In this document: positions 1-64,000 of the stretch, piece by piece | Numbering within the stretch: position 1 is the first letter of the stretch | Layout: each line of letters opens with the position of its first letter | The notes under the pieces: model-generated | The model's database searches: none | The model's input: the letters and a program-made list of their open reading frames with translations, nothing else | Told to the model about the DNA's origin: nothing | Program-made: the position numbers and the translations under genes | DNA from: Luteitalea sp. TBR-22 | GTDB lineage: Bacteria; Acidobacteriota; Vicinamibacteria; Vicinamibacterales; Vicinamibacteraceae | Assembly: GCF_016865485.1 (NCBI RefSeq) | Contig: NZ_AP024452.1 | Location: forward strand, 4,858,501-4,922,500 | Reading direction: 5' to 3' | DNA length: 64,000 nt

Positions 1-233
1 TGCACGGCGCAGATGTGCGGATGGGTGACCAACGAGGCCACGTGCGCCTGCCGACGGAAGCGCTCGACGGCCTCGGGGGTGGTGTCCGCGGTGCGGCGCA
101 GCACCTGCACGGCGACGGTGCGCTGCAGGCGGGCGTCGCGGGCCCGCCAGGTCTCGATCGCCCCGTCCTGCCCGATGAGCTCGAGCAGTTGATAGTGCGC
201 GATCTGGCGCGGCGCGGGGGAATCGACGGTCAC
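1..233 (-). CDS. Hanks-type Ser/Thr kinase-fold protein, N-terminal fragment, probable pseudokinase (cut by window edge)
   Basis: The first 77 codons of a minus-strand gene running off the left edge. The GTG start at 233 lies 19 bp after the stop of the upstream kinase gene. The reading aligns without gaps to the start of that neighbour's kinase domain, ending in THPHICAV where the neighbour has QHPHICTI. Two catalytic positions are lost. The ATP-anchoring Lys of the VAIK motif is Gln (VAVQVL, residue 43), and the helix-C Glu is also Gln (RFRRQA against RFRREA). The glycine loop is degenerate (GQDGAIETW instead of GxGGMGxV). In the Hanks family these changes normally abolish phosphotransfer, so a pseudokinase or scaffold is the better call. 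The HRD and DFG motifs and any C-terminal domains lie outside the window. Confidence 0.8.
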   Translation of the reverse strand, partial: MTVDSPAPRQIAHYQLLELIGQDGAIETWRARDARLQRTVAVQVLRRTADTTPEAVERFRRQAHVASLVTHPHICAV

Positions 234-252
234 GGGCAGCGGGTTCCGGCGG

Positions 253-3183
253 TCAGGGCGCCCGGCGCGCCGACGTTGCCGTGGGCGGGGCCCCGGCAGT
301 CGTCGACGGCACGCGCGTGAGGCCATCGTACTCCGCTTGCGCCACCCGTCGCGGCGGGAAGTCGTCGTCGGCGGCCCGCCAGAACGCCAAGGCCATCTCG
401 TAGGCGGTACGGCTCGCCGCGGTCTCGCCGGCGGCGGCGCGCACCCGCGCCAGGCCGAGCCAGGCCAGCGGCACCATCGGCGCGTACGGGTCGGTGCCGC
501 GGTGGCGTACCAGCGACTCGTACTCGCGGGCGGCGTCCGGCCAGGCCCGCTGCAGACGCAATGCCTCGGCGCGCAGGTACAGCGGCACGAGGGCACCGAG
601 CCCACCGGCCTCGGTGGCACGGGCGGGCTCGAGCGCGGCGACGGCGTCGGCGGGACGTCCGGCGTGGATGGCGATCGCCCCGCGCGCCACGGGCGCGAGC
701 ACGGTGCGCACGTAGGTCGACTCGGGCGATCGCCGCTCCCCCTCCTCGACCATCTGTCGGGCCTGGGCCTCGCGGCCCGCCAGTCCGAGCGCGGCGGCCG
801 CCCGGAACCGGCCGACGCCGCCCGCCTCGTCGGCGGGTCGGACCAGGGCGAGGACGCGGGTCACGCGGGCGCCGAGGTCGGGCCCCGGGCGATACACGGC
901 TTCCAGCCAGGCCAGGTGCGCAATCTGGCCTGCGGCGTTGCCGGGCAGGCCGCGCGCCACGGCGAGGTCGACGGCGCGGCGGTACAGCGCCTCGCCCTCG
1001 CGCCAGCGCCCCTCGAACATCGCGATCTGCCCCTGCGCGGCCACCAGGTCGAACTCGCGCGGGCGCCCCCTGGCCCACGTCAGCTGCTGCGCCGCCGACG
1101 GGTCGCCGGCCATCACGGCGAGCTGGTACAGCAATCGGCGTGTCGGCATCGTCGCCGAGTCCTGCGCCACCCCTTCCTGCGCGATGCGGCGTGCCTCGTC
1201 GTAGCGCCCGAGGCCGCGCTGGGCGACGGCGAGGTTGGACACCGCGAACGGGTGGGCCGGGCTGCGACGCAGCGCCTCCTGCGCGGCGGCGACCGCCTTC
1301 TCGTACTGGCCGAGGCGGTTGTAGACCACCGACAGCGCGTTGGCGGGCACGAAGTCGCGCGGGTACGCGGCCTGCCACGCGAGGAGGGTCTCGACGACCG
1401 CGTCCTGGTTGCCGGTGACGCGGTCGTGGTACTGGTAGCGGATGAACAAGCGTTCGCGTTCGCTGACGCGTTCCTGGTGCGCGAACGCCTCGCGCGCGTG
1501 CCGCTCGCTCCGCTCGAGCTCGCCGATGACGCCATAGACCGTCGAGAGCGTCGCGTGCGCCTGCGCGAAGTTCGGGTCGAGGGCAATCGCCTGCTTGAAG
1601 AAGGCCAGCGACTCGAGCTCGCGGCCCCGCCGGCGCTCCTCGAGCCCGAGCGCATAGGCCTTCAGGGCCGGCAGCGACGGCGTCGTCGCCTGCGCCACCG
1701 GGACGTCGAAGCGGGCCAGCGACGGGAGCGACTCGCCGAGCGTGGTGCGCAGCTGCGAGGCCAGCGTGCCGAGCTCGGTCAGCACGGCCTCGCTGCCCGA
1801 CGCGTCGGCCTGCATCCGCCCGAGCGTCTCGCCGGTGCGACAGTCGGTGGCCGCCAGGGTGAGCAGGTAGTGGCTGCCGAAGGGCGCGAGCCGGCCGTCG
1901 ATCATGGCCTTGACGCCGAGCCGCTGGCAGACCTCGCGCGCCACGTCGTGCGTCAGGCGGGTCGCCGCGTCGCGCCCCATCAGGCGCAGCGTCTCGCCGA
2001 CGCGCTGGTCGGACACGACGTCGAGGAACGGCGACTGGCCCAGCTGCACCTTCAGCGCCGTGACCAGCGTGTCGTCGAACACCTGGTTGCCGGTCGCGTT
2101 CTCCACGCTGCCGATGACGATGCTGTCGCGGTCGGTGAGCGCCGGCGTGCGACGGGCGTACCACGCATACCCGAGACTGCCGGCCACCGCCAGCACCGAG
2201 GCCGCCAGCGCGACCTGCGCCCAGGCCGGGCGCGCCGCGTTCGCAGCCGGCACGCCGGCCGGCCCCACCCGTGGCGCGGCGCCGCTCGGCGCGTCGGCGC
2301 GGGCCAGGTCGGTCGCCAGGTCGCTGGCGCGCTGGTAGCGCTGCGCCGGGTCGGCCGCCAGCAGCTTGACGATGATGGCCTCGAGGGCGCGCGGCACGGC
2401 GGGATTGAGCGAGCGCGGCGGCACGAACACGCCCTGCGTGATGCGGCCGAGCACCTGCGCCACCTCGTCGCCCTCGAAGGCGCGGCGGCCCGTTGCCATC
2501 TCGTAGAGCACGCTGCCCAGCGAGAACAGGTCGGTCCGCGGGTCGAGCGGCTCGCCACGCGCCTGCTCCGGCGACATGTAGAACACGGTCCCCATCGCCA
2601 TGCCGGTCTGCGTGAGGTGCAGCGGCCGGGAGCCCGAGCCCGGCCCCTGGGCGGCCGACGAGGGATCGGCGGTGGGGATTGCGCCGGAGTGCGTCGTCGC
2701 GACGGCTTCGTCAGACGCCAGCCGCGCCAGGCCGAAGTCGAGCACCTTGACGTGATCGCCGTCGGTGACGAACAGGTTGGCGGGCTTGATGTCGCGATGG
2801 ATGATGCCGCGCCGGTGCGCGGCGTCGAGCGCGTCGGCCACCTGCCGCGCGATGCCGATCAGGCGCCCGGCGGGCATCGGTCCGTCCTCGATGAGCTCGC
2901 GGACCGTCACGCCATCGAGCCGCTCCATCACGATGAAGGCCTGGCCCTCGTGTTCCCCGAGCTCGTGGATCGTGCAGATGTGCGGATGTTGCAGCGACGA
3001 GGCGAGGCGCGCCTCGCGCCTGAACCGACTCAGCCATTCGCGGGACGTCGCGACCTCCGGATGGAGGATCTTGATCGCCACCTCGCGGCGGAGGCGAGTG
3101 TCCTCGGCACGATGGACCTCGCCCATGCCGCCGACACCCAGCAGGCCGAGAAGGCGATAGTGCGAGAGGAACGCTGCCGCCAT
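253..3183 (-). CDS. Membrane-anchored serine/threonine protein kinase with C-terminal TPR region
   Basis: About 976 residues. The kinase domain (residues about 9-275) carries an intact glycine loop GVGGMGEV, VAIK with Lys38, helix-C RREA, HRDIKPAN (129-136), DFG at 149-151 and an SPEQARG activation segment, so it should be active. A hydrophobic segment (VALAASVLAVAG) near residue 325 is the single membrane pass. It is followed by an adenylate-cyclase-like/TPR sensor region, presumably outside, with repeated helical pairs such as KAYALGLEERRRG and AFFKQAIALDPNFAQAHATL. The ATG at 3183 was preferred to in-frame starts further upstream because it begins 8 residues before the kinase fold. It lies head-to-tail with the degenerate kinase at the left edge, whose start is 19 bp beyond its stop, so the two are likely co-transcribed. 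Substrate unknown. Confidence 0.9.
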   Translation of the reverse strand: MAAAFLSHYRLLGLLGVGGMGEVHRAEDTRLRREVAIKILHPEVATSREWLSRFRREARLASSLQHPHICTIHELGEHEGQAFIVMERLDGVTVRELIEDGPMPAGRLIGIARQVADALDAAHRRGIIHRDIKPANLFVTDGDHVKVLDFGLARLASDEAVATTHSGAIPTADPSSAAQGPGSGSRPLHLTQTGMAMGTVFYMSPEQARGEPLDPRTDLFSLGSVLYEMATGRRAFEGDEVAQVLGRITQGVFVPPRSLNPAVPRALEAIIVKLLAADPAQRYQRASDLATDLARADAPSGAAPRVGPAGVPAANAARPAWAQVALAASVLAVAGSLGYAWYARRTPALTDRDSIVIGSVENATGNQVFDDTLVTALKVQLGQSPFLDVVSDQRVGETLRLMGRDAATRLTHDVAREVCQRLGVKAMIDGRLAPFGSHYLLTLAATDCRTGETLGRMQADASGSEAVLTELGTLASQLRTTLGESLPSLARFDVPVAQATTPSLPALKAYALGLEERRRGRELESLAFFKQAIALDPNFAQAHATLSTVYGVIGELERSERHAREAFAHQERVSERERLFIRYQYHDRVTGNQDAVVETLLAWQAAYPRDFVPANALSVVYNRLGQYEKAVAAAQEALRRSPAHPFAVSNLAVAQRGLGRYDEARRIAQEGVAQDSATMPTRRLLYQLAVMAGDPSAAQQLTWARGRPREFDLVAAQGQIAMFEGRWREGEALYRRAVDLAVARGLPGNAAGQIAHLAWLEAVYRPGPDLGARVTRVLALVRPADEAGGVGRFRAAAALGLAGREAQARQMVEEGERRSPESTYVRTVLAPVARGAIAIHAGRPADAVAALEPARATEAGGLGALVPLYLRAEALRLQRAWPDAAREYESLVRHRGTDPYAPMVPLAWLGLARVRAAAGETAASRTAYEMALAFWRAADDDFPPRRVAQAEYDGLTRVPSTTAGAPPTATSARRAP

Positions 3184-3286
3184 CACAGGGGAGTCGCACG
3201 CGAGGCGTGCGCAGCCGGGAACGACCGCCGATTGTAGCAGACCGCCACGCACCATGGGTGGCTTCTGCCGGGCGGCCACGACGGCA

Positions 3287-5671
3287 TCAGCGCGGCCGCC
3301 GGCCTTCCTCGAGCGCGCGACGCACGTGCGTCAGGAGTGCCTGCGGCAGGAACGGCTTGCCGAGCAGCAGCATCGCGTCGTCGGCGGTCGTCTCGAGATG
3401 ATCCGTGTAGCCGGACATGTACGCCACCGCGATGTCCGGGCGCATCTCGCGCAGGCGCCGGGCGACCGTGAAGCCATCCTGCTCGGGCATCACCAGGTCG
3501 GTGAGCAGCAGGTCGATCGGTCCCTCGTGCCGTGACGCGACCTCGTACGCGGCCTCGCCGCCAGACGCCTCGAGCACCGTGTACCCGGCATTGCGCAGCA
3601 ACAGGCAGACCAGCGTCCGGAGCTCCGCCTCGTCATCGACCACGAGCACGACGGAGGCGCTGCGGGCCCGCGCGACCTCGGTCGCGCCGCCGCTCGGGGT
3701 GTCGCCGCAGGGCACGGCCGGCAGCCAGACGGTGAACGTGGTGCCCTGGCCGATCTCGCTGTCCACCGCGATGCGCCCGCCCTGCTGCGTGACGATCGCG
3801 TAGACGGTGGCCAGCCCGAGCCCCGTGCCGCGGCCGATCTCCTTGGTCGTGAAGAAGGGCTCGAAGATGCGCGCGCGCGTCGCGGCGTCCATGCCGGTCC
3901 CGGTGTCGGCCACCGTCAGCACGACGTGCCTGCCCGGCCGCAGGCCGGCCGGTGCCGGGCCGTCGGCCTCGACCGCGTCGGCACGCGTGGCGATTGTCAG
4001 GGCCCCGCCCTGAGGCATGGCGTCGGCGGCGTTGATGACCAGATTCATCACCACCTGTTCGAGCTGGCCGGCGCCGAGCTCGACGCAACCGGCCTCGGCC
4101 GACAGGTGCAGCGCGAGGGACACCCGCTCGCCGCAGAAGCGGCGCAGCATCGGCTCGAGGCCGCGGACCACCGGCGTCACCTCGATGCGGGTCGGCCGCG
4201 CCACCTGCTTGCGGCTGAAGGCGAGCAGGTTGTGGGTCAGCGTCGCGGCCTGCTCGCTCGCCTTGCGAATCTGCTCGAGGGCCTCGAACTCCGTCGTGCC
4301 TTGGCGCATCCCGGCGCGCAGGAGCTCGCAGTAGCCGAGCGTCACGGTGAGCAGGTTGTTGAAGTCGTGCGCGACGCCGCCGGCCAGCCGGCCGACCGCC
4401 TCCATCTTCTGGGCGTGCCGCAGTTCCTGCTCGGCGCGCGCCCGCTCGTCCTGCTCCCGCAACAGCGACCGGTTGCTCTCCTCGAGCGCGCGGTTGGCCG
4501 AGATGAGCGCCCGCGCCTGGTCGTCGCGCACGGCCTCGGCGCGCCGGCGGCGGATCACGTTGAGCACGAAGCCGACGATGATTGCCGACTGCAGGCCGAT
4601 GAAGCCTGCCGCCGACCAGATGGCCCGCCAGTTCGCCTGGTAGAACGTCGGCGGCGTCCGGTGCACCACGATCGTGCCCGGCGGGAGGTTCTCCTCCACG
4701 ATGCCGTAGCGGCCGAAGACGCGCGCGTCGAACTCGAGCGGCGTCTCGGTGTCCACCTCGATCGGGATCGAGGCCGGCGACCTGCCGGCCAGCACCTGCA
4801 GCGCCCTGGCGCCGATCAGCCGGCCGTGCGACACGCCGGTCCCGGACGTGACTGCCAGCAATCCCTGCTCGCGCGTGTCGTAGGCGATGGCCACCACCGG
4901 CGCACGCGAGGCACCGACGATGGCCGGCATCGTGTCGCGGGCGTCGAGGGCCCGGTCGGTGACATCGGCGATCACGGGCGAGGCGAGCACGACGTCTTCG
5001 GGGGCCACGTCGGTGCGCAGGCGGTCGAGGAGCGCCTCGAAGGTCGTGGATGCCGCCGAGAGCGACTCGAAGGCGACCCCAGGGTGACGGGGCGCCACCT
5101 GCGCGAACTGCGCCTGGAACCCCTCGCCGCCGGCGTCGGCCGAGGTGACCACGAACACCCGTCGCGTCCCGGGCCGCGCGGCCAGCACCGTCGCCACGAT
5201 GCTGTCGATGCGGAACTCCTCGCGCAGTCCCGTCACCCGGGCGCGCGGCACGCGGTCGACGAGGCCGCGGGCCTGCACGCCGCCGAAGACGACGGGGATG
5301 CCGGTGAAGACCTCGGGGTGCGTGAGCACGAACTCGAGCGCCGCATCGTCGCAGGTGACCACCAGGCGCGGCGGCGCGTTGGCGTACTTGGCCGCGAGGA
5401 CGTCACGCATCAGGCCGAGATACGCCGCCCCCCCGTGCCGCCGCGCGTCGAGGTATTCCTCGCGGAGATCGACGCTGATGCCGCCCTCCGTCAGCCGGTC
5501 GAAGAGCCCCTCCGAGACGTCGTGCTCCCACTCGGAGCTCGGGTCGTAGGACTGCAGGAGCACGACGAGCGCGGGTGGTGCCCCGACGCGCGCGGTCTGG
5601 GCGATGACACTGCCGGCCAGTGCCCAGGCAAGGAGACACGCCAGCGTCGCGACGCGTGGGATGGAAGCCAT
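3287..5671 (-). CDS. Hybrid sensor histidine kinase with ABC substrate-binding-like periplasmic domain and receiver domain
   Basis: About 794 residues. A signal peptide (MASIPRVATLACLLAWALAG, then SVIAQ) is followed by a periplasmic region resembling the ABC_sub_bind/TrpX type substrate-binding fold (about 30-330). Next come one transmembrane helix (SAAGFIGLQSAIIVGFVLNV), a coiled coil, a HisKA domain with the phospho-acceptor in GGVAHDFNNLL, an HATPase domain (NAADAMPQGG, DTGTGMD, GTGLGLATVY) and a C-terminal receiver (VVDDEAEL, phospho-acceptor Asp in LLLTDLVMPEQDG). The layout is a one-protein phosphorelay lacking an output domain, so a separate Hpt or response regulator is expected. An alternative in-frame ATG lies 21 bp upstream at 5692. 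The gene starts about 170 bp beyond the end of the Nuo-like gene on the same strand. Ligand unknown. Confidence 0.88.
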   Translation of the reverse strand: MASIPRVATLACLLAWALAGSVIAQTARVGAPPALVVLLQSYDPSSEWEHDVSEGLFDRLTEGGISVDLREEYLDARRHGGAAYLGLMRDVLAAKYANAPPRLVVTCDDAALEFVLTHPEVFTGIPVVFGGVQARGLVDRVPRARVTGLREEFRIDSIVATVLAARPGTRRVFVVTSADAGGEGFQAQFAQVAPRHPGVAFESLSAASTTFEALLDRLRTDVAPEDVVLASPVIADVTDRALDARDTMPAIVGASRAPVVAIAYDTREQGLLAVTSGTGVSHGRLIGARALQVLAGRSPASIPIEVDTETPLEFDARVFGRYGIVEENLPPGTIVVHRTPPTFYQANWRAIWSAAGFIGLQSAIIVGFVLNVIRRRRAEAVRDDQARALISANRALEESNRSLLREQDERARAEQELRHAQKMEAVGRLAGGVAHDFNNLLTVTLGYCELLRAGMRQGTTEFEALEQIRKASEQAATLTHNLLAFSRKQVARPTRIEVTPVVRGLEPMLRRFCGERVSLALHLSAEAGCVELGAGQLEQVVMNLVINAADAMPQGGALTIATRADAVEADGPAPAGLRPGRHVVLTVADTGTGMDAATRARIFEPFFTTKEIGRGTGLGLATVYAIVTQQGGRIAVDSEIGQGTTFTVWLPAVPCGDTPSGGATEVARARSASVVLVVDDEAELRTLVCLLLRNAGYTVLEASGGEAAYEVASRHEGPIDLLLTDLVMPEQDGFTVARRLREMRPDIAVAYMSGYTDHLETTADDAMLLLGKPFLPQALLTHVRRALEEGRRPR

Positions 5672-5837
5672 CGAGCCAGCCCGACTGTACATCCTCGGGA
5701 GGGCCGTCGACGCAGATTGTTTCGGGGCGCGCCGCGGAAGTCTATCGTTGGGTAGTCGCGAGCCGCGACGAGCAGGGACGGGGAAAAAGCGCGCGGACCG
5801 CCGAGGGTGGACGGCCCGCGCGAAAGCGCCGACGGTC

Positions 5838-7283
5838 TTACTCGAAGGCGCGGCCCTGCTGGAGGGAGACGGTGCGGACCGACGGCGCGTCGGGGGCCGA
5901 GGTCCTGTGCGCGCGTGCGGCCGCCGGTTCGACGGTCCATCCCAGCACCAGGCCGGGCGCCACACCGCCGGCGACGAGCAGCACGATGATGGCGGTGAGC
6001 GCCCATCGCTCCCGCGGCAACGCGTCGACCAGCCCCGTCACCGCCGGGCGCGCCGTTCCGAGGAACAGCCGGCTGAAGAGGCGGAACAGGCACACGGCGT
6101 TGAGCGCCGTCGCAATCGGCAGCAGCAGGCCCACCTGCGGATGCGACGCCAGCGAGCCGTGCACGAGCAGGTCCTCGGCCGCGAAGCCGAGCGTGCCCGG
6201 AATCCCGACGAGCGCGAGCCCGGCGATCGCAAAGCCGACGGCGAGCCGAGGCATCGCCTGCGCGAGGCCCTGATGGTGCGACAGGTCGAGATGGCCGCCA
6301 CGCGCCTCGACGGCCCGCAGCACGCCGAACAACGCCGTCGTCGACAGCGCCACCACCGCGAGGTGCACGAAGGCGCCGGTGGTGCCTTCGGCCGTGCCGC
6401 TCTCGAGGCCGGCCAGGATGCACGCCGACTGGCTCAGGACCAGCAGCGCGAGGATGCGCGCCGGCCGCGGCTCGGCCACCGCGCGCACGGCGGCATACAA
6501 GGCCGTGAACAACGCCAGGTCCGACAGCAGCACGAACGCGGAGCCGACCGTGTCGGGGAACACCGGGATCAGCACGCGCGCGAGCACCACGGCGCCGAGG
6601 TGACCGTTGACCAGCAGGGAGATCGGCAATCCGCCCTGCTCGGCCAGGTCGGCCACCCAGGCGTGCGCCGGGAAGATCCCCTTGCGCAGCACGATGGCCA
6701 GCATCACCAGGGCGAAGGCCGCCGGGCCGCCGGCATGCGTGCCGGCCAGGCGTGCGAACGCCGCGATGCCGTGCCCCCCGGGGCTCGTCAGCATCAGCGC
6801 CACGCCGGCCCCGAGCGCGAGGCACGAGGCCGCCAGCGCCGCGCGCGGACGCCACGCCGCGCCGGACGCGAACGGCCCGACCACGAACGGCGCCGCGCCG
6901 ACGGTCCATCCCACCAGCAGCGTCACGGGATTGCCGGCGACGCAGGCGGTCACCGTACCCGACACGGTGACCAGCAGGGCGGCGACGCGGGCGCGCGTGA
7001 GGTCGCGTGCCGGTGCGAGCAGGAACGCCAGCATCGCCGTCAGAGCGTAGATGGCCGCGCCGAGGGCCGGCACACGGCCGCCGTCGAGCCACGCGCCCAC
7101 CGCGGAGTCGCCCTGGACGAGGACCGTGGATGCCCCGGCAGCCGCCGCTGCCAGCAGTGCCGCGACGGCACACGCCGTGACGGCCACACGCCGGAGGATG
7201 CGTGCGTGCGTGGGCAGCGTGAGGGCCGCGACCGCCGGGACAAGCAGGCTGCCCAGCACGAGCAGCAGGTTCGGATCAGCCAT
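5838..7283 (-). CDS. NuoM/NuoN-like proton-conducting membrane subunit of the putative DIC-uptake cluster
   Basis: 481 residues, almost entirely hydrophobic with about 13-14 predicted helices: a proton_antipo_M type protein. The stretch RKGIFPAHAWVADLAEQG followed by LPISLLVNGHLGA corresponds to the Lys/His half-channel motif of NuoL/M/N and MrpA/D antiporter subunits (KxPxHxWLPxA, then PxSxLL). It overlaps the preceding NuoL-like gene by 8 bp (7276-7283), and a GGGAGG sequence precedes its ATG, so it is translationally coupled. It is the last gene of the SulP-dabA-dabB-like operon. Characterised DAB systems need only one such subunit, so a second is unusual. It may add a proton channel or replace part of DabB. 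It is not part of a complex I operon here, since no other nuo gene is nearby. Confidence 0.75.
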   Translation of the reverse strand: MADPNLLLVLGSLLVPAVAALTLPTHARILRRVAVTACAVAALLAAAAAGASTVLVQGDSAVGAWLDGGRVPALGAAIYALTAMLAFLLAPARDLTRARVAALLVTVSGTVTACVAGNPVTLLVGWTVGAAPFVVGPFASGAAWRPRAALAASCLALGAGVALMLTSPGGHGIAAFARLAGTHAGGPAAFALVMLAIVLRKGIFPAHAWVADLAEQGGLPISLLVNGHLGAVVLARVLIPVFPDTVGSAFVLLSDLALFTALYAAVRAVAEPRPARILALLVLSQSACILAGLESGTAEGTTGAFVHLAVVALSTTALFGVLRAVEARGGHLDLSHHQGLAQAMPRLAVGFAIAGLALVGIPGTLGFAAEDLLVHGSLASHPQVGLLLPIATALNAVCLFRLFSRLFLGTARPAVTGLVDALPRERWALTAIIVLLVAGGVAPGLVLGWTVEPAAARAHRTSAPDAPSVRTVSLQQGRAFE

Positions 7284-8682
7284 CGAGGCCCTCCCTCGTC
7301 GTCAACCGCGCGGTGAGGTCGGCGCGACCGCCGGCGGTGGCGGCGCCGGGTGGCCGATAGGACGCGGCTCGCAGGTCGGCGGGCACGCCGGGCGGCCGGC
7401 TGGTCCACTCGTCGATGCGTCCGAGCCACACCGAGAGCGCGTGCAGCGGTTCGATCACCAACCTGTCGATCAGCGTGTCCAGGTGGCTCCGGTCGACGGC
7501 CAGCCGGTAGGCCCACCATTGCACGGGCTCGGGCAGCAGGCGCTCGAAATGCCCACCGGTGGCGGTGAGGTGACCGCCGACGGCGGCGTGCATCTGGTGG
7601 TGGTCGTGCAGCATCGACGGCGCGCGCAGGAACTGCAGCGTGCGCACCAGAGCGTGGCCGGTCATGTGCAGGACGGCGAACCCGGTGAACCCGAGGCCGA
7701 TCTCGACGAACACCAGGCCGACCTGCGTGAGCGCGGCATGGGCCAGCGAGGTCTTGGCGTCGGCCGCGGCGCGCCCCGCCAGGGTTCCGTGCACGGCCGT
7801 CAGCAGCCCGACGATCACGGTCGCCACCGTGGCGATGCGCGACGTGGCCAGCAGCGGCTGGAGCCGCAGCAGCAGGTACGCACCGAGTTGCACCGAGATG
7901 GCGCCGTAGAAGATGGCGCTCGACGGGGTCGGCCCCTCCATGGCGCGCGGGAGCCAGCCGGAGAAGGGCACTTGCGCCGACTTGCCGGCCGCCGCCAGCA
8001 ACAGCAGGAGGCTCACCAGCGTCGCCTGGGCGGCGGTCAGGGCGGGCGCCGTGTCGCCGATCATCGAGGTGCCGGCCCAGTGGTGCAAGAGGAACACGGC
8101 GACGAGCAGCCCCAGATCGCTCGCGCGGTAGACGCCGAACACGCGCAGGCCGCCTTCCACCGGTTCGGGCCGCTCGTGGAAGAACGCGATGAGCAGCACC
8201 GAGGTGAGGCCCACCAGTTCCCAGCCCGCCACCAGAAGGTCGAGGGACCCGGCCGTGAAGACGACCAGCGCGCCGCACGTGAACAGGTGCAGCAACGTGA
8301 AGAACCGGTAGAAGCCCTTCTCCCGATGCAGGTAGGTGTGGGAGAAGTGGCCGATGACGCCGGCCAGCAGCACCGTCAGGGTGACCAGCGGCAGCGACAG
8401 GCCGTCGGCCACCAGGCGGACCGGGAACTCGTAGGCGCCGACCGCGAACCAGTGCCCGAGATCGACGTGCAACCCGGCCCACCCGGCCGCCAGGGCGACC
8501 CACCAGACCGCGGCGAGCGCCAGGAGCATGGCGCCCGACATGAGCGCGCCCAGCCAGCCGATGGCGCGTTCGCTCAACGTCCCGCCCGCGAGCCACAGCA
8601 GGCCCATGACCACGAAGAGCGCGCCAGGCGCCACCACCACGCCGGCGAGCAGCCAGGGCGCCAGTGAGGTCAGCGCGTCCAT
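7276..8682 (-). CDS. dabB: DabB-like (NuoL/MrpA family) proton-channel subunit paired with DabA
   Basis: About 468 residues with some 13 hydrophobic helices. The core helix TFLLL-type region reads WELVGLTSVLLIAFFHERPE, with the Glu of the NuoL WE(L/G)VG motif present. GKSAQVPFSGWLPRAMEGPTP matches the NuoL/MrpA signature GKSAQxPxxxWLPxAMxGPTP. In the DAB system (DUF2309 plus NuoL-like partner) this subunit passes cations to drive DabA-catalysed CO2 hydration to bicarbonate. The ATG at 8682 has a strong upstream AAGGAGG and lies inside the end of dabA (13-bp overlap), fixing the operon order dabA-dabB. The next gene overlaps its end by 8 bp. A lone MrpA-like antiporter is the alternative, but adjacency to dabA makes DabB far more likely. 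Confidence 0.85.
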   Translation of the reverse strand: MDALTSLAPWLLAGVVVAPGALFVVMGLLWLAGGTLSERAIGWLGALMSGAMLLALAAVWWVALAAGWAGLHVDLGHWFAVGAYEFPVRLVADGLSLPLVTLTVLLAGVIGHFSHTYLHREKGFYRFFTLLHLFTCGALVVFTAGSLDLLVAGWELVGLTSVLLIAFFHERPEPVEGGLRVFGVYRASDLGLLVAVFLLHHWAGTSMIGDTAPALTAAQATLVSLLLLLAAAGKSAQVPFSGWLPRAMEGPTPSSAIFYGAISVQLGAYLLLRLQPLLATSRIATVATVIVGLLTAVHGTLAGRAAADAKTSLAHAALTQVGLVFVEIGLGFTGFAVLHMTGHALVRTLQFLRAPSMLHDHHQMHAAVGGHLTATGGHFERLLPEPVQWWAYRLAVDRSHLDTLIDRLVIEPLHALSVWLGRIDEWTSRPPGVPADLRAASYRPPGAATAGGRADLTARLTTREGLDG

Positions 8683-11548
8683 GCGGCCTCCTTGCTGGCG
8701 GTCGCCGTCGTGGCCGGCCGATCGTCGGCCCGCACCCAGGCGGCGCCGAGGTGCTCGCGCCGACCGGCGTACCACTCACGCGACGACCGCACCTGCGGCA
8801 GCGTCGGCAGGGGGCCCTCGAGGCGCTCCCATCGGTGGCCACGCCACACGTCGATGACGCCGCTGTCCGGATCGAGGGTGGCGACACGGATCCAGCCGTT
8901 GCGCACGAGGTTGTCGAGCGCCGGGTTGCCGGCCAGGACCCGCGACAGGCGCGTCGGCGTCGTCTCGATGAGGAAGAGGATCCGCACGGGTTCGTGGATC
9001 TCCACCATCTGCCACGGCAGCCCCGTGCGCAGGTCGCTGCCCTGCCCGTTCATCACCCCGACCAGCCCGGTGACGTTGTGCGGCAGCTTGGTGCCACAGC
9101 CGTACCGTTCGTTGTCGACGAACGAGAAGTAGTACTCGAGGCTGATGCCGGCACACACGGGCATCGCCGCGGCGAGCAGGCGGCCGAGCCGCGTGTCGTC
9201 GGGGTCCTCGTACGGGTCGTACGAGACCAGGAACGACCGCCGGTCCAGGAACAGCCCCTCGGTGACGGCGCGCCGGCCGACGATGCAGGCGGCGTTGGTG
9301 CCGTGGCCGTACTCGGGCCGGGGCTGCGCGAGGTGCTCCGCGCGCTCCTCCACGTGCACCAGCGCGCCGGCGTCGGAGGCATCGAGCCGGCACGACTCGA
9401 AGCGCCGGGCCCGCTCGTGCGCGTTCCTCGCGCGAGCCCGATCGAGCACGCTGCGCACCCGCTGCAGGTCCTCGGCATGCGAGGCCGGCACACCGTCGGT
9501 GTCGAACAGCTGCACGTCGTCGGAGCAGGTGTCGTGATAGCCGCCGACGAACCACGTGGTGTCCGGGATGTCGATGCCCTGCAGGCGGAGCGCGGCCCGG
9601 ACGCCCGGATGGTTGGCCATCGCCGCGAAGAGACGCGCGTTCGGCCCGCCGCGCCGGCCGCCGCAGGCGCCGCAGTCGTGCGCCGACTCGTGCGGGTTGT
9701 TGAGGCTCGTCGACCCGTGCCCGAGCACCACGACGAGGCGCGCGAAGCCGCGCGTCAGGCCGGCCGGCGCGAGCACGCTCGCCACGCGCTCGGCCTTCTC
9801 GATCACCGAGAACCCGAGGAGCAGCCCGTGCACCCGCTCCGACGACGCGGCGTCGTCGCGCATCAGCGTCAGCTCGGTGCGCGGCTCGGGCAGGAAGGCG
9901 TCGTTGAGGGCGCTGCGCAGGCGACCGAAGGCGCGCGGCGCGAGCACCCGGCCGATCAGCGGGACGGCGGTCAGCACGCCGAGGGTGGCCGTGCTTATCC
10001 AGCCGCGCAGCATCGTGCGCGACGACACGCCGAACACGTGCGTGACCCGACCGAGCAGCCGCCGGCGCGCGGCGCGCGTCTCGTGCAAGCCGGCGTCCTC
10101 GGCGCGTGGCCGTTCCGAGACCGCGTGCTGCGGGGTCACCACCACCGGGCACAGCGGAACGCCGTGGGGGTCGTCGAGGCCCTGGTAGTTGACGGCGACG
10201 CCGAAGAAGCCGGCGGCGCTCAGCGTCTCGACCGTGGCGTCGACCTCCTCCACGGCGCGCCGCATCGACTCCTCGCGCTCGTCGATGCAGAAGAACACCT
10301 GCGCCGACACGTAGGTCCGCGGCCGCGATTCCGGCGGCGAGGCGCGGCGATGGCTCGCCACCGCGCGCAGCACGTCCTGCTCGTGCCAGCGTTCGTAGGC
10401 CAGGTGCCACAGCCGCCGTCTGGCGACCTCGTCGAACCCCTCGATCTCGTCGACGAGCCCCGACCAGGCCGTCGCGTCCAGCGCTGCAAGATCGGTGGCG
10501 CGCAGGCCCACGAGGGCCGCCGCCGCGGCCAGCGCCGCGGCCCGCGCGGCGTGCCGATCCTGGGCAGGGGCGAGCGGCGTGCGCCGGGCGACCGCGTGGC
10601 CGTTGCGGCGCGCGACCTCGTCGAGCGTGAGGCGCACCGCCAGGAAGTCGTCGAGCCGGCACGGCACGCGGACGTGCGGCGCGAGGCCGGGCTGCTGCTC
10701 CAGCACCGAGAAGAGCCCCGCCCATCCGGGCAGCGCGAGCAGCTCGCGCTGCAGCGTCGCCTCCCACTGATCGTCGGGCACACCGGCGCGCTCGAGCCAC
10801 CGCAGGATCACGTCGGCGGCGTCCAGGCCGAGGCCCGCCTGGCTCGCGAAGGCGCGGTCGGCGCCCGCGAGCGCCGACGACATGACCACGCCGCGACTGG
10901 CCAGGAGCCGACGCACGGCGCGATAGAACCCGTCCTCGCGGCCGGGCATCGGCCAGTACGCGAGTCCCTGGTCGAGGAACACGGCGCACAGCCTGATCAG
11001 CCACCCGTGGATGGCGTCGTCGGTGCGCGCCTCGACCGGCGCAACGGCCCCGACCGCCGGCACCGGCGTCCGGGACAGGCACACCTCGAAGGCGGCGCGC
11101 GCCTCGCCATCGCGACCGAACGACTCGGCGAGGTCGCCTTCCTCGAGCCGCCAGCGGATGGTGGCGGCATCGACCGGCGGCACGCCGGGATGCAGGAGCG
11201 CGCGGCGCAGCCGCCGCCGCGAGACCCCGGCGACGATCGGGGCGTCGGGCTCGTCGGCGAGCACCGCGTCGAGGTCCTCGTCGCGGATGCGGCCGCGCTG
11301 GTGGTCGGCGCGGTAGGCGCTCTCGGTCATGTACGGCTCGGTGCCGTACAGCCGCGAGGCGTCGAGGACGGCCTGATGGAAGGGGCGGTCCTCGAAGGCG
11401 TGCAGCGTGTTGTGGTGGACGAAGACGCCGATCGGCCCCTGCGCCGGCAGCAGGTGCGCCGCATGCGCGAGCACGTGGTGCAGCCGCGCGCGCGGGCTGC
11501 CGTCCGGCGGATGGGCCGGCGCGTCGCCGGCCCCGTGCGAGTCGTGGC

Positions 11549-11552
<4 letters not shown>
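8670..11552 (-). CDS. dabA: DabA (DUF2309/UPF0753): zinc-dependent, carbonic-anhydrase-like subunit of energy-coupled inorganic-carbon transport
   Basis: 960 residues, near the long end of the family. Family residues that bind zinc and form the beta-carbonic-anhydrase-like site are all recognisable. C422, D424 and R426 lie in FFCIDERE, H612 in LGHGSTSLNNP and C627 in HESAHDCGACGG. The His-to-Cys spacing of 15 is the same as between H524 and C539 of the Halothiobacillus enzyme. The family works at the membrane with DabB to convert CO2 to bicarbonate, driven by a cation gradient. The ATG at 11552 overlaps the SulP stop as ATGA, and its 3' end overlaps dabB by 13 bp. No carboxysome or Rubisco gene is in the window, so a heterotrophic role (supplying bicarbonate to carboxylases such as those of anaplerosis) is inferred. 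Confidence 0.93.
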
Positions 11553-13138
<1,586 letters not shown>

Positions 13139-13253
13139 GTCAGCAGCATGCCCGTCCGTCCCGACGCTGCCCATCCCGGCCGACCGGGACTTCAGCTGGC
13201 GATTTTCCGGGAGGGCGGCGGCGGCGCCGAGGCGGCCCCGTAGGGTAGCTGTG

Positions 13254-14516
13254 ATGTCGAAGATTCTCCCCCTGCTGCTGTTGCTCCTGGGAACCGTCGT
13301 CGCGCCGGTGGCTGCGCAGGACGTCCCGCCACCCGATCCGCTGAACGCCCGCCTGCCCGCGTGGGCCCGCGTGACGGCCTCGACCCGCGTGCGCCTGGAC
13401 AGCGACCACCTCCTCGAACGAGCCCGCCTGGGCGTGCGGCTCACCCCGTGGCGGCAGGTGCAGTTGGTGGCCGAAGTGCAGGATGCGCGCGCCTTCGGCT
13501 ACGACCGGACCGACGGCAGCGTGCGCGACGTGCTCGACGTCCGGCAGGCCTGGGTGGGCGTCGGCCGGGAACAGGGCTGGGCGGACCTGAAGGTCGGGCG
13601 GCAGAAGCTCGCCTTCGGCAGCGAGCGGGTGATCGGCGGCGCGGAGTGGGGCAACACCGGACGGGTGTTCGACGCGGCGCGCCTGGCGGTGCACCACGGC
13701 GGGGCGCGCGTCGACCTGCTCGCGGCTGCCGTGGTCACCAATGAGCCGGAGAGCCCCGACCATCGGCAGCAGGGGCACACGCTCCTCGGCGCTTACGGGT
13801 CGATCACCACGCTGGTCCCGCACGCGACCGTCGAACCGTACGTCCTGATCAGGCACCTGCCGACCGCCACCGGCGAGCTCGGCTCACGCGGGTCGGCACG
13901 CAGCGACACCCTGGGCACCCGGATGATCGGGGCGCTCGGCGCTGCCTGGAGCTACGAGGGCGAGGTCCTCGTGCAGCGAGGCCACGTGGCCAGCAGCGAC
14001 CTGCGGACATGGGCCGGGCTGGCGCAGGTCCAGCGACGCTTCGCCGACGCGCGCTGGTCGCCCTCGGTGCTCCTCGAGGCCAACTACGCGTCGGGCGACC
14101 ACGACCGGGCCGACGGCGAGGTCGGGACCTTCGACCAGCTCTACCCCACCAATCACGCGATCTACGGCGTGGCCGACCGGGTCGGCCGACGGAACACGCG
14201 CAACGGGCGCGCCGGCCTCGCGCTCCGGCCCTCCAGCGCGTTCACGCTCAAGGTGGAGGGCAACGCCTTCTGGCTGGCCGACAGCCACGACGCGCTGTAC
14301 GCGGCCAGCGGCGCCGTCGCCGTGAAGGCGGTGCCGGGCGGGGCGATCTCCTCGTTCGTGGGCCACGAGCTCGACGTCATCGCCGACTATCGGCTGTCGC
14401 GGCACTACGACGTCGGCGCCCAAGTCGGCCACCTGTTCCCCGGCGCCTTCCTCGACACCTACGACACGGCCGTGCACCACACCTTCTACTGCGCGTTCGT
14501 CAACGTCCAGCTGTGA
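13254..14516 (+). CDS. Outer-membrane porin of the alginate-export (Alginate_exp) beta-barrel type
   Basis: 420 residues. A clear signal peptide (KILPLLLLLLGTVVAPVAAQ) precedes alternating amphipathic strands ending in an aromatic/hydrophobic C-terminus (HHTFYCAFVNVQL), typical of outer-membrane barrels. RVRLDSDHLLERARLGVRLTP, DLKVGRQKLAFGSERVIG and WGNTGRVFDAARL match the Alginate_exp/OprD-like long-chain porin pattern, seen in many Acidobacteria and Bacteroidetes. Substrate unknown; the alginate name is a family label only. It is divergent from the SulP-dab operon and 23 bp upstream of the histidine kinase gene on the same strand. It may therefore act in the same anion-uptake process or be regulated by the following two-component pair. 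Confidence 0.75.
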   Translation: MSKILPLLLLLLGTVVAPVAAQDVPPPDPLNARLPAWARVTASTRVRLDSDHLLERARLGVRLTPWRQVQLVAEVQDARAFGYDRTDGSVRDVLDVRQAWVGVGREQGWADLKVGRQKLAFGSERVIGGAEWGNTGRVFDAARLAVHHGGARVDLLAAAVVTNEPESPDHRQQGHTLLGAYGSITTLVPHATVEPYVLIRHLPTATGELGSRGSARSDTLGTRMIGALGAAWSYEGEVLVQRGHVASSDLRTWAGLAQVQRRFADARWSPSVLLEANYASGDHDRADGEVGTFDQLYPTNHAIYGVADRVGRRNTRNGRAGLALRPSSAFTLKVEGNAFWLADSHDALYAASGAVAVKAVPGGAISSFVGHELDVIADYRLSRHYDVGAQVGHLFPGAFLDTYDTAVHHTFYCAFVNVQL

Positions 14517-14539
14517 CGCGGCGCAGGTAGACTGACGGG

Positions 14540-15541
14540 GTGACGACACCCGCCGCGTTCTTCTCGCCACGCCGCGTGCTGCGCGGGCTGACGACCGGGT
14601 TCGCGCTCGTCGTGCTGTTGCTGGTCGCCGCCGTGTACGTGGGCTACCAGGGGTCACGGTCGATCCACGACGACGCGCGCGAGCTGGTGCGGGAGCACCT
14701 GCTCACGTCAGGCCGTGGCGCCGAGCTCGAGCGATCGATCGAGCAGCGATCCAAGTCGCTGCTCGACGACCTGGAGATGGTGCTCGGCCTGTGCCTCGTC
14801 ATCGCGATGACGTCGGCCGCCGCGGCCATCTGGACCACCCAGCGCGCGTTCCAGCGTCTCGAGTGGCACGCCGCCGAGCTCAGTCGCGTGTCCTGGCACA
14901 TGCTGCAGGACCAGGAGATGACCGCCCGGCGCTTCTCGCACGAGATGCACGACGAGCTCGGGCAGACGCTCACCGGCCTGCGCGGCATGCTGAAGCAGCT
15001 CTCGCCCGAGGCGTTCGAGGCGCGCCGACAGGAGTGCGTCGGCATCCTCGACGAGGCGCTGACCGGCGTGCGCGAGCTGTCGCAGCTGCTCCGCCCGGTC
15101 ATCCTCGACGACTTCGGCCTCGACGCCGGGTTGCGCTGGCTCGTGCACCGGTTCGCCGAGCGGACGGGCATCCTGGTGCGCTACGAGTCCAACTTCGAGG
15201 GGCGACTCGTCGAGGAGGACGAGACGCACCTGTTCCGGATCGCGCAGGAAGCACTCACCAACGTCGCGCGCCATGCCAGGGCCACCGAGGCCGACGTCCG
15301 TCTGCGGGTGTCCGATGATGTCGTGACGCTCACGATCGCCGACAATGGGCGCGGGCTCCCCATCGCCATCCGCAAGCCCAGCCTGGGCATGGTCGGCATG
15401 CGCGCCCGGGCCAGGCACATCGGCGGCGAGTTCGAGGTGACGGCGCGGCCGGAGGGCGGCCTGCTGCTCTCGGTGAGCGCGCCCGCCCGTCCCGTGGTGC
15501 CGGAGGACAATGACCAGGAAGACACGAATCCTGCTGGCTGA
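14540..15541 (+). CDS. NarL/DesK-class sensor histidine kinase (HisKA_3)
   Basis: 333 residues starting at GTG 14540. There is an N-terminal membrane helix (TTGFALVVLLLVAAVYVGY), a short extracytoplasmic loop (about residues 36-75), a second helix (EMVLGLCLVIAMTSAAAAIW), then a HisKA_3 dimerisation domain with the phospho-acceptor His in FSHEMHDELGQTL. The HATPase_c domain shows RIAQEALTNVARHARA, DNGRGLP and GMVGMRARAR. The short loop suggests sensing of a membrane or small-molecule signal. It overlaps the response regulator gene by 32 bp, a normal arrangement for a cognate pair. It follows the porin gene by 23 bp. Confidence 0.93.
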   Translation: MTTPAAFFSPRRVLRGLTTGFALVVLLLVAAVYVGYQGSRSIHDDARELVREHLLTSGRGAELERSIEQRSKSLLDDLEMVLGLCLVIAMTSAAAAIWTTQRAFQRLEWHAAELSRVSWHMLQDQEMTARRFSHEMHDELGQTLTGLRGMLKQLSPEAFEARRQECVGILDEALTGVRELSQLLRPVILDDFGLDAGLRWLVHRFAERTGILVRYESNFEGRLVEEDETHLFRIAQEALTNVARHARATEADVRLRVSDDVVTLTIADNGRGLPIAIRKPSLGMVGMRARARHIGGEFEVTARPEGGLLLSVSAPARPVVPEDNDQEDTNPAG

Positions 15542-16148
15542 CGATCACACGGTGGTGCGACGCGGTTTCGGGCTGATCCTCTCGGCGCAGCCCGACCTGG
15601 AGGTCGTGGCCGAGGCACACAACGGCCGCGAGGCGCTCGAGCGCGCCGTCGAGACCGAGCCCGACGTGGTGATCATGGACGTCTCCATGCCGGAGCTGAA
15701 CGGCATCGACGGCACGCGCCGGATCCTCGACGCTGTGCCGCGGGCGCGCATCCTCGCCCTGAGCATGCACCGCGACGCCGTGTACGTGCGGGAGATGCTG
15801 CGCGCCGGCGCGAAGGGCTACCTGGTGAAGGACGCCGACGACGAGTCGCTCATCGACGCGGTGCGCGCGGTGGCGCGTGGCGATGCGTACCTGAGTCCGT
15901 CAGTGGCCGACACGGTACTGGCCGACTACCGACGGCACGTCACCAACCCGCTGGACCTGCTCACCCCGCGCGAGCGCGAGGTCCTGCAGCTGGTGGCCGA
16001 AGGGCGCACCAACAAGGAAATCGCCACCCTGCTCTCGCTCAGCGTCTACACGGTGGACTCGCACCGCAGCCGCCTGATGGAGAAGCTGAACCTCAACTCC
16101 AGCGGCGAACTGGTGCGCTTCGCGATCAGGAACGGCCTGATCGCCTAG
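15510..16148 (+). CDS. NarL/FixJ family response regulator
   Basis: 212 residues. The receiver domain (about 5-120) has the acidic pair in LLADDHTVV, phospho-acceptor Asp in VVIMDVSMPELNG and the conserved Lys in KGYLVKDAD. The LuxR-type HTH (about 150-210) reads LTPREREVLQLVAEGRTNKE, then IA and SVYTVDSHRSRLMEKL. The ATG at 15510 is preceded by CGGAGGACA, a strong ribosome site inside the kinase gene, so translation is coupled. It is the cognate regulator of the upstream kinase; targets unknown, the adjacent porin and dab operon being the obvious candidates. The gene ends at an array of 7-bp repeats. Confidence 0.95.
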   Translation: MTRKTRILLADDHTVVRRGFGLILSAQPDLEVVAEAHNGREALERAVETEPDVVIMDVSMPELNGIDGTRRILDAVPRARILALSMHRDAVYVREMLRAGAKGYLVKDADDESLIDAVRAVARGDAYLSPSVADTVLADYRRHVTNPLDLLTPREREVLQLVAEGRTNKEIATLLSLSVYTVDSHRSRLMEKLNLNSSGELVRFAIRNGLIA

Positions 16149-16151
16149 CAA

Positions 16152-16200
16152 CGGCAGTCGGCAGTCGGGAGTCGGGAGTCGGGAGTCGGGAGTCGGGAGT
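16152..16200. repeat. Heptamer tandem array, unit CGGSAGT, 7 copies
   Basis: Two copies of CGGCAGT followed by five of CGGGAGT, perfect 7-bp phase, starting 4 bp after the response-regulator stop. The same CGGCAGT unit recurs near 27.1 and 28.8 kb. Confidence 0.95.
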
Positions 16201-16222
16201 CGGCGGGGCGGACAACGCACGA

Positions 16223-16250
16223 CGTTCGGCGTTCGGCGTTCGGCGTCACA
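16223..16250. repeat. Heptamer tandem array, unit CGTTCGG, 3 full copies plus a degenerate one
   Basis: Three exact CGTTCGG units and a fourth decayed one (CGTCACA), in the same convergent gap as the CGGSAGT array and 7 bp from the stop of the histidine phosphatase gene. The unit recurs at 60681-60701. Confidence 0.9.
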
Positions 16251-16256
16251 CGACAC

Positions 16257-16940
16257 TCACGGGTGACGCGTCGGCGCCCCGTCCCACCAGCGCGAGAGGT
16301 TGCCGTGCGCGGGCCGCTGGTGATGGGCGTAGTGCGACGTGTCGTTGAACAGCATCAGGCGCGCCCGCACCGCGTCCTTGAAGTCGAGCACGTTCAGGCA
16401 GGCCGGCGCCTGATCCAGCCGATCGCGGTAGCCGCGAGCGTCGAAGCCGAGCAGGCTGCTGAGCAGGATGCGGATGGTCGCCTTGTGCGACACCACCAGC
16501 ACGTTCTCGCCCTGATGTCGCGTGACGAGTTCGCGGATGACCGGCAGCGCCCGCGCCAGCACCGCAACCCCCGACTCGCCGCCCTCCGGCGCAAAGGTGA
16601 AAGGATCCTCTTCCCACGCCGCGTACTCGTCGCCGTAGCGCTCCTCCACCTCGGCGCGAGTCAGGCCTTCCCATCGTCCGTGACTGATCTCGGCCAGGCC
16701 TTCGCGTGGCTGCGGCGTGAGGCCGAACACGCTGCCGATGATGGTCGCCGTCTCCATCGTGCGCGACAGCGGGCTGCTGTAGACGGCGGTGACCGGATCG
16801 TGGCGGAGCCGCTCGCCCAGCCGCGCCGCCTGCCAGCGCCCCTCGTCGGAGAGGTCCACGCCGACGGCGCCCGAGAAGCGGTTCTCGGCGGTCAGTTGCG
16901 TTGCGCCATGGCGCACGAGGAAGAGGCGGGTGGTCGGCAC
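16257..16940 (-). CDS. Histidine phosphatase superfamily protein (phosphoglycerate-mutase/GpmB-CobC-like)
   Basis: 227 residues, starting at GTG 16940. The catalytic RHG box (FLVRHGATQLTAENRFSG) is at the N-terminus. SSPLSRTMETA, the conserved Glu in EGLAEISHGRWEGLT, and the second catalytic His in VVSHKATIRILLS are all present, so it should be an active phosphatase. Small-molecule phosphatases such as CobC, PhoE and GpmB share this pattern, and the substrate cannot be decided. It is flanked on both sides by 7-bp repeat arrays and is convergent with the response-regulator gene. No operon partner. Confidence 0.88.
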   Translation of the reverse strand: MPTTRLFLVRHGATQLTAENRFSGAVGVDLSDEGRWQAARLGERLRHDPVTAVYSSPLSRTMETATIIGSVFGLTPQPREGLAEISHGRWEGLTRAEVEERYGDEYAAWEEDPFTFAPEGGESGVAVLARALPVIRELVTRHQGENVLVVSHKATIRILLSSLLGFDARGYRDRLDQAPACLNVLDFKDAVRARLMLFNDTSHYAHHQRPAHGNLSRWWDGAPTRHP

Positions 16941-16953
16941 GGGGGCATCTTAA

Positions 16954-17009
16954 CGCTTGACGCTTGACGTTTGACGTTTGACGGTTGACGGTTGACGCTC
17001 GACGCCTGA
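16954..17009. repeat. Heptamer tandem array, unit CGNTTGA, 8 copies
   Basis: Eight in-phase heptamers drifting from CGCTTGA through CGTTTGA and CGGTTGA to CGCTCGA and CGCCTGA. It fills the divergent gap between the histidine phosphatase and the rhodanese-methyltransferase gene. Related CGTTTGA units occur at 47363-47473. Confidence 0.95.
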
Positions 17010-17048
17010 GCCCGCCAACGCGGCCGGGTCAGGCGGTACGATCGGGGG

Positions 17049-17897
17049 ATGCAACTCGACCCGTCATACGACAGGCAGGTGCGGCAGGTCTCGCCCGAGG
17101 ACGCGGCAGCCCTGGTGGCCGCCGGGGCACGCGTGCTCGACGTGCGGACGCCGCAGGAGTACAGCGGGCTCGGCCACATCCCGGGCGCCACGCTGCTGCC
17201 GGTGCAGATCATCGCCAGCGCCCCCGCCATCCTCGAGGATCCCACGGCCCCGGTGCTGGTGACGTGCGAACACGCCGTGCGCAGCAAGGTCGCGACGCGG
17301 CTGCTCGCACAGGCCGGCTTCACGCAGGTGCACGAGCTTGCGACGGGCATGGCCGGCTGGGAGGGCGAGCGCGCCTACGAGCCACAGCCGATGGTCGGCC
17401 CCTCGCCCTGGCTGTTCGAGTGCGGCGACCTCATCCCGCGCAGCGGCCGGGCGCTCGACGTCGCCTCCGGCCGCGGGCGCCACGCGCTGCTCCTGGCATC
17501 GACAGGCCTGCAGGTGACCGCCGTCGATCGCGACGCCGAGGCGCTCGCACGCCTGCAGGCGCAGGCCGACCGGCTGGAACTGCCCGTCACCACGCGCGTC
17601 GTGGACCTCGAGACGGGAACGCCCGACCTCGGCGACGACGGCTACGACCTGGTCGTCGTCACGCGCTACCTGCACCGGCCGCTGGTGCCGCAGCTGCTGC
17701 TGTCGCTCGCACCCGGCGGGCTGCTGCTGTACGAGACGTTCCTCGCGCAGCAGGCCGAGGTGGGACACCCGAAGAATCCCGACTTCCTGCTCCAGCCCGG
17801 CGAGTTGCGTCAGCTGGTGGCGCCGCTCGAGATCCTGCGGGAGTTCGAGGGCGAGTTCGACGGCCAGTGGATTGCCGCCATCGCCGCCCGACGTTAG
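17049..17897 (+). CDS. Rhodanese domain fused to a class I SAM-dependent methyltransferase
   Basis: 282 residues with ATG 17049 after a GGGGG stretch. The N-terminal rhodanese domain (about 8-108) has RVLDVRTPQEYSGLGHIPGA and the active-site loop CEHAVRSK with its catalytic Cys. The C-terminal methyltransferase (about 115-280) has motif I DVASGRGRHALLLA, the acidic end of strand 2 (VTAVDRDAEAL) and DLVVVTRYLHRPL, resembling TehB-type enzymes. The fusion suggests handling of a sulfur, selenium or tellurium compound (thiol or chalcogenide methylation), but that is inference. It is convergent with the PIG-L gene; its TAG stop abuts an AT-rich inverted-repeat element likely to be a shared terminator. 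Confidence 0.88.
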   Translation: MQLDPSYDRQVRQVSPEDAAALVAAGARVLDVRTPQEYSGLGHIPGATLLPVQIIASAPAILEDPTAPVLVTCEHAVRSKVATRLLAQAGFTQVHELATGMAGWEGERAYEPQPMVGPSPWLFECGDLIPRSGRALDVASGRGRHALLLASTGLQVTAVDRDAEALARLQAQADRLELPVTTRVVDLETGTPDLGDDGYDLVVVTRYLHRPLVPQLLLSLAPGGLLLYETFLAQQAEVGHPKNPDFLLQPGELRQLVAPLEILREFEGEFDGQWIAAIAARR

Positions 17898-18017
17898 CAA
17901 TTTGAAATGTGAAATTTGAAATTCAAGGCGGCCGGGGCTTCGCCCCTCGCCGCTCGCAACGCTCCGAGGGCGACAGGCCGGAGGCCGTCGCCCACGAGAA
18001 TTTCAAATTTCAAATTG
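17898..18017. terminator. AT-rich inverted repeat of TTTGAAA heptamers between convergent genes, probable bidirectional terminator
   Basis: The left arm holds TTTGAAA, TGTGAAA, TTTGAAA (17901-17921). The right arm holds the reverse complement (two ATTTCAA units from 18000). Between them are two GC-rich hairpins, GGGGC-TTC-GCCCC and GGGCGAC/GTCGCCC with nested GGCC/GGCC. The left arm touches the TAG stop of the methyltransferase gene and the right arm contains the TGA stop of the PIG-L gene. The arms are strikingly AT-rich for this genome. Confidence 0.6.
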
Positions 18018-18807
18018 CCAGGGTCTTCACCCGGGGCTTCCCCAGCGCCGCGGTGAGGACGTCGTCCTTCGGGAAGGCGTGCCCGAGGTACGGCACGAAA
18101 CCCTCGGCGTGCGTCACGCCGCGGCGCGCGAAGTCGCGCGCCCGATCGACGCCGATCCGCCGCATCCAGTGCAGGTACTCGTCCTCGCCGTGCTGCTCGT
18201 GCAGCCAGGCGCGCTGCGAGGCGTGCGCGGCCAGCATCGCGGCCTTCCGCTCGAGCACGTCCGAGATGTCCACCAGGTAGCGCGCCGCGGCCCGAGCGCC
18301 CGACGGCGTGCCGAGATCGATCGGGTCGGCGAAGAGCAGTGCCGGCAGGTGCTCGCAGGGCGGCGCCGCCCTGCGCGCGCGCACGCCGACCGGTGGGAGC
18401 GCCTTCCAGTTCGGGATCGTCGAGCCGAACGCCGCGTCGCGCGCCAGGTACGACGTCTGCTCGTGGTCGGCCATGTAGTCGACCGGCGGGTGCGTGATCA
18501 CCAGGTCGGGCCGCACGTCGCGCAGCAGGCCCGTCACGATGCGCTTCTGCCGCGCGTCGTGGGCGATGGTGAGGTCCTCGATGCCGAGGCAGGTGTAGCC
18601 GGCGCCGAGCAACGCCGCGGAGGCCGCGGCCTCCCTGCGGCGGATGCGCGAGATCGCCGCCGCCGACATCGTCGACGACCCGAGGTCGCCCGCCGTCATG
18701 GTGGCCATGTGGACGTCCCACCCGGCCTCCTTGAGCAGGATGAGCGTCCCGGCACAGGTGATCTCGATGTCGTCGGGATGCGCCATGAGCGCGAGGACGC
18801 GAGGCAT
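18010..18807 (-). CDS. PIG-L/LmbE family zinc-dependent N-deacetylase
   Basis: 265 residues. It opens with the zinc-binding motif LALMAHPDDIEITCAGTL, with a second His in HPPVDYMADHEQTS. SAAAISRIRRREAAASAALLG is the usual helix after the catalytic loop. The family removes acetyl groups from GlcNAc-type substrates (MshB, BshB, LmbE) and in Acidobacteria and Planctomycetes often sits with Gfo/Idh oxidoreductases, as here. The gene starts 4 bp after the stop of the oxidoreductase on the same strand, so an operon is likely. Its TGA lies inside the AT-rich inverted repeat. Substrate unknown; a bacillithiol/mycothiol role is not supported by neighbours. Confidence 0.9.
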   Translation of the reverse strand: MPRVLALMAHPDDIEITCAGTLILLKEAGWDVHMATMTAGDLGSSTMSAAAISRIRRREAAASAALLGAGYTCLGIEDLTIAHDARQKRIVTGLLRDVRPDLVITHPPVDYMADHEQTSYLARDAAFGSTIPNWKALPPVGVRARRAAPPCEHLPALLFADPIDLGTPSGARAAARYLVDISDVLERKAAMLAAHASQRAWLHEQHGEDEYLHWMRRIGVDRARDFARRGVTHAEGFVPYLGHAFPKDDVLTAALGKPRVKTLAI

Positions 18808-18811
18808 GGCG

Positions 18812-19849
18812 CTAGGCCAGCTCCGCGAGCTTGACGGTGCGCCCGAGCTCGATCGACAGGTCGGCCGCGTACGCGACGCGATGGCTCTCGAGGGCCGTGT
18901 CGAAGTCGGTGAGCGGCATCGACGTGCCGGCCGCGGTGGCGTCGACGAAGGCCTGGAACTGCGGCTGGTACGGATGATCGCTGACGTCGCCCGAGTCGAT
19001 CGGATGGGTGGCCAGCTCGCTCCACTTCGTCTTGATCATCCCGGGCAGCTTCGTCGTGTGCAGCTTCGTGTCGAGCAGCGTGCCGTGGCTGCCGACCAGG
19101 TGCGAGTGGAAGTAGTAGGGCTGCAGGCAGTCGATGCAGGAAGTGACCTTGCCGACGCGACCGTCGGCGAACTTGAGCAGGCTCACGGTCGTGGTCGGGT
19201 ACTCGTAGGGCGTGAAGTACTCGCTGGTCGACGTCGTGCCGAGCGCCGTCACCTCGGCCACCGGCGCCTGCATGAGCATCAGCAGGATGTCCATCGCGTG
19301 GCAGCCGGCGGTGAGCAGGCTCGAGGCGCCCATGTCCTTCTTGATGTTCCAGGGATACTGGCCGTACCAGGGCCCGATGCCGTGAAAGTAGTCCACCTCG
19401 CCATAGTGGAGGTGACCGAGGAGTCCCTGCTCGACGATCGACCGCGTGAGCGTGAACTGGGCGCTGTAGCGCACCTCGAAGCACACCATCGCCTTGACGC
19501 CGTTGGCGCGGATGGCGTCGCGCACCCGCACGGCGTCCTCCCACGACAGCGCGATCGGCTTCTCGATGATCAGGTGCTTGCCGGCGTTGGCGGCGGCGAT
19601 GGCCTGCTCGGCGTGGTACGGATGCGGCGTGCAGATGTCGATCGCGTCGATGTCGGGGTCGGCCAGCATCTGCTGGTAGTCGGTGTAGGCCTTCAGGGGG
19701 ATGCCGTACCGGGCCTGCAGCGCGCCGGGCTCGAGGCTGCGGCGCGAGCACACGGCGGTGACCGCGGCGCCCTTCACGTGCTTGAACGTCTCGATGTGCG
19801 CGCCGGCCACCCAGCCGAGGCCGACGATCCCGATTCTCATCTCACTCAT
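18812..19849 (-). CDS. Gfo/Idh/MocA family NAD(P)-dependent oxidoreductase
   Basis: 345 residues. The N-terminal Rossmann fold has [18 protein letters not shown], followed by DIDAICT-type [17 protein letters not shown] and the EKP motif in [13 protein letters not shown] that marks the active-site Lys. The C-terminal alpha/beta domain contains [12 protein letters not shown], where the catalytic-region His is expected. The family oxidises or reduces sugar-like hydroxyls; substrate unresolved. It is probably co-transcribed with the PIG-L deacetylase 4 bp downstream, suggesting linked amino-sugar or glycoside metabolism. ATG 19849 follows GGAGCGTTCGGAC; an in-frame ATG lies 9 bp later. Confidence 0.9.
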
Positions 19850-19903
19850 GTCCGAACGCTCCGATGCGACCGCAGGCTCCGGCCTGCGCGCGTCAAGCCT
19901 ATC

Positions 19904-21196
19904 TCACTCGATCGCCGCGTTGAGCATCGCCCGGTAGACCGCGAAGATCTGCGGCTGGTCGTAGGGCAGCACCTGGGTGAGGAGCACCGCCACCAGGCGC
20001 TCCTGCGGATCGATGTCGACCAGCGTGGTGGCGGCGCCACTCCAGCCGTACTCGCCGATCGACCCGGCGGGCGCGCCGCCGGCGTGGTCGAGACGCATCG
20101 CGACGCCGAAGCCGAACCCCAGGTGCGAGGGCGTGCGCTCGGGCAGCCGGCCGTTCTGGTCGGCGGCCATCGTCTCGACCGTCTTGCGCCCGAGGATGCG
20201 AGCGCCACCCAGCGCGCCGCCCTCGAGGAGCATCTGTGCGAACCGCAGGTAGTCGTCGGCCGTCGAGAACAGCCCGCCGCCGCCCGAGTGGAACAGGCGT
20301 CCCTCGGCATCGGGATACGGCACGGACGTCCGGCCCGCCGAGCCGGGCGACACGCCGGCGACGGCCAGCGGGGCGGTGCCATCCCGCTGGTACAGATTCG
20401 CCAGCCGCGACCGCTTCTCCGGTGGCACCACGAACGCGGTGTCCACCATGCCCAGCGGTCCGAAGATGCGCGCCTGCATGAACTCGCCGAGGCGCTGCCC
20501 ACTCACCTTCTCGACGATGACGCCGAGCACATCGGTGTTGACGCCGTAGTAGAAGCGCTGGCCGGGCTGGGCGATGAGCGGCAGCGCGGCCACCTTCTCG
20601 ATGAACGCGTCGCTGGTCGGCGAGGTCAACAGCGACTTCGCGCGGTACATGTCGTCGACGGGCGACTCGGCAAGCCCGTAGGCGAAACCCGACGTATGGG
20701 TGAGCAGGTGGCGGATCGTGATGGGCCGTGTCGCTGGCACCAGCCGGGGCCGCGCGGCCGTGCCGCCGGCGAACACCTTCGGCGACTTCAACGCCGGCAG
20801 GTATCTCGCGATGGGGTCGTCGAGGCGCAGCCGCCCCTCCTCCACCAGGATCAGGGCCGCGACCGTCGTCACGATCTTGCTCATGGAGTAGACCCGGACG
20901 ATGGTGTCGCGCGTCATCGGCAGGTGCTGCTCGCGATCGCGCAGGCCGGTGACGTGCACGTCGACGACGCGGCCGCGGCGCGCAACGATCGACACGGCGC
21001 CGGCGATCTCGCCGTCGGCGACGAAGCGGTCGAGGCGCCCGTGGAGGCGCGCGAGGCGCTCGGGCGACAGGCCGGCCTCCGCGGGACTGCCGGTCGGCAG
21101 CCCGGCAGCGGCAGGGGCGACCTGCGCGGACGTGGGCGTGGCGAGCACGGTGGCGATGGCCACCGCGCCGACGAGGCGCAGCACGGGTGCGAGCAT
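19904..21196 (-). CDS. Secreted beta-lactamase/esterase-fold serine hydrolase (class C-like)
   Basis: 430 residues. A signal peptide (MLAPVLRLVGAVAIATVLAT ending PTSAQ) precedes a beta-lactamase domain. The SxxK nucleophile motif is SMSK in VRVYSMSKIVTT, a tyrosine motif lies in RFYYGVNTDVLG, and a GGxGLFST-type loop reads GGGGLFSTADDYLRFAQ. EstB-type esterases, DD-peptidases and AmpC-like enzymes share this set. The LLTHTSGF stretch favours the broad serine hydrolase family over a true antibiotic resistance enzyme. It lies 13 bp after meaB on the same strand and may be read through from the mut operon, but has no obvious metabolic link to it. Confidence 0.88.
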   Translation of the reverse strand: MLAPVLRLVGAVAIATVLATPTSAQVAPAAAGLPTGSPAEAGLSPERLARLHGRLDRFVADGEIAGAVSIVARRGRVVDVHVTGLRDREQHLPMTRDTIVRVYSMSKIVTTVAALILVEEGRLRLDDPIARYLPALKSPKVFAGGTAARPRLVPATRPITIRHLLTHTSGFAYGLAESPVDDMYRAKSLLTSPTSDAFIEKVAALPLIAQPGQRFYYGVNTDVLGVIVEKVSGQRLGEFMQARIFGPLGMVDTAFVVPPEKRSRLANLYQRDGTAPLAVAGVSPGSAGRTSVPYPDAEGRLFHSGGGGLFSTADDYLRFAQMLLEGGALGGARILGRKTVETMAADQNGRLPERTPSHLGFGFGVAMRLDHAGGAPAGSIGEYGWSGAATTLVDIDPQERLVAVLLTQVLPYDQPQIFAVYRAMLNAAIE

Positions 21197-21209
21197 GCGA
21201 ACAGGGATA

Positions 21210-22208
21210 CTACGTCGCGCGAAAACGCGCCAGCAGGTCGCGCGCCGCAGCGAAGGCGGTGGTCCGGCCCGCCGCGACGGCCGCCTCGAGACCGGGCAGC
21301 GCCTCGGCCACGCCGGGGTGGGTGCGGAACGCCGCCTCGAGGCCACTGCCGACCAGCTCGCGCATCCAGGCCAGCGATTGCGCGGAGCGGCGGCGCGCGA
21401 AGAAGCCGTTGGCTTCGACGTGGGCGCGGTGCTGCCCGACCACGTCCCACAGCGCCGCGATCCCGTCGCCGGCCAGCGCGGAACAGGTGAGCACGGGCGG
21501 GGCCCAGCCGTCGGCGGCGGCCGGGAACAGGTGCAGCGCGGCACGGTACTCGACGCGGGCGCGATCGGCACGCGCGCGCATGTCGCCGTCGGCCTTGTTG
21601 ATGGCGATCGCGTCCACCATCTCGATGATGCCGCGCTTGATGCCCTGCAACTCGTCGCCGGCGCCAGGCAGCATCAGCAGCAGGAAGAAGTCGGTCATCG
21701 AGCGGACCGCCGTCTCCGACTGCCCCACGCCCACCGTCTCGACCAGGATGGTGCCGAAGCCGGCCGCCTCGCACAGCAGGATGGTCTCGCGCGTCCGGCG
21801 CGCGACGCCGCCGAGCACGCCGCGCGACGGCGACGGCCGGATGTATGCCGCGTCCTCGAGCGCGAGCCGCTCCATGCGCGTCTTGTCGCCCAGGATGCTG
21901 CCGCCCGAGAGCGGACTGGAGGGATCGACGCTGAGCACCGCGACCCGCTCGCCCCGGTCGCGCACCAGGTGCATGCCGAGGGCGTCGATGAAGGTGCTCT
22001 TGCCGACACCAGGCACGCCCGTGATCCCGACGCGATGCGAATGCCCTGCGTGCGGGAGCACCGCATCGAGCACCGCCGCGGCGTCGGGCGCGTCCTCGGG
22101 ACGCTCGCTCTCGACCAGCGTGATCGCCCGCGCGAGTACCGCGCGGTCGCCGCGCAGCACGCCCTCGACGTAGGCGTCGACCGACAGCCTGCCGGGTCGA
22201 GCGGTCAC
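21210..22208 (-). CDS. meaB: MeaB/ArgK-type GTPase chaperone of methylmalonyl-CoA mutase
   Basis: About 332 residues. The P-loop is [17 protein letters not shown]. The MeaB-specific ETVGVGQSE switch, [20 protein letters not shown] and the base motif NKAD are present. MeaB proteins load and protect the adenosylcobalamin cofactor of the mutase at the cost of GTP. The start is GTG 22208, which overlaps the mutB stop as GTGA; the in-frame codons before it would run into mutB. This tight coupling and position immediately after mutAB make the assignment secure. Confidence 0.95.
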
Positions 22209-24361
22209 GACGCCAGCGCGTCGAGGATCTGCTGCGCGCATACCGGGATGACGCTGCCGGGGCCGAAGACGGCGGTGACGCCAGCCTCCTGCAGGAATCG
22301 GTGGTCCTGCGGCGGGATGACGCCGCCGACGACGACCAGGATGTCCTCGCGACCGAGGCGGGCGAGTTCGGCGATGACCGCCGGCACGAGCGTCTTGTGG
22401 CCGCCGGCCAGGCTCGACACGCCGAGCACGTGCACGTCGTTCTCGACGGCCATGCGCGCCGCCTCGGCCGGCGTCTGGAACAGCGGACCGACGTCGACGT
22501 CGAACCCGAGGTCGGCAAACGCGGTGGCGATCACCTTCGCGCCCCGGTCGTGGCCGTCCTGCCCCAGCTTGGCGACGAGGATGCGCGGACGACGGCCCTC
22601 GGCGGCCGCGAAGCGCTCGGCCATCTCGCGCGCCTTCCGGAACTCGGGGTCGCCCTCGCTCTCCGACGAGTACACGCCCGAGATCGTACGACTGACCGCC
22701 TGGTAGCGCCCGAAGACGGCCTCGAGGGCATCCGAGATCTCGCCCAGCGTGGCGCGCGCCCGGGCCGCGTCCACCGCCAGCGCGAGGAGGTTGCCCTCCT
22801 TCGTCTCCGCGGCGCGCGTCAGCGCCACGAGCGCTTGGCGCACCCGCGCCGCGTCACGCGACGCCTTCACCTGCGCCAGCCGGCGCAACTGCGACTCGCG
22901 CACCGCCTGGTTGTCGACCTCGAGCACCTCGAGCGGCGCCTCCTGATCGAGCCGGTACTTGTTGATGCCGACGATCACCTCGCGCCCCGAGTCGATGCGG
23001 GCCTGGCGACGCGCCGCCGCTTCCTCGATGCGCATCTTCGGCAGGCCGGTCTCGATGGCCTTCGCCATGCCCCCGAGCGCCTCGACCTCCTGGATGTGGT
23101 GCCACGCCTTGTGCATCAGCTCGTGCGTCAGGCGCTCGACGTAGTAGCTGCCGGCCCACGGGTCGACGACCCTGGTGATGCCGGTCTCCTCCTGGAGATA
23201 GATCTGCGTGTTGCGGGCGATGCGCGCCGAGAAGTCGCTCGGCAGCGCAATCGCCTCGTCGAGCGCGTTGGTGTGCAGCGACTGCGTGTGCCCGAGCGCC
23301 GCCGCCATCGCCTCGACGCACGTCCGCGCGACGTTGTTGAACACGTCCTGCGCGGTGAGGCTCCAGCCCGAGGTCTGCGAGTGGGTGCGCAACGCCATCG
23401 ACTTCGGGTTCTTCGCGCCGAAGCCCTTCACGAGCGTCGCCCACAGCGCACGCGCCGCGCGCAGCTTGGCGATCTCCATGAAGTGGTTCATGCCGATCGC
23501 CCAGAAGAAGCTGAGGCGCGGCGCGAAGCTGTCGATGTCCAGGCCCGCCGCGATGCCGGTGCGGATGTACTCGAGGCCGTCGGCCAGCGTGTACCCCAGC
23601 TCGATGTCGGCGGTCGCTCCCGCCTCCTGCATGTGGTAGCCGCTGATCGAGATGCAATTGAAGTGGGGCATCCGCTCGGAGCAGTACCGGAAGATGTCGC
23701 CGATGATCCGCATCGACGGCGCCGGGCCGTAGATGTACGTGTTGCGGACCATGAACTCCTTGAGGATGTCGTTCTGGATCGTCCCGGTGAGTTGCCCGGG
23801 CGCGACGCCCTGCTCCTCGGCCGCCACGATGTAGAACGCCATCACGGGGAGCACGGCCCCGTTCATGGTCATCGAGACCGACATCTGATCGAGCGGGATC
23901 TGGTCGAAGAGGATCTTCATGTCCTCGACCGAGTCGATCGCCACGCCGGCCTTGCCGACGTCGCCGACGACGCGCGCGTTGTCGGAGTCGTAGCCGCGAT
24001 GCGTGGCGAGGTCGAAGGCCACCGACAGCCCCTTCTGTCCGGCCGCCAGGTTGCGCCGGTAGAAGGCGTTGGACTCCTCCGCCGTCGAGAAGCCGGCGTA
24101 CTGCCGGATCGTCCACGGCTGCAGCGCGTACATCGTCGAGTACGGCCCGCGGAGGAACGGCGGGATGCCCGCGGCGTACTCGAGGTGCTCGAGCCCTTCG
24201 AGGTCGTCGGCCGTGTAGTACGGCTTCACCGCGATGTGTTCGGCGGTGATCCAGGGGGCGCGCCCGCCGACCTGAAGGTCGGCGGCTACGAACTCGTTGC
24301 GTGGGCGTCGACCTTCAGGTCGACGCGCATACGCGATCTTCGAGAAATCAGGCCGGCTCAT
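22205..24361 (-). CDS. mutB: Methylmalonyl-CoA mutase large (B12-binding) subunit
   Basis: 718 residues. It interconverts (R)-methylmalonyl-CoA and succinyl-CoA with adenosylcobalamin. The TIM-barrel domain contains [15 protein letters not shown] and [12 protein letters not shown]. The C-terminal cobalamin domain has the DxHxxG motif in [21 protein letters not shown] and [11 protein letters not shown], all intact. The ATG at 24361 overlaps the mutA stop as ATGA. Oddity: codons about 12-33, between SKIAY and APWITAEHI, are encoded by a pair of perfect palindromes (24265-24326), a repeat family also found in an intergenic gap at 60.6 kb. The insert is in frame and lies in the N-terminal arm, so activity is probably retained. 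Confidence 0.97.
24265..24326. repeat. Two-palindrome repeat element inserted in frame in mutB
   Basis: Left palindrome: CGCCGACCT-GA-AGGTCGGCG (24265-24284). Right palindrome: arms GCGTCGACCT and AGGTCGACGC around TC (24305-24326). Twenty bases separate them. The stretch GGTCGGCGGCTACG at the left half closely matches GGTCGACGGCTACG at 60635-60648. Confidence 0.85.
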
Positions 24362-25797
24362 CGCGGCATCCCCAATCGGTCCTGCCACTGCGTGAGGGTC
24401 TGGACCGCGTCGCTCTGGACGTGCACGAAGCCCTGCACGCCCGCGGCCGTCAGCGCATCGATCCGATCCTTCGGGTTGCCGGCCACGATGACCGGCGCGC
24501 TCGTCGCGGGCACGACTGCCTGCGCGAGCGCGAGGTACTCGGCGTCGGCGCTGCAGAGCACCACGAGGTCGGCGTCGGGCGGCACGTCAGGCCCCTGCGC
24601 GATCGCGAAGCCGGCGCAGCCGAAGAAGTTCTGGCAGAAGTTGGCGCGGGCCATGCGCATCTTCACGTCGCCGCGCGTCAGGAGGTGGACGACGGGGGTG
24701 CGGCCGGTCGCCGCGGCATGCCGCTCCGTCCTGGCCCGCATCGCCTCGAAGGGCGCGGCGAGCCGCAGGAACGGCAGGCCAGCCGCGGCCTCTGCAGGCG
24801 GATACGGCCCGGCGGCAGGCGCGTGCTCGGTGAGGTCCGGGTAGTTGTTGATGCCGACCAGCGTGCGCCGGCGCGATGACACTGCCTTCTCGCGCGCGGC
24901 GCGCGAAGCGTGCAGGTGCGTATCCCGCAGCCCCGCCGCCACGGCGGCCGCGTGCCCGCCGGCCGCCTCGATCTGCTGGAATACCGCCCACGCCTCGCGC
25001 GCGAGCGCATCGGTGAGCGACTCGACGAAATAGGAGCCCGCCGCAGGATCGACGACGGCGTCGAGGTGCGCCTCCTCGGCCAGGATGCGCTGCACGTTGA
25101 TCGCCAGGTGCGGGTCGAAGCCGTGGGGCTCCACCAGCAGCGTGTCGGCGCCGCCGATCGCGGCCGACATCGCCTCGGTCGTCACGCGCAGCAGGTTGCT
25201 GTACGGGTCGTACGTGCCCTTGTTGGCCCGCGCCGTCCGCACGTGCAGCCGCATCGTCGGCGCGCGCGCCGGATCGGCGGGCGCGAAGGCCTCCACCGCT
25301 GTGGCCCACAGCAGCCGGGCCGCGCGCAGCTTGGCGATCTCGATGAAGTACGTCGACCCGACGGCGAACACGAACTCGACGCCGGCGGCCGCGTCGTCGA
25401 CCCGCGTGCCGGCGGCCGCAGCGGCGGCCAGGCGGTCGACGCCTTCGGCAATGGCCCACGCGACTTCCTGCACGGCGGTGGCGCCGGCGTCGTGCAGCAG
25501 GTCGGCGCGGATGGCGGTGGACGGCCACGTCGGCGACTCGACAGCCTCCCAGCCCGCAGTGTCGCCACGCAGCGACGCCAGCGACTCCTGCGGCGCCAGG
25601 TCGTCGCTGCGGTAGAACGGCTTGACGGTGAGGCCATCGTCGGTGCGCCAGAGCAGGCGCTTCTCGTAGTCCTGGCCCTTGAGGTCGGCGCGGGCGAGCG
25701 CGTCCCACTCGCTGGTCGCGACCGGTGGGAACGCCTCGCGCAGGCGCAGCGGCGCGACAGCGCCAGACGACGACTGGCCGTTCGGCGCGTCAGGCAT
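24358..25797 (-). CDS. mutA: Methylmalonyl-CoA mutase small subunit
   Basis: About 479 residues, homologous to MutB across the barrel but with a degenerate C-terminal domain lacking DxHxxG, as expected for the non-catalytic MutA partner. Visible family features are [48 protein letters not shown] and [14 protein letters not shown]. It overlaps the epimerase gene by 8 bp upstream and mutB by 4 bp (ATGA) downstream, so the three are translationally coupled. Some bacteria have homodimeric mutases; here a MutA/MutB heterodimer is predicted. Confidence 0.93.
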
Positions 25798-26263
25798 GGC
25801 TGCCCTCCCCCTCCTGCACGATCTCGAGGATGTAGCCGAAGGCCGCCGTGTCGGTCGTCTTCGGATGGACGAAGAACACCGTGGTGCCGCGCGACCCCTT
25901 GCGTGGCGCGGCATCGATGATGCGGAAGCCCTTGGCCTTCAGGTCGTCGTACGCAGCCTGGATGTCGCGCACGCGCAGGGCGACGTGCGCCATGCCGCCG
26001 CGGCCACCGTTCTTCTCGATCTGCTTCGCGACCGGCGAGGCCGGCGTCAGCGGCTCGAGTAGTTGCACCAGGTTGGGACCGTCACCTACCTGCAGGAGCA
26101 CCTCGCGCACCTGGTCGGTGCCGAGCACGTCCTCGCGGTGGATCACGGTGAATCCCAGGGAGGTGTAGGCGGCCACGTGCGCCTCGAGCTCGCCGGGCGG
26201 CACCGCGATCGCCACGTGGTCGAAGCAGAGGAAGCCGGGGACCTGCGCTGCGCCGTCGTTCAT
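25790..26263 (-). CDS. mce: Methylmalonyl-CoA epimerase (glyoxalase/VOC fold)
   Basis: 157 residues. Two VOC modules: FDHVAIAVPPGELEAHVAAY at the start and MAHVALRVRDIQAAYDDLKA in the middle, with metal-binding His residues in HVAIAV and HVALRV and a C-terminal Glu in GYILEIVQ. It interconverts the S and R forms of methylmalonyl-CoA between the carboxyltransferase and the mutase. ATG 26263 shares one base with the stop of the biotin-protein gene (TGATG), and the gene overlaps mutA by 8 bp. A GTG at 26266 is an alternative start. Confidence 0.93.
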   Translation of the reverse strand: MNDGAAQVPGFLCFDHVAIAVPPGELEAHVAAYTSLGFTVIHREDVLGTDQVREVLLQVGDGPNLVQLLEPLTPASPVAKQIEKNGGRGGMAHVALRVRDIQAAYDDLKAKGFRIIDAAPRKGSRGTTVFFVHPKTTDTAAFGYILEIVQEGEGSHA

Positions 26264-26646
26264 CACTCGAGCTCCACCACGACCTGGTTGGCCTTCACGC
26301 CGTCGCCGGCGCCGACCGTGATCGTCTTCACCTTGCCCTCGACGGGCGCGGTGATGTTGGTCTCCATCTTCATCGCCTCGAGCACCAGCAGGATGTCACC
26401 CGGCTGGATGCTCTGGCCAGCCTGCGCGACCACGCGGACGACCGTCCCGGTGATCGGGCTGCGGCAGACCTTGGCTTCGTTCACTGGACCCGCATCGGGT
26501 GCAGCGGCCGGCGCGACGGCCGGCGCGGCAGGCACGCGTGCCTGCGACGGCAGCACCATGAACGCCTGCGGATGGCGGACGGGCTCCTCGGCCACCTCCA
26601 CCTCGACCTCGTACGTCTTGCCGTCGACGGTGATCTTCAGTTTCAC
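26263..26646 (-). CDS. Biotin carboxyl carrier protein (transcarboxylase 1.3S-type)
   Basis: About 127 residues from GTG 26646, which follows GAGGACGAGAAC. The N-terminal strand VKLKITVDGKTYEVEVEV leads into an Ala/Pro-rich linker (VPAAPAVAPAAAP) and a biotinyl domain with the lysine in LEAMKMETNI. The 1.3S-like length and neighbours (12S and 5S subunits) indicate that biotin here shuttles carboxyl groups between methylmalonyl-CoA and pyruvate. No biotin carboxylase gene is in the window. It is coupled to the epimerase by a TGATG overlap. Confidence 0.92.
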   Translation of the reverse strand: MKLKITVDGKTYEVEVEVAEEPVRHPQAFMVLPSQARVPAAPAVAPAAAPDAGPVNEAKVCRSPITGTVVRVVAQAGQSIQPGDILLVLEAMKMETNITAPVEGKVKTITVGAGDGVKANQVVVELE

Positions 26647-26678
26647 GTTCTCGTCCTCGAACCGGCTGCCGCTGCAGC

Positions 26679-27029
26679 CTACCTGTACAGCGTGTGCGAG
26701 GCCTGCACGTTGACGCGGCCCTGCTGTCCCCACGCCTGCGAGCTGATCAGCCGGATCTGTCGGACGTGCGCGCGCTCGCCGAGGAAAGCCGCGACCGCGG
26801 CAGAGATCGCCAGCAGGATCTCGGGCGCGATCTCGTCGTCGGCGCGCCGGTGCGGCGTGCCCGCGCCGGCCGTGGACGGTGTTGCGAGCTCGGGGGCCGC
26901 CGCCATCGTCGCCTGGGATGCCCGCGGTGCCTCCTCGGCAAGCGCCGCCTCGAGTGACGCCACACGTGCCGCGAGCGCCGCCAGCGTCTGCTGCATCGCC
27001 TCGAGCGTTTGTTTCAGTTCAGCGTCCAT
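26679..27029 (-). CDS. Small accessory subunit of the biotin-dependent carboxyltransferase complex (MmdD/OadG-like, tentative)
   Basis: 116 residues. An N-terminal helix (DAELKQTLEAMQQTLAALAA) looks like a coiled coil. A flexible Ala/Pro stretch follows, then EIAPEILLAISAAVAAFLGE and a basic C-terminal segment HVRQIRLISSQAW with QGRV. That C-terminal pattern (I-A-A-AVAA-x-hydrophobic then R-I-x-x-W-x-x-x-GR) resembles the delta/gamma subunits of methylmalonyl-CoA and oxaloacetate decarboxylases that hold the carrier protein, but here without a membrane helix. It lies between the 12S and biotin genes, 32 bp before the latter. Family assignment is by pattern and context only. Confidence 0.55.
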   Translation of the reverse strand: MDAELKQTLEAMQQTLAALAARVASLEAALAEEAPRASQATMAAAPELATPSTAGAGTPHRRADDEIAPEILLAISAAVAAFLGERAHVRQIRLISSQAWGQQGRVNVQASHTLYR

Positions 27030-27062
27030 TCACTCGGCCTTCATCATGAGCACGGCCTTCGT

Positions 27063-27172
27063 CATTCGGCCTTCGGAGAACGGCGGTCGGCAGTCGGCAA
27101 TCGGCAGTCACGGTCTCCGACCCTGGGCCGTCGGCGTTCGTCTTTCGGCATTCCCAGCATTCCCGGCATCGC
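27063..27172. repeat. Composite repeat block: NNTTCGG and CGGCRRT heptamers followed by CGGCATTCC nonamers
   Basis: CATTCGG and CCTTCGG (27063-27076), four CGGCRRT heptamers (27081-27108), then three 8-9-bp units CGGCATTCC, CAGCATTCC, CGGCATCG (27146-27171). It sits inside the operon between the 12S and the small-subunit genes, and matches in order and orientation the block at 28752-28923 on the other side of the 12S gene. Confidence 0.85.
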
Positions 27173-27185
27173 GGCATCTCACGCG

Positions 27186-28736
27186 TCAGAGAGGCATGAG
27201 CCCGTGCTTCTTGGGCGGCCGCAATTCGCGCTTGGTCGACAGGTACTCCAGCGACTGCGCGATGTGGCGGCGGGTCTGCGTCGGGTCGATCACGTCGTCG
27301 ACCAGCCGGCGGCCGGCGGCGACGTACGGGTTGGAGAACGCCTCGCGGTACTCGGCGATCATCGCCTTGCGCTTCTCGGCCTTGTCGGCGCCGGCCTCGG
27401 CGATCTCCTTGCGGAACACGATCTCGGCGGCGCCCTCGGCGCCCATCACGGCGATCTCGGCGGTCGGCCACGCGAACACGCGGTCGGCACCGAGGTCCTT
27501 GCTGCACATCGCCAGGTACGCGCCCCCGTACGACTTGCGGAGCACGATGGTGACCTTCGGCACGGTCGCCGCCGAGTACGCGAACAGCATCTTGGCGCCG
27601 TGCCTGATGATGCCGCCGTACTCCTGCTCGACGCCGGGCAGGAAGCCCGGCACGTCGACGAAGGTCACGATCGGGAGGTTGAACGCGTTGCAGAAGCGGA
27701 TGAAGCGCGACGCCTTGTTCGAGGCGTTGATGTCGAGCACGCCCGCCATCACGGCAGGCTGGTTGGCGATCACGCCGACCGGTCGCCCGGTGATCCGCGC
27801 GAAGCCGACGACGATGTTCTGGGCGTAGCCGGACTGGACCTCGAAGAAGTCGCCGGCATCGACGACACGGGCGATGACCGCACGCACGTCGTAGCCCTGC
27901 TTGCCGTCCACCGGCACGACGTCGAGCAGCCCGGGGTCCGGATCGACGCGCTGGTCGCCCTCGACGACCGGCGGATCCTCCAGGTTGTTCGACGGCAGGT
28001 AGCTCAGGAGCTTCTGGCACAGCAGCATCGCGTGCGTGTCGTCTTCCGCGATGAAGTGGGTGACGCCCGAGTTGACCATATGCGTCTCGGGGCCGCCGAG
28101 CTGGTCGGGCGTCACGTCCTCGCCGGTCACCTGCTTGATCACCGACGGGCCGGTGATGAACATCTGCGCCTGGCGCGTCTGGATGATGAAGTCGGTGAGC
28201 GCCGGGCTGTAGGCCGCCCCGCCCGCGCACGGGCCGCAGATGATCGACACCTGCGGCACGGCCCCCGAGAGCATCACGTTGGTGTAGAAGACCTTGCCGT
28301 AGCCCGAGAGCGAGTCGATGCCCTCCTGCACGCGTGCCCCGCCCGAGTCGTTGATGAACACGAACGGCGAGCCGGCGCGCAGGGCGTGCTCCATGCTCTC
28401 GGCGACCTTGATCGAGTGCACCTCGCCGGCCGAGCCGCCGGCCACGGTGAAGTCCTGGCTCGCCACATGCACGAGCCGGCCGCCGATCGACGCGGCGCCG
28501 GTCACCACGCCGTCGGCTGGCATGTCCTTCCCCTCCATGCCGAACAGCGTCGCGCGGTGCCTCGCAAAGAGCCCCGTCTCCTGGAAGCTGTCCTTGTCGA
28601 CGAGTGTCTCGATGCGCTCGCGCGCGGTGAGCTTGCCGGCGGCGCGATGCTTCTCGAGCTTGTCGGCGCCGCCCCCGAGCATGACCTGCGCCCGGCGACG
28701 CTGGAGTTCCTCGACCTTCGCCTTCATGGTGTCCAT
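27186..28736 (-). CDS. mmdA: Methylmalonyl-CoA carboxyltransferase 12S subunit (MmdA/PccB family)
   Basis: About 516 residues. It is a crotonase-fold carboxyltransferase with GKLTARERIETLVD near the start, two oxyanion-hole regions (GGSAGEVHSIKVAES then FINDSGGARVQEGI, and FVDVPGFLPGVEQEYGGIIR) and GADRVFAWPTAEIAVMGAEG. This subunit moves the carboxyl group between biotin and propionyl/methylmalonyl-CoA. PccB of propionyl-CoA carboxylase is nearly identical in motif. The neighbouring 5S and 1.3S genes, and the absence of a biotin carboxylase, favour transcarboxylase. Repeat blocks of the same composition flank the gene on both sides, separating it from the 5S gene by 199 bp and from the small subunit by 156 bp. 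Confidence 0.92.
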   Translation of the reverse strand: MDTMKAKVEELQRRRAQVMLGGGADKLEKHRAAGKLTARERIETLVDKDSFQETGLFARHRATLFGMEGKDMPADGVVTGAASIGGRLVHVASQDFTVAGGSAGEVHSIKVAESMEHALRAGSPFVFINDSGGARVQEGIDSLSGYGKVFYTNVMLSGAVPQVSIICGPCAGGAAYSPALTDFIIQTRQAQMFITGPSVIKQVTGEDVTPDQLGGPETHMVNSGVTHFIAEDDTHAMLLCQKLLSYLPSNNLEDPPVVEGDQRVDPDPGLLDVVPVDGKQGYDVRAVIARVVDAGDFFEVQSGYAQNIVVGFARITGRPVGVIANQPAVMAGVLDINASNKASRFIRFCNAFNLPIVTFVDVPGFLPGVEQEYGGIIRHGAKMLFAYSAATVPKVTIVLRKSYGGAYLAMCSKDLGADRVFAWPTAEIAVMGAEGAAEIVFRKEIAEAGADKAEKRKAMIAEYREAFSNPYVAAGRRLVDDVIDPTQTRRHIAQSLEYLSTKRELRPPKKHGLMPL

Positions 28737-28751
28737 TTCTGTGTCTCTCGT

Positions 28752-28923
28752 CGGCAGTCGGCAGTCGGCAGTCGGCAGTCGGCAGTGGGAGCTGCGGGGC
28801 TGGCAATTCCGCCTTCTACCGTCGTGCCTTCTCCTCACCCTCACACCGGGAGCGGCGCGGTGGGACACCGCGCCCTACCTCCGTGCGTCGGCATTCCCGG
28901 CATCCCCGGCATCGCGGCATTCC
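28752..28923. repeat. Composite repeat block: five CGGCAGT heptamers and four CGGCATTCC-type nonamers
   Basis: CGGCAGT x5 exact (28752-28786), about 100 bp of spacer, then CGGCATTCC, CGGCATCCC, CGGCATCG, CGGCATTCC (28889-28923). It lies between the 5S and 12S genes; the spacer shows no gene. Confidence 0.9.
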
Positions 28924-28935
28924 CGCGTGCCGCCA

Positions 28936-30441
28936 TCACGCGGGCGCCACAGTGACCTTGTGGGTCGTGCCGTTGACCGTCACCTCGTACTCGATCCGCT
29001 CGCGCACCGGGCCGGTGCCCGGATCGGGCGGCGGCGGTGCGTTCTCGGGCACCGTCACCACCTTCGGGGTGCGCCCGAGGTTCTTCGGGCCCTGGTCGCG
29101 GGTGCCGAAGAACTTCGGCGCCACCTGCGGGAACATCGCGTAGGTCAGCACGTCCTCGTCGGTGCCGTTGCAGCCCTTGAGCTCGAGCGCCTTGTCGCGC
29201 AGTTGCTGCCACTCGGGTTGCAGCAGGTCGGCGGGGCGCTCGGTGATCACGGGTTTCTTCGCCTGCGCGGCGGCCTGCGCCGTCACCTCGGGATCGCGCT
29301 CGGCGATCGTCCGGCCGTAGTAGCCGAGCATCAGGTCGGCGAACTCGCCGGTGAGCACCTTGTACCGGCCCATCATCACGTTGAACACGGCCTGCGTGCC
29401 GACGATCTGGCTCGACGGCGTGACCAGAGGCGGATACCCCGCGTCCTTGCGCACGCGCGGCACCTCGGCAAGCACCTCCTCCATCCTGTCGGCAGCGCCC
29501 TGCTGTTTCAGCTGGCTCTCCATGTTCGAGATCATCCCGCCCGGGATCTGGCTGTCGAAGATCTCGGTCTCCACGCCGGTGATGTTCGAGAGGAACTCGG
29601 CGTAGCGCGGGCGCACGGTCGCGAAGTACTTCTTCAGGCGCAGCAGGCAGGCCTTGTCGACGCGCGTGTCGAAGCCGGTGCCGTCGAGCATCTCGACGAG
29701 GCTCTCGGTCGGGTTGTGCCCGGGACCGAGGCTGATCGAGCTGATTGCCGTGTCGACGCAGTCGGCACCTGCCTCGATCGCCTTCATCAGGCTGACCATC
29801 GTCACGCCGGTCGTCGCGTGGACGTGCACGTGCACGCGCACGTCCTGCCCGCAGGCGGCCTTGATGCCCTTGACGATGTCGTAGGCCGGCTGGGGCTTGA
29901 GCAGCGCCGCCATGTCCTTGATGCACAGCGAGTCGCAGCCGAGCTCGACGAGCTGCTTGGCCATGTCGACGAAGTGCGCGGTGTCGTGCAGCGGGCTGGT
30001 CGTATAGCAGATCGTCCCCTGCGCGTGCTTGCCGGTGCGCCGCACCGCCTCGATGGGACGCTTCAGGTTCCGGATGTCGTTCAGCGCGTCGAACACCCGG
30101 AACACGTCCATGCCGTTGTCGGCCGACTTCTCGACGAAGCGGTCGACGACGGTGTCCTCGTAGTGGCGATAGCCCAGGAGGTTCTGCCCGCGCAGCAGCA
30201 TCTGCAGGCGCGAGTTCGGCATCAGCGCCCGGAACGTGCGGAGCCGCTCCCAGGGGTCCTCGTTCAGGAAGCGGATGCAGGCGTCGTAGGTGGCGCCGCC
30301 CCAGCACTCGACCGACCAGAAGCCGGCCTTGTCGAGGTCCTCGCACGCCGGGACCATGTCCTCGAGCGACATGCGCGTCGCCATCAGGCTCTGGTGTGCG
30401 TCGCGCAGGATCAGTTCGGTGATGTCGATCGTCTTGGCCAT
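28936..30441 (-). CDS. Methylmalonyl-CoA carboxyltransferase 5S subunit (pyruvate carboxyltransferase, HMGL-like TIM barrel)
   Basis: About 501 residues. The barrel starts ITELILRDAHQSLMATRM, with the metal-ligand Asp. The carbamylated Lys lies in CIKDMAALLKP and the metal-binding His pair in VHVHVHATTGVT. FDSQIPGGMISNMESQL is the typical C-terminal domain segment of 5S, OadA and pyruvate carboxylase B. It transfers carboxyl from biotin to pyruvate, giving oxaloacetate. Unlike OadA it ends without a biotinyl domain; only a stub resembling its first strand remains (YEVTVNGTTHKVTVAPA). ATG 30441 is preferred to TTG 30450. It is 41 bp downstream of adk and is the first transcarboxylase gene of the operon. 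Confidence 0.9.
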   Translation of the reverse strand: MAKTIDITELILRDAHQSLMATRMSLEDMVPACEDLDKAGFWSVECWGGATYDACIRFLNEDPWERLRTFRALMPNSRLQMLLRGQNLLGYRHYEDTVVDRFVEKSADNGMDVFRVFDALNDIRNLKRPIEAVRRTGKHAQGTICYTTSPLHDTAHFVDMAKQLVELGCDSLCIKDMAALLKPQPAYDIVKGIKAACGQDVRVHVHVHATTGVTMVSLMKAIEAGADCVDTAISSISLGPGHNPTESLVEMLDGTGFDTRVDKACLLRLKKYFATVRPRYAEFLSNITGVETEIFDSQIPGGMISNMESQLKQQGAADRMEEVLAEVPRVRKDAGYPPLVTPSSQIVGTQAVFNVMMGRYKVLTGEFADLMLGYYGRTIAERDPEVTAQAAAQAKKPVITERPADLLQPEWQQLRDKALELKGCNGTDEDVLTYAMFPQVAPKFFGTRDQGPKNLGRTPKVVTVPENAPPPPDPGTGPVRERIEYEVTVNGTTHKVTVAPA

Positions 30442-30482
30442 CGTCTTCAATCAGGTCACCCGGACGTGACGGGTTGGTGACG

Positions 30483-31256
30483 TCAGTTGCCTCGCATGTC
30501 GACCAGCGTCGCGAACGGCGAGCCGACGGCGACCCGCAGGCGCGCGTACACCTCGGCGGGGCTGCCGGTCCCGTCGACGTCCACGAGCAGACCCCGCTGA
30601 CGGTAGAAGTCGATCAGCGGGCCGGAGCTGCGCGCATACGCCTGCAGGCGGACCGCAATCGCCTCGGGGCGGTCGTCCTCGCGCTGCACGAGGGCGCCGC
30701 CGCAGGCATCGCAGGTGCCGGCGACACGTGGGGCGTCGTGGGTCGCGTGGCAACTGCGTCGGCAGTCGCGGCACACGCGGCGTCCGGACAGGCGGTCGAC
30801 GATGACCGCGTCGGGCGCCAGCAGGTTGATGGCCGCGTCCAGCGTCAGGCCTGCCTCGTGGAGCCACCCCTCCAGGACCTCGGCCTGCGGCACCGTGCGC
30901 GGGAAGCCATCGAGCAGGAAGCCGTGGACGCACCGAACGCACTGGAAGCGCTCGCGCACCAGGTCGATGGCCAGGGCGTCGGAGGCGTACTCGCCCCGGG
31001 CGATGGCTTCGATGGCCAGTTGCATGGCCGGTGAGGGCGGGACGCCGCCGGGCAGGGCGGCGGAGCGGAACAGGTCACCGGTCGAGAGGTGGCAGGCGCC
31101 GACCTCCGGGCCGAGGCGCACGCCCTGGGTGCCCTTGCCGACCCCGGGGGGACCGAGGAACACCAACCGCCGGGCCCGCAGCGGCACCGGCGCGGGGTTG
31201 TGACACGCCACCGCATCGCCGGTCTGCCACCCCAATCGAAGTCCTCGCGACGGCAT
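30483..31256 (-). CDS. adk: Adenylate kinase with zinc-binding LID
   Basis: About 257 residues. The P-loop is LVFLGPPGVGKGTQGVRLG, the AMP-binding region HLSTGDLFRSA, and DGFPRTVPQAE and DDRPEAIAVRLQAY are standard. The LID has two Cys pairs (CRDC and CDAC), the zinc-type LID of many Gram-positive and some other bacteria. It has an N-terminal extension of about 25 residues before the first strand (MPSRGLRLGWQTGD); a start closer to the P-loop is not available as ATG. GGACGGAGGG precedes two adjacent ATGs (31259, 31256). It is divergent from the sulfide:quinone oxidoreductase gene and upstream of the transcarboxylase operon. Confidence 0.88.
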   Translation of the reverse strand: MPSRGLRLGWQTGDAVACHNPAPVPLRARRLVFLGPPGVGKGTQGVRLGPEVGACHLSTGDLFRSAALPGGVPPSPAMQLAIEAIARGEYASDALAIDLVRERFQCVRCVHGFLLDGFPRTVPQAEVLEGWLHEAGLTLDAAINLLAPDAVIVDRLSGRRVCRDCRRSCHATHDAPRVAGTCDACGGALVQREDDRPEAIAVRLQAYARSSGPLIDFYRQRGLLVDVDGTGSPAEVYARLRVAVGSPFATLVDMRGN

Positions 31257-31480
31257 CATCCCTCCGTCCATAAGCCTACCCCGATGAAGCGCAGCCAACT
31301 CATACATTCCACTCATGGACGACTGGCATGGTCGGCGACCTCCCGGGTCGCCACCGCTCGAGGGCGACGGCATGCCTGTCACCTTCCGGTCCGGGCCGAC
31401 ATCTCTCCACTGCGGCCGGGGTACACCCCGCCGACGTGCGACGGCCCCGCGGCCGCCGGAAGGTGACGGAGGAAGCCCCG

Positions 31481-32938
31481 ATGAGTCGCATCGTCGTCCT
31501 CGGAGCGGGGGTGGCGGGCCATACGGCCGCGTCGTTCCTGCGCGCGTGGCTGGGTCGCCAGGACTCCGTGGTGGTGGTGTCGCCCAAGCCCACCTACAAC
31601 TGGATTCCCTCCAACATCTGGGTCGGCGTCGGGCTGATGCAGCCCGCCGACGTCACGTTCCCGCTCGCCCCCGTCTACGAGCGGCACGGCATCGAGTTCA
31701 GGCAGGCGCGGGCGGTCGCCCTGCACCCCGAGGGCGATGCCGAGGACGGCACCCCGTATGTCGTCGTCGAGTCGACGCGCCCCGGCCACGAAGGCGAGCG
31801 CGAGGCGATCCGCTACGACTTCCTCGTCAACGCCACCGGCCCCAGGCTGAACTTCGGCGCCACGCCCGGCCTCGGACCCGACGCCGGCCACAGCCTGTCG
31901 GTCTGCACCGAGGTGCACGCCCACGAGACGGCCGGCCACCTCGACCGGCTCGTGGAGGCGATGCGCAAGGGGGATCGCAAGCGGTTCCTGGTCGGCACCG
32001 GCCACGGGGCCTGCACCTGCGAGGGGGCGGCGTTCGAGTACATCGTCAACCTGGAGTTCGAGCTGCGACAGCGGGGCGTGCGCGACAAGGCCGACATCTG
32101 GTGGCTCTCCAACGAGTACGAGCTGGGTGACTTCGGCATGGGCGGCATGCACCTGTCGCAAGGCGGTTACGTGACGCCGAGCCGGATCTTCACCGAGTCG
32201 CTCTTCGCGGAGCGGGGCCTGCACTGGATCCGCCGGGCGCACGTGCGGCAGGTCGAGGCGGGGCGGGCGCACTACGAGACGCTGGACGGCGAGCAGCGCA
32301 CGTTCGAGTTCGACTTCGCCATGCTGCTGCCGCCGTTCTCGGGCGTCGGCCTGCAGGCCGTCGATCGCGCCGGCACCGACATCACGTCGTGCGTCTTCCA
32401 GCCGAACGGATTCATGAAGGTGGACGCGCAGTACGACGCCAGGCCGTTCGAGGAATGGGCGGCGAGCGACTGGCCGCAGACCTACCAGTCGCCAGCCTAT
32501 GCCAACCTGTTCGCGGCCGGCATCGCCTTCGCGCCGCCGCACGCGATCTCGCGGCCCTACCAGGCGCCGAGCGGCGCGCCGATCGCGCCGGCGCCGCCGC
32601 GCACGGGCATGCCGTCGGCGACGATCGGCAAGGCCGTGGCGCGGAGCATCGTCGACATGCTGGGCGGCGCCCCGGGCCCGACGCAGCGCGCGTCGATGGC
32701 CGAGATGGGCGCGGCGTGCGTCGCCTCTGCCGGTGCCAGCCTGGTCAGCGGCACGGCCGCGTCGATGACCGTGTTCCCCATCGTGCCGGACTACGAACGC
32801 TACCCCGAGTACGGTCGCGACCTCCGCCTGACCTTCGGCGAGATCGGCCTGGCCGGACACTGGATCAAGGTGCTCCTGCACCACCTCTTCCTGCACAAGG
32901 CGCGGCTCCGTCCCGGCTGGCGGCTCATCCCGGAGTGA
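31481..32938 (+). CDS. sqr: Sulfide:quinone oxidoreductase-like FAD flavoprotein
   Basis: 485 residues. An N-terminal FAD-binding Rossmann motif (RIVVLGAGVAGHTAASFL) is followed by YNWIPSNIWVGVG, an SQR-like active-site entry. Two cysteine sites match the redox pair of SQR: C178/C180 in GTGHGACTCEGAAFEY and a later Cys in EMGAACVASAG, with an extra Cys at 142 (SVCTEVHAHE). The C-terminus is hydrophobic/amphipathic (LAGHWIKVLLHHLFLHKARL), as in the membrane-anchoring helices of SQR. The likely role is oxidising sulfide at the membrane and passing electrons to quinone; a related flavocytochrome-type or NDH-2 role is possible. ATG 31481 follows GACGGAGGAAG. Its stop overlaps the next start (TGATG). 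Confidence 0.82.
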   Translation: MSRIVVLGAGVAGHTAASFLRAWLGRQDSVVVVSPKPTYNWIPSNIWVGVGLMQPADVTFPLAPVYERHGIEFRQARAVALHPEGDAEDGTPYVVVESTRPGHEGEREAIRYDFLVNATGPRLNFGATPGLGPDAGHSLSVCTEVHAHETAGHLDRLVEAMRKGDRKRFLVGTGHGACTCEGAAFEYIVNLEFELRQRGVRDKADIWWLSNEYELGDFGMGGMHLSQGGYVTPSRIFTESLFAERGLHWIRRAHVRQVEAGRAHYETLDGEQRTFEFDFAMLLPPFSGVGLQAVDRAGTDITSCVFQPNGFMKVDAQYDARPFEEWAASDWPQTYQSPAYANLFAAGIAFAPPHAISRPYQAPSGAPIAPAPPRTGMPSATIGKAVARSIVDMLGGAPGPTQRASMAEMGAACVASAGASLVSGTAASMTVFPIVPDYERYPEYGRDLRLTFGEIGLAGHWIKVLLHHLFLHKARLRPGWRLIPE

Positions 32939-33123
32939 TGCCCATGACGACGCGTTCCCAGGCCCATGTCGATCCGGCGTTCGCGGCAGCGACGCGGCCG
33001 ACGCCCCGCACCGTGGCGCTGCGCACGTTCCTGCCGTGGCAGCTGCTACGATTCGCGGCCATCAACCTGAAGATGCTGCGGGTCCTCTGGCGCAACCACC
33101 ACGCGCAGCACGCACCCAGGTAG
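32938..33123 (+). CDS. Small 61-residue protein translationally coupled to the SQR gene
   Basis: 61 residues, starting within the SQR stop (TGATG). The middle of the protein has the pattern TFLPWQLLRFAAINLKMLRV followed by a basic tail (LWRNHHAQHAPR), an amphipathic helix with aromatic anchors and no full membrane span. It could be a peripheral membrane or quinone-side partner of the oxidoreductase. Codon usage and tight coupling support a real gene. Not recognised as a named family. Confidence 0.65.
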   Translation: MPMTTRSQAHVDPAFAAATRPTPRTVALRTFLPWQLLRFAAINLKMLRVLWRNHHAQHAPR

Positions 33124-33192
33124 GGCGCGGCCTCCGACCGTGCCGCCGCAGGGAGCAGCCGCGCAGGACAGGCGACCCTCCCGCGGGCACGC

Positions 33193-34386
33193 TCACCGCA
33201 CCCGCTCGCTGAAGTCACCGGTCGCGGGGTCGCGCAGAATCAGCTTCGCGCGGCCGTCGGGGAGCAGTTCGCGCTTGATGACCAGGTGCCCCTCGAAGCG
33301 CTCGGGCTCGATGTGCAGGCGGGGCGTGTCGCCCCCCCGCCAGTCGCGCAGGAGCACCGGTTCCCACTGCCGGCTCCGCGCCGACCTGTACGCCGCGTCC
33401 ATCACGGCGTTGACGACGCAGCCGTCGTGGAAGGTCTCCTGCGGCGCGCGACCTGCCTCCAGGGCATCGAACATGTCGGTGAACATGTCGACGTAGCCCA
33501 GTTCCGCGACCTCGTCGCCCACCGGGAACAACCAGCCCTCTGCCGTCTCGGCCTTCTCGGCCACGTACCCGCTGCGGCGCGCTGCGGTGAACATCTCGTA
33601 GCCGGTCCGCAGGAAGTGATTCAGCCAGATCGTGCCGTGCGTGCCGGCGATCTCGTCGCGCAGATCCATGCCGCCGCGGAACGTCCAGCTCACCTCGAAT
33701 TGCCCGAGTGCGCCGGAGGCGAACCGGATCAAGGCCACCGCGTTGTCCTCGGCGTCGACCGGATGCACGAGCGTGTCGGCCCAGCACATCACCTCGAGCG
33801 GCCGGTTCCCCTTGCCGACGAAGTTCCTGATGATCTCGATGCAGTGGCACCCGAGGTCGATGATGGCCCCGCCGCCGGTGAGCCGATCGTCCCAGAACCA
33901 CGCCGCGTGCGGCCCGGGATGCGCCTCGCGGGCCCGTACCCACGTGACGTCCCCCACCGCGCCCTCTCGCACCGAGGTGATGGCCTTGAGCGTCTTGGGC
34001 GTGTAGCACAGGTCCTCGAGGTAGCCGGCGAACACGCCGGCCTGCTCCACCACCTGCAGCATCCGCCAGGCCTCCTCGGCCGAGCGCCCGAGCGGCTTGG
34101 TGCACAGCACGGCCTTGCCCGCCCTGGCGGCCAGCGTCACCGCCTCCTCGTGGAGGTGGTTCGGCAATGCCACCACCACGACGTCGGTCTGCGGGTGGGC
34201 AATCGCCGCGGCCATGTCGGTCATCGCGTGGGGCACGCCCCAGCGCGTCGCGAACGCCTCGGCGCGGGCCTGCTGCCGTGAGTAGATGACGTCGACGCGG
34301 TCGCGGCTGCGCTGCGCGTGCAACGTGCGGGTGTAGAAGTCGCCGATGAGCCCCGTGCCCAGCATCGTGATGGAGTGACTGCGCAT
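33193..34386 (-). CDS. Gfo/Idh/MocA family oxidoreductase, second copy
   Basis: About 397 residues. The Rossmann N-terminus is [17 protein letters not shown]; the Lys motif, usually EKP, reads [36 protein letters not shown] is the typical substrate-domain region with His. It is longer than the neighbour at 18.8 kb and not a close copy of it. The C-terminal 40 residues ([20 protein letters not shown]) extend beyond the usual family end. The gene stands alone; its 5' side faces the long repeat tract. Substrate unknown, probably a sugar or inositol derivative. Confidence 0.88.
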
Positions 34387-34402
34387 GGGGGACAGACTAT
34401 AC

Positions 34403-34521
34403 GGGCCGTGGGCCGTGGGCCGTGGGCCGTGGGCCTTGGGCCTTGGGCCTTGAGCCTTGAGCCTTGAGCCCTGAGCCCTGAGCCTTGAGCCCTGAGCCTT
34501 GAGTCCTGAGCCCTGAACCTC
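34403..34521. repeat. Heptamer tandem array, unit GRGCCYT, 17 copies
   Basis: Seventeen in-phase heptamers: GGGCCGT x4, GGGCCTT x3, then GAGCCTT, GAGCCCT and GAGTCCT variants, ending GAACCTC. The stepwise change along the array is the mark of local duplication with drift. The reverse-complement unit (AAGGCTC/GGCTCAA) occurs at 55393-55427. Confidence 0.97.
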
Positions 34522-34567
34522 GAATCCGAGGACTGGAGGGGTCGATGGCACCGGCCTTCGACGTTCA

Positions 34568-34603
34568 CGGCATTCTCGGCATTCTCGGCATTCCCGGCAT
34601 TCT
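34568..34603. repeat. Nonamer tandem array, unit CGGCATTCY, 4 copies
   Basis: CGGCATTCT, CGGCATTCT, CGGCATTCC, CGGCATTCT in exact 9-bp phase, 18 bp before the ATG of the acyltransferase-like gene. It is the third locus where nonamers follow a heptamer array. Confidence 0.93.
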
Positions 34604-34621
34604 GGTTGTACGCTGTGCGGC

Positions 34622-35863
34622 ATGCACGACCTTCCCTCCCGTCCCGCGCAGGGCACCGCCGTGCCTGCCAACGCTCCCGTGGGGGCTGCGACGGTCGCCC
34701 CCGCCGTCCGCAACGTCGCCGTCGACGCCTATCGCGGCTTCGTGATGTTCCTGATGATGGCGGAGGTGCTGCGGCTCGCCGCGGTCTCGGCGGCGTATCC
34801 GGGCAACTGGCTGCTCGGGGTCCTGGCCTACCACCAGTCGCACGTCGCGTGGGCCGGCGCCTCGCTGCACGACCTCATCCAGCCTTCGTTCTCGCTGCTG
34901 GTGGGCGTCGCGCTGCCCTACTCGTTCGCGCGGCGCCTGGCGGCCGACGGCTTCCCGAAGGCGTTCGCGCACGCGCTGTGGCGGTCGCTGCTGCTGATCG
35001 CCCTCGGTGTCTTCCTCCGCTCGGTCGGGCGCACGCACACCAACTTCACGTTCGAGGACACGCTGTCGCAGATCGGCCTCGGTTACCCCTTCCTGTTCCT
35101 GCTCGCCACGCGATCGACGCGGACGCTGTGGGCCGCGCTCGCCGTCATCCTGACCGGCTACTGGCTCGCCTGGGCGCTGTACCCGGTGCCGGGCCCGGGC
35201 TACGACTACGCTGCCGTCGGCGTGCCGGCCGACTGGTCGCACCACTACTCGGGCTTCATGGCGCACTGGAACAAGAACGCCAACCTCGGGCACGCCTTCG
35301 ACACCTGGTTCCTGAACCTGTTCCCGCGCGAGACGCCCTTCGTCGCCAACCGCGGCGGCTACCTGACCCTGAGCTTCATCCCGACGCTCGGCACGATGAT
35401 CCTCGGACTGATCGCCGGGCGACGCCTGCGTGAGGCGTCGCCTGCCATTCCCCTGCGCTGGCTGCTGGTCACCGGCACGGCCCTGGTGGCCGGCGGCGTC
35501 GTGCTGCACGTGCTCGGCATCAACCCGATCGTGAAGAAGGTGTGGACGCCGGCGTGGACCCTCTTCAGCGGCGGGCTGTGCTACCTGCTGCTGGCCGGCT
35601 TCTCGTGGGTCATCGACATGCGCGGCTACAAGCGGTGGGCGTTCCCGTTGATCGTGATCGGCCTCAACTCGATCGCGGCCTACCTGATCGCGCACCTCTG
35701 GGAGGGCTTCATCGCGTCGTCGTTCAAGACGCACCTGGGCCAGGGCATCTTCGAGTCGTTCGGCACGGGGCTGGCGCCGCTGGTGGAAGGCATGGCCGTG
35801 CTCGGCGTGTACTGGCTCACGCTGCTCTGGATGTATCGACGCAAGCTGTTCCTCCGGATCTGA
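34622..35863 (+). CDS. HGSNAT/DUF5009-like multi-pass membrane acyltransferase
   Basis: 413 residues, 10-11 transmembrane helices. The N-terminal [20 protein letters not shown] carries the DxxRG motif (DAYRG) of the YeiB/heparan-alpha-glucosaminide N-acetyltransferase group. [20 protein letters not shown] holds the His and Asp expected in the channel, and NTPTLIPTLGTM-like [15 protein letters not shown] follows. By family it would move an acyl group across the membrane onto a sugar. A repeat array lies immediately upstream, so its promoter may be inside or before it. The M50 gene follows 58 bp later on the same strand. Confidence 0.8.
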
Positions 35864-35921
35864 TCGGCGGGAGGCGCCGGGTGCCGGGAACGCGGCGTCA
35901 CCGCGGCGCGTCCACTCCGGC

Positions 35922-37064
35922 ATGCCGCAGACTCCGGGCGCCGAGGGCGCCGCGCCTCGCTCCGGCAACGCCGCGCGGCTGGTGCTGCTGGCGGCCTTCA
36001 TGGTCGGGGCACTGGGCCTCGGCCTGCTGGTGGGACGCACGGTCGGCCGCAGCGCGGCGTTCGCTGCGGCCATCGATCGGGTCGGCCTCCCCGCACTGCT
36101 CCTCGGCCTCCCCTTCACGGTCTGGCTCGTCATCCTGGTGCACGAAGCGGGTCACGTGCTCGGCGGGCGCCTCGTCGGATGGCGCTTCCTGATCCTGCTG
36201 GCCGGCCCGCTCCGGGTCGTGCGCGGGGGCGCTGGTCTCGAGTGGTCGTTCAACCGCGCGTGGGCGACCTGGGGCGGCCTGGCGGCGGCGCTGCCGCGCG
36301 AAGGCGCCGACTTCCGCCGGGAGATGCTCGTGGTGGTCCTCGGCGGCCCGGTGGCGAGCCTCGCGCTGGGCGTCGTCGGCCTGCAACTGGCGCGTGGTGG
36401 CGGCGCGCTGATGCCGACCGGCCTCGTGCTCGGCGTGACGAGCCTGCTCATCGCCGTGGCCACGCTGATCCCGATCGCCACCGGCGGCTTCCAGAGCGAC
36501 GGCGCCCAGGCGCTCGACCTGCTGCGCGGCGGCGAGACCCCGGCGCGTCGGGCACGCCTGGTGGCGCTGCTGATGCGCGGGATGGCCGGCATGCGGCCAC
36601 GCGACACCGACCCGGCCGAGATCGAGGCAGCGCTCGCCGAAACGACCCTCGAGCGTGATCGGGTCGCGCTGTGGCTGCAGTCGATGCGCGTGTCGCTCGA
36701 TCGGGGCGAGGTCGACGCGGCGATGCGCGCCGCCCACCAGGCCGGCGCGCGGGTCGACGCCTTCCCCGACGGCATGCGGCAGATGATCACGCTCGATCTC
36801 GCCTGGTGCTGGGCGCGGTACGCGCGCGACGCGGCCGCCGCAGGGGCGTGGCTGGCGCGTTCGTCGGGCGGGTTCGTGGACGCTTACCAGCGCCCGCTCG
36901 CGTCGGCGGGACTCGCGTGGCTCGAAGGACGCCACGACGAGGCGCGCGCGTCGAGCGCGGCGGCTCGCCGGGCGCTCGCCAGGGCCATGGATCCTGGCAC
37001 TGCCCGGATGGTCGCCGACGAACTCGACGCGCTCGATCGCGACCTCGACCGCGCGGCCCGGTGA
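35922..37064 (+). CDS. M50-family site-2-protease-like membrane metalloprotease with helical C-terminal domain
   Basis: 380 residues. The zinc motif HEAGH is in LVILVHEAGHVLGGRLVGW within a membrane helix. The second zinc-site motif is QSDGAQALDLL, the family's xxDG. About six hydrophobic helices make up the first 200 residues. The remainder (from about 210) is a soluble alpha-helical, TPR-like region without Cys. M50 proteins cut membrane-embedded regulators or cleaved signal peptides; the target is unknown. The gene is 3 bp from the stop of the convergent DUF1453-like gene. Confidence 0.82.
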   Translation: MPQTPGAEGAAPRSGNAARLVLLAAFMVGALGLGLLVGRTVGRSAAFAAAIDRVGLPALLLGLPFTVWLVILVHEAGHVLGGRLVGWRFLILLAGPLRVVRGGAGLEWSFNRAWATWGGLAAALPREGADFRREMLVVVLGGPVASLALGVVGLQLARGGGALMPTGLVLGVTSLLIAVATLIPIATGGFQSDGAQALDLLRGGETPARRARLVALLMRGMAGMRPRDTDPAEIEAALAETTLERDRVALWLQSMRVSLDRGEVDAAMRAAHQAGARVDAFPDGMRQMITLDLAWCWARYARDAAAAGAWLARSSGGFVDAYQRPLASAGLAWLEGRHDEARASSAAARRALARAMDPGTARMVADELDALDRDLDRAAR

Positions 37065-37067
37065 CCC

Positions 37068-37619
37068 TCAGCAGGCCGAGCGCAGTCTCCCGGCCTGCCT
37101 CTGCGCGATGCGCCAGCGCACGCCGGCCCAGAAACCGAGCCCATACCCCACCAGCAGCGCCCCGGCGGCCATCGAACCGGCGACACCGGCCGTGCCGAGC
37201 CACCACGACGTCCCGTCCATCGTCCAGGCGTGCCACGCCCGCCACACGCCGTGCCCCAGTCGCGCGACGACGAGCAGGGTGAGCAGGAGTGCGAGCCAGC
37301 GATTGGGTGTGAAGTGGGTGACACCCTCGTGGCAATCCCATCGGCTGGACGCGGCGCCGACGACCCCGAGCAGCACGCCGCCGGCCACGGCCGCCGTGGT
37401 GGCGGGCAGGGCACCCGGCACCCAGAAGCTCGCGGCAGCGGCGCCTACCACCACCAGGCAGGCCGAGCCCGCAAAGCCCGCCACCTGCAGGGACGCGAGC
37501 CAGGCCCTGGCGGGCCGCCGACGGGTGCCGACACGGTAGCGCTGCAGGATCGAGACGGGGACCAGCACGAGCGCCAGCAGCATCACGGCGCCGACGAGTC
37601 CCACCAGGAGCAACGGCAT
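37068..37619 (-). CDS. Four- to five-helix integral membrane protein (DUF1453-like, tentative)
   Basis: 183 residues. A first helix (LLVGLVGAVMLLALVLVPVS) is followed by RYRVGTRRRPARAW, three more helices and HFTPNRWLALLLTLLVVARL, resembling the conserved C-terminal part of DUF1453/CcdC-like proteins. The end (WAGVRWRIAQRQAGRL) is basic. Function unknown. It is convergent with the M50 gene and lies 70 bp downstream of the methyltransferase gene on the same strand. Confidence 0.65.
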   Translation of the reverse strand: MPLLLVGLVGAVMLLALVLVPVSILQRYRVGTRRRPARAWLASLQVAGFAGSACLVVVGAAAASFWVPGALPATTAAVAGGVLLGVVGAASSRWDCHEGVTHFTPNRWLALLLTLLVVARLGHGVWRAWHAWTMDGTSWWLGTAGVAGSMAAGALLVGYGLGFWAGVRWRIAQRQAGRLRSAC

Positions 37620-37689
37620 TGCCCAGCGTACCGCCTGGGTGCCCGTCAGGCCAGCACGACGGGTGCACCTCGGCCGGTGATCGCGTGAC

Positions 37690-38352
37690 TCACCGCACGC
37701 GCTGCCAGGTGCAGCGCACGAACGGCTGCGGCGTCCCCCACGGCGTGAGATGCGTGAAGCGCGCCGCCGACCGCAACTCGAACGCTTCGGGCAGCACGTG
37801 CGAGAGCGACTCGAGACTGCGCCGCAGGACGGGCAGGCCGCTGCAGGTCTGCGGCCCCGTCTCGTCGAACGTGGCCAGCACCACGTGGCCACCGTAGGCC
37901 ACCGAGGCCGCCAGCCGCGACAGGTACCCGGCCTGCCGCTCCGGCTCGACGAGGAAGTGGAACACCGCCCGGTCGTGCCACACGGCAAAGGGCGCGCGCG
38001 GCCACAGCGCCTCGCCGGGTGTCACCGGCGCTCCGACGTCGGCGGTCACCCAGTCGACGAGCCCTTCCGCCTCGCCGAGCCGCGCCCGGGCCCGCTGCAG
38101 CGCCTGCTCGCTGATGTCCACGACCGTCACGTTGCGGTAGCCCCGCTCGATCAACAGGTCGACCAGCCGCGACTCGCCGCCACCGACGTCGACAACCGGT
38201 GAGTCCACCCACTCGGCCACCTCCAGGATCGCCTCGAGCGACCGGATTGGCGCGGGCTCGTGCCAGCTGCACTCGTCGGCGGTCTTCGAACTGTAGATGC
38301 GGTCCCAGTGGGCGGTCAGGGAGGAGTCCCCGACGCGAGGCGACTCGGCCAT
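37690..38352 (-). CDS. Class I SAM-dependent methyltransferase
   Basis: 220 residues. HWDRIYSSKTADECSWHEP at the start, SAM motif I VVDVGGGESRLVDLL, DISEQALQRARARLG at the second strand, and FAVWHDRAVFHFLVEPE match the small thiopurine/tellurite-like methyltransferase group often called methyltransferase domain proteins (WHDRAVFHFL is a hallmark). Substrate unknown. A 20-bp hairpin (38421-38440) separates it from the upstream secreted-protein gene, so it probably has its own promoter. Confidence 0.87.
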   Translation of the reverse strand: MAESPRVGDSSLTAHWDRIYSSKTADECSWHEPAPIRSLEAILEVAEWVDSPVVDVGGGESRLVDLLIERGYRNVTVVDISEQALQRARARLGEAEGLVDWVTADVGAPVTPGEALWPRAPFAVWHDRAVFHFLVEPERQAGYLSRLAASVAYGGHVVLATFDETGPQTCSGLPVLRRSLESLSHVLPEAFELRSAARFTHLTPWGTPQPFVRCTWQRVR

Positions 38353-38420
38353 ACGGGCAGTATGCCTCTCCGCCCGTACGTCATGAAGGGGCCAGGACGC
38401 GACACTGTCCTTCGACAGGT

Positions 38421-38440
38421 CAGGGCCGGCCATGGCCCTG
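38421..38440 (-). terminator. GC-rich hairpin after the secreted-protein gene
   Basis: CAGGGCC-GGCCAT-GGCCCTG begins 4 bp beyond the stop codon of the gene at 38444-40483. There is no T-run, so it could also be a stabilising 3' structure. Confidence 0.35.
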
Positions 38441-38443
38441 CCC

Positions 38444-40483
38444 CTAGCGCGCGATGACCCCGTGGTGCAGCGCCATGTAGTACGGCAACAGGTACGAGGT
38501 GCCGTCGGCAAGGCGCGCGCCGCGGCCCGTGTGATCGAGCGCATAGGGATCGACGTTCCAGTGGAACACCATCCGCTCGTCGACGGGCAGCACCTTCCCG
38601 TCGCGTGCACGGAGACCGACCGCGCGGCCCCCCTCCGGACGCACGTGCGCCGGCAACGGCTGCACGTCGAGCCTGTGCGAGTTGCGCAACCCGTGGTCCA
38701 CCAGGTCGACGGGGAAACGGCGAAGCGTGTCGATCGTGTCGGGCACCCACTCGTCGTCGGACAGCGCCAGCGACTCGGTGCCGAACGCATCGGTGTGCTC
38801 GCGGCCACGGAGGCTGACCGCGGCGACGATCGCGAACAACGGGTTGCGCTCCGGGCGCTCGAGCCGCCAGTAGTCGCGCAGCGACCGGGCAGCGACGGCG
38901 CGCACGGCCGGGTCCGGCTCGTACTTCAGCAGATGGTAGTAGTTCATGAACGCCATCTCGTCGTCGGACTGGTTGCCGCCGCCGACGCCGGCCGTGTACT
39001 TGGGGAACACCAGGTTCATCGCGTACCCGTGCCGTGACACGAGCTCGCGAGCGGCCGCGTCGTAGCGCGCGTCGCCGGTCACGTGATGCGCCACCCGCAG
39101 GTACGTCAGCATCGAGAGGCTGTTGAGCCCGCGTTCCTCGACCCAGCGGGGACTGAGATTGAGCGCCGCCGGGCCGAACTGGGCCCAGCGGGTCGGCGTG
39201 CCGTCGTGATCGGTGAGGGTGAAGTCGTGCGCGAGCAGGTGATCGGTGATGCGGCGCACCACCGCCGCGACTTCCGCCCGCTCGGCCTCGTCGCGCGCCA
39301 CCAGGTCGTGGTAGAGCGCGTAGAAGAAGTAATGGCCGTCCAGTTCGTCCGAGCTGGTGTCGGCCTTCCAGAACCACTGCCCGTCCGCGCTGCGCGGCCA
39401 GCGGGGCGTCAGCACCTTCCAGTGCGCATCGCGCTCGCGATGCCGGCGATCGGCCTCCGGCGTGTACGTGGTCCGGTTGGGGTCGGGGCCGCTGGTCGGC
39501 AGGATGCTGCGCGCCGGGAACCCATCATCAGGGGCGGGCGTGCCACCACGCGTGACGTCGACCAGGAAGCGCAGCGCCTCGAAGGCGCGACGCGCGCGCT
39601 GGCGCGCAGCCTCGTTCCGGGTGGCCGCCCACGCGAAGGCCTGCGCGGCTCCGTACATGCCGGTCCACAGGCCGTCGTTGTCGTTGTCGACCGTGTACGC
39701 CGTGCTGCGATCGCCCGGCGTGCGCAGGTGGGCCTCGACCACGTAGCCGTACGGCGTGCGCCGGTGGTAGCGGTCGATGTCGGCGTCGTAAGCGGCCGCC
39801 TTCTGCGCCAGGGTCGCGGGAGCGGCGGCGATGCCGCCGACGCCGGCCGGCGTCTCGAACCAGGCCGTGCCGGCCGCATCGACGACCACGGCCCTGATCT
39901 CGTCGTGCGGGAGCCATCGACGGCCCTGCCGGTACTCGATCACGCCATCTGCACCGAGGCGGATGGCGCCGGTCGCAGTGCCGACCCACACGCCGCCCTC
40001 GGGGATGCCGGCCATCGAGGTGATGCCGAGCACCGGCAGGCCGCGCGCCGGATCGACGAAGCGCCAGCCACCGTCGGCCTCGCGCGCCGCCACACCCTGC
40101 GACGTCGCCACCCACAGGCGTCCGGCGCCGTCCCACGCGATGGCCGGAACGGCCGCGGGATCCCAGCCCTCGCGGTCGTCGCCCAGACGGACCCGCACCC
40201 ACGTGCCGCCACGCCACTCGCGCACCTCGGTGCCGACAACGACGGCGTGACGGTCACCGGGGCCGTGGGCGACGTGCAGGGTGCTGGTGGGCACGGCAGG
40301 TGCCGAGGCCGCGGGGGCCGGCGGCGCCGGCAGCGCCGTGCCGGCCACGGCGCGCTGCTGCGGGAATGGGCGATCGGCGACCGGCTGCGCGCCTCCCGGC
40401 GCGGGCAGCCACGTGAGGGCAAGGGCGAGGGCGGCGGCGAGACGAGCGCCCGCCCGGCGGGCCCGTCCTGCAGGGGTGGACAT
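38444..40483 (-). CDS. Secreted protein: beta-propeller-like N-terminal repeats and alpha/alpha-barrel C-terminal domain
   Basis: 679 residues. Signal peptide (RLAAALALALTWLPAPGGAQ). Residues about 70-220 contain propeller-type blades (IAWDGAGRLWVATSQGVAAR, GITSMAGIPEGGVWVGTATG, RAVVVDAAGTAWFETPAGVG) like two-component-regulator propeller repeats. The remainder is helical with aromatic, His- and Asp-rich turns (DNDGLWTGMYGAAQAFAWAA, DELDGHYFFYALYHDLVAR), typical of six-hairpin glycosidase-fold enzymes acting on polysaccharide. No catalytic pair can be assigned with certainty. The function is probably surface or periplasmic carbohydrate processing. Confidence 0.65.
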   Translation of the reverse strand: MSTPAGRARRAGARLAAALALALTWLPAPGGAQPVADRPFPQQRAVAGTALPAPPAPAASAPAVPTSTLHVAHGPGDRHAVVVGTEVREWRGGTWVRVRLGDDREGWDPAAVPAIAWDGAGRLWVATSQGVAAREADGGWRFVDPARGLPVLGITSMAGIPEGGVWVGTATGAIRLGADGVIEYRQGRRWLPHDEIRAVVVDAAGTAWFETPAGVGGIAAAPATLAQKAAAYDADIDRYHRRTPYGYVVEAHLRTPGDRSTAYTVDNDNDGLWTGMYGAAQAFAWAATRNEAARQRARRAFEALRFLVDVTRGGTPAPDDGFPARSILPTSGPDPNRTTYTPEADRRHRERDAHWKVLTPRWPRSADGQWFWKADTSSDELDGHYFFYALYHDLVARDEAERAEVAAVVRRITDHLLAHDFTLTDHDGTPTRWAQFGPAALNLSPRWVEERGLNSLSMLTYLRVAHHVTGDARYDAAARELVSRHGYAMNLVFPKYTAGVGGGNQSDDEMAFMNYYHLLKYEPDPAVRAVAARSLRDYWRLERPERNPLFAIVAAVSLRGREHTDAFGTESLALSDDEWVPDTIDTLRRFPVDLVDHGLRNSHRLDVQPLPAHVRPEGGRAVGLRARDGKVLPVDERMVFHWNVDPYALDHTGRGARLADGTSYLLPYYMALHHGVIAR

Positions 40484-40511
40484 GGCCGCCGATGCTAGCG
40501 CATCGCGCCGG

Positions 40512-41519
40512 TCAGGACGCCGCCCTGGCGAGGCGCAGTGCCTCGATCGCTGCCCCTCGCGCCCCGGCCGTGTCGCCGTTGGGCATGATGCGGATCGGGA
40601 TGTCGGCCTGCTCCTCGCGCTGGACGGGCATGCCGGCGCGAATCTCCGAGAGGAACCACGCCTGGAAGTCGTGCGAGGCCTCGATCGCGCCGCCTCCGAC
40701 GATCAGGGCGTCGGGGTCGAACGTGTTGATCATCTGGTCGAAGAACAGCCCCAGCGCGTGGGCCTGGGCGCGGAAGATGGCGCGACACATCGGGTCGCCA
40801 CGCTCGGCCAGCCCGCGCACCTTCTTGGCCGCGTCCTTGACGTCCATCGACGCGAGTTCGTGCCCCGGGTACTGCGCGAGGAACGTCGGCAGCAGCGTGT
40901 TGCGGATCGCCGTCAGCGAGCAGACCGACTCGAGATCGCCGACCCGCCCGCAGTTGCAGCGCGGGGTGGCCTGTTCGAGGCCGGCGATGCGCTGCGTGGG
41001 GATCAACACGTGGCCACATTCGCCGCCGAAGCCCGCCCGACCGGTGACCACCTTGCCCTCGACGATGACGCCACCGCCCAGGCCGGTGCCGACGATGGCC
41101 GAGATCGACGTCGCGGGACTCCTGCCGAAGATGTTGTAGTGGCCCCACAGCGCGCCGGCGTTGCCGTCGTTCAGGTAGCACACCGGCTTGCCGAGGCGCA
41201 GCGTGAGGTTGCCGGGCAGGTCGAAGCCGGCCCAGGCCGGATGGACGAAGTTGGTGGAACCCTTCGCGCTGAGCACGCCGGTGGCGCTGGCCGGCCCCGG
41301 AGTGTCGAGGCCCACCGAGATCACGTCGTGCATCGATGCGCCGACGCGAGCGACGGCGATGGCCAGCCCGTCCTCGATCTGCTGCAGGCAGACGTCAGGC
41401 CCCTCGACGCTGCGCGCGGGGTGCTCGCAGAGGTCCTCGATGAGGAAGCGACCGTCGAGGTCGATGAGCGTGTAGTTGACGGCCGTGCCGCCGAGGTCGA
41501 TGCCCGCGATGAGCTGCAT
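40512..41519 (-). CDS. ROK-family sugar kinase/glucokinase-like protein with altered zinc motif
   Basis: About 335 residues. The ATP phosphate-binding motif is IAGIDLGGTAVNYTLID. GNDG-type NDGNAGALWGHY, the active-site Asp (LNDGNA), the GTGLGGGVIVEGKVVTG loop and GECGHVLI are all present. The ROK zinc motif, CxCGxxGCxE in the family, reads CNCGRVGDLES, so the third Cys is Asp. Catalytic residues are otherwise retained; metal binding may be weaker. Starts at 41519, 41525 and 41528 are all in frame. A transcription-terminator-like hairpin ends 13 bp upstream of the earliest start. Confidence 0.85.
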   Translation of the reverse strand: MQLIAGIDLGGTAVNYTLIDLDGRFLIEDLCEHPARSVEGPDVCLQQIEDGLAIAVARVGASMHDVISVGLDTPGPASATGVLSAKGSTNFVHPAWAGFDLPGNLTLRLGKPVCYLNDGNAGALWGHYNIFGRSPATSISAIVGTGLGGGVIVEGKVVTGRAGFGGECGHVLIPTQRIAGLEQATPRCNCGRVGDLESVCSLTAIRNTLLPTFLAQYPGHELASMDVKDAAKKVRGLAERGDPMCRAIFRAQAHALGLFFDQMINTFDPDALIVGGGAIEASHDFQAWFLSEIRAGMPVQREEQADIPIRIMPNGDTAGARGAAIEALRLARAAS

Positions 41520-41536
41520 GGGCATCATCCAAGCAG

Positions 41537-41567
41537 AAAAGGCCGGGAGTGTCGAGCACCCCCGGCC
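41537..41567 (-). terminator. Rho-independent terminator-like hairpin between csbD and the ROK gene
   Basis: On the minus strand, stem GGCCGGG/CCCGGCC (41561-41567 with 41541-41547) with a 13-nt loop is followed by TTTTC. It lies about 95 bp after the CsbD stop and directly before the ROK start, so it may end csbD transcription or attenuate ROK expression. Confidence 0.6.
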
Positions 41568-41661
41568 CCTGAAGCAACGGCACCCGAACGTACCGATTCG
41601 GTACGGGGTCGAGGCAGAGGCTACAGGCGACGGTCACGCCATCGCCGGCAACCGGGTCGCG

Positions 41662-41865
41662 CTACCGCTTGATGCGCTCGCCGACGTCCTCGATCGCTTC
41701 GCCGATCTTCCGCTTGGCGCGGCCCACATCCTCGCGTGCCTCGCCGGCGACCTCGTCGGCGACGCCTTCGTCCCTCAGGCGCTGGTCTGCAGTGGCGCGG
41801 CCGATCACCTGCTTCAGCTTGCCTTGACCCTGCTCGACCTTGCCCTTGATTTCATCGTGGTGCAT
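41662..41865 (-). CDS. CsbD-family stress protein
   Basis: 67 residues from ATG 41865, which follows GAGGAGGCACACGG. HDEIKGKVEQGQGKLKQVIG is the CsbD opening, then RLRDEGVADEVAGEAREDVG and an all-helical, highly charged tail. CsbD proteins are abundant stress-induced soluble proteins of unknown molecular role. The gene stands alone in its gap, with a terminator-like hairpin about 95 bp after the stop. Confidence 0.9.
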   Translation of the reverse strand: MHHDEIKGKVEQGQGKLKQVIGRATADQRLRDEGVADEVAGEAREDVGRAKRKIGEAIEDVGERIKR

Positions 41866-41981
41866 CCGTGTGCCTCCTCGGGTTCGGCAGGCATCACGCA
41901 CCTGCCGTGCATGGCCCCGAGAAGTGCAAGGGACGTGCCCCTGCACGCCGGCGGCGGGTCTGCCACGCGCAATCGGGGGCG

Positions 41982-43505
<1,524 letters not shown>

Positions 43506-43652
43506 GCAGACGGTCCTCGAAGGCGGGCCGCGACGCGGTCGGTGCCTGGGTTTGTCGTCGAGCGTACCATCACTATCGGCCGGGGCAGCCAGCCACACCC
43601 AAGTGGCTGAGCGACACCCACGGACATGACTTCCCACCGCGAGGACAGGCCC

Positions 43653-44204
43653 ATGCCACGACGAATCCTGGTCATCACCGGCGACGCCGGCGAGAGCTTC
43701 GAATGCCTCTACGCCAAGCAGCGGTTCGAGGAGGCCGGCTGGAAGGCCGACCTCGCGGCGCCGAGCCGCCGGCGGTTGCACCTGGTGATCCACGACTTCG
43801 AACCCGGATGGGACACCTACATCGAGAAGCCTGGGTACGGCGCGGAGTCGGACCTGACCTTCGACGAGGCCGACCCGGCCGACTACGAAGCCGTCCTGGT
43901 GCTGGGGGGCCGGGCGCCTGAGTACCTGCGTCACGACCCGCGGGTGCTCCGCCTGGTGCGCGCCTTCGACGCGGCGGGCAAGTGGGTGTTCGCCATCTGT
44001 CACGGCGTGCAGGTGCTGGCCGCGGCGGGCCTGATCGCCGGCAAGCGGGTGACGGCCTACGTCAACTGCCGCTGGGAGCTCGAGGCGGCCGGCGCGACGT
44101 ACGTCGACACCGAGCAGGCGGTGCGCGACGGCCGTCTCGTGACGGGCCAGACCTGGGAGTCGCACCCCGACTTCTATCGGGAGGTGTTCACCTGTCTGGG
44201 GTAG
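43653..44204 (+). CDS. DJ-1/PfpI family protein (glutamine amidotransferase-like fold)
   Basis: 183 residues from ATG 43653, preceded by GAGGACAGGCCC. An in-frame ATG at 43626 lacks such a site. RRILVITGDAGESFECLYAK contains the family's early Glu. LVLGGRAPEYLRHDP and the nucleophile elbow FAICHGVQVLAAAGL with the reactive Cys follow. It could be a deglycase, protease or chaperone by family; no specific evidence. It is divergent from the PAS hybrid kinase and 265 bp upstream of uspA. Confidence 0.9.
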   Translation: MPRRILVITGDAGESFECLYAKQRFEEAGWKADLAAPSRRRLHLVIHDFEPGWDTYIEKPGYGAESDLTFDEADPADYEAVLVLGGRAPEYLRHDPRVLRLVRAFDAAGKWVFAICHGVQVLAAAGLIAGKRVTAYVNCRWELEAAGATYVDTEQAVRDGRLVTGQTWESHPDFYREVFTCLG

Positions 44205-44326
44205 CCGTCCTCGGCAGCGCGCCCCTGGCGCTTCCCGGCCGCCAACCTCGCGCCTGCCGGCGCAGGCCCTGCTGATCGCCGGCCTTGCGGATTCCCGTCA
44301 GGGTGGAAACCTCCGCAGCGTCGCGG

Positions 44327-44338
44327 GTGGAATTCCAC
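44327..44338. promoter_or_regulatory. Perfect 12-bp palindrome GTGGAATTCCAC upstream of uspA
   Basis: The palindrome sits 131 bp before the uspA start in a 265-bp gap. GGGTGGAA occurs twice in the gap, at 44301-44308 and 44325-44332, 24 bp apart, the second overlapping the palindrome. A regulator-binding site is possible; no regulator is assigned. Confidence 0.3.
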
Positions 44339-44469
44339 ACTGCAGGTGGCACGAGGGCGGCCGATTGCCAATTCAGCGGTGATCTCGCCTGTGCCGATCC
44401 GGCACACGCCATGCATCCCCCTTTGGTAGTCACGGGTGTCGGATCCCCGTGCGATTCAGGGGGGTGCGT

Positions 44470-44979
44470 ATGTCGGTCTTCCGCACCATAGTCGCCGCCA
44501 TCGACTTCAGCGAAACCTCGGATGACGCGCTCCGGGTCGCGTGCGAGCTCGCCGCGACGCACGGCAGCGAATTGCACCTGCTGCACGTCATTCCCGACGC
44601 CCGCCAGCAGGCCTGGAGCGTCGAAGCTCCCGGGCTCGACTTCTCGGCCCTCCAGCAGGAGAGCATCGCCGACGCCGAGCGCCTGCTCGCCTCGCGCCCC
44701 CTGCCGGTCACCGTGGGCATCCCACGCGTCGTCCGCACCGTGGTCGCGGGTCTGCCCGCGGCGCGCGAGATCGGCCAGTACGCGGCCAGCCACGGCGCCG
44801 ACCTCATCGTCGTCGGCACGCACGGCTACGGTCCGGTGCGGCGTCTGGTGCTCGGCAGCGTGGCCGATCGCGTCGTGCGCCTCGCGCCGTGTCCGGTGCT
44901 CACGGTGCCGCATCACACCCTCCGTGCCACGACCCCGGCCTGGACGCCATCCCACGAACAGGAGCTGACGACGATATGA
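44470..44979 (+). CDS. Universal stress protein (UspA family)
   Basis: 169 residues. VFRTIVAAIDFSETSDDALR opens the fold. The ATP-binding signature G-x2-G-x9-G-S/T is complete in GTHGYGPVRRLVLGSVADR, followed by APCPVLTVP, so an ATP-binding Usp is expected. ATG 44470 is preceded by CAGGGGGGTGCG. Its TGA overlaps the following start (ATGA), so the 99-residue protein downstream is made with it. Usps are typically induced by starvation or low oxygen. Confidence 0.95.
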   Translation: MSVFRTIVAAIDFSETSDDALRVACELAATHGSELHLLHVIPDARQQAWSVEAPGLDFSALQQESIADAERLLASRPLPVTVGIPRVVRTVVAGLPAAREIGQYAASHGADLIVVGTHGYGPVRRLVLGSVADRVVRLAPCPVLTVPHHTLRATTPAWTPSHEQELTTI

Positions 44980-45275
44980 GAGCCGACGGCATGCCCGTGA
45001 CGTCGATGTCCGCCGCGTGGTGGCAGGACGAGCCGGTGACTCCGCTGCGGCGGAGCGTTCCGGAATGGCGATCGATCGTGATGGATGCGTACGCCACGCT
45101 GCCGTCGCTCAGCCTGACCCGGCCGCAGGGCCAGCGCCTGTGGGGCATGGACGCGCCGACCTGCGGATACGTGCTCGACAGCCTCGTCGATGCCGGCATG
45201 CTCATCTGCACGTCGACCGGGCAGTACTGCCGGGCCGACGCGCTGCGTCCGATCGACCCGGTGTTCACGATGTGA
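44976..45275 (+). CDS. 99-residue protein coupled to uspA, winged-helix-like
   Basis: ATG 44976 overlaps the uspA stop (ATGA). After about 40 mostly disordered residues comes a helical segment PSLSLTRPQGQRLWGMDAPT then YVLDSLVDAGMLICTSTGQY, which has the helix-turn-helix-wing spacing: QAQRLWGLD-like recognition, then LxxLVDAGxLxxxxxGxY. It could bind DNA or act as a protein partner. It has two Cys in the helical part. Not a recognised named family. Confidence 0.6.
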   Translation: MRADGMPVTSMSAAWWQDEPVTPLRRSVPEWRSIVMDAYATLPSLSLTRPQGQRLWGMDAPTCGYVLDSLVDAGMLICTSTGQYCRADALRPIDPVFTM

Positions 45276-45659
45276 ACAGGTCGCGATGCCGGCCGCCGCA
45301 GGGGCCGTGACCGCTGTCGCATCGGGCGAGGCGGCAGGCAGCCACGGCGGTGCGCCAGAGTGCCGCGATGGCGGAATCGCCGCCTCCGGCGCCTCCCTAC
45401 CCCGCCGGCACCCCCTACCGGCGGGACCCGGCATCGCGACACGAGCCCGAAGCCCGGCGGGGTCGCGTCGGACTTCGGGCTCTTCCCGTGCAGCCCGCCC
45501 GCTCTCTCCCCTGCCGTGGCCTCAGCCTCGGTCAAGGCCGACGCCCAGGTCCGGGAGCCCCCCTCCCGGCCCGCGGGCCGTCCTGCCACTGGCTCCGCAG
45601 GTACACTGTCTGATCTGCCGGCACGTTGCCGGCGCGCTTCCGATCGCCCCGAACCTTCG
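45276..45659. other. 384-bp gap before glnS with a candidate hairpin, no gene seen
   Basis: No start and ribosome site of quality was found. It holds an inverted repeat AGCCCGAAG (45444-45452) / CTTCGGGCT (45473-45481) followed by CTTCCC, which could end transcription of the uspA pair. No T-box features (no specifier-loop or conserved T-box sequence) were recognised upstream of glnS. Confidence 0.4.
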
Positions 45660-47362
<1,703 letters not shown>

Positions 47363-47369
<7 letters not shown>

Positions 47370-47473
47370 CGTTTAGCGTTTGACGTTTGACGTTTGACAT
47401 TGGGACGACGAGTTGCCTCGTCCTCCGCCACCAGGTGCGTGTCGTCAGCTGTTCAACGTCAAACGTCAGACGT
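47363..47473. repeat. Inverted pair of heptamer arrays (CGTTTGA and TCAAACG) between convergent genes
   Basis: CGGTTGA, CGTTTAG and three CGTTTGA (47363-47397) face three reverse-complement units TCAACGT, CAAACGT, CAGACGT (47453-47473). The first unit overlaps the glnS stop. The second array ends 2 bp before the stop of the hybrid kinase. The geometry is that of a bidirectional hairpin. Confidence 0.85.
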
Positions 47474-47475
47474 CA

Positions 47476-50436
47476 TCAAGCCGCGGCGCCCGAGGCGTAG
47501 CGCGCCAGCATCTCGGCCAGCGCCTCGCGCCGCACCGGCTTGGCCAGGTAGTCGTTCATGCCGGCGGCGAGACAGTGCTCGCGGTCGCCGGCCAGCGCGT
47601 TGGCGGTCAGCGCCACGATGACCACGCCGTTGTGCGGCGCCGGCAGCGCCCGGATGCGACGGGTGGCCTCGAAGCCGTCGCACACCGGCATCTGGCAGTC
47701 CATCAGCACGAGGTCGAACTCGCCGGTCCGCACGGCCGCCACCGCCTGCTCGCCGTTGTCGACCACCTCGACGAGGCACCCGCACTTCTCCAGCATCAGG
47801 CGCGCCACCTTCTGGTTGACCAGGTTGTCCTCGGCCACGAGCACCCGGAGATGCTGCGGTGAGGCGCCGGCCACCGCCGCCGGACGCGGCGCCGGCAGGG
47901 GCGGCACGACTTCGGCGGCCACCGGCCTGCCGAGGCGTTCCAGCGTGGCGAGCAGTTCGCTGCGGCGCACCGGCTTCATGAGGCGCGCGCTCCGCTCGAG
48001 GCCGACCGGCGCCCCGGTCGGCCGCGACGAGAGCAGGACGATCGCCGGCGGGTGTGGCGCCCGCGCGCGCAGCCGCTCGGCCAGCCGCGTGCCGCCGCCA
48101 TCGGTGAGTCCCTCGTCGATCAGCGCCACGTGGGGCCACGTCCCGTCGCCCACCGACGCCAGCGCCTCGTCGGGCCCGCGGGCCACCTGCACGCGCAGGC
48201 CGGCGTCCATCAGCGTCTGCTCCAGCATCACGCGCGACGCCTGGCTGTCGTCGACCACGAGCACGCGCAGGCCGCCGAGCGCCGCGGTGTCGGCCGGCTC
48301 GGGCAACTGGCCCGATCGCACGCAGGGAATGGTGAACCAGAAGGTCGTGCCCGCGCCCACCTGGCTCTCCACGCCGATGGCGCCGCCGAGCAGCTCGATG
48401 ATGCGCTTGGAGATCGCCAGGCCCAGGCCGGTGCCGCCGAACCGGCGCGTCGTCGACGCATCGGCCTGGGTGAAGGCGTCGAACAGGCGCGCCTGCGCCT
48501 CGGGCGCGATGCCGATGCCGGTGTCGCTCACCTCGACGCGCAACTGCGCCAGGCCCTCCGAGACGGCCGGCGCGGTCACGCGGATGGCGACGTCGCCGCT
48601 CTCGGTGAACTTGATCGCGTTGCCCACGAGGTTGAGCAGCACCTGGCGCAGCCGACCGGGATCGCCCACCAGGTTGCGCGGCACGCCGGGGGCGATGCGA
48701 CAGGTGAGGTCGAGGCCCTTGGCCGTGGCGCGCTCGCCCATCAACCGGGCCACGTCGTCGGCCAGCGCCTCGGGGTCGAACGCGATGCGCTCGAACTCCA
48801 GCTTGCCCGACTCCACCTTCGAGAAGTCGAGGATGTCGTTGATGACGTTCAGCAGCACGTCGCCCGACGAACGGACGGTTTCCACGAGGGCGCGCTGTTC
48901 CTGCGAGAGCGGCGTGTCGAGCAGGAGATCGGTGATGCCGATGACGGCGTTCATCGGCGTGCGGATCTCGTGGCTCATCGACGCGAGGAACTCCGACTTG
49001 GCGCGCGTGGCGGCCAGCGCCTGGGCGTGCGCGGCCTCGAGGGCTTCCTCGGCGGCCTTGTATTCGGAGATGTCGACCATCACGCCAATCAGCTCGCGCG
49101 GCTCGCCGTGCTCGACGATCACCGACACGATGTCGCGCAACCACACGAGCCGGCCGTCCTGCGCGTACACGCGGTATTCCATCGTGTGGTCGCGCCGATC
49201 GCCGGTGGCCCGCTGGCTGTAGCGCCCCACCCACTCGGCGTCGTCGGAGTGCATGATCCCCGACACGAAGCCGGGCTCGGCGGTCCAGCGCGACGCCGGG
49301 TACCCGAGCAGCTGCTCGGCCTCCTGGCTGACGAAGGAGTACCGGCCGGTGGCGACGTCGCGGCGCCAGACGATCGCCTTCACCGAGTGCACCAGTTGCT
49401 GCATCTGGCGCTCGGTGGCACGCAGCGCCTCTTCGGCCTCGCGGCGCCGTCGCGCCGACAGTTCCTCGGCCTGCACCTTGGCGGCCAGGACACGCCGCAC
49501 GCGGCGATACCACGCCAGGGCGCCGACCAGCCCGGCCAGCGCCACGGCGACGAGCAGGACGACCGTCCACGGCGAGATGCGGGCCGGAGGCGCGCCCGTC
49601 GTGAGGTACCGCTCGAAGAGCCGCGCGAAGGTGCCGTTCTCCTTCAGGTGCGCCAGGGCGGGCTCGAGCCAGGCGAACTCGCCGGCGCGCCCGCGTCCGG
49701 TCACGAAGTGGTACCCGGCAGCCTTGATCTCGCGCGAGGGCAGGTCCGGCGCGCCGAGCGCACGCGCCGAGCGGCGCAGCACGAGGGCGTTGCCGAGCAT
49801 CAGCGTCGCATCCCCCTCGATCAACTGCCGCAGGCCGTCGGCCTGGTTGGGCGCCAGCAGGAGCAGCGGCCGGTCGACCTCGGGCATCTCCATCATCAGC
49901 TCGTGCATCAACGAGCCCTGCTCCACGACCACGACTTCCCGCGCCATGTCGGTGAGGCGATCGGGCAACCTGGTCGCGCGGTCGGCCCTGCCGATCACCG
50001 ACTGCTGCAGCGTCCAGATGAGGGAGAGGAAGTCGTACCGGGTGCGCCGGGAATCGGAGGCGCCGAACGCCGCGAGGTCGACCGTGCCGGCCTCGAGGCC
50101 GCGCCCGACCTCCGACCACAGGGAGAGCCGCACGCTGATCGGACGGCCGGTATGGCGCGACAAGGCGCGCACGAGGGCGATGTTGAAGCCGTCGGGCTGC
50201 CCGCGGTCGTCGAGGCCCTCCCAGGGGCCGAAGTTGGAGGATCCGCCGTAGATCAACGGCCGTGGCGCCGGCGGGGCCGGCTGGGTTGCCTTGACGGCCG
50301 GCGATCCGGGTCCGGCATCGACCTGGTCAGAGGCGCGCGCCGGCGTCGCGGCCGCCAGGGCGACCCAGGCGCCAGCCAGCCCTGCCACGACCCGACCCTT
50401 GCGCAGCCACCTCGTCACGCGGTCTCCAGACGGCAT
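47476..50436 (-). CDS. Large hybrid sensor kinase: periplasmic SBP_bac_3, PAS, HisKA, HATPase, two receivers
   Basis: 986 residues. N-terminal signal/anchor ([20 protein letters not shown]), then an SBP_bac_3-like domain (about 60-285; [20 protein letters not shown]), a transmembrane helix ([19 protein letters not shown]), a PAS domain, HisKA with the phospho-acceptor in [15 protein letters not shown], and an HATPase domain ([32 protein letters not shown]). Receiver 1 has LVVDDSQAS and [10 protein letters not shown] and looks poor in the usual DxxMP motif; receiver 2 is standard ([22 protein letters not shown]). A BarA/EvgS-like relay is the best analogy. No Hpt domain is fused. It is convergent with glnS. 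Confidence 0.93.
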
Positions 50437-50514
50437 CCCGGCCGAGGGACGCCCGGCCCTTCCGATATTCGGCCGGGGGGGACGGAACGTGAGGCGGCAC
50501 GGCCGCGGCGGCGA

Positions 50515-50985
50515 CTATACGAGTGACTGCTGTCGGGTGGCGGGCCGGGGTTGGGGAGACCGCGCCAGGCGCGGCTCGACGGCCGTCACGACGGCCGACG
50601 TCAGGCCGCAGATGGTCGCGCCCCAGGCGATGTCCACCAGCGTCATGCGCAGCGACCAGCCCGCCAGCACCGAGTAGGCCGTCAGGTCGTACGTGCCGTA
50701 GGAGACCACTCCCATGAGCGCGCCGAAGGCCAGGGCGCGACCCGGATGCCCTTCGGCCCGAGGCAGCACGAACACCACCAGGCCGAGGACCAGCACGCCG
50801 TAGACGGCGAAGGCGGCCCACCAGACGGGCGAGAAGTCGGTCCCCGACAGCCGCGCGAGGGTGCCGAGTTCGGTCTTGTAGAAGCCGTTCATGAAGACGG
50901 CCAGCCAGAGGAAGTCGAGCGCGGCGAAGGTCGCCGTGGTCAGGACGGCCTGCCGGACCACGCGGCTCACGGACGTTGTTTCCAC
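50515..50985 (-). CDS. DUF2177 membrane protein
   Basis: About 156 residues, four transmembrane helices. AVLTTATFAALDFLWLAVFM with MNGFYKTELGTLA matches the DUF2177 opening, and GVVSYGTYDLTAYSVL and TLVDIAWGATICG are the conserved polar-membrane segments. Function unknown. The start is uncertain: GTG at 50988, 50985 or 50970. It lies divergent from tRNA-His, about 106 bp away. Confidence 0.85.
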   Translation of the reverse strand: METTSVSRVVRQAVLTTATFAALDFLWLAVFMNGFYKTELGTLARLSGTDFSPVWWAAFAVYGVLVLGLVVFVLPRAEGHPGRALAFGALMGVVSYGTYDLTAYSVLAGWSLRMTLVDIAWGATICGLTSAVVTAVEPRLARSPQPRPATRQQSLV

Positions 50986-51020
50986 CACAGCGCGTATGAC
51001 GCCGGCTCGCGCGGCAGAGG

Positions 51021-51051
51021 TTCCATCCGGTCGCCGGCCTCGGTGTATACT
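51021..51051 (+). promoter_or_regulatory. Possible promoter of tRNA-His
   Basis: TATACT at 51046-51051 about 41 bp before the tRNA, with TTCCAT 19 bp upstream. The -10 is good; the -35 is weak and the spacing long. Confidence 0.35.
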
Positions 51052-51091
51052 TGGCTGTTCCCATGGCGCCTGCTGGCGCTGTCCCCGGGAC

Positions 51092-51167
51092 GGTGGGTGT
51101 AGCTCAAGGGCAGAGCGCCGGACTGTGGCTCCGGATGTTGGGGGTTCGAATCCCCTCACCCACCCCA
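51092..51167 (+). tRNA. tRNA-His (anticodon GTG), CCA encoded
   Basis: The 76-base sequence folds as a cloverleaf. Acceptor G-TGGGTG with the extra 5' G (G-1) typical of tRNA-His, opposite C73; D-arm GTAGCTCAAGG; anticodon stem CCGGA/TCCGG around loop CTGTGGC with anticodon GTG; T-arm GGGGGTTCGAATCCCC. The 3' CCA is present in the DNA. It decodes CAC/CAU. Confidence 0.97.
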
Positions 51168-51180
51168 AGCTTACGCAAAG

Positions 51181-51212
51181 AGTAGAAGAGTAGAAGGACA
51201 GAAGGGCAGAAG
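51181..51212. repeat. Octamer tandem repeats (AGTAGAAG/GACAGAAG)
   Basis: AGTAGAAG x2, GACAGAAG, GGCAGAAG in exact 8-bp phase, starting 14 bp after the tRNA and ending 37 bp before the stop of the AsmA-like gene. It is the only array in the window with period 8. Confidence 0.85.
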
Positions 51213-51249
51213 GACAGGGTCCTTGGCTCTGGCTGTGACGATCCCTTCG

Positions 51250-52878
51250 TCAGCGGCCCGGCAGCAGCGCGCGCTTGAGCGTTTCCTTCACGTCCACGCC
51301 GAACTCCGGCTGCTTGACCGAGCCGCGGATGTGGATCGGGAACTCGGTGGCCCCATCGCGCCGGAAGAGGCCGTCGAACGGACGAAGGAGCCACCCCTTG
51401 CGGCCGCGCACCATCTGCGAGACGCCGGCCTGCAGTCGGACGCGGCCATCGAAGTCGAGCCGCTGGCCGTCGAGGACGTAGCGGCCGGCGAGGTCGACGC
51501 GGGCACCGTCGATCTCGAATTGCAGCCGGGGGAAGCGAATCACGCCCTCGGACATGTAGAACCGCCCCGCGAAGCTGGACACGACGCGAGTGACGTCGGT
51601 CGCCCCGGGCTTGCCCTGGGCGCGGCGGCTCAACTCGTCGAGGCGCGCCTGCACCACGGCGCTGCGGAAGGTCGCCTGTGTCAGCGTGAAGCGGCCATCG
51701 AGCTGGAGGCGCCTGGCGACCGGTTCGGGGCCCGGCGGGATCAGCAGCGCGGCATCGACGCCCAGCCGTCCGCGCATCGCCGGCGGGCCGTCGACGACCA
51801 GCGCCAGGACGTCCTCGAGGCGTCCGTCGCGAATCCTGGTCGCCAGGTCGACGGTCCTGCCGCGGCGATCCTCGGCCTTGACCACGCCTCCGGTGACGCG
51901 GATCGGCGTGGCCGCCCCCAGGCGCGCCTCGGCAGGCTGGATGTAGGTGTTGCCGTTGGTGCCGTCCACCACGACGGTGAAGCGCGTCTCGAGCGGCAGT
52001 GGCCTGCCGCCGACCCTCAGGTCGAAGCCTGGCGTGGTGGCCGTGCCGTGCGCCTCGATGCGCTCGAGGACGCCCGAGTAGCGGCCGGCCGACTGCAGCA
52101 CGCCGGCCAGGCCGCGGATCGTCGACAGGTCGGCGTCCACGAAGCGGTACGACGCCTCGATCGGGGTGCGCGCCGGCGCGTCGACCTGCCACGGCCCGAA
52201 CTGGCCGCTGGTGGTGATGCGGCCGCGCGGCTGCGGGTTCTCGATGACGCTGTCGAACCGCATCGGCCGGTCGGTGGTGATGTCGCGCACCGTGAGCCGA
52301 TGCAGGACGAAGCGCCGCGGCAGCTTGCGGATGTCGCGCGGCAGGATCGTGAGCGTCGCGGCGTCGGCCACGACCTGGCCGACGATGACTGCCGGCGTGG
52401 CGCGGGGCCGCGGCGGGCGTGCCTGCTCGGCCGGGACGGCGGCTGGGGCCGGCGCCGGCGCCGCGGCCGCCGCCGGCTCGGCGCCCAACTCGGGGAACCG
52501 CGGCTGCCCGTCGCCGGGCGAGGGCGGAATCGCGATCGCCAGGCCGGTGAGGGTCACCGTATCCACCCGTCGCGGCTTGCGCAGCATCTCCCGCCAGGTC
52601 ATCGTCGTCTCGAAGCGCTCGAGATGCACGAGCGGCGCGACGTCGAGCCGGCGGCGGTGACGAATCGTCAGCGGGCCGCCGCTGATGCGGGTGACGGGCC
52701 CGAGCGTGATCTGCAGCGCGTGCAACTCGACGTCGCTGTCAAGTTCGCGCTCGAGGGCGGCGATCACGGTGGTACGGAGCCAGTGCTCCAGGCGTGGGCG
52801 CGCCGTGAACCACACCGCCCCGGCGGCGACCATGCCGGCCACGAGGATGCCGAGCAGGACGCGGCGGGCGCGGCGCAT
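51250..52878 (-). CDS. AsmA-like periplasmic/outer-membrane-associated protein
   Basis: About 542 residues. An N-terminal anchor (VLLGILVAGMVAAGAVWFTA) is followed by a long beta-rich periplasmic part. The opening RLEHWLRTTVIAALERELDS with SDVELHALQI and the end GWLLRPFDGLFRRDGATEFP with GSVKQPEF is the AsmA/TamB-type beginning-and-end pattern (phospholipid-transport chain family). An Ala/Pro-rich linker interrupts it at about 140-175. Function in envelope lipid transport is inferred by family only. It is divergent from the HerA-like gene with 76 bp between starts. Confidence 0.75.
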   Translation of the reverse strand: MRRARRVLLGILVAGMVAAGAVWFTARPRLEHWLRTTVIAALERELDSDVELHALQITLGPVTRISGGPLTIRHRRRLDVAPLVHLERFETTMTWREMLRKPRRVDTVTLTGLAIAIPPSPGDGQPRFPELGAEPAAAAAPAPAPAAVPAEQARPPRPRATPAVIVGQVVADAATLTILPRDIRKLPRRFVLHRLTVRDITTDRPMRFDSVIENPQPRGRITTSGQFGPWQVDAPARTPIEASYRFVDADLSTIRGLAGVLQSAGRYSGVLERIEAHGTATTPGFDLRVGGRPLPLETRFTVVVDGTNGNTYIQPAEARLGAATPIRVTGGVVKAEDRRGRTVDLATRIRDGRLEDVLALVVDGPPAMRGRLGVDAALLIPPGPEPVARRLQLDGRFTLTQATFRSAVVQARLDELSRRAQGKPGATDVTRVVSSFAGRFYMSEGVIRFPRLQFEIDGARVDLAGRYVLDGQRLDFDGRVRLQAGVSQMVRGRKGWLLRPFDGLFRRDGATEFPIHIRGSVKQPEFGVDVKETLKRALLPGR

Positions 52879-52954
52879 GAAGCTGGCAGCGTACTGCGGA
52901 CGTTGGCCAAAAGACAGCTCGTCGGTGGCACGGGAGCCGCTAGAATCAGCCGCC

Positions 52955-55393
52955 ATGCAGGACTTCGAAACGCTCGGCGCGTTCTACCTCGGCCGTCCCT
53001 ACGATCTCGCGACCAGGACGGCGACGCCGGCGCCGCTGATGTACGACTCGCGCGACCTGCTCACGCACGCGGTCTGCATCGGCATGACCGGCAGCGGCAA
53101 GACGGGCCTGTGCATCGGCCTGCTCGAGGAGGCGCTGATCGACGGCATTCCCGCCATCGTGATCGACCCCAAGGGCGACCTGGCCAACCTCGCGCTGACG
53201 TTCCCGTCCCTGTCGGGCGAGGCGTTCGCGCCGTGGGTCAACGAGGACGAGGCGCAGCGCGCCGGCCAGGACGTGCCGACGTTCGCCGCGGCGCAGGCCG
53301 AGCGCTGGCGGAAGGGGCTCGAAGGCTGGGGCCAGGACGGCGCGCGCATCCAGCGCCTGAAGGACGCCGCGGGCGTGACGATCTACACGCCGGGGAGTTC
53401 GGCGGGCGTGCCCGTGTCGATCCTGAAGTCCTTCGCGGTGCCGCCGGCGGCCGTGCTCGAGGATCGCGATCTGCTGCGCGAGCGGTTGCAGACGACGGTG
53501 GCGAGCCTGCTGGGGCTGGCAGGCATCGATGCCGACCCCTTGCAGTCGCGCGAGCACATCCTGCTGGCGAAGATCCTCGAGACGGCGTGGCTGGCCGGCA
53601 CGGACCTCGACCTGGTCGGCATCATCCAGCAGATCCAGTCGCCGCCCTTCACGCGCATCGGCGCGCTGGAACTCGACGCCTTCTACCCGGCCAAGGAGCG
53701 CTTCGGCCTGGCGATGGCGCTCAACAACCTGCTCGCGGCCCCCGGCTTCGATCAGTGGCTCACCGGCGCGCCCCTCGACGTCGCGTCGTTCCTGCGCACC
53801 GAGGACGGACGTCCGCGCGCGGCCATCTTCTCGATCGCCCACCTGAGCGATGCCGAGCGGATGTTCTTCGTCTCGCTGCTGCTCAACGAGCTGCTCGGGT
53901 GGGTGCGCATGCAGTCGGGCACCACGAGCCTGCGCGCGCTGCTCTACATGGACGAGATCTTCGGGTACATGCCGCCGGTGGCCAACCCGCCGTCCAAGGA
54001 GCCGCTGATGCTGCTCCTCAAGCAGGCGCGGGCCTTCGGCCTCGGCGTGGTGCTGGCCACGCAGAACCCGGTCGACCTCGACTACAAGGGCCTCTCCAAC
54101 ACCGGCACGTGGTTCATCGGGCGCCTGCAGACCGAGCGCGACAAGGCGCGCGTGCTCGAGGGCCTGGCCGGTGCCGCCGGTGGCGAGCGGTTCGACCGCG
54201 CCGCGATGAGCGAGACGCTCTCGGGCCTCGGCGCGCGCGTGTTCCTGATGCACAACGTGCACGAGACGTCGGGCCCTCTCACCTTCGAGACGCGCTGGAC
54301 GCTCTCGTACCTGCGCGGGCCGTTGACGCGGACGCACATCAAGGCGCTGCGCGACGGCAGTCGGCCGGCGGCGATCGCCAGCGAGGCGACGGGCGCCGGC
54401 CCGGCAGCATCAGCGACCGGGCAGCCCCTGACGGGAGCTGCCGCCGCGCCCTCGACGGTGACAGCGCAGGAGGGAGGCGCGGCGCCGGTGTCGGCGCCAC
54501 CGGTGCTGCCCCCTGGCGTGACGGCCCTGTTCGTGCCGGCGCGTGGCGTGGCGCCGGGCGCACCGCTCGCCTACGTGCCGGCGGTGTACGTGGCCGGCGC
54601 CGTCCGCGTCGCCGACACGAAGCGGCGCATCGCCGAGACCATCCCTGTGCAGTTGCTCGTGCCGCTGCAGGCCGGGGCGACTCCGCTCGCCCTCGACCGC
54701 GCCGAGGACACCGACGTGACGCCCGAGGACCTCGAGTCCTCCCCGCGCGGGCCGGCCACCTACGCCGACCTCCCCGCGGGCGCGACCACGCCGAAGAACC
54801 TCGACGCGTGGAAGCGCGCCGTCGCCACATGGCTGTACGACACGCGCACGCTGACCCTGCTCGAGCACCGGGAGAGCGGACTGCACTCCACGCCGGGCGA
54901 GACCGAGGCGGACTTTCACGCGCGCCTGTCCGAGGCGCTGCGCGTGGCGCGTGACGCGAAGGTGGATGCCCTGCGCGCCCGGTACGCCGCGCGCCTGCAG
55001 GCGCAGGAGGAGCGGATCCGCCGGGCCGAGCAGGCGCTGGGCAAGCAGCAGCAGGAGGTCTCGGCCTCCACGGGCTCGGCGCTGCTCACAGCCGCCACCG
55101 GTGTGTTCGGCGCGCTCTTCGGCCGCAAGGCGCTCAGCGCCACCAACGCGGGGCGGATCGGCAGCGCCGCACGGGGGGCCAGCAAGGTGATGAAGGAGAA
55201 GCAGGACGTGGCGCGCGCCGAGGAGAACCTCGCGGCCGAGCACCAGAAGCTCGCGGACCTGCGCGCCGCCGTGGAATCGGAGGCGCAGGAGATCGCGGCC
55301 ACCGACGCCGGCACGGTGACGCCCCTGGTGCTGCGCCCGAAGAAGACCGACGTGACGCTCACCACCGTGTCGCTGACGTGGGTGGCACGGTAG
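52955..55393 (+). CDS. HerA-like ATPase (DUF853-type) with coiled-coil tail
   Basis: 812 residues. The Walker A motif GMTGSGKTGLCIGLLEEAL and Walker B in LLYMDEIFGYMPP are intact. IVIDPKGDLANLALTFPSLS is a HerA/VirB4-type element and LATQNPVDLDYKGLSNTGTW a sensor region with its Gln/Asn. An Ala-rich insert (about 480-535) precedes a coiled coil (about 660-740, AQEERIRRAEQALGKQQQE). It is a hexameric ATPase candidate for DNA or protein translocation. No NurA-like nuclease lies next to it. Nothing links it to a defence island. Confidence 0.85.
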   Translation: MQDFETLGAFYLGRPYDLATRTATPAPLMYDSRDLLTHAVCIGMTGSGKTGLCIGLLEEALIDGIPAIVIDPKGDLANLALTFPSLSGEAFAPWVNEDEAQRAGQDVPTFAAAQAERWRKGLEGWGQDGARIQRLKDAAGVTIYTPGSSAGVPVSILKSFAVPPAAVLEDRDLLRERLQTTVASLLGLAGIDADPLQSREHILLAKILETAWLAGTDLDLVGIIQQIQSPPFTRIGALELDAFYPAKERFGLAMALNNLLAAPGFDQWLTGAPLDVASFLRTEDGRPRAAIFSIAHLSDAERMFFVSLLLNELLGWVRMQSGTTSLRALLYMDEIFGYMPPVANPPSKEPLMLLLKQARAFGLGVVLATQNPVDLDYKGLSNTGTWFIGRLQTERDKARVLEGLAGAAGGERFDRAAMSETLSGLGARVFLMHNVHETSGPLTFETRWTLSYLRGPLTRTHIKALRDGSRPAAIASEATGAGPAASATGQPLTGAAAAPSTVTAQEGGAAPVSAPPVLPPGVTALFVPARGVAPGAPLAYVPAVYVAGAVRVADTKRRIAETIPVQLLVPLQAGATPLALDRAEDTDVTPEDLESSPRGPATYADLPAGATTPKNLDAWKRAVATWLYDTRTLTLLEHRESGLHSTPGETEADFHARLSEALRVARDAKVDALRARYAARLQAQEERIRRAEQALGKQQQEVSASTGSALLTAATGVFGALFGRKALSATNAGRIGSAARGASKVMKEKQDVARAEENLAAEHQKLADLRAAVESEAQEIAATDAGTVTPLVLRPKKTDVTLTTVSLTWVAR

Positions 55394-55427
55394 GCTCAGG
55401 GCTCAGGACTCAAGGCTCAAGGCTCAA
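55393..55427. repeat. Heptamer tandem array, unit GGCTCAR, 5 copies
   Basis: GGCTCAG x2, GACTCAA, GGCTCAA x2, starting at the HerA-like gene's stop codon. The unit is the reverse complement of the GAGCCTT heptamer at 34403-34521. Confidence 0.93.
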
Positions 55428-55533
55428 GGAATGGGAATTGGGCGCAGGCAAAGGGCGGCCGCGCCCCCGCCGGCACGAAGGCCGACGGCCGCATGACGAA
55501 GGCCAGCTGCCAATTCCGGTTTACCGTGATGCC

Positions 55534-56841
55534 GTGCTGACACGCCGCCAGGTGCTGGCGCTCGCCGTGGCCACCGCCGTTCCCGGGTCGGCGGCATGGG
55601 GCGCCGCTGCCGCACCGGCCGCCTTGCGCTGGACCGATCTGTCCCCCGCCCTGCAACGACGCTTGCGGGCCCTCGGCGTCGCCGACTTCGATGCCTGGGC
55701 GACAGCCGAGCGCGCCGACACCGTCCGGCGCGTCGAGGACGGACTCGGCGAGCACCGCGTCGCCGTGGCGCTGCAGTCGCGCCTCTGGACATCGGACGCC
55801 CCGATCGAGCCGGCGCTGAGCGCGCGCGAGTTCATCGAGCACCGCCGCGTGCCGCAGGACGCGGCGCGCCGGCTGTCGTCGTTTGCCGAGGCCCTGGCGG
55901 GCACCGATGGGCGACTCGACATGCTGCGGGCCTTGCGTCCCCGGGGGCTCGACCGCGCCGCGCTGCGGGGCCGCCTGCTCGACGACTACGCGCGCACCAT
56001 GCGGTTCCTCTACGCCAAGGAATTCGAGGCACGCAACGCCGACGAGGTGGCGCGCCTGTACCAGGATCGGGGCCTGAGCACCGACACCGGCGTCGACGGC
56101 GGCTACGCCGTGTCCGAGGCGCTCGGGACGCTGCCGATCGACCGCCCCGTCGGCCGACTCCTCATCGTCGGCCCCGGCCTCGACCTCGGTCCGCGCACCA
56201 GCCTGCACGACGACACCCTGGGCCAGACGACGCAGCCCTTCGCGGTGGTCGACGCCCTGCGCGCGCTCGGCAGGGCGGCGCCCGCGGTCCTGGTCGACAC
56301 CCTCGACGTCAACCCGGTCGTCGGCGAGGTGATCGGCACGCTGGCACGCGCCAACGCCGACGCCTCACTGGTGCTGCGTTCGTCGCTGTCGACGCGACGG
56401 CACCGGCTGCTGCCCTCGTACCTGGACTACCTGCAGACCTGGGGCCGCGCGCTCGGCGCGCCAGCATCGGCGCTGACGCCCGACGCCGATGGCCGCCCGA
56501 CGCGACACGTGCGCGTGCCGGCCGGCGCGTGGCAACGCCTGACACCCCACGCCGGGCACGTCGCGCTCGACGTCGCGCCCGGCCCCTACGACCTCATCGT
56601 CGCCACCAACGTGCTGACCTACCTCGGCGAGGCCGCTCTCGTCGCGGCGTGCGGCGCGCTGGCGCGCGCGCTGCGTCCGGGCGGGTTCCTCGTGCACAAC
56701 GAGCCCCGACCGGCGATGGAAGCGGCCGCCGTCGATGCCGGGATGCCGGTGGTGCAGGCGCGCAGCGTGGCCTTCACCGCGCCCGACGCGTCAGGTCGCG
56801 TCGAGCACGACCTGGCAGGCGTTCACCGGTTGTTGTCCTGA
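55534..56841 (+). CDS. Methyltransferase-fold protein with Tat-like signal
   Basis: About 435 residues from GTG 55534. The first residues LTRRQVLALAVATAVPGSAA with WGAAAA resemble a Tat signal (RR-x-x-L). The rest contains a SAM-fold C-terminal region with LLIVGPGLDLGPRTS and YDLIVATNVLTYLGEAALVA then RPGGFLVHNEP, the late methyltransferase motifs. A motif I GxGxG is recognisable only loosely (GPGLDLG). The exported location is unexpected for a SAM enzyme, so it may bind something else or be a Tat-exported fold relative. It ends tail-to-tail with the pseudokinase gene, overlapping by 19 bp. Confidence 0.6.
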   Translation: MLTRRQVLALAVATAVPGSAAWGAAAAPAALRWTDLSPALQRRLRALGVADFDAWATAERADTVRRVEDGLGEHRVAVALQSRLWTSDAPIEPALSAREFIEHRRVPQDAARRLSSFAEALAGTDGRLDMLRALRPRGLDRAALRGRLLDDYARTMRFLYAKEFEARNADEVARLYQDRGLSTDTGVDGGYAVSEALGTLPIDRPVGRLLIVGPGLDLGPRTSLHDDTLGQTTQPFAVVDALRALGRAAPAVLVDTLDVNPVVGEVIGTLARANADASLVLRSSLSTRRHRLLPSYLDYLQTWGRALGAPASALTPDADGRPTRHVRVPAGAWQRLTPHAGHVALDVAPGPYDLIVATNVLTYLGEAALVAACGALARALRPGGFLVHNEPRPAMEAAAVDAGMPVVQARSVAFTAPDASGRVEHDLAGVHRLLS

Positions 56842-59558
56842 GCGACCTGGGCGCCGACGACCGACGAGGCGTGCCCGTCGATGCGGGCCATCCGCGCGAG
56901 GAAGCGCGGGTCGCGCCGCAGGGGATCGAGGCGCGAGTCGACGCGTGCGTAAGCCAGGCGCGACGAATTGGCGTCGATGGCCCGGTCGAGCCACTCGAGG
57001 GCCCGCGTGGCGTCGCCGAGGCTGACGTACGCCAGGGCGATCCAGAAGGCGCCGTCGCCGGTCGGGCGCGTGTCGTACATGGCCCGCAGCCGCGCCAGCG
57101 CCTGCTGCGCCTCGCGCGACTTGCCGGCGTCGTGGTGGATCTTCACCAGTTGCGAGAGGACGAACGGATCCTCGGCGGCGTGCTGCGCGCCGACCGCCTG
57201 GCAGGCCTGCAGCGCGTCGGCGGTGCGCCGCAGTTCCGTGTAGGCCTTGCACAACCCGATGTAGGCCGCCGAGTACTGCGAGTCGAGGCGCAGCAGCGTC
57301 TCGTAGGTGCGCGCCGCCTCGTCGAAGCGCTTGGCGTAGTGCAACGTCGCACCGAGGTAGCCGCGCAACAGCGAGGATCGCTGGTTCAGCTTCTGCGCCT
57401 GCGACACCTGCTCGACGGCCTCGTCGACGCGCCCGCGCCCGGCCAGCAGCATCGCGTACCTGATGCGCGCGTACTCGCCGCTGGGGTTGAGCGCCAGCGA
57501 CCGCGTGAAGTGGCGCTCGGCCTGCTCGGCGTTGTGGCGCTCCGCGTACAGGTCGCCGAGCGCCGCGTACGCCTCCGCGCTGCGGTCGTCGAGGCTCAGG
57601 GCCTTCGAGATGACGTTCTGCGCCAGCGGCAGCGCCTCGTCGGCGCGCAGGGCGTTGTGCCGATAGAGCGAGAGCAGCGCCTCGGCCCACTTGGCGTAGG
57701 CGAGCACGAAATCGGGCGCCACCTCGGTGGCCCGCCGGAACGATTCGGCCGCCTCCTCCACCTCCTTGCGGCCGCCGCGGCCGAGCCGGCTCGTGCCGAG
57801 CGTGTAGGCCTGCATCGCCTCGGGGTTGTCCAGGGGCAGCGCGGTGCGCAGCGACGGGCGCTCGCCCTCGGGCGCGGCGAGCTCGGCGACGACCAGTTGG
57901 GTCAGCGACGCCGTGAACTCGCGGACCGGCGTGTTGGCGGTCATCGACTGCCGCACCGCGCGGGTCGGGCCACCGGCCCTCACGATGTTGAGCTGCGCCT
58001 CGAACCCGGCATCCTGCCGGGAAGCGGCCACCTCGACGTACACGTCGGCATCGACGGCGTGCATGATCGCGGCGACCGGCTGGCCCAGCATCGCCTCCAC
58101 GGCCACCGGCGCGATCACCCGGAACGGCGGCGACGAGCTCAGATCCTGCGCCAGTTGCGCGATCACCAGCGGCGTGAGCGACGGATCGGCGCCCGCGGCG
58201 CTGCCGATCGCCAGGCGCACGTCGTCGCGAGGCGCAACGGTGCGCCCGTCACCGCCGGCGCGCGTTCCCGAGGTGGCCAGCGACGTCGAGTGGCCGCGCC
58301 ACGCGAGGTCGCGCGGCAGCATCGACCAGGCGACGATGCCCCCGACCACCACGGCACCCGCCGCGATGGCGATGAGGCCCCACGGCACCACCGGCGCGGG
58401 CGGCGGCGGGAGCGGCGTGGCCGGCGGAGGACTCGTCTCGACCACCGGAGCCTGTCCGGGTGGCGGCAGCACCGGCTGCTTGCGGGTCCAGGTATCCCAC
58501 CCCAGCGTGCGCGACAGCGCTTCCTTGACCGCGGCGATGCTGCTGTACCGCCGGTCGGCGTCGGGATCGCAGGCGCGCTCGACGATCCGGATGAAGTCGT
58601 CGGGCAGGTCGGGGCGCAGGTCGGCCAGCGGGATACGTTCGGCCCGCTCGTACCGGGCGGCGAGGTCGGCCAGCGAGACCGCCCGCACCGGGTACGCACC
58701 CGACACGAGGTAATAGAGGACGACGCCGAGGCTGTAGATGTCGCTGCGTTGCGAAGGCGGGGCCCCGGCCGCCACCTCGGGGGCGAGGAACGGCAGCGTC
58801 GCGGGCTGCAGGTCCAGGGCTTCGAGCGGCACTCCCCGCGGCCACACGTCCATCAGGACGAGCCGCCCACCGGCTTCGCGCACGATGTTGTCGGGCGACA
58901 GCAGCCCGTGCGCGAGGCCCTCGCGGTGCAGCGCCGCGACGGCGCGGCAGAGTTCCCAGCCCACCAACGCGGCTTCCCGGGCGCTGAAGGTGCCCTGCGA
59001 CACCACGACCTGGTCGAGGCTGCGGCCGTCGACGTACTCCATCACCAGGCCGGTCTGATCGCCGTGCTGCTCGGCGCCGTACACCTCGACGGCGTTGGGA
59101 TGCCGCACCTTGGCGAGCGCCTGGCCCGTCGCCAGGAAGGCGACGGCGACCTCCGGTGGAGACTGGTCGGGAAGGAAGCGGATGACCACGTCGCGATGGA
59201 GGTGGTCGGTGGCGCGGACCACGCGGCCCAGCGTCCCCGGGCCGAGCGATCGGAGCAGTCGATAGGGCCCCCACATGCCGAGATCCGGCTCGTCGGGATC
59301 GACGACGCGATCGGGGGGTGGAGGTGGGTGGAGCTCGGGCTCGTTCGGCGCGGGCGGTGTTGCCGCGAGCGACAGCTCGTCCGGCCCTTCGTCGGGCAGG
59401 CTGCGATGCAGCTCGGCGATGTCAGCGATGACGCGCAGCTGCCGGAAGATCGCGCGCTCGGCGTCGGTGCCGAGCTCGGCTTCCAGGGCGGCCCAGTCCA
59501 CCGCCGCGCCGTCTGCGAGCGTGGCGGCCAGGTCCGTGAGCCCGCGGTCTGTGCGCAT
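56823..59558 (-). CDS. Hanks-type pseudokinase with transmembrane segment and TPR tail
   Basis: 911 residues. The kinase fold is recognisable (about 99-375) but catalytic residues are missing. The VAIK Lys is Arg127 (VVIRFL), the helix-C Glu is absent (FLATGQALAK), HRD-x-K is HGLLSPDN (Asp to Leu219, Lys to Ser221), and DFG is DVW (237-239). The glycine loop GPGTLGRV and the APE motif (LAPEVAAG) remain. A proline-rich linker, a transmembrane helix (VPWGLIAIAAGAVVVGGIVA) and a long TPR region (about 590-880) follow. It is a scaffold or sensor rather than an enzyme. It is divergent from the LolA-like gene with 67 bp between starts. Confidence 0.85.
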   Translation of the reverse strand: MRTDRGLTDLAATLADGAAVDWAALEAELGTDAERAIFRQLRVIADIAELHRSLPDEGPDELSLAATPPAPNEPELHPPPPPDRVVDPDEPDLGMWGPYRLLRSLGPGTLGRVVRATDHLHRDVVIRFLPDQSPPEVAVAFLATGQALAKVRHPNAVEVYGAEQHGDQTGLVMEYVDGRSLDQVVVSQGTFSAREAALVGWELCRAVAALHREGLAHGLLSPDNIVREAGGRLVLMDVWPRGVPLEALDLQPATLPFLAPEVAAGAPPSQRSDIYSLGVVLYYLVSGAYPVRAVSLADLAARYERAERIPLADLRPDLPDDFIRIVERACDPDADRRYSSIAAVKEALSRTLGWDTWTRKQPVLPPPGQAPVVETSPPPATPLPPPPAPVVPWGLIAIAAGAVVVGGIVAWSMLPRDLAWRGHSTSLATSGTRAGGDGRTVAPRDDVRLAIGSAAGADPSLTPLVIAQLAQDLSSSPPFRVIAPVAVEAMLGQPVAAIMHAVDADVYVEVAASRQDAGFEAQLNIVRAGGPTRAVRQSMTANTPVREFTASLTQLVVAELAAPEGERPSLRTALPLDNPEAMQAYTLGTSRLGRGGRKEVEEAAESFRRATEVAPDFVLAYAKWAEALLSLYRHNALRADEALPLAQNVISKALSLDDRSAEAYAALGDLYAERHNAEQAERHFTRSLALNPSGEYARIRYAMLLAGRGRVDEAVEQVSQAQKLNQRSSLLRGYLGATLHYAKRFDEAARTYETLLRLDSQYSAAYIGLCKAYTELRRTADALQACQAVGAQHAAEDPFVLSQLVKIHHDAGKSREAQQALARLRAMYDTRPTGDGAFWIALAYVSLGDATRALEWLDRAIDANSSRLAYARVDSRLDPLRRDPRFLARMARIDGHASSVVGAQVAQDNNR

Positions 59559-59625
59559 GCGGAAAGTGGCCTATTGTCGCACAGGTCCCTCGGCCGGTCG
59601 GTGACGCCGACCGTCCTAGAATCGA

Positions 59626-60579
59626 GTGGTGTTGCTCTCCGTTCTTCCACGCGCCCGCCTCGGCGCCGCGCTGCTCGTCCTCGCCAGCACGGTCCTGTCG
59701 GGGTGGACGGCCGTGCCTGCGGTCCCGCTGACGACAGTCGGCATGCACCGACAGCCCTCGGGCTCATCGGGAACTCCCCTACCGGACCTGGCCCAGCTGA
59801 TCAAGGAAGTCAGGGCCGGCCTCCGCACGGACGAGCAATTGCTGAGGCAGTACACGTTCAAGGAACGTCGCCGCGACGTGAATGTGTCGAAGCTCGGCAA
59901 GGTGCAGCTCGGCCCATGGCGCGAGTTCGAGGTGTATCCCTCGGACGTGCCGGGCGAGACCTACAAACGGCTGGTCAGCGTCAACGACGTGCCCCTGTCG
60001 GCCGCCGAGCTCGAGAAGCGCGACGCCGCACACCGCCAGCGCGTGCTCGACCAGCTCGAGCAGATCCGGGTCGAGACGCCGGCGCAGCGCGACAAGCGCC
60101 TGGCCAGGAAGGCCAGGGACGCGCGCGAGGAACAGGACGTCATCGACGACGTGTTCGCCGTCTACGAGGTGGCGCTGGTCGGCCGCGAGGTGCGCGACGG
60201 CCGGCAGACGATCGTCGCCACGCTCACCCCGCGCAAGAACGCGCGCACCCGGAGCGATGCCGGCAAGTTCCTGAAGAAGATCAAGGGGCGGGCGTGGATC
60301 AACGAGGCCGACCGGCAGGTGATCCGGACGGAACTCGAGGCCGTCGAGGACATCACCTTCGGTCTCGGCCTGCTGGCCCGCATGCAGAAGGGCAGCACGA
60401 TCATGTTCCGCCGCACGCTGGTCAACGGCGAGATCTGGCTGCCCGCCGAGGCCCAGTACAAGGTCGTCGGCAAGACGCTCGTCTTCCGCAAGTTCGCCCT
60501 CGAGTCGACCACCGTCTTCTCCGACTACAAGAAGTTCGGCGTCAGCACGAGCGAAGAGGTGACGGGCGCGGTGAAGTGA
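59626..60579 (+). CDS. Secreted LolA-like/outer-membrane-lipoprotein-sorting-type protein
   Basis: 317 residues from GTG 59626 (GTG 59629 also in frame). Signal peptide (LGAALLVLASTVLSGWTAVP). The mature part carries QLLRQYTFKERRRDVNVSKL, then ETYKRLVSVNDVPLSAAELE and KGSTIMFRRTLVNGEIWLPA and EAQYKVVGKTLVFRKFALES, as in Acidobacterial families of secreted proteins with a LolA/LolB-like half-barrel. Function unknown. The 3' gap holds paired palindromes and heptamers. Confidence 0.7.
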   Translation: MVLLSVLPRARLGAALLVLASTVLSGWTAVPAVPLTTVGMHRQPSGSSGTPLPDLAQLIKEVRAGLRTDEQLLRQYTFKERRRDVNVSKLGKVQLGPWREFEVYPSDVPGETYKRLVSVNDVPLSAAELEKRDAAHRQRVLDQLEQIRVETPAQRDKRLARKARDAREEQDVIDDVFAVYEVALVGREVRDGRQTIVATLTPRKNARTRSDAGKFLKKIKGRAWINEADRQVIRTELEAVEDITFGLGLLARMQKGSTIMFRRTLVNGEIWLPAEAQYKVVGKTLVFRKFALESTTVFSDYKKFGVSTSEEVTGAVK

Positions 60580-60623
60580 CCGCGCCGGGCATTCTGCGTC
60601 AGCCTCCCCCTACGTGCCCGCGA

Positions 60624-60674
60624 CCGTCGACCAAGGTCGACGGCTACGTTCCGCCTTCGCCAAGGCTTCGGCGG
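60624..60674. repeat. Paired palindromic repeats (GTCGACC/GGTCGAC and CCGCC/GGCGG)
   Basis: CCGTCGACC-AA-GGTCGACGG (60624-60643), 7 bp, then CCGCC...GGCGG (60651-60674) with an inner GCC-AA-GGC. It is related to the two-palindrome element in mutB (24265-24326). A further CTACGTCCGCC at 60707-60717 overlaps the DUF6526 stop. Confidence 0.8.
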
Positions 60675-60680
60675 ACAAGC

Positions 60681-60701
60681 CGGCGTTCGGCGTTCGGCGT
60701 T
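60681..60701. repeat. Heptamer tandem array, unit CGGCGTT, 3 copies
   Basis: Three exact units, the same heptamer register as CGTTCGG at 16223-16243, ending 6 bp before the DUF6526 stop. Confidence 0.9.
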
Positions 60702-60706
60702 GAAGA

Positions 60707-61132
60707 CTACGTCCGCCGGTGATCGGCGCGCCAGTGCTGCACGGCGCGCTTGATGGCGTCAGGCTTGAGCGACTCGCCCGCCGCGCGGGCCGTGAGCGCC
60801 GCCAACTCCTCGTCGGACGCGAAGCGCAACGCGACGATCTGCTTCACGCCCAGGCCCCTCCACTGCGCCAGCGACGCCGGCGACAGCAAGCGCTCGGCGC
60901 GGATCTGCTCCTCGAGCACGATGATCCGGTCCTGCAGCCGCGTGATGTAGAGGCGGCTGATCGAGATCAGGCAGAAGATCGCGCCGAGCAGCCCCAGGGC
61001 GGCGGCCTCGTCGCCCCACGCCTCGCCCCGCCGCATGCCGACGAGACCGATGACCGCGACGACCCAGAAGGCCGTGGCCACCAGCGTGTAGACGGGCCGA
61101 TGGCCGTGATTGGCGTACGTCTGCGTGCTCAT
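60707..61132 (-). CDS. DUF6526 family membrane protein
   Basis: 141 residues. Two N-terminal helices (VYTLVATAFWVVAVIGLVGM; LGLLGAIFCLISISRLYITR) are followed by QDRIIVLEEQIRAERLL, a coiled stretch, and KQIVALRFASDEELAALTARA, the family's characteristic C-terminal core. Function unknown. ATG 61132 overlaps the TerC stop (ATGA), so the two are co-translated; its TAG lies within a repeat unit (CTACGTCCGCC). Confidence 0.85.
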   Translation of the reverse strand: MSTQTYANHGHRPVYTLVATAFWVVAVIGLVGMRRGEAWGDEAAALGLLGAIFCLISISRLYITRLQDRIIVLEEQIRAERLLSPASLAQWRGLGVKQIVALRFASDEELAALTARAAGESLKPDAIKRAVQHWRADHRRT

Positions 61133-61965
61133 GATTGGGTCGGCATGGACGAGTGGTGGAGGGCCACGGGGGCGCGCTTCTTCCGCAACCGCATGTTGAG
61201 CAACTCGACGAGCAGCGAGAACGCCATCGCGAAGTAGATGTAGCCCTTGTCGATGTGCTGGCCGAACGCCTCGCCCACCAGCATCACGCCGATCAGGATG
61301 AGGAACGCCAGCGCCAGCATCTTCATCGTCGGGTGCTGCTGCACGAAGCTGCTGATCGGACCGGCGAAGACGAGCATCACGGCGGCGGCCAGGACGACGG
61401 CCACCATCATGATCGGCACGTGCGGCGTCATGCCGACGGCGGTGATCACCGAGTCGAGCGAGAACACGATGTCGATCAGCATGATCTGCGCGACCACGCC
61501 GGTCATCGTCGCCCCGGCGCGGCCGCCGCCGGGGGCGTGCTCGTTCTCGTCCTCGCCCTCGAGCTTGTCGTGGATCTCGTAGGTCGCCTTGCCGATGAGG
61601 AAGAGGCCACCGAGCAGCAGGATCAGCTGCTTGCCGGAGATGCCCTGGCCCATCAGGGCGAACAGCGGACGCGTGAGCCCCATCACCCAGGAGATGCCGA
61701 GCAGCAGCGCGAGACGCGAGAACACCGCCATCGAGATGCCGAGCCGCCGGGCACGTGGCTGCTGGTCCTTCGGCAACCGGCTCGACAGGATCGCGATGAA
61801 GATCACGTTGTCGATGCCGAGCACGATCTCGAGCGAGGCCAGCGTGGCCAGCGAGATCAGGCTTGCGACGCTCCAGAGGGGAGCCGCCGGGTCGGTGGCA
61901 GCGGCCGGGGCCGTCTCGGCCAGCGCGAGCAGGCCGGGCCACAGGCCGATCAACGTCTCGATCAC
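61129..61965 (-). CDS. terC: TerC-family integral membrane protein
   Basis: 278 residues, 7-8 transmembrane helices. LASLEIVLGIDNVIFIAILS with the conserved Glu and Asp, and QIMLIDIVFSLDSVITAVGM with the second Asp pair, are the TerC core metal-site helices. LLGGLFLIGKATYEIHDKLE and the GQHIDKGYIYFAMAFSLLVE end are canonical. TerC proteins transport Mn2+ or are linked to tellurite resistance; Mn2+ efflux is the favoured modern role. ATG 61965 follows GAAAGGACGTG. It is coupled by ATGA to DUF6526. Confidence 0.93.
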   Translation of the reverse strand: MIETLIGLWPGLLALAETAPAAATDPAAPLWSVASLISLATLASLEIVLGIDNVIFIAILSSRLPKDQQPRARRLGISMAVFSRLALLLGISWVMGLTRPLFALMGQGISGKQLILLLGGLFLIGKATYEIHDKLEGEDENEHAPGGGRAGATMTGVVAQIMLIDIVFSLDSVITAVGMTPHVPIMMVAVVLAAAVMLVFAGPISSFVQQHPTMKMLALAFLILIGVMLVGEAFGQHIDKGYIYFAMAFSLLVELLNMRLRKKRAPVALHHSSMPTQS

Positions 61966-62076
61966 GACACGTCCTTTCAGAGGGCGCAGGGTCGGGGCGC
62001 CGAAGGTTCGATTGTACAGAACAGGCGGCGGCCTCTCGCCCGCCCGGCCGGTGAGGCCGCCGGTCGGCGGCCTTGC

Positions 62077-62940
62077 CTACGCGCTGGCGCGCTTGCGGGG
62101 CTTCCTGGTCGCGTCGGCGCCCTTGCTGGCGGCGAGCGTGGCCTTGGCAGGAGTCTTCTTGCCGGCGCTCACCGACTCGAGGCTGCGGCGCAGCGCTTCC
62201 ATGAGGTCGACGACCTTGGCCGGCGCCTCTTCCTCGGTCTCGACGATCTCCTCGCCGGCGACCTTCGCGTCGATGAGCTTGCGGAGCGCTTCCTGGTAGT
62301 TGTCGTGGAAGCTCTTGATGTCGAGGTCGCCCTCGAACGTGCCGATCACCTGCTGCGCCAGCTTGACCTCTGCCGGCTTGAGCGTGGCGGGAACGCCCTC
62401 GAGTTCCTCGATCTGCGACATGCTGCGGACCTCGTCGGCCGACCGCAGCGTGTACATGACCAGCCCCTTCTCGCGCGGCTGGACGGCGACGATGTACTCG
62501 CGTCCGTAGAGGGCCAGCTTGCCGATGCCGGCCTTGCCCTGCATGCCCTCGCGGATCACCGCGAAGGCCTCCGCCGCGACGTTGCCGTCGGGGGCGAGGT
62601 AATAGGGCCGCTCGAAGTAGATCGGGTCGATCTGGTCGACGGTGGTGAACTGGGTGAGGTTGATCAGCCGCGTGGACTCCGGGCGGACCTTCGACAGGTC
62701 CTCCTCGCTCACCGTCACGTACCGGCCCTTGGAGAACTCGTAGCCCTTCACGATCTCGGTGTTGGCCACCTCGCGCTCGCAGTGCGGGCACCACTTCTTC
62801 TGCTGGATGCGCGTCTGACACTCCTCGTGGAGCTGGTTGAAGCTCACCGTGGCGTGCGCGTCGGTGGCCGGGAACACCCGAATCGGGATGGTCACCAGGC
62901 TCAGCTTCAGATGTCCCTTCCACGTCGCACGTGCTGCCAT
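62077..62940 (-). CDS. ku: Ku protein, non-homologous end-joining
   Basis: 287 residues. RATWKGHLKLSLVTIPIRVF is the Ku opening, followed by KWCPHCEREVANTEIVKGYE and YYLAPDGNVAAEAFAVIREG and KLALYGREYIVAVQPREKGL. The basic C-terminus (KTPAKATLAASKGADATRKP then RKRASA) is the bacterial extension that promotes DNA end binding and ligase contact. ATG 62940 follows AAAGGGGCACACC. It is divergent from the ligase gene, with a 7-bp repeat array in the 190-bp gap between them. Confidence 0.97.
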   Translation of the reverse strand: MAARATWKGHLKLSLVTIPIRVFPATDAHATVSFNQLHEECQTRIQQKKWCPHCEREVANTEIVKGYEFSKGRYVTVSEEDLSKVRPESTRLINLTQFTTVDQIDPIYFERPYYLAPDGNVAAEAFAVIREGMQGKAGIGKLALYGREYIVAVQPREKGLVMYTLRSADEVRSMSQIEELEGVPATLKPAEVKLAQQVIGTFEGDLDIKSFHDNYQEALRKLIDAKVAGEEIVETEEEAPAKVVDLMEALRRSLESVSAGKKTPAKATLAASKGADATRKPRKRASA

Positions 62941-63017
62941 GGTGTGCCCCTTTGCAAACGCTGCGCCCGACGGCGCGCTGACCTGATGAGCGACGCCCGA
63001 CCTGCGGGGCAACCCAC

Positions 63018-63067
63018 GGTGTCCGGGTGTCCGGCGCCCGGTGCCCGGTGACCGGTGACCGGTGCCC
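63018..63067. repeat. Heptamer tandem array, unit GGTGNCC, 7 copies (one 8-mer)
   Basis: GGTGTCC, GGGTGTCC, GGCGCCC, GGTGCCC, GGTGACC x2, GGTGCCC, in the divergent gap between ku and the ligase gene. Confidence 0.9.
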
Positions 63068-63130
63068 GTCCCCGATCCGCAATCCCCGAAACCTTGCTAT
63101 CGGCCGATGAGACCCCGATGATTACGCCTC

Positions 63131-64000
63131 ATGGCCCGCACGGTCCAGCCCTGGCAGGACACGGCGCCCCCGGCGCCGATGCTCGCCACGCCCTGCGAGT
63201 TGGACGCGCTGCCGCTGTCGAGTTCATCGCTCGTCTACGAGCAGAAGTTCGATGGCATCCGCGCCATCGTGGTCGTCGAGCCCGCCCACCCGGCGGCCCG
63301 GGTGGCCCTGTACTCGCGCAACGGCAACGACAAGGCCGCCCAGTTTCCCGACATCGTGAAGGCCCTGCGTGAGCTGGCGGCCTCGCTGACCGGTCCGGTC
63401 GTCCTCGACGGCGAGATCGTCGCCCTCGACGGGCGCGGCCGCCCGGCCTCGTTCACGGCCCTGCAGTCCCGCATGCACCTGAAGGGCACGCGCGACATCG
63501 AGGCACGGAGCGCGACCGTGCCCACCGCCCTGATCGTGTTCGACCTGCTGCGCGAGGGCCGCGACGACCTGCGCCCGTTGACGCTGGCCGCCCGACGCGC
63601 GCGGCTCGAACACCTCCTCCACGTGCGCACCAGCGAGCGCCTCCGCGAAGGCGCATTCACGGCAGGCGATGGCCACCGCGTGCTGGCGCAGGCCGAGCGC
63701 GAGGGATGGGAAGGCCTCATCGTCAAGGACGCCGACGCGCCGTATCTCTCGGGCGTCCGTTCGCGCACCTGGCGCAAGGTGAAGCTGCACAAGCGCGCCA
63801 CGCTGCTGATCGGCGGCTGGACCGACCCGAAGGGCACGCGTGGGGGATTCGGCGCGTTGATGGTCGGCAGCCCCGTCGATGCGCGCGGCAAGCCCGCCAC
63901 GCCGTCCAGGGACAGCGAGGCGACCCTCTGCTACGCCGGCAACGTCGGCACGGGCTTCAGCGACGCGACGATCACCGACGTCCTGGCGCGCCTGCGGCCC
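63131..64000 (+). CDS. ligD: ATP-dependent DNA ligase of the LigD type, 5' part (cut by window edge)
   Basis: The first 290 codons, open to the end of the window. The ligase nucleotidyltransferase motif KFDGIR (Lys39 in YEQKFDGIRA) is the adenylation site. YSRNGND, VVLDGEIVALDG, VFDLLREG, GWEGLIVKDADAPY and SRTWRKVKLHK are motifs III, IIIa, IV and V. The oligonucleotide-binding domain begins at LIGGWTDPKGTRGGFGALMV. The protein starts directly with the ligase domain, so any polymerase or phosphoesterase domain would have to lie downstream, outside the window. It is the likely NHEJ partner of the divergent ku gene. Confidence 0.9.
   Translation, partial: MARTVQPWQDTAPPAPMLATPCELDALPLSSSSLVYEQKFDGIRAIVVVEPAHPAARVALYSRNGNDKAAQFPDIVKALRELAASLTGPVVLDGEIVALDGRGRPASFTALQSRMHLKGTRDIEARSATVPTALIVFDLLREGRDDLRPLTLAARRARLEHLLHVRTSERLREGAFTAGDGHRVLAQAEREGWEGLIVKDADAPYLSGVRSRTWRKVKLHKRATLLIGGWTDPKGTRGGFGALMVGSPVDARGKPATPSRDSEATLCYAGNVGTGFSDATITDVLARLRP

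Follow-up and report, generated by a model that had tools for sequence, protein, structure and literature searches.

What does a membrane protein do when it has kept the fold of a Hanks-type kinase and lost residues on which phosphate transfer depends? This question is raised by a gene in the 64,000-nucleotide stretch of Luteitalea sp. TBR-22 DNA analysed here (the window), which encodes a 911-residue protein composed of a Hanks-type kinase fold, a hydrophobic helix and TPRs, in this order. A preliminary description of the DNA had the open reading frame, its strand and its coordinates right (Table 1), and proposed that the protein is a sensor or scaffold rather than an enzyme. Bacterial pseudokinases are largely unexplored by experiment according to a 2025 review (PMC12599244), and its main text contains no mention of 'acidobacteri' or 'tpr'. 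No paper on the 911-residue protein was found in literature searches on Acidobacteria pseudokinases, Luteitalea kinases and Acidobacteria kinase/TPR proteins.

Table 1. Features of the pseudokinase locus, in window coordinates (aa, residues of the 911-aa protein)
Feature	Position	Strand	Basis
Pseudokinase-TM-TPR gene	56823..59558	-	ORF; orthologues share conserved N-terminal start
Kinase-fold domain, aa 96-352	58503..59273	-	Pfam Pkinase; AlphaFold2; PknA/PknB structural matches
Glycine-rich loop GPGTLG, aa 106-111, three glycines kept	59226..59243	-	Motif table
Arg127 at VAIK lysine site	59178..59180	-	Alignment
Thr144 at helix-C glutamate site	59127..59129	-	Alignment
Dead catalytic loop H-G-L-L-S-P-D-N, aa 217-224	58887..58910	-	Alignment
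DVW at DFG site, aa 237-239	58842..58850	-	Alignment
APE motif, aa 259-261	58776..58784	-	Motif table
KEALSRTLGWDTWTRK, aa 345-360, after the kinase fold, invariant in 4/4 orthologues	58479..58526	-	Orthologue alignment
Probable membrane helix, about aa 392-415	58314..58385	-	Hydrophobicity in sequence; orthologues match
Alpha/beta region, aa 443-570	57849..58232	-	Helices and strands predicted at low confidence
TPR region, aa 573-890	56889..57842	-	Pfam TPR families; all-helical model
Gap between divergent genes, 67 bases	59559..59625	.	Coordinates
Divergent neighbour, 317 aa, N-terminus signal-sequence-like	59626..60579	+	ORF, sequence

Kinase fold and catalytic residues

The Pfam Pkinase family matches residues 99–344 with 92.9 bits (cut-off 31.7; E = 3 × 10−26), and AlphaFold2 modelled the kinase domain with a pLDDT of 92. 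A structure search with this model returned PknA and PknB as the closest solved structures (Z about 30), PknA aligning with Z 30.6 and an rmsd of 2.3 over 260 residues. Pfam score, model and PknA match together assign the domain to the Hanks-type (PknB-like) two-lobed fold. M. tuberculosis PknA and PknB share this fold at about 30% identity and are active.

Residues were mapped in a profile alignment of 111 kinase-domain hits, some of them from overlapping loci. Arg127 (local motif VVIR) aligns with the VAIK Lys, Thr144 with the helix-C Glu, Gly218 and Leu219 with the Arg and Asp of HRD, and Ser221 with the catalytic-loop Lys, while Asp237-Val238-Trp239 align with DFG, so that its Gly is replaced by Trp. 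Apart from the HRD Arg, these are the losses named in the preliminary description, and its view that fold, APE motif and TPR tail are retained agrees with the Pkinase and TPR matches, the AlphaFold2 model and an APE motif kept as LAPEV (residues 258–262). Its wording that almost all catalytic residues have been replaced was too strong: both metal ligands, Asn224 (the Asn of HRDxKxxN) and Asp237 (the Asp of DFG), are kept, as are the GxGxxG glycines 106, 108 and 111. A pseudokinase is a kinase-like protein without at least one of the β3 Lys, the HRD Asp and the DFG Asp (PMC12599244); two of these three diagnostic residues, the β3 Lys and the HRD Asp, are lost here, and in all four orthologues alike.

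Retention of both metal-binding residues, missed in the preliminary description, makes nucleotide or metal binding, or an unusual transferase activity, possible. A transferase, for example of AMP, that uses Asn224 and Asp237 would have its model in SelO, an AMPylating pseudokinase in which the HRD Asp is lost and the metal-binding Asn and DFG Asp are kept. In the residues retained (Asn, DFG Asp) as well as in the loop residues lost (HRD Asp, loop Lys), the protein agrees with SelO, and the loop HGLLSPDN may be compared with that of SelO, printed as Hgvmntdn (Table 1 of PMC12599244). The metal of SelO is held by Asn253 and Asp262, the latter described as the base as well, and Lys113 with Glu136 serves the γ-phosphate (PMC8097203). 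SelO keeps this β3 Lys and helix-C Glu, whereas Arg127 and Thr144 occupy the corresponding sites of the 911-residue protein, and Pfam matches with E values up to 10 included no SelO family, most weak matches above about E 0.1 having been filtered. A fixed change from Gln to Asp at position 223, which differs between the pseudokinase and its active paralogue (see below), would also suit a SelO-like loop, but Asp at this position is common in ordinary kinases and counts against such a reading, which we regard as highly unlikely.

Weak residual kinase activity, as reported for some pseudokinases, would be in keeping with the retained metal ligands and glycine loop, and an Arg at the β3 Lys site fits nucleotide binding in EphB6 and KSR1 (PMC12599244). 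Against it, base, loop Lys, β3 Lys and helix-C Glu are jointly absent and the DFG Gly has become Trp239, and we give this alternative very little credence.

Membrane helix and C-terminal regions

The membrane helix of the preliminary description probably corresponds to a hydrophobic stretch at about residues 392–415, matched in the orthologues. The juxtamembrane linker that follows KEALSRTLGWDTWTRK is variable among the four orthologues. A FlgO- or CadC-like identity was considered for residues 443–570 and set aside, as Pfam, searched to E values of 10, has no family that matches there. Pfam TPR families match the C-terminal half at about residues 650–890. The model of this half, built from single-sequence input, had a pLDDT of 63, too weak for a fold search; within the TPR region, pLDDT was 59–94 per block from about residue 616 on and lower before it.

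Distribution and evolution of the orthologues

Orthologues are present in four of the five genomes of the genus and were found only in this genus, those in genomes G001 and G002 spanning the whole length. No orthologue was detected in two genomes of the sister genus, nor among the eight best candidates scored in each of 149 genomes of the order. Beyond the genus, no match exceeded about 273 bits, and in the loci retrieved there the three diagnostic residues are present, apart from L063 and those rows that are too short for a verdict. A wider contig scan yielded one locus, L061, which lies on a contig as long as G004:C167, has identical letters at the scored positions and was counted as the same gene, and one scan of viral contigs with the dead-kinase alignment gave nothing. 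Intact motifs in close homologues would have spoken against the preliminary description, but the close orthologues are not intact and the losses are common to them all; the relatives with intact motifs belong to a distinct group of paralogues that are about 40% identical.

In the tree, the orthologues form a single clade (support 100/100) nested among kinases that are mostly intact. The stem of this clade has a length of 0.92 versus 0.04–0.11 for its tips, a pattern that indicates rapid change followed by freezing. All four orthologues have the same letters throughout a 30-residue stretch (residues 211–240) that includes the dead catalytic loop and ends with DVWP, and dN/dS of the dead kinase domain is 0.086–0.132 over the six orthologue pairs. 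The domain thus changed in a single burst and has since been held by strong purifying selection. A decaying gene heading for loss might be expected to evolve, as this kinase domain does, faster than its active paralogue, yet the frames are full-length and open in the three genomes with a complete locus, dN/dS is low and the neighbours are conserved; decay is already contradicted by these data and is scarcely credible.

The active paralogue and other kinases of the genome

The closest paralogue in the genome, about 1.1 Mb away (G000:C1:3822020-3823606), is also a kinase-TM-TPR protein, with the same order of parts and 42% identity over residues 7–532 (49% in the kinase domain, 38% in the TPR region). 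All catalytic residues are intact in this paralogue. Because the four orthologues are identical at the altered sites and the closest paralogue of the same genome is intact at all of them, the pattern of losses is not a matter of chance or misalignment. Of 257 kinase-domain columns, 82 are fixed in both groups yet different between them, including all the changed catalytic ones as well as position 223.

With dN/dS values of 0.037–0.075 for the active paralogue, the pseudokinase domain evolves about twice as fast. From the catalytic loop to APE (residues 211–262), identity is 87–96% in the pseudokinase versus 86–96% in the paralogue, and the TPR region is better conserved in the pseudokinase (84–87% versus 76–82%). 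Both genes are present in four of the five genomes; this co-occurrence says little and we set it aside as a sign of partnership, since the assembly of the fifth genome, G003, is fragmented and is missing the neighbouring genes as well.

Pairing of live and dead kinases does exist in this organism: one protein of the same genome (L026) contains an active and a pseudokinase domain, and an active and a degenerate sister lie side by side at another locus (L024/L075). Altogether, a diagnostic residue is missing from 6 of the 45 kinase domains of the genome, which makes dead kinases look like a regular component of signalling in the organism.

Genomic neighbourhood

No kinase gene adjoins the pseudokinase gene. 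Its divergent neighbour, for which no Pfam family was found, adjoins it in all four genomes that have the pseudokinase, and with so short a gap between the two genes, the promoters must be closely spaced or overlapping. The corresponding region of the sister genus contains Ku, TerC and the divergent neighbour gene, but in place of the pseudokinase gene there is one for a secreted-looking TPR-only protein, divergent from that neighbour. This protein has 27% identity to the TPR part of the pseudokinase over 154 residues and is not clearly orthologous. A sister-genus kinase at this place was considered as the ancestor and rejected, the kinase profile finding no match in two 17-kb stretches.

The sister-genus protein lends some weight to a reading in which only the TPR receptor part matters and the kinase domain is no more than a stably folded, inert anchor, and so does the conservation pattern, with a TPR region more conserved and a kinase domain less conserved than in the active paralogue. 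Strong purifying selection on the kinase domain argues the other way, as does the identity of all four orthologues from the dead loop to DVWP, which an anchor would not need, and we consider the anchor unlikely.

Discussion

The pseudokinase part of the earlier proposal is supported by the loss of two diagnostic residues, frozen in all orthologues; a sensor or scaffold role is the likeliest interpretation. Strict preservation in related species despite the lost catalytic residues suggests that the protein probably serves as a switch in signalling or a platform for docking and not as an enzyme. The explanation we favour, and think rather likely, is that this is a membrane pseudokinase in which a TPR receptor is coupled to a domain in the cytosol that docks or senses nucleotides and so regulates an active partner. 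It may have arisen in this genus when a kinase-TM-TPR receptor was duplicated and relocated. The C-terminal TPR region would lie outside the inner membrane and sense a protein or the state of the envelope; the cytosolic domain would transfer no phosphate, yet adopt a defined, perhaps nucleotide-stabilised, shape that docks to an active Hanks-type kinase or a substrate and activates, inhibits or titrates it. The best candidate for this partner would be an active paralogue of the same architecture, which we name as a guess.

Membrane pseudokinases are already known, and the 911-residue protein is a further variant, found only in this genus among the genomes searched. The DYD pseudokinases of Actinobacteria and Firmicutes share with it the β3 Arg, the loss of the helix-C Glu, the loop Asn and membrane association, but belong to other phyla, and the second Asp of DYD, which pairs with the Arg, is Trp239 in the DVW found here (PMC12599244). 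ActPs2 pseudokinases also have Arg for the β3 Lys and a C-terminal membrane helix; they differ in an HRD Asp changed to Asn, a deleted DFG and long insertions, whereas the present domain has HGL with Leu219, DVW with Asp237, and no large insertion (PMC12599244). MviN of M. tuberculosis (ActPs3), another membrane pseudokinase of the PknB kind, has all motifs degraded and its activation loop deleted, whereas here the metal ligands are kept and the loop is only slightly short relative to the active paralogue; as a scaffold recruited by phosphorylation, MviN offers a model for how the 911-residue protein could work (PMC12599244). The GLW group is set apart by GLW at HRD and LLLL/W in β3, in place of HGL and VVIR, and CP1, which carries COG3899, and DLHK are without membrane helices (PMC12599244).

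A bolder version, in our estimate decidedly improbable, would have one branch turn the receptor kinase of a free-living bacterium into a signalling domain that binds metal and nucleotide without phosphorylating, is driven across the membrane by its TPR sensor and possibly transfers AMP or another group through Asn224 and Asp237 alone. Since a dead kinase, its live counterpart with the same architecture and four related species are all available, the tree can show where an enzyme became a regulator, and in this system that step can also be mapped residue by residue and tested.

Residue losses and fold of the pseudokinase

The Pfam protein kinase match spans aa 99-344 of the pseudokinase ORF (E 3e-26), and TPR matches fall in the ORF's C-terminal half; no family was assigned to the alpha/beta region between them. 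The kinase part was modelled with a mean pLDDT of 92 (AlphaFold2, 13 aligned sequences). Its best solved matches are M. tuberculosis PknA and PknB (Foldseek, VIA-align), PknA giving Z 30.6 and an rmsd of 2.3 over 260 residues at 30% identity.

Residues were assigned from a profile alignment, in which every replacement named in the preliminary description proved correct. Its statement that almost all catalytic residues are replaced goes too far, since it leaves out both metal ligands (Asn224 and Asp237) and the three glycines of the glycine loop, all of which are kept. Because of this retention the loss is partial rather than wholesale: catalysis is removed, with the metal and nucleotide site partly preserved. 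Direct phosphotransfer is very unlikely. The boldest reading, AMP transfer using the kept Asn/Asp pair, is a long shot: SelO, as described in PMC8097203, retains the same pair but additionally relies on a Lys/Glu pair missing here.

Features and loci discussed in the text
Feature	Location	Details
Pseudokinase ORF	56823-59558, minus	911 aa
VAIK Lys position	Arg127	profile alignment
Helix-C Glu position	Thr144	profile alignment
HRD position	His217-Gly218-Leu219	profile alignment
Catalytic-loop Lys position	Ser221	profile alignment
DFG position	Asp237-Val238-Trp239	profile alignment
Hydrophobic stretch	~aa 392-415	between kinase domain and TPRs; read by eye
Divergent neighbour	67 bases away	317 aa; signal-like N-terminus, no family
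Convergent ORF	55378-56841	weak methyltransferase match
Sister-genus TPR-only protein	L153 5962-7491; L154 7647-9227	secreted-looking; at pseudokinase slot
L063, sister-genus kinase	G006:C26:32582-33658
L026	G000:C1:5488213-5489856	633-aa frame
L075	G000:C1:2965307-2966092
L024	G000:C1:2967868-2968836
L074	G000:C1:4857903-4858694	full gene; its part inside the window is ~1-207 (-), at the left edge
L029	G000:C1:2198431-2199231

Distribution and origin

The gene is present in four of the five genomes of the genus, the window's own counted, the other three orthologues (G001, G002 and G004) having 73-77% identity. The absence from G003 carries little weight, since the neighbouring genes are missing there too. 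Whether close homologues share the losses, a point raised in the preliminary description, is answered by the profile alignment: every substitution is common to all four orthologues. No orthologue was found in two sister-genus genomes or, across an order-wide sample of 149 genomes, among the best eight candidates scored per genome.

The 56 profile rows of relatives came from loci L032-L064 and L078-L094, among them the active paralogue of the same genome (L052). Four are pseudokinase orthologues (L034 and L061 being the same gene twice), 48 have all three diagnostic residues (beta-3 Lys, HRD Asp and DFG Asp) and three are too short to judge. The one further row with a missing diagnostic residue is L063, in which Asn replaces the HRD Asp and Thr the loop Lys; this was probably an independent event.

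A tree built from 92 kinase domains groups the four orthologues as one clade (100/100), nested in a group (93/93) of same-family kinases with the active paralogue and sister-genus kinases. The clade's stem measures 0.92 substitutions per column versus 0.04-0.11 for the tips; the catalytic residues were therefore lost on the stem and the result held afterwards.

The 317-aa neighbour, TerC and Ku genes flank the pseudokinase gene in all four genomes, and no kinase gene adjoins it. The convergent ORF shares 19 bases with it (56823-56841) at the 3' ends. The Ku-TerC-neighbour block also occurs in the sister genus, where a TPR-only gene, divergent from the same neighbour, occupies the slot. One of the two was thus inserted after the genera split, and we infer this one to be the pseudokinase.

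Selection on the dead domain

Pairwise dN/dS of the pseudokinase kinase domain was 0.086-0.132 (six pairs); the active paralogue, compared across those four genomes, gave 0.037-0.075. Identity over the whole domain was 84-89% among orthologues of the dead gene versus 91-95% for the live one. Taken whole, the dead domain is under weaker constraint than the live one, which counts against a simple view. Between the catalytic loop and APE, conservation is equal (87-96% dead, 86-96% live), and the TPR region is better conserved in the dead gene (84-87%, three pairs, versus 76-82%, six pairs). Both HREGLAHGLLSPDNIVREAGGRLVLMDVWP and KEALSRTLGWDTWTRK, the latter directly past the kinase fold, are invariant in all four orthologues.

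Other degenerate kinases in the genome

At least one diagnostic residue is missing in 6 of 45 kinase domains (three short fragments excluded), the alignment of L073 and L077 being unsure because of very long branches in the tree. Live and dead domains occur together in two of the six. In L026 an intact kinase domain precedes a degenerate one (beta-3 Lys to Arg, HRD Asp to Gly), an arrangement comparable to the live/dead tandem of JAK kinases. At locus L098, L075, in which the beta-3 Lys and DFG Asp are both gone, adjoins its intact tree sister L024 (100/99); a similar pair seemingly exists in G004:C198. Another degenerate kinase-like domain, L074, has Gln for the VAIK Lys, His for the HRD Asp, Gln for the Asn and Gly for the DFG Asp; in the tree it is not near the pseudokinase of 56823-59558. 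A single in-frame TAG breaks the kinase domain of L029.

Proposed role

Most likely, the protein is a receptor with a TPR sensor and a dead-kinase domain steering an active kinase or its substrate. The TPR region would sense some signal, presumably outside the inner membrane (an orientation we infer), and relay it to the cytosolic dead-kinase domain, which would bind and steer that kinase or substrate, perhaps depending on bound nucleotide. The nearest worked example is MviN, whose dead kinase domain, according to a 2025 review (PMC12599244), recruits a regulator once phosphorylated by PknB. Comparing residues with the family descriptions in that review ruled out membership of DYD, ActPs2, ActPs3 and GLW; set apart from these by description, the protein would count as a novel form of membrane pseudokinase in bacteria, apparently confined to this genus.
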